A stretch of DNA of 23,768 bases from a virus. Positions within the stretch are counted from its first letter, which is position 1; each line of letters begins with the position of its first letter. The translations under genes and the position numbers were made by a program. Below the pieces are notes generated by a model. That model searched no databases and had not been told where the DNA came from. It saw only the letters and a program-made list of their open reading frames with translations. Of this stretch, positions 1 to 23,768 are shown in pieces. The stretch is from IMG/VR virus record IMGVR_UViG_3300046009_004042, positions 1 to 23,768 of that record; one strand, given 5' to 3'.

Positions 1-102
1 ACAACAGGAAACGTTGCAGCTGTAAAAGTTCAACCATTCCAAGTAATTAGTGTCACAGTAGGAACCGGTTCTGCAAATGGAACCGTCACTGTTAATTGGT
101 AA
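1..102 (+). CDS. C-terminal end of an unidentified beta-rich (probably virion) protein, 5' truncated
   Basis: An open frame enters from the left edge and stops at TAA 100-102, giving 33 residues. The piece is rich in Val, Thr and Gly with alternating hydrophobic residues and ends ...GTVTVNW. This is the look of a beta-sandwich or fibre-type C-terminus in a phage structural protein. A late promoter begins one base after its stop codon. The visible part is too short to name a family; structural protein is an inference from composition and from the late-gene context. Confidence 0.5.
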   Translation, partial: TTGNVAAVKVQPFQVISVTVGTGSANGTVTVNW

Positions 103-110
103 TATAAATA
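103..110 (+). promoter_or_regulatory. T4-type late promoter
   Basis: Exact TATAAATA, the T4 late-promoter octamer read by the gp55 sigma-like factor with gp33/gp45. It begins directly after the upstream stop codon and lies about 20 bases before the GGAGG ribosome site of the gene at 132. Confidence 0.75.
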
Positions 111-131
111 ATATTTTAATCGGAGGAAAAA

Positions 132-440
132 ATGCTTGTAGGTATAACTGACATTTATCTTTATACTGGTCTAACATCGACAGGAGGAAACAATTCTGCG
201 TTAGCTAAACAGTGGATGGATGATAATAATATTGTATATACTCATCTTTGGTATATGGACTCTGCTCAACATGCAAGCGTATTCGAAGCACTGAATACAT
301 GGAATCTGGGAACATTTTCAGATTTTCCATTTGTAATCTATGACGAAATACACGATGATTCTGAGACTACAGTAAGACAAGCTTTGATCGGTTTAAGCGA
401 AATTGAAAATAGCAATCTGGTAGAGCTATCTACTCTGTAG
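132..440 (+). CDS. Small protein with a glutaredoxin/thioredoxin-like pattern but no CxxC
   Basis: This 102-aa protein has a strong GGAGG site 6 bases before its ATG and its own late promoter. The predicted order is strand (residues 6-12), helix (22-33), strand (35-41), helix (45-56), then DFPFVIYDE (64-72) and a C-terminal helix (80-92). That order, with Pro66 where the thioredoxin cis-proline would fall, suggests a glutaredoxin-type fold. There is no cysteine at all in the protein, so a thiol-disulfide reaction is not possible. If the fold is right it is a binding or structural descendant. The fold is an inference from pattern only; it could equally be an unrelated small alpha/beta protein. 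It converges on the reverse-strand operon that ends at 472. Confidence 0.6.
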   Translation: MLVGITDIYLYTGLTSTGGNNSALAKQWMDDNNIVYTHLWYMDSAQHASVFEALNTWNLGTFSDFPFVIYDEIHDDSETTVRQALIGLSEIENSNLVELSTL

Positions 441-471
441 TATTACTATAAATGCAAAAGAATAAGTGTAG

Positions 472-1080
472 TTATTTTTTAATTTCTATATTACCAGAAA
501 TAGAAATGCGATGTTCGTCTGAAGTTTGAAACGGATATACCTGATGCTTGAGATAATTTGGAAACATAATAAGAGAACCTTCCCACGTCTTATCAATATC
601 TAGTTGAGTCGTACTGATTCCGCCATCGAATGAATTATAAATGAATTGAAACTTTGATGCTACTTTATAGTTTGATTCTCTTACATTTGGCATATTTAAT
701 TCCTCTTCTAAATCATAAGGAATTGCAATCCATATCACCCATGAAATATCTTTATGGTGAAAGTGTATTGGATTATATTCGTGTTTCTTTTGAAAATTTA
801 CCCATGCATTCGAATCAATAATATAATCTTCATTTTCATGAAAATTAAATCTTCTTCTATATTCAAAAAAAACTTGTTCTAAACAATTTCTAAACTGTCC
901 GTTAATAACGTATTCAAGTTCTGTTTCTAATTGCCCTGCTAAAAAGGCATTGTACTTTTTAGGTCTATTATCAACTTGCTTTTGCAAGTCTCGAGTCAAA
1001 TCAGCAAAAATAGAAGCAGGAATCTTTGTTTTAAGAACTCCTGGATTGTAAAGCTTTATTTCTGAAAATTCTAAGTTCAT
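472..1080 (-). CDS. Putative 2OG-Fe(II) oxygenase-like protein (PF13759-like)
   Basis: This 202-aa protein is the last gene of the reverse-strand operon, with GGTGA upstream of its ATG. The C-terminal half carries the double-stranded beta-helix signature of small phage oxygenases: IHFHHKD (residues 105-111, candidate metal ligands H106/H108), a strand WVIWIAI, and FPNYLKHQV (173-181, candidate ligand H179) followed by EHRISISGNI, where R191 is placed to bind the 2-oxoglutarate carboxylate. The family uses Fe(II), O2 and 2-oxoglutarate to hydroxylate a substrate; the substrate is unknown here. The first ligand motif is HxH(H)xxD rather than a plain HxD, so catalytic competence is less certain than for the gene at 2398. 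Sequence motifs are seen; the enzyme class is inferred from known families. Confidence 0.65.
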   Translation of the reverse strand: MNLEFSEIKLYNPGVLKTKIPASIFADLTRDLQKQVDNRPKKYNAFLAGQLETELEYVINGQFRNCLEQVFFEYRRRFNFHENEDYIIDSNAWVNFQKKHEYNPIHFHHKDISWVIWIAIPYDLEEELNMPNVRESNYKVASKFQFIYNSFDGGISTTQLDIDKTWEGSLIMFPNYLKHQVYPFQTSDEHRISISGNIEIKK

Positions 1081-1101
1081 AATTTCACCAATAATAATAT
1101 T

Positions 1102-1323
1102 TTAGTTAATAGTAATTGTAGAGGTGTCTCTACATATGCTCATAGTACCTTCGCAACAGATACTCCAATCCTCACCGGTTTTAGCTCCATGGCTTGATAC
1201 ATTAATGATGATATTTTTGCATAGATACTCTTTGTCACCTTCGAATACTCTCCAGACATGATCGTTAGTACCACGATTGGGTCGACCTCTTGATTGATTG
1301 AATCGTATACGAAAGTTAGGCAA
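1102..1323 (-). CDS. Small cysteine-containing protein of unknown function, TTG start
   Basis: This 73-aa frame overlaps the 3' end of the YkgJ-like gene by 8 bases. The only early start is TTG at 1323-1321; the first internal ATG is near the C-terminus, so translation is probably coupled to the upstream gene. The N-terminus is Arg/Asn rich (RIRFNQSRGRPNRG) and there are four Cys residues, two adjacent (CC) and two flanking. No family is recognised. Dense packing (21 bases to the next gene) and the uninterrupted frame favour a real gene, but the rare start and the short length leave doubt. Confidence 0.5.
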   Translation of the reverse strand: MPNFRIRFNQSRGRPNRGTNDHVWRVFEGDKEYLCKNIIINVSSHGAKTGEDWSICCEGTMSICRDTSTITIN

Positions 1324-1741
1324 TTTTAAACTCTGTTTGTAAAAACGTTTGGTTTCCTATTTTATTCCAGCCGCCATTTACCTGAAAAGCTAAATTTATA
1401 TTCTTATTCAAAGCATACATAATTACCCAACTTAAAACTTCAGCTGACATAGGAGCACCGGCTTCGACTATCTCGAGATGAGATAAATTTGCATCCGGGT
1501 GAGTCCGCCATTGCATGATTGTATTTGATTCATTCGGCTTCAACCATGCGGGTATATTTTCATCATCTAGCCATGAGCAAGTAAAAGATTGGCATGGATC
1601 TTTTGGTCGATCTTCATATATTGTACAACCAGTTGAACACACAAAGTGACACTTTCTTCCTGGCCAAAAATTATAACCTTTCGCGCTTCCCGTAAGCCAT
1701 CCATCACAACATTTTGTACATGTTCCACACTCTCGTGTCAT
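1316..1741 (-). CDS. YkgJ-type CxxCxxCC cysteine-cluster protein
   Basis: This 141-aa protein begins MTRECGTCTKCC, the CxxCxxCC signature of the YkgJ family (PF03692, annotated as zinc or iron-sulfur cluster binding). More cysteines follow at 31, 35, 39, 50 and 55, with CTIYEDRPKDPC matching the family's C.IYe.RP..C block. Nine cysteines lie in the first 55 residues; the rest (about 60-141) is an ordinary mixed alpha/beta tail. Family members are linked to metal handling or protein modification, but no reaction is established. Its ATG overlaps the stop of the upstream oxygenase gene (ATGA), so the two are translationally coupled. That is consistent with, but does not prove, a shared role around iron enzymes. 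Confidence 0.8.
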   Translation of the reverse strand: MTRECGTCTKCCDGWLTGSAKGYNFWPGRKCHFVCSTGCTIYEDRPKDPCQSFTCSWLDDENIPAWLKPNESNTIMQWRTHPDANLSHLEIVEAGAPMSAEVLSWVIMYALNKNINLAFQVNGGWNKIGNQTFLQTEFKIA

Positions 1742-2376
1742 ATAATATCTGCGGTAGCTGGATATTCGGGTACTACAACATCTGGTCGGGTTGATATATT
1801 CATATGAATAAACTTAAAGGGTTTAGTCGAAGAATTACGAGTAAAACTATGAGCTAACCAAGAGTTGGCAAATATTAATTGTCCGGGTTCAGGAGTAAAG
1901 TTTATTCTGTCCGAGGCCATTGATATTGTTGTTAAATCTTGTTCGTATAGCGGTGTCATTGTTTTCATGGGTCGAGGATCGTGAATCACCAATCTAGGAG
2001 GATCCTTTGGGCATTCAAAGAAATAAAATGCAACAAGCTGACAATCGTTATGACTATGATATTCCATTGAAGAATACTTATGATGTTCTTGGCTCCAACA
2101 TTCTCTTAGATATGTCTGCAGACCATTCATATTATAGCCTTGATCACTCAATAAATTCCAACTCGTGTTAAGAGTATATTGAATTAACTCCAGAAGTTCT
2201 TCTTCTGCAGAAACATCTGCATGAACAACAGGATATACTTCATTTATTTTGTTATTTTTACGCATAGCGCTCAACGACTTGTTGCATACGCTTCTTGCTG
2301 TTTCTAAAAAATTTGGTTTCATGATACTATATACAGGAGTGCTGAAATAGTGCCATTGGTCAAGTGTATCAGTCAT
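1738..2376 (-). CDS. Putative 2OG-Fe(II) oxygenase (PF13759-like)
   Basis: This 212-aa protein has the layout of small phage 2OG-Fe(II) oxygenases. MEYHSHNDCQLVAFYFFE (residues 104-121) gives the first metal-ligand motif (H107/H109/D111), then DPRP (133-136), then PGQLIFANSWLAHSF (164-178) with candidate ligand H176, and a basic residue (K186 or K188) before the final strand FKFIHMNIS. The family hydroxylates protein, nucleic-acid or small-molecule substrates; none can be assigned. No strong Shine-Dalgarno precedes the ATG. A one-mismatch late promoter lies about 20 bases upstream, at the end of the preceding gene. Its stop overlaps the YkgJ-like start. The class call is good, the substrate unknown. 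Confidence 0.75.
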   Translation of the reverse strand: MTDTLDQWHYFSTPVYSIMKPNFLETARSVCNKSLSAMRKNNKINEVYPVVHADVSAEEELLELIQYTLNTSWNLLSDQGYNMNGLQTYLRECWSQEHHKYSSMEYHSHNDCQLVAFYFFECPKDPPRLVIHDPRPMKTMTPLYEQDLTTISMASDRINFTPEPGQLIFANSWLAHSFTRNSSTKPFKFIHMNISTRPDVVVPEYPATADII

Positions 2377-2394
2377 AATATATTTCTACTACTA

Positions 2395-2402
2395 TATTTA
2401 TC
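2395..2402 (-). promoter_or_regulatory. Late-promoter variant inside the oxygenase operon
   Basis: The reverse strand reads GATAAATA, 7 of 8 matches to TATAAATA. It overlaps the stop codon of the gene at 2398 and lies about 20 bases before the ATG at 2376. One-mismatch octamers occur by chance in A+T-rich DNA, so support is position only. Confidence 0.3.
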
Positions 2403-2997
2403 TGAATGCTGGGCCAACTACCCAGATCACAATGCTTTTACGAATGCCTTTTTTGACTGGACTTACGCGATGTAATTGATAGGCCGGAAACGCTGCAACA
2501 AGCCCACGTTTTTTATCTACCACATCAGGAGTACTGCCGACTTTTATTTCTAAATTTCCGCCTTCGTAGTCTTTTGGATTTGATAGTTGTAAAACCATAC
2601 TAAATTTTCTTGGAACATTGTCTAACGATGAATTATCAATGTGCCAATCATAGTGTGCTTTCTCTTCACCATTATATATGGTGTATTGAAAGTCTTCATG
2701 AAATCCGGTTAAATCAAATCCATAAAAAGTACTATTCAGTTTGCGAGCAATCCATGCCATTCTATCATAGAACCAGGAAGTTTCATCATTTAAACTAATC
2801 CATGCTGTTTGAGAAGATCTGATTGCGAGGTCTACTACACCGTCAGGTCCAACTACAGCAGGATTCGAAACTAAATTATCTAGACAATATTTATCTATTC
2901 TATCTAGTTCTTCTTCAGTAAAACCAGAATCCCATATTACGTATGAACTGGTTGTTGCTTCAATCGGAGGACCTGGAGCAAAGATATAACTCGACAT
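2398..2997 (-). CDS. Prolyl-4-hydroxylase-type 2OG-Fe(II) oxygenase
   Basis: This 199-aa protein is the clearest oxygenase of the cluster. After an N-terminal helical region containing FTEEELDRID (26-35), it carries YTIYNGEEKAHYDWHID (residues 105-121) with the canonical HxD pair H119/D121, then YEGGNLEI (144-151), then FPAYQLHRVSPVKKGIRKSIVIWV with the distal ligand H176 and R186 ten residues later to bind 2-oxoglutarate. This is the P4Hc/PKHD-hydroxylase arrangement, complete in all catalytic positions. The expected reaction is Fe(II)- and 2OG-dependent hydroxylation of a protein side chain, possibly proline; the target is not known. The ATG shares one base with the upstream stop (TAATG). 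Confidence 0.85.
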   Translation of the reverse strand: MSSYIFAPGPPIEATTSSYVIWDSGFTEEELDRIDKYCLDNLVSNPAVVGPDGVVDLAIRSSQTAWISLNDETSWFYDRMAWIARKLNSTFYGFDLTGFHEDFQYTIYNGEEKAHYDWHIDNSSLDNVPRKFSMVLQLSNPKDYEGGNLEIKVGSTPDVVDKKRGLVAAFPAYQLHRVSPVKKGIRKSIVIWVVGPAFR

Positions 2998-3722
2998 TAT
3001 TTCAGCAACTTTTTGTGAAGTTTATCCTTATAAAGGGATTCATGAACAAAATTTCGAACTGTTCTCATTAAATGAGTACTTTGGGTTTCATTTTTATTAA
3101 AAGATCTACTTCTATGTTTTGGAAGTAAGTCATCTTTTTTAATTGGAATGACTTGTACGAGTGGCGTTCCTGCAGGAATAATGCCAACAAAATTTGGTTG
3201 ATTAAATGTAAATGGAAAATTCACATATTCTTGTTCGTAGTATGGATAATCGACAGTTCCAGAAAAACATGTGAATAGAGGATCTGGTCTATTTAATGGA
3301 GGAAGAAAAAGCAAAGAATATCCCGGAGGAGTTTTAAACATCCAATAATTCATAAACTTAATTGGCGGTTTCGGATCTATTGGATTTGGAGCTTTTTCTG
3401 AAGTAACTTGTTCTTTAATATGATTTTCAATCATAGGTCGATAAAAATTAGATTTATAAGTGATGCCAGAACAATTATGATTTGATGTAATCTGTACATC
3501 TGCTGCTAATGGGATAATATATCCCATTAGCATCGAATCTAAAAACGGCATACATCTTTTGATAGTTGAAGTTTTAAATCCTTGATCTCCGAGTTTTGGA
3601 GGAAGAGCTTTAAACCAGTCAGGAATATGTTTACTTGATGGGAATGGTGTTGGAATTACACCATAGTCTTCTTCAGCACATAAGAACTCAATTTCATTAT
3701 TTTTAAAAACACTCTTAAACAT
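2997..3722 (-). CDS. DUF6065-like conserved phage protein
   Basis: This 241-aa protein has a string of conserved-looking blocks: IPDWFKALPP near the N-terminus, TIKRCMPFLDSMLMGYIIPL, then MNYWMFKTPPGYSLLFLPPLNRPDPLF, VNFPFTFN and IIPAGTPLVQVIPIKK. I recognise this pattern from uncharacterised proteins of cyanophages and relatives; Pfam DUF6065 is the likely match but is from memory. The last block suggests a beta-rich fold. No catalytic motif is evident. The frame opens at GTG 3728, then ATG 3725 and ATG 3722. GAGG at 3731-3728 overlaps the GTG and sits 5 bases before the ATG at 3722, so I chose that start. It is coupled downstream to the hydroxylase gene by TAATG. Confidence 0.6.
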   Translation of the reverse strand: MFKSVFKNNEIEFLCAEEDYGVIPTPFPSSKHIPDWFKALPPKLGDQGFKTSTIKRCMPFLDSMLMGYIIPLAADVQITSNHNCSGITYKSNFYRPMIENHIKEQVTSEKAPNPIDPKPPIKFMNYWMFKTPPGYSLLFLPPLNRPDPLFTCFSGTVDYPYYEQEYVNFPFTFNQPNFVGIIPAGTPLVQVIPIKKDDLLPKHRSRSFNKNETQSTHLMRTVRNFVHESLYKDKLHKKLLK

Positions 3723-3729
3723 CATCACC

Positions 3730-3927
3730 TCAATTTTGATTATTACCTCGCTTATAATATATATTATTGTTTTCTACCTCAATTATACATCGAGCAACTT
3801 CTTTTTCTCCACGAAGTATATGATCATCATGAAGATTCAATTTTTCACAATTATTTATCCAATCGCGCTGATGCTCTGGTAATTTATCAAAACACTTCAT
3901 CACAAGTTTTAATCTTTGTTCATTCAT
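3730..3927 (-). CDS. Small unknown protein at the head of the oxygenase operon
   Basis: This 65-aa protein starts at ATG 3927, with an alternative TTG two codons upstream. It is mostly helical and charged in the first 40 residues (LKLVMKCFDKLPEHQRDWINNC), then becomes a short strand-like tail ending in KRGNNQN. Its stop is directly before the start region of the DUF6065-like gene, as expected for operon members. No family is recognised. No strong ribosome site is visible. Confidence 0.5.
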   Translation of the reverse strand: MNEQRLKLVMKCFDKLPEHQRDWINNCEKLNLHDDHILRGEKEVARCIIEVENNNIYYKRGNNQN

Positions 3928-3940
3928 TATCAAGTGACCG

Positions 3941-3997
3941 TCACCGCGGTGTTCGATACGGTAATACGTTTTTAATTCTAACGCTATTTGGTGTCAT
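3941..3997 (-). CDS. Possible 18-aa leader peptide
   Basis: ATG at 3997 opens MTPNSVRIKNVLPYRTPR, stopping at TGA 3943-3941. An AGGG ribosome-like sequence lies 6 bases upstream, and a perfect late promoter sits at 4029-4036, so this would be the first frame of the operon transcript. The peptide is basic. It may be a leader, a remnant of a larger gene's C-terminus, or chance; the overlapping palindromes GTGAC-C-GTCAC and CACCGCGGTG at its 3' end also hint at an RNA element. Confidence 0.3.
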   Translation of the reverse strand: MTPNSVRIKNVLPYRTPR

Positions 3998-4028
3998 TTG
4001 ATTCCCTATCCCACAGATTATCTATTTT

Positions 4029-4036
4029 TATTTATA
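4029..4036 (-). promoter_or_regulatory. T4-type late promoter for the reverse-strand oxygenase operon
   Basis: Exact TATAAATA on the reverse strand, the only perfect reverse-strand octamer found in the window. It lies upstream of the 18-aa frame and the genes running from 3927 to 472, and would make the whole operon a late transcription unit. Confidence 0.75.
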
Positions 4037-4068
4037 ATAATCATGACACCGGCACAACTGAATTTTAA

Positions 4069-4821
4069 TTAAACCCACTTCGTTCCGTGCTTCGAACTAT
4101 ATTTTGTTTCAGGATCGTATACAGCGAAATCTTCATAACGAGGATCTCCAGGTTCGGCTCTCTTGCCGATGCTATACTCGCCGATATGATTGACGATGTT
4201 ATGGCCTTCTTTAGTCTTGAGCTTACAAGTTTGCATGTTAAGTTGTTGCAATGATTTCGCGACAACATACTCGCTCAAGTTCTTTTCTCCTACTGATTCG
4301 GCATGTGGAAGATCTACAATTACTCGAGGAAATATACTCGCCAAACTCCAGAAATATGCCTCAGAAAGCTCGCCTCGATATTTCCCGAGTGTCACGTCGG
4401 TTTCATAAGCCTGTGTTTCTTCTTCAAAGTCATACCACTTTTGGCGTGTTAAACATACCTGAGAAATATTCATGTTATCTTGAAGAATCTGAATCATATC
4501 GAGTATCTTAATTGGATGATTGAATGTGACGTCGTCCTCTGACAGATACACATAATCATAATTTCGTTCTCTCAGGATTTCGAAGGTTCGATTCCATATG
4601 TATGGCAAACCCATATTTTGCTGATGCAAGAAGATCTCAGTAAAGCCAAAATTCTTGGCTAACTGAAACATCGTGCCATCATGACGACCTTTTGGCATAT
4701 CATCGAAAAAGATGCCTTCGACTTCACATCCTTCAAAATCTAACATCGCCCGCTGAGATTTCAATGTAGGAATCAAATACTCGAGTCGATTCGTCGACCA
4801 TATCACTTTACAAACTTTCAT
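4069..4821 (-). CDS. Putative glycosyltransferase (GT-A/GT2-like)
   Basis: This 250-aa protein begins with a Rossmann-type strand (KVCKVIWSTNRLEYLIPTL) typical of nucleotide-sugar transferases. It continues with HQQNMGLPYIWNRTFE (residues 66-81) and VYLSEDDVTF (91-100). The hydrophobic strand ending in EDD (95-97) is the GT-A position for the metal/nucleotide-sugar DxD motif. A later region, EAYFWSLASIFPRVI, resembles the acceptor-side segment of small phage glycosyltransferases. Expected activity is transfer of a sugar from a nucleotide donor to an unknown acceptor (protein, DNA or glycan). Its ATG overlaps the stop of the DUF6445-like gene (ATGA), so the two are coupled. The fold call is reasonable; donor and acceptor are unknown. 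Confidence 0.7.
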   Translation of the reverse strand: MKVCKVIWSTNRLEYLIPTLKSQRAMLDFEGCEVEGIFFDDMPKGRHDGTMFQLAKNFGFTEIFLHQQNMGLPYIWNRTFEILRERNYDYVYLSEDDVTFNHPIKILDMIQILQDNMNISQVCLTRQKWYDFEEETQAYETDVTLGKYRGELSEAYFWSLASIFPRVIVDLPHAESVGEKNLSEYVVAKSLQQLNMQTCKLKTKEGHNIVNHIGEYSIGKRAEPGDPRYEDFAVYDPETKYSSKHGTKWV

Positions 4822-5369
4822 CGCACATACTCCGTATCAAAGAAGAACGTCTGGAAAAGACGACCATCATATAAGTCTTTACCAAAATAATCTAAACTGG
4901 CATGGAAAAGATCACCGCTATAAAGAATCAATCGATTGTATTTGTTGCCTACGATATCGACTTTATCCCACTTAGTGTAATCATATGCCTCGTGTTCGTT
5001 TTTTGGAGCTCGGTACTCTCCAGTTTCCTTGTGTCGAAACATTCCTGTGCCAGCAGTATGCGGTGCATCTGGTGACAAGTAACATACGCCAGCCCACATA
5101 CTCGTATGATCGCAATGAATCCACGTTCTATCTAAAGCGGTAGCGTATTGAAAAGCTCCGGTATAACCCGAATCTTCGTGCCAATTGTTAATCTTTCCAA
5201 TTGGATTCATCCAATGTTGAATACAATCCTTGACGTCTTGCGTCATGAATGAAGGAGTTCGTTTTCCTGGATAGTTACCCGTAACGCTAAAGTCTTGAGT
5301 TAAAGCAAAGGCTCTGACTGCGTCGGGATTGGTATAAAAGTTATCAATAATCATTAAGTCAAGATTCAT
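4818..5369 (-). CDS. DUF6445-like oxygenase-fold protein
   Basis: This 183-aa protein begins MNLDLMIIDNFYTNPDAVRAFAL, the usual opening of the DUF6445 family. It continues RTWIHCDHTSMWAGVCYLSPDAP (residues 81-103) with an HxD-type pair H85/D87, then GTGMFRHKETG, then NRLILYSGDLFHASLDYFG (145-163) with H156, and GRLFQTFFFD with R170. H85/D87/H156/R170 match the iron and 2-oxoglutarate positions of cupin-type oxygenases. The family is a cupin-like relative of 2OG-Fe(II) enzymes whose substrate is not known. It is the first gene of a two-gene reverse-strand unit with the glycosyltransferase; AAAAGG lies about 10 bases before the ATG and a late-promoter variant is at 5403-5410. Confidence 0.75.
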   Translation of the reverse strand: MNLDLMIIDNFYTNPDAVRAFALTQDFSVTGNYPGKRTPSFMTQDVKDCIQHWMNPIGKINNWHEDSGYTGAFQYATALDRTWIHCDHTSMWAGVCYLSPDAPHTAGTGMFRHKETGEYRAPKNEHEAYDYTKWDKVDIVGNKYNRLILYSGDLFHASLDYFGKDLYDGRLFQTFFFDTEYVR

Positions 5370-5402
5370 TGTATATCTACCTTTTCACTGCTTTCATTAC
5401 AG

Positions 5403-5410
5403 TATTTATG
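5403..5410 (-). promoter_or_regulatory. Late-promoter variant for the DUF6445/glycosyltransferase unit
   Basis: The reverse strand reads CATAAATA (7 of 8), about 34 bases before the ATG at 5369, in the left arm of the 5401-5424 palindrome. No better candidate precedes this gene. Confidence 0.5.
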
Positions 5411-5414
5411 TTGT

Positions 5415-5422
5415 TATAAATA
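5415..5422 (+). promoter_or_regulatory. Distal late promoter upstream of gene 13
   Basis: Exact TATAAATA in the right arm of the palindrome, 121 bases before the gene 13 ATG. A second perfect octamer at 5517 is nearer, so this one would give a longer leader. Confidence 0.5.
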
Positions 5423-5516
5423 CTAAGTTAGAAAAGAATTTCCTTATAAAAGACATAAAGTCATTCTAACACATTTCTCTGTTGTTGTACACCAAAAAGT
5501 GATACAATAAGCATAT

Positions 5517-5524
5517 TATAAATA
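5517..5524 (+). promoter_or_regulatory. Proximal late promoter of gene 13
   Basis: Exact TATAAATA ending 19 bases before the gene 13 ATG, with ACGAGGAA as ribosome site in between. This is the usual T4 late-gene spacing. Confidence 0.8.
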
Positions 5525-5543
5525 GAAATAAACGAGGAATACG

Positions 5544-6287
5544 ATGGCAACTCCTACTACAAAAGCAACATTTAAAGAGTATTGCCTTCGGAAGCTCGGC
5601 AAACCAGTCATTGAAATTAATGTCGATGATGATCAAGTCGATGATCGTATCGACGAAGCGATTCGTTACTGGTATGACTATCACTTTGATGGTTCAGAAA
5701 AAATATACTATAAGCATGCTATCACAGAGACTGATGTCACAAACAAGTATATTACTCTTCCAGAAAATATCATCGGCGCAGTCAGCATCTTCTCGATGGG
5801 AGATCCTTCGATAAGCTCTGACGATCTTTTCAATATTCGTTATCAGATAGCTTTGAATGATATTTATACTCTCACAAACGTATCTCTTGTTCCATACTAT
5901 ATGGTCATGGAACATCTTGCGCTTATGACAGAACTTTTAGTCGGTAAACAACCGATTCGCTATTCTCGCCATAAAGATCGATTGCATGTTGATATGGATT
6001 GGAACACAGTTGCCGTCGGCTCATTCTTACTCGTAGAAGCTTACGAAGTCGTCGATCCAGAAACTTATACGGATGCATATAACGATCGTTGGCTTCAAAA
6101 CTATGCCACGACTTTGATTAAAGAACAGTGGGGTTCGAATCTTACGAAGTTTACTGGTATGACTTTACCCGGTGGAGTACAGTTTAATGGAGAGAAAATC
6201 TATAATGATGCGGTAGATGCAAGAACTAAGATGGAACAAGAAATGATTTCATCTTATTCCCTTCCGGTTCTTGATATGATAGGTTAA
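5544..6287 (+). CDS. 13: Neck protein gp13
   Basis: This 247-aa protein is shorter than T4 gp13 (about 309 aa), as is usual in marine T4-likes. It opens with TFKEYCLRKLGKPVIEINVDDDQVDDRIDEAIRYWYDYHFDG, the conserved head-to-tail connector N-terminus, and has the aromatic and helical stretches (NDRWLQNYATTLIKEQWGSNLTKF) of the family. gp13 with gp14 closes the head-tail vertex after DNA packaging and lets tails attach. It leads the 13-14-15-16-17 block. ACGAGGAA precedes the ATG. The family is known well; the assignment rests on sequence pattern and gene order together. Confidence 0.9.
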   Translation: MATPTTKATFKEYCLRKLGKPVIEINVDDDQVDDRIDEAIRYWYDYHFDGSEKIYYKHAITETDVTNKYITLPENIIGAVSIFSMGDPSISSDDLFNIRYQIALNDIYTLTNVSLVPYYMVMEHLALMTELLVGKQPIRYSRHKDRLHVDMDWNTVAVGSFLLVEAYEVVDPETYTDAYNDRWLQNYATTLIKEQWGSNLTKFTGMTLPGGVQFNGEKIYNDAVDARTKMEQEMISSYSLPVLDMIG

Positions 6288-6291
6288 CTCT

Positions 6292-7020
6292 GTGACAACC
6301 AATTTCTATTTCAACAACTTTACGAATAGTCAAGAGCAGATCTTAATTGAAGATCTGGTTCTCGAGTCTATTCAAATTTATGGGCATGATGTGTTCTACT
6401 GTCCTCGTACACTCGTTGAAAAAGACGAAGTTTACGAAGAAGATGCATTATCACAGTACAACAGTTCTTACTTAATTGACATGTATATTCGTAGCTATGA
6501 GAGTTATGAAGGTGACGGACAATTCTTGTCGAAGTTTGGTCTTGAAATCAGAGATCAGGTTACATTTACCGTGTCCGTTCGTAACTTTATGAATGAGATT
6601 GGCTCAGTAGAAATGATCGATCGTCCTCAAGAAGGCGATCTCATTTATCTTGCCATGGCAGATCGTTTGATGTATGTCAAATACGTCAATAAAACTCCTG
6701 TCTTCTATCAGATGGGCGCTATTCAGATGTATGATCTCGTTTGCGAGATGTTTGAATATAGCAGTGAGCAGTTAAATACTGGCATTCAGGCAATTGATAG
6801 TATTGAGAAATTAAGTAGTCTCAGCCTCGATGCCTTTGGAATCTTGACGAATGACGATTTACTTCTGGTTACTCAAGAAGGAAATCCAATTATACAAGGC
6901 AGCTATGATTTTGGTACACAAGCCGGAGATGCATTCGAAGATAATATGGAGTTTGAAACAGGTGGCGACAGTATTCTTGACTGGACACAAGTCGATCCGT
7001 TTAGTGAAGGACAAGTTTGA
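6292..7020 (+). CDS. 14: Neck protein gp14
   Basis: This 242-aa protein (T4 gp14 about 256 aa) starts at GTG four bases after the gene 13 stop, with AGG eight bases upstream; no in-frame ATG near the start competes. The N-terminal block NFYFNNFTNSQEQILIEDLVLESIQIYGHDVFYCPR is characteristic of gp14. The body (FGLEIRDQVTFTVSVRNF, RPQEGDLIYLAMADRLMYVKYV) matches the neck beta-barrel region. It forms a ring at the head-tail joint with gp13. In T4 the next gene is 15; here a homing endonuclease cassette is inserted right after the stop. Confidence 0.9.
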   Translation: MTTNFYFNNFTNSQEQILIEDLVLESIQIYGHDVFYCPRTLVEKDEVYEEDALSQYNSSYLIDMYIRSYESYEGDGQFLSKFGLEIRDQVTFTVSVRNFMNEIGSVEMIDRPQEGDLIYLAMADRLMYVKYVNKTPVFYQMGAIQMYDLVCEMFEYSSEQLNTGIQAIDSIEKLSSLSLDAFGILTNDDLLLVTQEGNPIIQGSYDFGTQAGDAFEDNMEFETGGDSILDWTQVDPFSEGQV

Positions 7021-7032
7021 AATACACACTTT

Positions 7033-7040
7033 TATAAATA
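7033..7040 (+). promoter_or_regulatory. Late promoter of the first endonuclease cassette
   Basis: Exact TATAAATA, 18 bases before the endonuclease ATG. Its last bases form part of the 5' arm of the hairpin at 7037-7056. It may also serve the downstream genes 15-17, which have no promoter of their own that I can see. Confidence 0.75.
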
Positions 7041-7056
7041 CTCTTAAAGGAGTATT
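7037..7056 (+). promoter_or_regulatory. Hairpin masking the endonuclease ribosome-binding site
   Basis: AATACTC (7037-7043), loop TTAAAG, GAGTATT (7050-7056). The 3' arm contains the GAG of the AAAGGAG ribosome site (7047-7052), six bases before the ATG. A transcript starting at the late promoter (expected start about 7046) would lack the 5' arm; a read-through transcript from genes 13-14 would keep it. The same plan is found at 21067-21106. Confidence 0.6.
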
Positions 7057-7058
7057 AT

Positions 7059-7739
7059 ATGGAAAAGTACGGGATTGTTTATATTTGGAGAGATAGTAAA
7101 CACAAAAGATATTATATTGGTGCGCATTGGGGCACAGAAAATGATGGTTATATTTGCAGTTCTCCTTGGATGAAACGAGCTTATAAGTTAAGGCCTAATG
7201 ATTTTAAGAGAAGAATATTAACTAGAGTATATACAAATAAACAAGAAATGTTTGATGAAGAAGCCAAATGGCAAAACTTTATTAAAGATGAAGAATTGCG
7301 GATAAGATATTATAATATAAGAAGACATGGAGATAAACACTGGTCATCAAATCCTAATACTTCCTTAACAGTAAAAGAAAAAATATCTAAAGCTAATAAA
7401 GGAAAGCCATCGCCTAATAAAGGTAAAAATCTTTCTGAACAAACAAAAGAAAAAATAAGTAATAATACTAAACGTGGCATGGCCAAAATGGATAAAAGTT
7501 ACCGTTGGGATAAAGACTATAGAAAAAAGATAAGTATTAATGGTAAACGCCTTCAAAAAGAAGGCAAAATAGGAATGTTAGGTAAAGTGCATTCTAACAA
7601 AACAAAAGAAAAAATGAGTGTATCTCAATCAGGATCAAATAATCCAATGTATAATAAACCCCATGATGAAGAAGCAAAAAGAAAGATTTCTGAAACATCA
7701 AAATTGATGTGGGCTAAACGTCGCATGGAGAAGTTGTAA
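7059..7739 (+). CDS. GIY-YIG free-standing homing endonuclease (cassette 1)
   Basis: This 226-aa protein has GIVYIWRDSKHKRYYIG (residues 5-21), the GIY-YIG nuclease core. The expected catalytic Glu lies in FDEEAKW and the conserved Asn in RYYNIRR. The remainder is Lys-rich with several NUMOD3-like DNA-binding repeats (KEKISKANKGK, KEKISNNTKRG, KEKMSVSQSG, KRKISETSK). It is a Seg/I-TevI relative that would cut endonuclease-free alleles near genes 14/15 so that repair copies the cassette. No intron is present: genes 14 and 15 are each whole. The stop overlaps the gene 15 ATG (TAATG). A/T-richer codon use than its neighbours supports transfer. It is paralogous to the gene at 21106. Confidence 0.9.
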   Translation: MEKYGIVYIWRDSKHKRYYIGAHWGTENDGYICSSPWMKRAYKLRPNDFKRRILTRVYTNKQEMFDEEAKWQNFIKDEELRIRYYNIRRHGDKHWSSNPNTSLTVKEKISKANKGKPSPNKGKNLSEQTKEKISNNTKRGMAKMDKSYRWDKDYRKKISINGKRLQKEGKIGMLGKVHSNKTKEKMSVSQSGSNNPMYNKPHDEEAKRKISETSKLMWAKRRMEKL

Positions 7740-8569
7740 TGTTTGGAAGAACATGGAATCACGACAGTTTAAGAAAATACATCATCGTATTTGGCACTGT
7801 CTTTAACGACATCTATATCAATCGCCTCAGCTCGACCGGAGAAGTACTTCAGACTCTGAAAGTTCCTTTGACTTACGGTCCAAAAGACAAAATACTTTCG
7901 AGACTTGAACAAAGTCCGAGACTCGATAATCAAGTTGGCATTATTCTTCCTCGTATTTCTTTTGAAATGACGACTTTAGAATATGATTCTACTCGTAAAC
8001 TAAATACACTCAATAAGTTGACGAAGCAATCTGCGACCGCGGGCACTGATGACGAAGTCAAGTATCAGTATCAACCTGTTCCATATGACATGCAATTTGA
8101 GATGAATATCTTAGTGAAGAATGCAGAAGATGGCACACGAATCGTAGAACAGATCGTTCCTTACTTCACTCCTGACTTTACAGTGAGTGTAAATCTTGTT
8201 CCTGAAGTCGACAGCGCTCGCGACATTCCTATTATTTTAAATAGCATCTCTTCTCAAGATCAATACGAAGGCAGCTTTGAGCAAAGAAGAGCGCTGATAT
8301 GGACACTTAATTTTACTCTAAAGGGCTATCTATATGGTCCTACAAAGAAATCAAAACTGATTAAATATGCTGAAACAACGTTCAGGCTTCCTGAAGATGT
8401 AGCCACAGGAAACACTGATAATACCGCAAATACGATAGTCGTGGCTTCGAGACCCGGACTTACGGCGAACGGAGAACCTACTACCAACACCGCTTTAAGT
8501 ATTTCATATGAAGATATTATAAGTACAGATAACTATAGTATTATCAATACAATTACTGAGAATATCTAA
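7739..8569 (+). CDS. 15: Tail terminator / proximal sheath stabiliser gp15
   Basis: This 276-aa protein is close to T4 gp15 (272 aa). It begins MFGRTWNHDSLRKYIIVFGTVFNDIYINR, with the VPLTYGPKDKILSRL block that is diagnostic of gp15, and continues with FEMNILVKNAEDGTRIVEQIVPYFTPDFTVSVNLVPE. gp15 forms the hexameric ring that caps the finished sheath and tube and docks to the neck. The ATG overlaps the endonuclease stop, so the insertion left the start intact but changed which upstream gene it is coupled to. Its own stop overlaps the gene 16 start (TAATG). Confidence 0.92.
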   Translation: MFGRTWNHDSLRKYIIVFGTVFNDIYINRLSSTGEVLQTLKVPLTYGPKDKILSRLEQSPRLDNQVGIILPRISFEMTTLEYDSTRKLNTLNKLTKQSATAGTDDEVKYQYQPVPYDMQFEMNILVKNAEDGTRIVEQIVPYFTPDFTVSVNLVPEVDSARDIPIILNSISSQDQYEGSFEQRRALIWTLNFTLKGYLYGPTKKSKLIKYAETTFRLPEDVATGNTDNTANTIVVASRPGLTANGEPTTNTALSISYEDIISTDNYSIINTITENI

Positions 8570-8958
8570 TGAGCAATGAACTTGATAAATTTTTAAACAT
8601 CGCTGCAGGTGAAACTCTTCCGGCTGTGATTGAAAAGAAAATTACTACACAAGCAAATGCAGACTTTGAGTTTGCTCGCGAGAATATGATGGAAGTCATT
8701 AATAAAGGGCAAGAAGCTCTCTTCGAACTGATGGATGTGGCGAAACAAAGCCAACACCCAAGAGCATATGAAGTGCTTGCTGGAATGATGAACACCATGG
8801 TTGGAGCGAGTAAAGATCTTCTCGATTTACAAGTCAAAAAGAAAAAACTGATGGAAGATGATCCAACTGCTACCGCCCAACAAGTGACAAACAATCTTTT
8901 TGTCGGTTCAACTGCCGAGTTACAGAAATATCTAAAGCAACATAAAGATGGCGAGTGA
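8569..8958 (+). CDS. 16: Terminase small subunit gp16
   Basis: This 129-aa, mostly helical protein sits directly before the large terminase. The central part (FELMDVAKQSQHPRAYEVLAGMMNTMVGASKDLLDLQVKKKKL, about 62-104) is the coiled-coil oligomerisation region of T4 gp16-type small subunits. It is somewhat shorter than T4 gp16 (164 aa). gp16 forms a ring that recognises phage DNA, starts packaging and stimulates the gp17 motor. It overlaps gene 17 by 11 bases, as is common for terminase pairs. Confidence 0.9.
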   Translation: MSNELDKFLNIAAGETLPAVIEKKITTQANADFEFARENMMEVINKGQEALFELMDVAKQSQHPRAYEVLAGMMNTMVGASKDLLDLQVKKKKLMEDDPTATAQQVTNNLFVGSTAELQKYLKQHKDGE

Positions 8959-10621
8959 AAATTACTTAGGTAATCCTCGATTAAAAAGAGCCGACACAAA
9001 GGTCGAGTATACTCCAGAGCAGGTTGCCGAGTATATCAAGTGCTCTGAGGATCCGATCTACTTTATCTTAACTTATTGTAAGATTGTCAATATCGATAAG
9101 GGTCTGATCATGTTCCCGCTCTGGGAATTTCAGAAAGAAATGATCCTCGCCTTCGAAGAGAATCGCTTCGTCATCTGTAAGATGCCACGTCAGGTTGGTA
9201 AGACGACGACTGTTGCGGCATATCTATTATGGAAGATCGTATTCAACGAAGAATACTCGATCGCTATTCTGGCCAACAAAGACAGACAAGCGCGAGAAAT
9301 CCTTGGTCGTATTCAGTTAATGTTCGAGCATCTTCCGAAGTGGCTTCAGATGGGTGTGACCGAATGGAATAAAGGTAACATTAAGCTCGAGAATGGATCT
9401 GAAATCCTTGCTTCTGCTACTTCATCTTCTGCGATTCGTGGTACTTCTCAGAACATGGTATACCTCGACGAGTTTGCCTTCGTTCCGACCAATATTCAAG
9501 ACGAGTTCTTTGCTTCGGTCTATCCTACCATTTCATCTGGTCAAAGTTCGAAGGTTCTGATTACTTCGACTCCGAACGGTATGAACATGTTCTATCGTAT
9601 TTGGACAGAGTCTGAAGAAGGTCGTAATGCATATGCTCGAGTCGACGTTCACTGGTCACAGATTCCAGGCCGCGATCAAGCCTGGAGAGAACAGACGATC
9701 AGTAATACGTCTGAAGATCAGTTCAGACAAGAATACGAGTGCGAGTTTCTTGGTTCTTCGAACACTCTGATTCATCCTACCAAACTTCGTAATATGGTTT
9801 ATAAACAACCGATTGCTCAAGCAGACGGTGGACTCAAGATCTATGAAGAACCAGAGAAAGATACAATTTATGCGATTGTAGTTGATACTGCTCGAGGAGC
9901 TGGAGCCGACTATTCTGCTTTTATTGTCGTGAATGTATCAACGATGCCATATCGACAAGTGGCCGCATTTCGAAACAATCTAATATCTCCATTGATATAT
10001 CCAAACATTATCTATGGTGCCGCAGTCAAATATAATGATGCTCTTGTTCTTGTGGAAACAAATGATATTGGACAACAAGTCGCAGATATTTTGCACTATG
10101 ATCTTGAATATGACGGAGTTTTGGTGACTGCCAATAACGGCAGAACAGGACAAAGTTTATCAGGTGGTTTTGCTACCACTACACATTACGGAGTCAAAAC
10201 ATCAAAACAAGTCAAGAGAATTGGTTGTGCCACACTCAAGACTCTCGTCGAGGCTGACAAGTTCTTAATCTATGATTATGATACCATCTATGAGTTAAGT
10301 CGTTTCTCACTCAAGAATACCTTAAAAGGAAATCAGTCTTACGAAGCTGAAGATGGTAACGATGATATGGCCATGTGTTGTGTTCTCTTTGCCTGGTTGA
10401 CTACACAGCCATATCTGAAAGAGATTACAAATATTGATATTCGTATGCAAATTTATGAGCAGAATGAAAAGATGCTCGAACAACAAATGCTACCGTTTGG
10501 ATTAATGAGTACAGGCGATGACGCCCATGACGAAGAAGTCAACGAGTCATTGTTTGATGGTGGACCGAAAAATGATTTTTGGGTGGCGCAAAAGCGCGGG
10601 TTTTTTGAAGGAAATTTTTGA
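8948..10621 (+). CDS. 17: Terminase large subunit gp17 (packaging ATPase and nuclease)
   Basis: This 557-aa protein has both terminase domains. In the ATPase half the Walker A is PRQVGKTT (residues 80-87), the Walker B plus catalytic Glu is VYLDE (171-175) and the coupling motif is TSTPNG (206-211). In the C-terminal RNase H-like nuclease the acidic residues are D313 (VVDTARG), E370/D373 (VETND) and D472/D473 (GNDDM). All key residues are present. It powers DNA translocation into the prohead and cuts headful lengths from the concatemer, working at the portal gp20 with gp16. T4 gp17 is 610 aa. The C-terminal KNDFWVAQKRGFFEGNF tail also looks typical of the family. Confidence 0.97.
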   Translation: MASENYLGNPRLKRADTKVEYTPEQVAEYIKCSEDPIYFILTYCKIVNIDKGLIMFPLWEFQKEMILAFEENRFVICKMPRQVGKTTTVAAYLLWKIVFNEEYSIAILANKDRQAREILGRIQLMFEHLPKWLQMGVTEWNKGNIKLENGSEILASATSSSAIRGTSQNMVYLDEFAFVPTNIQDEFFASVYPTISSGQSSKVLITSTPNGMNMFYRIWTESEEGRNAYARVDVHWSQIPGRDQAWREQTISNTSEDQFRQEYECEFLGSSNTLIHPTKLRNMVYKQPIAQADGGLKIYEEPEKDTIYAIVVDTARGAGADYSAFIVVNVSTMPYRQVAAFRNNLISPLIYPNIIYGAAVKYNDALVLVETNDIGQQVADILHYDLEYDGVLVTANNGRTGQSLSGGFATTTHYGVKTSKQVKRIGCATLKTLVEADKFLIYDYDTIYELSRFSLKNTLKGNQSYEAEDGNDDMAMCCVLFAWLTTQPYLKEITNIDIRMQIYEQNEKMLEQQMLPFGLMSTGDDAHDEEVNESLFDGGPKNDFWVAQKRGFFEGNF

Positions 10622-10622
10622 T

Positions 10623-10658
10623 ATGAAATTAAATATACAATTGCCTCAAATACCCTAA
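10623..10658 (+). CDS. Possible 11-aa frame after gene 17
   Basis: ATG one base after the gene 17 stop opens MKLNIQLPQIP then TAA; GAAGGAAA (10607-10614) could be its ribosome site. Past the stop the same frame continues open for 17 more codons. It may be a broken small gene or chance. The late promoter at 10670 lies in the continuation. Confidence 0.2.
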   Translation: MKLNIQLPQIP

Positions 10659-10669
10659 TTTATTGAAGT

Positions 10670-10677
10670 TATAAATA
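10670..10677 (+). promoter_or_regulatory. Late promoter of gene 18
   Basis: Exact TATAAATA, 44 bases before the gene 18 ATG. AAAGGGAGA precedes the ATG. No terminator is visible between 17 and 18. Confidence 0.8.
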
Positions 10678-10721
10678 AAGTAAATGCAACTTACATGACT
10701 AACCTTTAAAGGGAGATAACA

Positions 10722-13331
10722 ATGGCGTTTCAAGTCAGCCCAGGAATCAATGTTTCCGAAATTGATCTTACAACTACTGTTCCAGCACTTGCGACTACGG
10801 TCGGAGGTTTTGGTGGAGTATTTCGTTGGGGACCAGTCGGAAAGTTCGTTCTTGTAGATTCAGAAAATACACTCGCAAACCGCTTCGGTAAACCGACATC
10901 GGATAACTACGAAACGTTTTATACAGCAGCTAACTTCCTTTCTTATGGAAATGCTCTGTATGTTTCGCGTGCCGCTGCGACGACAGGGTTTGCAAATACT
11001 TTAACTTTTACTCTCGACTCAGACACTTCGCTTGCTTCGAACGGCGCAGCGCTCGGTCTTACAGTCGGTGATCTTGTACAAGGCGATGGCATTCCCGATG
11101 ATACCTTCGTCACAGTTGCAAACACCACAGCTATCGCTCTTTCGAAAGCAGCTACTACAAGTTCTTCTACACTCCTTTCATTCTTTGCTAATAGTCGCGT
11201 TTTATCTGCTTATGCTGGTAACACAGCGACAGTCGTGGCATCGAACGTCGTAGTAAGAAACTCTGAAGAATTCGAAAATAAAGGTGCAGCAAATGCAACT
11301 TTCGCTGGAACAGAGTTTGTAGCTCGTTATCCCGGTTCGCTCGGCAATTCTCTCAAAGTTTCGATGTGCGACAGTGCAACTCAGTTTACTGAATCAGTTA
11401 CATTCGAAACTAATACTACTTACGGCTCAACAACTGCAAATACATATGCTCTTGCAGATCTTACAAGTGCTACGATGTCGATCACCGTAGGCAGTAACAC
11501 TGCTAACGTCGTGTTTGTATGGTCGGGAGACGATTTCGCAGATCGCGTAGCAGCTGCTACGACAGCACGAACAGTTGGATCGAATGGCGTATCAGCTAAC
11601 TTTATCTCTTTGGCAACTGCAAATACACTCTTTACGAATAATGACGCAGTATGGTATGCAAAGGGAGCTTCTTCGACTGCGAATAGCATTCAAGGTCTAT
11701 CAGAAGGTACATCGTACTTTATTAGCGCAGCTAATACTACTGGGTTTTCTCTGTCGCTTTCTTCTGGAGGATCTGCAGTTGCTATTTCGAATGGCGCAGC
11801 TAACTCAGACGTATACTTCACGAAGCAAACAGCGACCGATCTTGGTCTTACGCTCGCTCAAGCACGTCTCGCAGTCACAGCAGTAAAAGATAAGATTTCT
11901 GTAGGCGATTACATCGAAGTTGGTAATACAACGGTTGGCAAGCAGAATATGAGAGTCGTTTCAGAAGGTGCACAAGCCGATGATGGTACAAATATCTTCT
12001 TCAACATCGTTTTCGATTCGACTTGGAACAAGTCGACCAACTTTAGCGGTACTTCACTGAAACGCCAGTGGGAATACTTCAACGTTGTAGAATCTGCCCC
12101 CGGCGTATCTTCATCAATGACAAATGCAGGTCGTACTATTACTGATGAAGTTTCAGTTGTTATAGTTGACGAAGACGGTCTGATCAGCGGGACACCTGGT
12201 CAAGTTCTTGAAATCTACCAAAACCTTTCACGTGCAACAGATGCCAAGAAAGATGACGGTACAACGAACTATTATAAGACTGCAATCAACGACTTCTCAC
12301 GTTGGGTTTGGGCTACAAACGATCGCGACGGTGCAGCTTCTAACACGCTGTCAACAGTTGCTAACTCTACTAACGCGACAACTTATACGAAGTCATTCGT
12401 TCGCGGTGCAGATGGTGCTACAGAAAGTACAGTTTCGATGGCAGCTCTTGGTTCTGCCTATGATCTCTTTGCAGACGCAAGCACAGTCGATGTTTCTCTA
12501 CTTCTTCAAGGGAAGGCAATCGGAACGAACGACGTTCAGCTAGCTAACTATCTGATCGATAACATTGCAGAAGTTCGCAAGGATTGTGTAGTGTTCGTTT
12601 CTCCTGCATACTCTGACGTTGTAGGTATTAACGTAGAAAACGAACAAGCACAGAACGTTGTAGACTTTAGAAATCTTTTGCATAGTACTTCATATGCATT
12701 CCTCGATTCTGGTTACAAATATCAGTATGACAAGTATGCGGACGTATATCGTTACATTCCTTTGAACGGCGATATTGCTGGTCTTACAGCTCGCAGTGAT
12801 AGCCTCAGAGATCCTTGGTTCTCTCCTGCTGGATTTACTCGCGGTCAAATCAAAAACCTTGTCAAGCTAGCATTTAGCCCAGGAAAAACTGAAAGAGATC
12901 TTCTGTATAAGAACGATGTCAATCCAATTGTCACTTTCCCTGGTCAAGGTACAATACTTTTCGGAGATAAGACTCTCCTTGGTCGTACTAGCGCATTCGA
13001 TCGTATTAACGTACGTCGCTTGTTCATCGTTCTTGAGAAGGCCATTGCCACAGCTTCAAACTCTACTCTGTTTGAATTCAATGACGAATTCACAAGATCA
13101 CAGTTTGTGAACTTAGTTGAGCCATTCCTTCGCGACGTACAAGGTCGTCGTGGAATCGTTGACTTCCGTGTGGTTTGCGACGAGACGAATAACACTGCTG
13201 AAGTAATCGACACCAACCGCTTTGTTGGAGACATCTACATCAAGCCTGCTAAGTCGATCAACTTCATCCAGCTAAACTTCGTCGCTGTCAGATCTGGTGT
13301 CGAATTCACTGAAATCGCTGGCCAGTTCTAA
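10722..13331 (+). CDS. 18: Contractile tail sheath protein gp18
   Basis: This 869-aa protein is much longer than T4 gp18 (659 aa). The N-terminus FQVSPGINVSEIDLTTTVPALATTVGGFGGVFRWGPVG and the C-terminal domain (FDRINVRRLFIVLEKAI, FVNLVEPFLRDVQGRRGIVDFRVVCDETNNT, GDIYIKPAKSINFIQLNFVAVRSGVEF) are the conserved sheath core that interlocks subunits and contracts. Residues about 90-160 and 285-370 are Ala/Thr/Ser/Asn-rich and beta-like (GDLVQGDGIPDDTFVTVANTTAIALS; GLSEGTSYFISAANTTGFSLS), resembling surface modules of fibre proteins. They probably account for the extra length and should face outward. The gene has its own late promoter and a strong ribosome site. Confidence 0.95.
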   Translation: MAFQVSPGINVSEIDLTTTVPALATTVGGFGGVFRWGPVGKFVLVDSENTLANRFGKPTSDNYETFYTAANFLSYGNALYVSRAAATTGFANTLTFTLDSDTSLASNGAALGLTVGDLVQGDGIPDDTFVTVANTTAIALSKAATTSSSTLLSFFANSRVLSAYAGNTATVVASNVVVRNSEEFENKGAANATFAGTEFVARYPGSLGNSLKVSMCDSATQFTESVTFETNTTYGSTTANTYALADLTSATMSITVGSNTANVVFVWSGDDFADRVAAATTARTVGSNGVSANFISLATANTLFTNNDAVWYAKGASSTANSIQGLSEGTSYFISAANTTGFSLSLSSGGSAVAISNGAANSDVYFTKQTATDLGLTLAQARLAVTAVKDKISVGDYIEVGNTTVGKQNMRVVSEGAQADDGTNIFFNIVFDSTWNKSTNFSGTSLKRQWEYFNVVESAPGVSSSMTNAGRTITDEVSVVIVDEDGLISGTPGQVLEIYQNLSRATDAKKDDGTTNYYKTAINDFSRWVWATNDRDGAASNTLSTVANSTNATTYTKSFVRGADGATESTVSMAALGSAYDLFADASTVDVSLLLQGKAIGTNDVQLANYLIDNIAEVRKDCVVFVSPAYSDVVGINVENEQAQNVVDFRNLLHSTSYAFLDSGYKYQYDKYADVYRYIPLNGDIAGLTARSDSLRDPWFSPAGFTRGQIKNLVKLAFSPGKTERDLLYKNDVNPIVTFPGQGTILFGDKTLLGRTSAFDRINVRRLFIVLEKAIATASNSTLFEFNDEFTRSQFVNLVEPFLRDVQGRRGIVDFRVVCDETNNTAEVIDTNRFVGDIYIKPAKSINFIQLNFVAVRSGVEFTEIAGQF

Positions 13332-13337
13332 TAAATA
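13330..13337 (+). promoter_or_regulatory. Late-promoter variant before gene 19
   Basis: AATAAATA (7 of 8) overlapping the gene 18 stop, 23 bases before the gene 19 ATG, which has a near-perfect AGGAGGA ribosome site. Position fits; the sequence is one base off. Confidence 0.45.
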
Positions 13338-13360
13338 AAATAAACCTAGGAGGAAAGTAA

Positions 13361-13903
13361 ATGGCTTTTAATATCACTGAAATGAGAAGCCAACTAGCTT
13401 TTGGCGGTGCAAGACAAAACCTGTTCCAAGTGGATATTTTTAATCCTGCGAACAACTCAGGGGATGCAAAAACAAGATTCATGTGTCAGGCAGCTCAGCT
13501 GCCTGGCTCTGATCTTGGAGTCATTCCGGTGTTTTACTTCGGTCGTCAAATGAAGTTAGCTGGTGATAGAACATTCGCCGAATGGACAGTTACGATTATT
13601 AACGATGAAGACTTCTTGATTCGTAATGCCATGGAAGAATGGTCAAATAGAATCAATCGTCTACAACGTAACGTCAGAGAAATTGGTCCTGGATATAAGT
13701 CACAGGCCACAGTCACTCAGTTTGGGAAAGATGGCACGAAGATCCGCACTTATGATTTTAACGGAATCTTCCCAAGCAATATCAGTCCAATCGAACTTGA
13801 TTGGTCTACAACCGATCAAATCGAACTGTTCCAGGTAACGTTCCAATATGACTATTGGTCAGTTGGTCGTACTGGAACGACAGGTCAAGCCGGCGGTGAT
13901 TAA
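13361..13903 (+). CDS. 19: Tail tube protein gp19
   Basis: This 180-aa protein (T4 gp19 163 aa) shows the tail-tube family sequence: MAFNITEMRSQLAFGGARQNLFQVDIFNP, FMCQAAQLPGSDLG, GDRTFAEWTVTIINDEDFLIRNAMEEWSNRIN, and the closing YDFNGIFPSNISPIELDWSTTDQIELFQVTFQYDYW. It stacks as hexamer rings inside the gp18 sheath and forms the DNA conduit. AGGAGGA directly upstream implies heavy translation, as needed for a high-copy subunit. A strong terminator follows within three bases of the stop. Confidence 0.95.
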   Translation: MAFNITEMRSQLAFGGARQNLFQVDIFNPANNSGDAKTRFMCQAAQLPGSDLGVIPVFYFGRQMKLAGDRTFAEWTVTIINDEDFLIRNAMEEWSNRINRLQRNVREIGPGYKSQATVTQFGKDGTKIRTYDFNGIFPSNISPIELDWSTTDQIELFQVTFQYDYWSVGRTGTTGQAGGD

Positions 13904-13905
13904 TA

Positions 13906-13938
13906 AGTAAGGGGTAGTCATTACCCTTTACTTTTTTT
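13906..13938 (+). terminator. Intrinsic terminator after gene 19
   Basis: AGTAAGGGGTA (13906-13916), loop GTCAT, TACCCTTTACT (13922-13932): eleven pairs including one G-T. Seven T residues (13932-13938) follow. It separates the tail and head gene units. Confidence 0.85.
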
Positions 13939-13959
13939 GTTATTTAAATTGGAGAACCC

Positions 13960-15594
13960 ATGGCCGAGTTATTTGGTTTTGAAATTAAAAGAAAGCAAGA
14001 AGAAAAAGCGCTTCTATCATTTGCCCCAAAACAGGATGATGATGGAGCGCTTGTTCTTGCAGAAGGTGGCGCTTACGGTCAATATGTTGATATGGAAGGT
14101 TCTATTCGAACCGAATCAGAACTTGTTTCGACATATAGAGAAATGGCTCAACATCCTGACATTGAGTTGGCAGTCGATGACATTATCAACGAAGCAGTTG
14201 TTATTGATCCAAAGAAAGAAGTTGTATCTTTAAACCTTGACGATTTAGAACAGCCAGACAAAGTCAAGAAACTTATTCTCGATGAGTTTAAAACTGTACT
14301 CGAACTTCTTGAATTTAATCAACACGCCTATGAGATCTTTCGGAAATGGTATGTCGACGGCAGAATATTCTATCACTTGATGATCGATGAGAAGAAGCCG
14401 AGAGAAGGAATTCAAGAACTACGTTATGTAGATCCTCGCAAGCTTCGTAAAGTCAAGACTCAGAAGAAAAGAAAAATTGCCAAAGATTCAAACGTCATTG
14501 TTCCGATGGCCGGCGAAGAGTTTTATATCTACAATGAAAACGGCTTTGGTAAAACTCCGAGTCAGCCGAATTATCAAGATCCTACTACACAAGGTATTAA
14601 GATCGCAGTCGACTCGATTGTCAACGTATCTTCTGGCCTTGTCAATGTCAAAGGTGACATGGTTCTTGGTTATCTGCAAAAGGCGATTAAGCCACTCAAT
14701 CAGTTGAAGGCGATGGAAGACTCATTGGTCATCTATCGTATCTCACGTGCCCCAGAACGCCGTATCTTTTATATCGATGTCGGCAACCTACCGAAAATGA
14801 AAGCTGAGCAATATCTTCGTGATATTATGACTCGCTTTAAGAATAAGATTGTGTATGATGCTGGTACCGGAGAAATCCGTGACGATCGGAAACATATGAC
14901 CATGCTCGAAGATTTCTGGTTACCTCGTCGTGAAGGTGGTAAGGGTACAGAAATTACTACTCTTCCAGGTGGACAAAACCTTGGACAGATCGACGACATT
15001 GTTTACTTTCAACGTAAGCTTTATAAAGCTCTGAACGTTCCGATCTCTCGTCTTGATCCTGAACAAGCTTTCAACTTTGGCCGAGCCACTGAAGTGACTC
15101 GTGACGAAGTCAAGTTTGCAAAATTTATTACACGTCTTCGTACTCGATTCTCAGAAATTTTTAGTAAGATTCTTGAGAAACAATTGATTCTGAAAGGTAT
15201 CATTACCTCAGAAGATTGGGCCGAATTTAAATCTAACTTTAAGTATGAATACTCTGAAGATAATCATTTCGCCGAGTTAAAGAACACAGAAATTCTTCGC
15301 GATCGTATCTCAATGTTACGTGATATCGATGACTATGCAGGCAAGTATTACTCACATGAATGGATTCGTCGTAACGTTCTTTATCAGACAGAAGAAGATA
15401 TGGAAGAGATCGACAAGCAGATTATCGAAGAAATGGATAATCCGCAGTATGCTCCACCAGAAATGGGGCCAAGTGGAGAACAGTTACCACCTGAAGATGC
15501 AGGCACTGAACCTACTCAAGATCAAACTCCTCCGACCATCGGTAAATCGAAGGCTACTTCTATTCCGAAAGTACCAGATTTAGTAGGAAAATAA
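13960..15594 (+). CDS. 20: Portal vertex protein gp20
   Basis: This 544-aa protein (T4 gp20 524 aa) has the conserved portal core. DIELAVDDIINEAVV is near the N-terminus, LRYVDPRKLRKV follows, then ISRAPERRIFYIDVGNLPKMKAEQYLRDIMTRFKNKIVYDAGTGEIRDDRKHMTMLEDFWLPRREGGKGTEITTLPGG, and FGRATEVTRDEVKFAKFITRLRTRF. This region is the marker commonly used for T4-like marine phages. The portal dodecamer nucleates prohead assembly, docks the gp17 motor and later the neck. The C-terminal tail is Pro/Glu/Gln rich. GGAG lies six bases upstream of the ATG. No late promoter is visible between the gene 19 terminator and this gene. Confidence 0.97.
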   Translation: MAELFGFEIKRKQEEKALLSFAPKQDDDGALVLAEGGAYGQYVDMEGSIRTESELVSTYREMAQHPDIELAVDDIINEAVVIDPKKEVVSLNLDDLEQPDKVKKLILDEFKTVLELLEFNQHAYEIFRKWYVDGRIFYHLMIDEKKPREGIQELRYVDPRKLRKVKTQKKRKIAKDSNVIVPMAGEEFYIYNENGFGKTPSQPNYQDPTTQGIKIAVDSIVNVSSGLVNVKGDMVLGYLQKAIKPLNQLKAMEDSLVIYRISRAPERRIFYIDVGNLPKMKAEQYLRDIMTRFKNKIVYDAGTGEIRDDRKHMTMLEDFWLPRREGGKGTEITTLPGGQNLGQIDDIVYFQRKLYKALNVPISRLDPEQAFNFGRATEVTRDEVKFAKFITRLRTRFSEIFSKILEKQLILKGIITSEDWAEFKSNFKYEYSEDNHFAELKNTEILRDRISMLRDIDDYAGKYYSHEWIRRNVLYQTEEDMEEIDKQIIEEMDNPQYAPPEMGPSGEQLPPEDAGTEPTQDQTPPTIGKSKATSIPKVPDLVGK

Positions 15595-15600
15595 ATACAT

Positions 15601-15608
15601 TATAAATA
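15601..15608 (+). promoter_or_regulatory. Late promoter of the prohead-core genes
   Basis: Exact TATAAATA six bases after the gene 20 stop and 25 bases before the gene 67 ATG. A 12-base palindrome AAAAAGCTTTTT (15611-15622) lies between promoter and GGAG ribosome site and could form a weak 5'-leader hairpin. Confidence 0.75.
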
Positions 15609-15633
15609 GTAAAAAGCTTTTTGGAGAATTTAT

Positions 15634-15957
15634 ATGGACATTGACGAACTGATTGGAGCAACCGTAGATCAACAGCCGACACGGTTTGCAAACGCATTCG
15701 ACGCAATTATGCGCCAAAAAATTAACGCGAGATTAGAAGACGAAAGCGTTGCATATGCTCAGCAGATGTTCGCTTCAGACGAACCCGAAGACGATGACAA
15801 TTTCGCAAACGAAGATGATTTGGATTTTGATATCGATGACGAAGAGTTCGAAGATGAGTTCGAAGACGAAGAATTTGATATAGAAGATCTCGATCTAGAA
15901 GATCTTGACCTAGAAGACTTAGACACAGAGGAAGATGACGATGGCGAAGACGCTTAA
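15634..15957 (+). CDS. 67: Prohead core protein gp67-like (acidic)
   Basis: This 107-aa protein lies between 20 and the gp68-position gene, where T4 has gp67 (80 aa). Residues 1-45 (MDIDELIGATVDQQ, RFANAFDAIMRQKINARLED) form a conserved-looking N-terminal part. From residue 50 to the end it is almost entirely Asp/Glu with spaced Leu/Phe/Ile (LDLEDLDLEDLD). An acidic, easily degraded core component that is cut by gp21 during maturation is the known role of gp67. The acidic tail also brings tandem near-repeats at DNA level. The assignment rests on position and composition more than on sequence identity. Confidence 0.75.
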   Translation: MDIDELIGATVDQQPTRFANAFDAIMRQKINARLEDESVAYAQQMFASDEPEDDDNFANEDDLDFDIDDEEFEDEFEDEEFDIEDLDLEDLDLEDLDTEEDDDGEDA

Positions 15958-17536
15958 AGATTTCTTAAATGAAAGACAGCTTGGGCCGATGGTCGTCAAA
16001 AATCCTGACGAACAGAAGTTCATCGACAAACATGTAGTTGCGAAGACTGCTGATCGCAACGGCAATGACGATGAACTCTTTAAGGGTTCGAAGGTCAAGA
16101 TGGCCGATCGTCCAAAGCACCGTAAGGGTTACAATCCTGGCGAAGACGAAGAAGTATACGAAGCACTGAAAGGTGCTCAGCACAAGATCGATGCCAACAA
16201 GAATGGCAAGGTCGATGCTCATGACTTCCACCTTCTTCGTAAGAAGAAAAAAGTTGCAGAAGCAATAGAAGAACTTGAAGAGCTAGATACAGCAACTCTT
16301 AAGAGCTATAGAACAAAAGCTCGTGCTCAAGGCAATGCTATCGTCGATAGGATGAAGATAGGTGGTGGGGACTGGTCAAAGGATCAAAAGAATACTAAGA
16401 CTCTTCGTAAGAGATCAGCCGGTGCAAACATGTCTGGTAAGCAACTTGTAAAGCGCGGCGAAAGCTTGAAGACTGAAGAAGCTGATGATCCTGCTTTAAA
16501 ATTTAAATTACACATGGCTAAGAAAAGACAAGAAATGCAGAAAAAAAGTCTGCTAGCCAAAGAAGAAGCCGAGCAGATTGATGAGCTTTCAAAGAAGACT
16601 CTGGGTTCATACGTCAAGAAGGCAGGTGTAAACAGAACACACATTGCTAGTAAACAAAAAAGTGTAGATGATGCAATGACAGGTGTTAGTGCCGCTATGC
16701 GTTATGTTAGTGACACCGATAACTTAGACAAATCAAGAAAACAGTTGAAGAAGGTTTCTAATCGTTTAGATAATAAAGACTTTAATAGACAACAAGGTAT
16801 CAGTAAAGCTATTGATCGTCTGACTAAAGAAGAAGCCGAAGGACTAGACGAACTTTCGCGTGGTACTGTACAGCGCTACTCAATGAAGGCAAAGTCAATT
16901 GCTGATAATGAAGGCGGTAAGGATCGATCGAAGGGACGCGAGCTTGCTGGACGTAAGAATTGGGGAGGTTCTGTGAACGGTGTTAAACCAGCTCGTGTTC
17001 CTTCTACTAATGAAGAAGCCGAAGGACTAGACGAACTGTCTAACGCTACTTTGGGTTCATATGAGCGTAAATCTGGATCAGATAGAAATAGAGATGCTGG
17101 CAACCAGATGGCCAAGCGCAAACTATTAGGCACAAACAAAGTCAAGGTTGCTTCAACCGAGATGAATAAGAATCGTCCAAAGTTTGAAGAAGTCGAACAA
17201 GTCAAAGAAAAGCTCGACATGAAGAAAGCTTCGATGGGAACCGTAATCAAGGATTTCCAAAAGTCTGATGCTCCTCAGTTTATGGGTAAGTCACAGAAGA
17301 AACGCCAAGTCATGGCGATCGCTGCTAAACTTTCAGCACGCGATGGCAAACCACTCAATAAAGAAGAGCGTCTGCTTATTAAGCTCGCTGATCTTGCAGA
17401 AACACATCAAAGAACGATGATATCGGTCTTTGAAAAACTCAACGAAGATAACCAATATGCATTTATGCAAGTCTGCGACACCGCAGACGGCATCGAGCAA
17501 ATGTTAGACTTCTCAATCAGTTACAGAGGTGAATAA
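15941..17536 (+). CDS. 68: Enlarged prohead core protein at the gp68 position, with EF-hand-like loop and internal repeats
   Basis: This 531-aa protein compares with T4 gp68 at about 141 aa. ATG 15941 is preferred over ATG 15935 because GAGG (15928-15931) is nine bases from the former and three from the latter. It opens MAKTLKDFLNERQLGP. Residues 84-95 (DANKNGKVDAHD) fit an EF-hand calcium loop, with acidic/Asn/Gly ligands at 1, 3, 5, 6, 9 and 12. A motif with the pattern EEAE.(I/L)DELS..TLGSY..K recurs near 108, 208, 297 and 358. Linkers are Lys/Arg-rich. The C-terminal 90 residues (KKRQVMAIAAKLSARDGKPLNKEERLLIKLADLAE) are helical and probably the true core domain. A scaffold/core role is inferred from gene order; the gene overlaps 67 by 17 bases. 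Confidence 0.7.
   Translation: MAKTLKDFLNERQLGPMVVKNPDEQKFIDKHVVAKTADRNGNDDELFKGSKVKMADRPKHRKGYNPGEDEEVYEALKGAQHKIDANKNGKVDAHDFHLLRKKKKVAEAIEELEELDTATLKSYRTKARAQGNAIVDRMKIGGGDWSKDQKNTKTLRKRSAGANMSGKQLVKRGESLKTEEADDPALKFKLHMAKKRQEMQKKSLLAKEEAEQIDELSKKTLGSYVKKAGVNRTHIASKQKSVDDAMTGVSAAMRYVSDTDNLDKSRKQLKKVSNRLDNKDFNRQQGISKAIDRLTKEEAEGLDELSRGTVQRYSMKAKSIADNEGGKDRSKGRELAGRKNWGGSVNGVKPARVPSTNEEAEGLDELSNATLGSYERKSGSDRNRDAGNQMAKRKLLGTNKVKVASTEMNKNRPKFEEVEQVKEKLDMKKASMGTVIKDFQKSDAPQFMGKSQKKRQVMAIAAKLSARDGKPLNKEERLLIKLADLAETHQRTMISVFEKLNEDNQYAFMQVCDTADGIEQMLDFSISYRGE
16829..17037 (+). repeat. Direct repeat inside the gp68-position gene
   Basis: An identical 26-base segment occurs at 16829-16854 and 17012-17037, in the same reading frame, encoding EEAEGLDEL. 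A diverged third copy starts at 16562 (EEAEQIDEL) and a fourth, protein-level copy lies near 16268. The near-identity of two copies points to recent duplication or gene conversion. Confidence 0.8.
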
Positions 17537-17931
17537 TGGCCGTTACGATTACATCAAATAAGAAAAATACATCAGCTGTTATTCACGTCTCTGCTGCCAA
17601 CACCACGATTAAAGTGGCAGGCAATAGTATCACAACTAACGTAGATGCAACTGCTACATGTCTTGCACTCGGTAACGAAGTACTTACTGGCGCTTATATT
17701 ACTCAAGTATTTTGGGGACTTGATGTGAACGGTACTGCTATTATTAAGCGTGGCACAACACCAGTTGCTGTGTTCGCTGCTGCTGGATATGTTGACTATG
17801 CCGGTTCAGGTATGGCTCTCACTGTCGGTCAAACTGCCAATCTTACTATCGAGTTCGTAGGTACTGCGAATGGCTACGTCTTACTTGAAGTACAAAAAGC
17901 TGGTACTCTTCCAACAGAATATCTCGGATAA
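17536..17931 (+). CDS. Beta-rich small protein inserted between 68 and 21, candidate virion protein
   Basis: This 131-aa protein has one Cys and is rich in Ala, Thr, Val and Gly, with alternating strands (SAVIHVSAANTTIKVAG, AYITQVFWGLDVNGTAIIKRGTTPVAVF, GQTANLTIEFVG, GYVLLEVQKAG). It looks like a small beta-sandwich. T4 has no gene here. Its place within the head operon and one-base overlap with the previous stop (TAATG) suggest a head-associated protein. I recall similar short proteins in marine T4-likes annotated as virion structural. Head decoration is an inference. No signal peptide or membrane segment is seen. Confidence 0.65.
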   Translation: MAVTITSNKKNTSAVIHVSAANTTIKVAGNSITTNVDATATCLALGNEVLTGAYITQVFWGLDVNGTAIIKRGTTPVAVFAAAGYVDYAGSGMALTVGQTANLTIEFVGTANGYVLLEVQKAGTLPTEYLG

Positions 17932-17940
17932 GGTAAGAAC

Positions 17941-18618
17941 ATGAAGCTAATCACAGAAGTTGTTGAAGATCTCAAATGTATCACAGAAGCTCGTGAAGAC
18001 GGGAAGAAGAACGTATACATTGAAGGTATCTTCTTGCAAGGAGGCATTAAGAACCGCAACGGTCGTATGTATCCTGTCGAAACTCTTGAAAAAGAAGTCA
18101 ATCGTTACGACGAGTCTTACATTCAGAAAGGCAGAGCTCTTGGCGAATTAGGTCATCCTGATGGTCCGTCGATTAACCTCGATCGTGTATCTCATATGAT
18201 CACTTCTTTAAAGAGAGAAGGCACCAATTTCGTAGGTCGCGCTAAGTTGATGGATACTCCAATGGGTAACATCGCCAAAGGTCTTATTGGAGAAGGCGTA
18301 AAGCTCGGTGTTTCATCCAGAGGTATGGGTTCGTTGAAGCTAAATAAAGAAGGTATCAACGAAGTTCAAGACGATTTCTATTTGGCCACAGCTGCAGATA
18401 TCGTAGCCGATCCATCTGCTCCAGATGCATTTGTAAATGGCATTATGGAAGGCGTAGAATGGGTTTGGCAAGATGATCTGTTAGTTGCAAAGAAAAATGC
18501 ACAGAAGATGTTAGAGCAAACTGTGCAAAATATTGAAGGCGCATCTTTTTCGAAACAGCTCGATGCTAAAAAGTTTGAAATTTTTGAGAACTTCCTCAAT
18601 AAAATTTCTAAAATCTAA
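17941..18618 (+). CDS. 21: Prohead maturation protease gp21
   Basis: This 225-aa protein (T4 gp21 212 aa) has the serine-protease core of the prohead protease family: ALGELGHPDGPSINLDRVSHMI with catalytic His72, and GVKLGVSSRGMGSL with the catalytic Ser at 125 or 126. An acidic AADIVADPSAPDAF block (151-164) follows. It is assembled into the prohead core, activates itself, and cuts scaffold and capsid proteins at (L/I)-x-E sites. The first 20 residues hold two such sites, LITE (3-6) and CITE (13-16), which fit self-removal of the N-terminus. AAGG lies about eight bases before the ATG. Confidence 0.95.
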   Translation: MKLITEVVEDLKCITEAREDGKKNVYIEGIFLQGGIKNRNGRMYPVETLEKEVNRYDESYIQKGRALGELGHPDGPSINLDRVSHMITSLKREGTNFVGRAKLMDTPMGNIAKGLIGEGVKLGVSSRGMGSLKLNKEGINEVQDDFYLATAADIVADPSAPDAFVNGIMEGVEWVWQDDLLVAKKNAQKMLEQTVQNIEGASFSKQLDAKKFEIFENFLNKISKI

Positions 18619-18623
18619 CTTAG

Positions 18624-18631
18624 AATAAATA
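18624..18631 (+). promoter_or_regulatory. Late-promoter variant before gene 22
   Basis: AATAAATA (7 of 8), repeated with overlap at 18628-18635, about 25 bases before the gene 22 ATG; AAGGAG is the ribosome site. This is the same variant as before gene 19. Confidence 0.45.
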
Positions 18632-18655
18632 AATAAAATCTACAAGGAGTCAAAA

Positions 18656-19639
18656 ATGTCAAATAAAGATACGAGTGAAATCGTTCAAGACGGTATCGAT
18701 GAATCTGCTGGTTCGGAAACATTGAAGCCGAATCCAACACGCGCAGAGATGTTAGCTACTTTTAGTTCGCTTCTTGCACAATTGAAGGGCGAAGATCTTT
18801 CGCACTTCTTTAACGATTCAATCAAGCAATATAGTGCTGATGGTGTTCCTTCAGCGACTGCTCCTGGTGGAGCTCCTGGTATGGGCAAAATGCCGATGCC
18901 TACGCTGAATGCAGTAAAGGAAGACATCAACGAAGTATTTGATGGCGAAGATCTTACTGAAGAAGCAAAAGAAAAGTTTTCTACGATCTTTGAAGCCGCT
19001 GTTTCAGCTCGCGTTTCACTCGAAGAAGCTCGTCTTGAAGAAGCTTACGAAGGTCTTCTCGCCGAAGAAGTAGAAGAAATCAAAGAAGAGATCACTACAA
19101 AAATCGATCAGTATCTCGATTATGTAGTAGAATCGTGGATGGAAGACAACAAGCTTGCTGTCGAATCCACATTACGCGCCGATATTGCAGAGAACTTCAT
19201 GGAAGGTCTTTACAATCTGTTTGCAGAATCATACATCACAGTGCCTGAAGAGAAGCTTGATGTAGTCGGCGAATTGAAGGCACAGATCGAAGAACTTGAA
19301 ACAAAGTTCGACGAGTCTGTAAACAAGCAACTAGAACTACAGTCAGTCATCGATGAAGCGACAATGGAAGCCACATTCGACGAAGTGACCGAAGGTCTTG
19401 CTGCTACACAAGTAGAAAAGCTTCGCACTCTTGCAGAAGGTATCGAGTTCACAGATTCTGAGTCTTATGTAAAGAAACTCAACATTCTAAAGGGCAAGTA
19501 CTTCTCTGAGAAGAAAGAAATTAACTCTGGCGTTATCACAGAAGAAGCGACAGAAGGCCTTCGCGAAGATACTAAACCCGTAGCAGTTGGTGAAATGGCA
19601 AACTATGTCAGCGCGATTTCAAGAACCAAAAAGTTTTAA
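18656..19639 (+). CDS. 22: Major prohead scaffold protein gp22
   Basis: This 327-aa acidic, largely helical protein lies directly between 21 and 23 (T4 gp22 269 aa). It has an N-terminal helix (RAEMLATFSSLLAQLKG), a short Gly/Pro/Met linker (about 64-83), then long charged helices likely to form coiled coils (115-165, 197-230). It ends SAISRTKKF, a basic tail typical of scaffold contact with the capsid shell. Sites of gp21 type (L/I-x-E) occur at INE93, LTE102, LAE137, IAE179, LAE261 and ITE296, consistent with its destruction to small peptides during maturation. It fills the prohead and directs gp23 assembly. Confidence 0.9.
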   Translation: MSNKDTSEIVQDGIDESAGSETLKPNPTRAEMLATFSSLLAQLKGEDLSHFFNDSIKQYSADGVPSATAPGGAPGMGKMPMPTLNAVKEDINEVFDGEDLTEEAKEKFSTIFEAAVSARVSLEEARLEEAYEGLLAEEVEEIKEEITTKIDQYLDYVVESWMEDNKLAVESTLRADIAENFMEGLYNLFAESYITVPEEKLDVVGELKAQIEELETKFDESVNKQLELQSVIDEATMEATFDEVTEGLAATQVEKLRTLAEGIEFTDSESYVKKLNILKGKYFSEKKEINSGVITEEATEGLREDTKPVAVGEMANYVSAISRTKKF

Positions 19640-19642
19640 TTT

Positions 19643-19650
19643 TATAAATA
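19643..19650 (+). promoter_or_regulatory. Late promoter of gene 23
   Basis: Exact TATAAATA four bases after the gene 22 stop, 33 bases before the gene 23 ATG; AAAGGGAGAA is the ribosome site. A dedicated strong promoter fits the most abundant virion protein. Confidence 0.85.
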
Positions 19651-19683
19651 ATAAACAAATCCTAAGGATAAAGGGAGAATACA

Positions 19684-21042
19684 ATGTTAGCTGAGGAACT
19701 AAACAACAAGTGGAAGCCAGTGCTCGAGCACTCGGATCTTCCAGAAATTACAGATTCACATAAGCGCCTTGTCACAGCGACAGTGCTTGAGAACACAGAG
19801 CGCGCGCTTCGCGAAGCTGGTGGCGGGCAGCAAATGCTTGGCGAAGGCGACGGTCACGTCAACTCCGTAGGCAGCGGCCAGGTTGCAAACTTCGATCCAG
19901 TACTGATTTCGCTCGTACGTCGTTCGATGCCAAACCTGATTGCTTATGACGTTTGCGGCGTTCAGCCAATGAACGGTCCAACAGGTCTTATCTTCGCAAT
20001 GCGTTCACAATACGCAAACTCGACAGATTCAACTGCTGGCGAAGCTTTCTACAACGAAGCCAACACAGGTCACGCTTCGCGTCTTGGCGCTGGTCTTACA
20101 GCTGCTAACACTGGTGCTGGTTCAACAACTGCAGTTGGTGCTAACACAGTTGGTACAGCTCCTGATTCATCGAACAACGCAGGTAACTCAGTGTATAACT
20201 ACACAATGGGTCTTCTTGTTGGTTCGGCTGAATTGCTCGGCGCGAACAGCACTTTCATCTTCCCGGAAATGGGCTTCTCAATCGAGAAGGTTACCGTATC
20301 TGCAAAGACACGTGCTCTGAAGGCTGAATACACACTTGAACTCGCACAAGATCTGAAAGCGATTCATGGTCTCGACGCAGAATCAGAACTTTCGAACATC
20401 CTTTCAGGTGAAATCCTTGCGGAAATCAACCGCGAAGTTGTTCGCTCGATCATCATCACTGCTGAAAAGGGTGCATCTGAAGGAACCACAACTGCTGGTA
20501 TCTTCGACCTTGATACCGATTCAAACGGTCGTTGGTCAGTTGAAAAGTTTAAGGGTCTTCTGTTCCAGATCGAACGCGAATGCAACCAGATTGCTAAGCA
20601 GACACGTCGCGGTAAGGGTAACGTAATCATCTGCTCGTCTGACGTTGCTTCGGCACTTCAAATGGCTGGCGTTCTTGATTACGCTCCTGCGATGAACACA
20701 TCGTCACTGAACATCGACGACACAGGCAACACATTTGCTGGTGTTATCAACGGTCGTATTAAGGTCTATATCGATCCATACGCTGGAACAAACTTCTTGG
20801 TAGTAGGCTACAAGGGTTCGAATCCGTTCGACGCTGGTCTGTTCTATTGCCCATACGTTCCACTTCAGATGGTTCGTGCGGTTGATCCAGGTTCGTTCCA
20901 ACCGAAGATCGGCTTCAAGACACGTTACGGTATGGCACCGAATCCATTCGCTAAGGGTACTACAGCTGCTTCGACAACTGCAGTTCTTGAGCAAGATTCG
21001 AACAAGTACTATCGTCGCGTTCTTGTTAACAATTTGATGTAG
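19684..21042 (+). CDS. 23: Major capsid protein gp23
   Basis: This 452-aa protein (T4 gp23 521 aa, cyanophage relatives shorter) has the T4-like capsid sequence: FDPVLISLVRRSMPNLIAYDVCGVQPMNGPTGLIFAMRSQY, MGFSIEKVTVSAKTRALKAEYTLELAQDLKAIHGLDAESELSNILS, and the C-terminal VPLQMVRAVDPGSFQPKIGFKTRYGMAPNPF. gp21 is expected to remove the N-terminus. QMLGE ending at residue 54, just before GDGHVNS, is the best-placed cleavage site, comparable to the T4 cut after residue 65. The gene is visibly richer in G+C-ending codons than its neighbours, a sign of high-expression codon use. A hairpin with a T-tract follows at 21071. Confidence 0.97.
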   Translation: MLAEELNNKWKPVLEHSDLPEITDSHKRLVTATVLENTERALREAGGGQQMLGEGDGHVNSVGSGQVANFDPVLISLVRRSMPNLIAYDVCGVQPMNGPTGLIFAMRSQYANSTDSTAGEAFYNEANTGHASRLGAGLTAANTGAGSTTAVGANTVGTAPDSSNNAGNSVYNYTMGLLVGSAELLGANSTFIFPEMGFSIEKVTVSAKTRALKAEYTLELAQDLKAIHGLDAESELSNILSGEILAEINREVVRSIIITAEKGASEGTTTAGIFDLDTDSNGRWSVEKFKGLLFQIERECNQIAKQTRRGKGNVIICSSDVASALQMAGVLDYAPAMNTSSLNIDDTGNTFAGVINGRIKVYIDPYAGTNFLVVGYKGSNPFDAGLFYCPYVPLQMVRAVDPGSFQPKIGFKTRYGMAPNPFAKGTTAASTTAVLEQDSNKYYRRVLVNNLM

Positions 21043-21066
21043 GAGTACCTCCTAAATTCAAGTAAT

Positions 21067-21074
21067 TATAAATA
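21067..21074 (+). promoter_or_regulatory. Late promoter of the second endonuclease cassette
   Basis: Exact TATAAATA overlapping the 5' arm of the hairpin that follows gene 23. Transcription would be expected to start near 21080, after that arm. Confidence 0.7.
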
Positions 21075-21105
21075 CTCCCGGGGGCAACTTCGGGAGTATT
21101 TTTTT
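21071..21105 (+). terminator. Terminator-like hairpin that also holds the endonuclease ribosome site
   Basis: AATACTCCCG (21071-21080), loop GGGGCAACTT, CGGGAGTATT (21091-21100) and a run of seven T (21099-21105) ending directly at the endonuclease ATG. For gene 23 transcripts this looks like an intrinsic terminator. The GGGAG in the 3' arm (21092-21096) is the only ribosome site for the next gene, nine bases before its ATG. Confidence 0.75.
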
Positions 21106-21816
21106 ATGCCTAGTAAATATGGATTTGTTTATATTTGGTACGATCGTAAACACAAAAGATATTATATTGGTTGCCATTGGGGATCAGTAGATGACAGGTA
21201 TATATGTTCGTCTCGATGGATGAGAAAAGCATATGCTAGAAGACCTCAAGATTTTAAAAGAAAAATATTAGAAAATAATATTGAAGACCGATCAGCATTA
21301 TATGACCGCGAACAAAAATGGTTAAATATGATTAAACCCGAAGAAAGAAAGATTCGATACTACAATCTTCATCTTTCTTCTAAAAAACCGTGGCATCAAT
21401 ATGATGAACATATTAAAACAGTAGGTCAAAAAATATCTAAAGCCAAAAAAGGTGTAAAGACTGGACCAATGACTGAAGAACGTCGACGTAATATAAGTGA
21501 AGCCAAAAAGAAAGGATTTGCAGATCGAGGAGGAATGACTGACGAGCATAAAAATGCTTTAATAGGAATTAAGAAACCTCAACATACTGAAGAGTGGAAA
21601 AAACAAAATAGTGAAAGAATCAAAGAACAGTGGGCTAATGGCACACGAAAAAAAACATCTAAATCAAAATCAGTATCTATGACAAAAGAAGAACAAGGCA
21701 AATTGTGTTCTAACCAATTAAAATCAAGATGGGCAGATCCAGTGTGGGCAAAAAACCAGCGGGCTAAACTAAAAGAATCGTGGAAAATCAGAAAATCATA
21801 TATAAATAATACATAA
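21106..21816 (+). CDS. GIY-YIG free-standing homing endonuclease (cassette 2)
   Basis: This 236-aa protein is paralogous to the gene at 7059: YGFVYIWYDRKHKRYYIGCHWG (residues 5-26) aligns almost residue for residue, as do the YICSSRWMRKAY, PQDFKRKIL and IRYYN blocks. The catalytic Glu should be in YDREQKW and the Asn in RYYN. The Lys-rich C-terminal part carries NUMOD3-like repeats (GQKISKAKKG, RRNISEAKKKG, HKNALIGIKK). It would promote its own spread into the site after gene 23 in related phages. A 26-base stretch is identical between the two genes (7096-7121 and 21146-21171). A/T-rich codon use contrasts sharply with gene 23. T4 has the GIY-YIG gene segD in the broader 23-uvsW interval (from memory). 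Confidence 0.9.
   Translation: MPSKYGFVYIWYDRKHKRYYIGCHWGSVDDRYICSSRWMRKAYARRPQDFKRKILENNIEDRSALYDREQKWLNMIKPEERKIRYYNLHLSSKKPWHQYDEHIKTVGQKISKAKKGVKTGPMTEERRRNISEAKKKGFADRGGMTDEHKNALIGIKKPQHTEEWKKQNSERIKEQWANGTRKKTSKSKSVSMTKEEQGKLCSNQLKSRWADPVWAKNQRAKLKESWKIRKSYINNT
21801..21808 (+). promoter_or_regulatory. Possible late promoter at the end of endonuclease 2
   Basis: Exact TATAAATA inside the last codons of the endonuclease gene. A transcript from here would meet the terminator about 65 bases later without crossing a gene, so it is either a chance match or the promoter of a short RNA. Confidence 0.3.
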
Positions 21817-21819
21817 AGA

Positions 21820-21836
21820 GTTGGTATAAAACCAAC
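21820..21836 (+). repeat. Hairpin downstream of endonuclease 2
   Basis: GTTGGT (21820-21825), loop ATAAA, ACCAAC (21831-21836). It has no T-tract and sits 11 bases before the strong terminator hairpin, so it may stabilise the RNA 3' end. Confidence 0.5.
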
Positions 21837-21847
21837 CACTAAAACTG

Positions 21848-21878
21848 GAAGGGGAGTCGAAAGGCTCCCCTTCTTTTT
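21848..21878 (+). terminator. Strong intrinsic terminator
   Basis: GAAGGGGAGTC (21848-21858), GAAA tetraloop, GGCTCCCCTTC (21863-21873): eleven pairs including one G-T, followed by five T residues. It ends the gene 23/endonuclease unit. Confidence 0.92.
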
Positions 21879-21891
21879 GGCATGTACAATA

Positions 21892-21899
21892 TATAAATA
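21892..21899 (+). promoter_or_regulatory. Late promoter of the gp3-like gene
   Basis: Exact TATAAATA just after the terminator and 35 bases before the ATG at 21935. Confidence 0.75.
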
Positions 21900-21934
21900 G
21901 TGTGTATAATGGGTATTGCAGCCAAAGGAAAGAT

Positions 21935-22447
21935 ATGACAGCCGTAAATAGTATAAACAAAAACTTTCTGTCACCTCTAGGCTATAAGTTTACTTTGGCA
22001 CGTGCACCAGCGATTAGCTATAATGTACAGAACATTCGTTTTCCTGGAGTACAGATGAGCAACGGCGAGAGTCCTACTCCGTTCGTTCCGATTCCAGTCA
22101 CAGGCAAACTGACTTATAGCCCGCTCGATCTGACGTTTCGAGTGAATGAAGATATGACAGATTATCTCGAGATCTACAACTGGATGGTAGCGCTCGCTTC
22201 TCCAGTAAGTTTCGATGGATATAAGGCTTTACGGAATTCTCAAGTTGGAGGTACATCTACTTTATATTCGGATCTCAACTTACAGATTATGAATAGTAGC
22301 ATGAACTCGAATATTATGATAACTTTTTATGATGCATTTCCAATCAGCATTGGAGATATTGAGTTTAATAGTACAGATACTAGTGTCAATTATATAGAAT
22401 GCAGTGTAGAGTTTAAATATCTAAGGTATGATATCGAAGTTTTATAG
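21935..22447 (+). CDS. 3: Tail completion / tube-like protein (gp3-like)
   Basis: This 170-aa protein lies between 23 and uvsY, where many marine T4-likes carry the gene annotated gp3 (T4 gp3 176 aa, tail completion and sheath stabiliser). The frame opens at GTG 21902, but AAAGGAAAG precedes ATG 21935, and the residues before it are not family-like, so I chose 21935. The body (LSPLGYKFTLARAPAISYNVQNIRFPGVQM, GKLTYSPLDLTFRVNEDMTDYLEIYNWMVALASP, and the closing CSVEFKYLRYDIEVL) has the tail-tube fold pattern also seen in gp19/gp54. It could therefore be another tube-like protein; the symbol rests mainly on gene order. Confidence 0.65.
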   Translation: MTAVNSINKNFLSPLGYKFTLARAPAISYNVQNIRFPGVQMSNGESPTPFVPIPVTGKLTYSPLDLTFRVNEDMTDYLEIYNWMVALASPVSFDGYKALRNSQVGGTSTLYSDLNLQIMNSSMNSNIMITFYDAFPISIGDIEFNSTDTSVNYIECSVEFKYLRYDIEVL

Positions 22448-22456
22448 GATTTAGTT

Positions 22457-22891
22457 ATGAAAATTGATGACATTTATGCAGAATGGGAAAAAGATTCCCA
22501 GATTAATCGCTCTGAGCTCGGCGACGAGGCGCTCAACATTCCAAAGCTTCATCACAAGTATTTTAAGATCTTTACACATGAGCGTCTGCTGCTTCGTAAA
22601 CAAGAAGTCGAACTGAAGCAACTCAAGCTCGAGAAGCTGGAATTCTATACTCTCGGGCCGACAGAAGAGTCTCATGAGAAAGGTTGGCGTTTGCCACCTC
22701 AAGGTAAAATACTCAAATCTGAAGTGAATAACTATATCGAAGCAGACAAGGATATGGTGAATCTATCGCTGAAACTCGGCATTCAGCACGAGAAGATTGA
22801 TCTCCTTGAATCCATCATCAAGTCTCTCACTGCTCGTGGTTTTAATATTAAGGCCGCAATAGAATGGGAAAAGTTCAAGGTAGGTATCTGA
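22457..22891 (+). CDS. uvsY: UvsY recombination mediator
   Basis: This 144-aa protein (T4 UvsY 137 aa) begins MKIDDIYAEWEKDSQINRSELGDEALNIPKLHHKYFKIF, which matches the UvsY N-terminus, followed by a long charged helix (LLLRKQEVELKQLKLEKLEFY) and a C-terminal helix region. UvsY hexamers load the UvsX recombinase on gp32-coated single-stranded DNA during recombination-dependent replication. It starts the recombination part of the window, beside uvsW. Its stop overlaps the next ATG (TGATG). Confidence 0.93.
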   Translation: MKIDDIYAEWEKDSQINRSELGDEALNIPKLHHKYFKIFTHERLLLRKQEVELKQLKLEKLEFYTLGPTEESHEKGWRLPPQGKILKSEVNNYIEADKDMVNLSLKLGIQHEKIDLLESIIKSLTARGFNIKAAIEWEKFKVGI

Positions 22892-23079
22892 TGTATTTTT
22901 ATCAAGCACAATGGTGGGATGATGGCAATCAGTTTGGAAAATTGCGACAAACTCGTGAAGAAGCCATTGCCGATCTGGCTGCTATGGGTTGTCCGGTAGA
23001 CGAACTAGTCGACACTGGTTTACATGTGCCAATGTATGATCCTGGTATGGGATACGGCATTGCAGTCACTAGAGTTTAA
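22891..23079 (+). CDS. 62-aa unknown protein coupled to uvsY
   Basis: The frame is open from ATG 22864, but ATG 22891 overlaps the uvsY stop as TGATG and gives MYFYQAQWWDDGNQFG, so the shorter start is chosen. GGTAGG lies about six bases upstream inside uvsY. The protein has an aromatic-rich start, a short helix (TREEAIADLAAMG) and a Gly/Pro/Tyr-rich end. No family is recognised. The uvsW ATG follows two bases after its stop, so it lies in a tight uvsY-x-uvsW string. Confidence 0.6.
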   Translation: MYFYQAQWWDDGNQFGKLRQTREEAIADLAAMGCPVDELVDTGLHVPMYDPGMGYGIAVTRV

Positions 23080-23081
23080 GA

Positions 23082-23768
23082 ATGGCAGATGTCCACCTAA
23101 AATTTATTAATAGTGTCCACGTCAAAGTGGAAGCAGAACCATCGACTATCATGGAATTGGCAGACGAGTTTACGTTCTATGCAGAGAATTATAAGTTCCA
23201 TCCAAAGTATCGAGCGAGAATGTGGGACGGCAAAATTCGTCTCATCAACAATCTGACTGGATATGTATACTCGGGTTTAGCAAGACATATTAAAAAGTTT
23301 TGCGATGCTCGAAACTATACGTTCTCGTTTGACGAAGAATTGTATTATGATGGAGTATCTGAGCACGAGCTAAGAGAGTTCATAAATACTCTTGGAATTC
23401 CTGAAAAGTATGCCGTTCGAGATTATCAGTTTGATTCAATCTTGAAATGTATTCGATCGAATCGAAGAACATTGGTATCGCCGACTTCTTCTGGTAAATC
23501 TCTCATGATCTACATTCTGATGAGATGGTATCAAAAACATAAGGCTTTGATCATTGTTCCTACGATTGGACTGGTGAATCAGATGGAGAGTGACTTTCGA
23601 GATTATGGATATACAGGCGATATTCACATGTCGACTCAAGGTTTGAGTAAGGCGAATGATATTGAATGTGATATGGTCGTGACGACGTGGCAGTCATTGA
23701 ACAATGGTAAGAATAAGATGCCAAAACCTTGGTATCAACAGTTTGGAGTCGTATTCGGAGATGAATTC
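23082..23768 (+). CDS. uvsW: UvsW recombination helicase, 3' truncated by the window
   Basis: The frame is open from ATG 23082 to the window end, 229 codons (T4 UvsW about 587 aa). The N-terminal domain (FTFYAENYKFHPKYRARMWDGKIRLIN, about 30-56) is the small UvsW-specific domain that recognises branched DNA. A Q-motif-like YAVRDYQFDSI (110-120) precedes Walker A SPTSSGKS (133-140), motif Ia IIVPTIGLVNQM, and the start of the DExx box GDEF at the edge. UvsW is a superfamily 2 helicase that unwinds R-loops and drives branch migration, switching T4 from origin- to recombination-dependent replication. Everything after motif II is outside the window. Confidence 0.95.
   Translation, partial: MADVHLKFINSVHVKVEAEPSTIMELADEFTFYAENYKFHPKYRARMWDGKIRLINNLTGYVYSGLARHIKKFCDARNYTFSFDEELYYDGVSEHELREFINTLGIPEKYAVRDYQFDSILKCIRSNRRTLVSPTSSGKSLMIYILMRWYQKHKALIIVPTIGLVNQMESDFRDYGYTGDIHMSTQGLSKANDIECDMVVTTWQSLNNGKNKMPKPWYQQFGVVFGDEF

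Follow-up and report, generated by a model that had tools for sequence, protein, structure and literature searches.

The window analysed here is the full 23,768-nucleotide stretch of IMG/VR virus record IMGVR_UViG_3300046009_004042. The source phage is T4-like and comes from water. All nine minus-strand ORFs of the reverse-strand island described in the original prediction are present (A to I, Table 1), and the two coupled units proposed there are recovered as G-F-E-D-C-B-A (unit 1) and I-H (unit 2).

Table 1. Positions of the island genes and neighboring features in the window
Feature	Positions	Strand	Evidence or remark
C-terminal end of Gly-X-Y (collagen-like) tail-fibre protein, cut at window edge, ...VQPFQVISVTVGTGSANGTVTVNW*	1-102	+	Translation
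Late-type promoter motif TATAAATA	103-110	+	Upstream of 132-440 ORF
Small ORF (z), family found beside Gly-rich fibre	132-440	+	Homologues adjoin fibre in L004, L006
Unit 1 block G-F-E-D-C-B-A	470-3947	-	Inverted relative to L003-L005
A: PF13759 2OG-Fe(II)-type oxygenase, HxH...H...R	472-1080	-	Pfam 7e-12, homologue alignment
B: small conserved ORF, 8 bp shared with C	1102-1323	-	
C: CxxCxxCC metal-binding (YkgJ-like) protein, phrog_9155	1316-1741	-	
D: atypical PF13759 oxygenase-like, HxH...H, Phe in place of Arg	1738-2376	-	Pfam, alignment
E: PF13640 PKHD/P4H-type 2OG oxygenase, full HxD...H...R	2398-2997	-	Pfam, alignment
F: DUF6065 family (phrog_7084), dUTPase-like fold predicted	2997-3728	-	
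G: small ORF; start overlaps fibre gene in relatives	3730-3933	-	
Fibre-gene remnant: late promoter, first codons (MTPNSVRIKN...) and last codons of fibre ORF	3934-4037	-	Match to L004, translation
Late-type promoter motif TATAAATA	4029-4036	-	Just upstream of unit 1
H: glycosyltransferase-like, EDDV motif, unit 2 second gene	4069-4821	-	Weak phrog_2456 match; conserved pair with I
I: DUF6445, predicted prolyl-hydroxylase-fold 2OG oxygenase, HxD...H...R, unit 2 first gene	4818-5369	-	

Unit 2 is a near-fixed neighbor of a gene labelled gp13 in about 60 relatives, with a 4 bp overlap between I and H in 99 of 121 loci, and unit 1 is a swappable cassette among the relatives. A single operon of four oxygenases is ruled out, as the two modules invert and swap separately. 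Independent occurrence, named beforehand as evidence against a joint pathway, applies to the two units, which move and swap independently, but not to the genes within each unit, which stay together. The gene families of the island recur together in many unrelated contigs, so that chance clustering is also ruled out. The late-type promoter motif is found in 12 copies in the window against 1.7 expected, with one copy ahead of unit 1, in agreement with the late-type promoters suggested earlier.

Oxygenases and accessory proteins

Folds and motifs were assigned computationally. Of the four proposed oxygenases, A, D and E score above their Pfam cut-offs, and I is recognized by its predicted fold. 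The His/Asp-His-Arg pattern ascribed to all four is found as HxD...H...R in E and I, but in A and D the motif is HxH, with the arginine also missing from D. Gene A, a PF13759 match above cut-off, departs from the canonical facial triad HxD/E...H in all 22 homologues compared (H106, H108, H179 and R191 in 22 of 22). It therefore belongs to PF13759 but is non-canonical at the second ligand position. Gene D (PF13759, 2e-8, above cut-off) preserves HxH and H176, with Phe187 where 19 of 22 homologues have the 2OG-binding arginine; given these residues, D may be inactive or altered. Gene E (PF13640, 2e-13, 51.5 bits against a cut-off of 27) contains the residues characteristic of the superfamily, H119, D121, H176 and R186, in 22 of 22 homologues, and its nearest solved structures are PiuC-type PKHD hydroxylases and not collagen P4Hs.

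Gene I belongs to DUF6445 (Pfam, 2e-15), a family of unknown function, and its H85, D87, H156 and R170 are invariant in 19 of 19 homologues. The AlphaFold2 model (pLDDT 88.6) is a double-stranded beta-helix with the 2OG prolyl-hydroxylase fold, matching a Trichoplax PHD (VIA Z 14.4, rmsd 2.9 over 154 residues) and HygX (Foldseek E 6e-6). The predicted fold and the HxD...H...R motif place I in the superfamily, and the count of four oxygenases in the island is therefore right. This is a first structural reading for DUF6445, and the PHROG label of "minor coat protein" looks wrong. The suggestion that four oxygenases are unusual for this phage group does not hold, since cultured T4-like cyanophages commonly have 1 to 5, and S-SCSM1 has 24 (PMC3037559, PMC9602691).

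The remaining proteins are less readily classified. The YkgJ protein, C, has eight invariant cysteines in 17 of 17 sequences, but its name reflects motif resemblance only, and a Pfam/NCBIfam search detected nothing at E<=1. The description of F as DUF6065-like is borne out: the window sequence itself matches weakly (0.023), yet of the 35 members of its family, 32 match PF19541. All structure matches shown for the F model have the dUTPase/dCTP-deaminase fold, the best with Z up to 9.4, an rmsd of 4.3 over 128 and a Foldseek E of 5e-3 for what is a low-confidence model (pLDDT 68), and hhalign comparison with dUTPase gives a probability of 25% (E 8e-4; control 0.06%). The likeness is in predicted fold only: dUTPase motifs 2 (RSG) and 5 (GGFGSTG) are absent from the alignments, in which only motif-3/4-like segments are common, and placing F among the dUTPases was rejected. 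This first structural reading for DUF6065, a predicted dUTPase-like fold, is less certain than that for DUF6445; the papers found in a literature search for the two families named neither. Gene H has a weak match to phrog_2456 (8.5e-5), confined to residues 62-99, and no Pfam or PDB match.

Linkage to Gly-X-Y tail-fibre genes

The fibre gene cut at the window edge, which belongs to the same family as the fibre gene that unit 1 overlaps in relatives, continues in L002, a contig identical to the window that extends 1056 bp further upstream and in which the Gly-rich protein reaches 385 amino acids or more. In L003-L005 and L006, the cassette begins within the 3' end of a Gly-X-Y fibre gene and has the same direction, with a 7 bp overlap of fibre gene and cassette in L004. 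Unit 1 of the window is 95.6-95.8% identical to L003-L005 over 3478 bp in inverted orientation, and still has some 20 nt from the 3' end of the fibre gene attached; part of the remnant at its border (3971-4037) matches L004 1413-1484 at 78%. A search for inverted repeats able to drive programmed inversion found only short imperfect ones.

Comparable arrangements occur elsewhere. A MAG-derived contig (L240) repeats the order fibre-G-F-E with 66% identity in F. Among unrelated phages, the L007-L049 group has the order Gly-rich fibre-small ORF-I-F-E-D, L025-L038 and L249 have Gly-rich fibre-small ORF-F-E, and in L248 a GXY fibre gene overlaps F, with E downstream. An E-A-F block in L016-L080 converges on a tail-collar fibre gene. 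About 40 relatives have E-F-F2 and then a PF11397 GlcNAc transferase (4e-26) behind a Pro/Gly-rich repeat protein. PF11397 takes its name from the glycosylation of hydroxyproline on Skp1, the modification made by its known member. By eye, L248 also has, directly before its fibre gene, a protein resembling the 132-440 ORF of the window in look and size.

The overlap of unit 1 with the fibre gene in relatives, the border remnant and the recurrence of E and F behind fibres elsewhere point to a single target, a Gly-rich or collagen-like tail fibre. As the cassette lies directly behind, and overlaps, a collagen-like fibre gene in relatives, its products probably decorate the host-contacting fibre. 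A Gly-rich ORF is found at most 2.5 kb upstream of 10 of 20 non-redundant F loci against 26 of 155 other genes, a comparison that is supportive only, because the background includes operon mates. Several observations count against the fibre reading: the other 10 F loci have no Gly-rich ORF upstream, unit 2 adjoins gp13 and not a fibre gene, the DUF6065 genes of haloviruses neighbor thymidylate synthase, D has lost the 2OG-binding arginine, the solved structures nearest to E are not collagen P4Hs, and H matches glycosyltransferases weakly.

The L004 fibre has 1044 of its 1323 residues in GXY runs, the longest of 96 triplets, and is a Gly-X-Y protein. Against the Pfam collagen family (PF01391), the L248 fibre scores 19.2 bits, below the cut-off of 27.2, and that of L006 has no match; a polyglycine-II fold is an alternative to collagen for the neighboring fibre. 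In the GXY runs of five E-adjacent fibres, proline is found 56 times in Y and 5 times in X, whereas the counts for the remaining collagen-like phage proteins of this data set are 203 in X and 12 in Y. Similarly, 142 of 290 prolines in the E-adjacent fibres precede glycine, against 42 of 446. The preference for proline in Y is drawn from a small number of independent lineages, and the Gly fibres beside E may all belong to a single family; the L008-type fibre does not show it (PG 0.18). Published phage collagens are X-biased for proline, which was explained by the absence of a prolyl hydroxylase (PMC3368898).

Proposed fibre modification, alternatives and precedents

We consider it about an even call that the island, with its two modules, is expressed late and modifies tail fibres by hydroxylation and glycosylation. 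From gene order, motifs and predicted folds, we infer catalysis, substrate, residue, order of steps and benefit as follows. Unit 1 would have evolved behind a Gly-X-Y collagen-like tail-fibre gene, to which it would be translationally coupled. Oxygenase E, helped by F, would hydroxylate the fibre, most likely at the proline before glycine; F may be an enzyme that binds nucleotides, or may assist the fibre as a trimeric partner or chaperone. A and D would act as additional oxygenases, with C possibly involved in iron supply or handling. In unit 2, H would add a sugar to the hydroxyl made by I, and the resulting fibre might be stiffer, sugar-coated or antigenically varied. A broader proposal is possible but somewhat doubtful: that mobile cassettes in aquatic tailed phages, combining a P4H/PKHD with a DUF6065 partner in one transcription unit with a Gly-X-Y or Pro-Gly-repeat fibre, hydroxylate Y-position proline, after which PF11397 or H glycosylates the hydroxyprolines.

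The earlier suggestion of late modification of a virion protein, DNA or surface glycan fits with respect to virion protein and surface glycan, but not DNA, as the block contains no TET/JBP-type Pfam match and no DNA-metabolism gene. TET/JBP systems pair an oxygenase with a glycosyltransferase, which the island resembles, and DUF6065, with its predicted dUTPase-like fold, adjoins thymidylate synthase in haloviruses, there without oxygenases. Against base hypermodification by hydroxylation and glucosylation, a Pfam scan at E<=1 gave neither TET/JBP nor AlkB matches, the promoter motif is late, and the linkage is to fibre genes and not replication genes; lacking domain support in that scan, the idea was dropped as scarcely credible.

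The main competitor to fibre modification, though unlikely, is that the enzymes alter the host surface (O-chain/LPS) or build a small surface glycan against superinfection, with nearness to the fibre reflecting a shared hypervariable region. Close relatives do replace the region after H with genes for sugar nucleotides (PfkB plus cytidylyltransferase, epimerase) and with sulfotransferases, and pelagimyophage tail fibres and glycosyltransferases share one hypervariable region, for which O-chain change has been proposed (PMC7029224). However, the start of unit 1 lies within the fibre gene in several lineages, and unrelated phages also have the cassette behind fibres, a pattern more specific than a hotspot would give, and most of the unit 1 oxygenases resemble protein hydroxylases. 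A metabolic role, either 2-oxoglutarate drawdown or tuning of host nitrogen or translation signalling (e.g. EF-Tu hydroxylation as by Pseudomonas PHD), is improbable. Modulation of 2OG/NtcA was proposed for cyanophage 2OG oxygenases by Sullivan et al. (PMC3037559), and among the matches of the I model is the P. putida P4H whose structure was determined with EF-Tu (Z ~14; PMC7864055), yet the late promoters, the coupling to the fibre and its recurrence in unrelated phages argue otherwise, and drawdown needs no set of divergent oxygenases with partners F, C and glycosyltransferases. It is more improbable still that the island is a peptide or small-molecule tailoring cluster with a diffusible product, like the halogenase/oxygenase cluster of cyanophages syn9 and Syn10. 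In syn9, gp41-gp60 include two tryptophan halogenases, the DUF6065-like gp43, many oxygenases and DUF6445 proteins, and VirX1, the halogenase of Syn10, acts on small aromatic compounds (PMC8407142), but units 1 and 2 have no halogenase, carrier protein, synthetase or precursor peptide, and are coupled to fibre genes.

If fibre modification is correct, collagen-type hydroxylation and glycosylation would occur in bacterial viruses, against the published view that bacterial and viral collagens lack both, and would suggest how fibre stiffness or receptor variation comes about. That marine T4-like phages have many 2OG oxygenases is known; the fibre linkage is new. These are among the commonest unexplained genes of such phages, so far read as metabolic without tests, and the linkage gives them a concrete candidate substrate and an assayable peptide, such as repeats of GNPGTNGAQ or VPGNATGTFN. 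Among cultured phages, DSL-LC02 has the DUF6445-glycosyltransferase pair. A literature search linking prolyl hydroxylase or hydroxylation to virions or collagen-like tail fibres of phages gave no papers.

Several known systems are partly similar. In the Skp1 pathway of Dictyostelium and Toxoplasma, the prolyl hydroxylase PhyA acts before the GlcNAc transferase Gnt1. A prolyl-hydroxylase fold and a PF11397 GlcNAc transferase are likewise encoded together in relatives of the window, whereas the window itself has H and no PF11397 gene within 23.8 kb, and the inferred target is a fibre. Mimivirus (L71 collagen, L230 lysyl hydroxylase/glucosyltransferase, R699) combines a virus-encoded Gly-X-Y structural protein, a 2OG hydroxylase and a glycosyltransferase, as proposed here (PMC9546862). 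The present case differs in being a bacterial tailed phage with a tail fibre, separate predicted PKHD/PHD-type hydroxylases and an additional DUF6065 protein, and in a candidate site at proline before glycine and not at lysine. The syn9/Syn10 cluster contains the same families in a T4-like phage (PF13759, PF13640, DUF6445 and DUF6065), but it has halogenases, its proposed role is in 2OG/nitrogen metabolism, and no Gly-rich fibre is present in the 16.6 kb examined. The prophage tail fibres EPclA/B are also Gly-X-Y proteins, but with proline in X and no nearby hydroxylase in the published account (PMC3368898), in contrast to the Y-position proline and coupled hydroxylase-type gene found here. 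Finally, the host-recognition cluster of pelagimyophages likewise combines tail fibres and glycosyltransferases in a hypervariable region (PMC7029224), whereas the oxygenases described here are tied to a single fibre family and are also found beyond the pelagimyophages.

The oxygenase island

The window, a linear 23.8 kb virus record, comes from a T4-like myovirus; it encodes UvsY, and its terminase gene matches those of cyanophages at up to 57%. Nine minus-strand ORFs lie between the end of a fibre gene (1-102) and gp13 (5544; the labels gp13-gp23 were assigned here by gene order), with overlaps of 1-8 bp at I/H, F/E, D/C and C/B. Genes G to A are termed unit 1, and the pair I and H unit 2.

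Minus-strand ORFs of the island, lettered A-I and given right to left, in the direction of transcription, with family-search assignments
ORF	Position	Strand	Assignment
I	5369-4818	-	DUF6445 (PF20043)
H	4821-4069	-	weak PHROG glycosyltransferase match
G	3933-3730	-	
F	3728-2997	-	DUF6065 (PF19541); phrog_7084
E	2997-2398	-	PF13640
D	2376-1738	-	PF13759
C	1741-1316	-	phrog_9155
B	1323-1102	-	
A	1080-472	-	PF13759

The original prediction gave all four oxygenase-like genes a His/Asp-His-Arg pattern. Across homologues, this holds for I and E, which both retain HxD...H...R, but not for A, which retains HxH...H...R, or for D, which retains HxH...H with Phe in place of Arg. By sequence, three of the four have a full ligand set, provided that HxH is accepted, and D is atypical. 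Among solved structures, E is closest to PKHD-type hydroxylases (PiuC, 3dkq). In C, eight cysteines are invariant. The best structure matches to the model of I (pLDDT 88.6) are HIF prolyl hydroxylases, OGFOD1 and a Pseudomonas P4H (Z 14.4-13.3), so that DUF6445 is very probably a 2OG prolyl-hydroxylase-type oxygenase. Several PHROG labels on DUF6445 and PF13640-type oxygenases look misleading (phrog_1644, phrog_2297, phrog_274 and phrog_3531); the derived names, 'minor coat protein', 'DNA endonuclease V' and 'ferrochelatase', have been carried into RefSeq cyanophage records.

In the F family, 32 of 35 members match DUF6065. The matches shown for the F model (pLDDT 68) are of the dUTPase fold, including one dCTP deaminase, with a best Z of 9.4, and profile comparison with dUTPases gave a weak signal located on motifs 3 and 4, and nothing with the control. 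F was not called a dUTPase because motifs 2 and 5 are missing. To the extent of the searches made, the predicted folds of DUF6445 (prolyl-hydroxylase) and DUF6065 (dUTPase-like) are new. Among cultured phages, F finds its best match (up to 47%) in the DUF6065 protein of HF-type haloviruses such as HSTV-2 (L081), and in dozens of haloarchaeal virus records DUF6065 adjoins thymidylate synthase, with no oxygenases seen nearby.

Coupling of the cassette to fibre genes

Among the contigs and genomes compared with the window (L-numbers), unit 1 begins inside the 3' end of a Gly-X-Y (collagen-like) fibre gene in L003-L005 and likewise in L006; in L004, the fibre spans 3831-7802 and G 7796-7999. The MAG-derived L240 has the same fibre-G-F-E order. 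This phage-like block (5235-7315, with masked N), on a Dehalococcoidia MAG chromosome, may represent a prophage, or phage sequence binned with the wrong genome.

Unit 1 of the window (470-3947) is an inverted copy of the L003-L005 block, at 95.6-95.8% identity. About 20 nt from the end of the fibre remain in it, and upstream of it lie a late promoter and the opening codons of a fibre gene. At the left edge of the window, a member of the same fibre family ends, of which at least 385 aa are visible in the identical contig L002. The arrangement thus derives from a fibre-coupled cassette by inversion. It recurs at 100% identity in two more contigs (L001 and L002), so an error in assembling this record alone is unlikely. 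A small cysteine-poor, glutaredoxin-like-looking protein is encoded beside the Gly-rich fibre in the window (132-440), L004 (3429-3827), L006 (5983-6324) and L248 (4140-4466); family searches gave no match for the L006 member and none convincing for the L248 member.

Unit 2 occurs in about 60 IMG/VR contigs of the clade, with I identities mostly of 80-97%, and less similar copies, with identities of 68-71% (I) and about 40% (H), are present in other contigs. I and H overlap by 4 bp at 99 of the 121 loci (redundant loci counted), and gp13 is nearly always their divergent neighbor. The stretch beyond H differs: it may be unit 1, in one orientation or the other, a set of other oxygenases together with F and E, or sugar-nucleotide and sulfotransferase genes. 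Unit 1 is thus a cassette. In the close relatives L109 and L114, its slot holds an alternative sugar cassette of PfkB-cytidylyltransferase fusion, cupin-like, epimerase, methyltransferase and sulfotransferase genes.

Outside this clade, in contigs whose tail genes form another set, a Gly-rich fibre gene and a small ORF precede either I, F, E and D, in that order, or F and E. A Gly-X-Y fibre overlaps F in L248, with E a few genes downstream, and in a third contig group E-A-F adjoins a convergent tail-collar gene. In about 40 contigs of the type of a 128-kb relative, the gene for a Pro/Gly repeat protein is followed by those for E, two F proteins and a glycosyltransferase of PF11397, a family that takes its name from the enzyme that attaches sugar to Skp1 hydroxyproline. 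Cyanophage DSL-LC02 has tail-fibre and collagen-like genes on either side of a DUF6445 gene accompanied by an annotated mannosyltransferase and an FkbM methyltransferase. The same families stand beside tryptophan halogenases in cyanophage syn9 (L083, 1-13000), where gp41-gp60 include two halogenases, at least seven oxygenases, DUF6445 proteins and one DUF6065-like protein (gp43), a set that may carry out a halogenating variant of this chemistry.

Proline position and proposed fibre modification

In Gly-X-Y runs of five non-redundant E-adjacent fibres (L002, L004, L006, L025 and L248), proline is found 56 times at Y and 5 times at X, whereas for the other collagen-like proteins of phages in these data the counts are 203 at X and 12 at Y; over full-length sequences, Gly comes directly after Pro in 142/290 and 42/446 cases, respectively, a contrast drawn from few independent lineages and with Pro-Gly counts raised by high Gly content. 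The Y-proline bias was not seen in the L008-type fibre. Phage collagens have been described as having Pro in X, and bacteria and viruses as being without Y-hydroxylation enzymes (Ghosh et al., PMC3368898). The positional contrast is compatible with a coupled prolyl hydroxylase.

In the proposed mechanism, for which the analysis supports only the gene-level and fold-level steps, the fibre and unit 1 would be produced late, and E, with F, would act on the fibre as a hydroxylase, either while the trimer assembles or earlier. A and D might catalyse additional oxidations, or their chemistry may be altered; C may handle iron, and I and H would add a hydroxyl-linked sugar. The enzymes might instead modify the host surface, which we consider unlikely. 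A role in 2OG or host regulation is less probable again, a small-molecule cluster is quite improbable, and DNA modification would be very surprising. The many 2OG oxygenases of marine T4-like phages, already known, have been given a putative metabolic role (PMC3037559), and S-SCSM1 has 24 (PMC9602691). As far as the searches reach, the organisation of the cassette, its coupling to fibre genes in several phage groups and the Y-proline signature are new; the nearest virus precedent is collagen modification in mimivirus (PMC9546862).

Other genes of the window

Two related proteins with GIY-YIG-like starts, encoded by insertions between gp14 and gp15 (7059-7739) and after gp23 (21106-21816), are probably homing endonucleases. 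The former has a NUMOD3 match (7e-23), and its gene is missing from L004, in which its two neighbors lie directly side by side.
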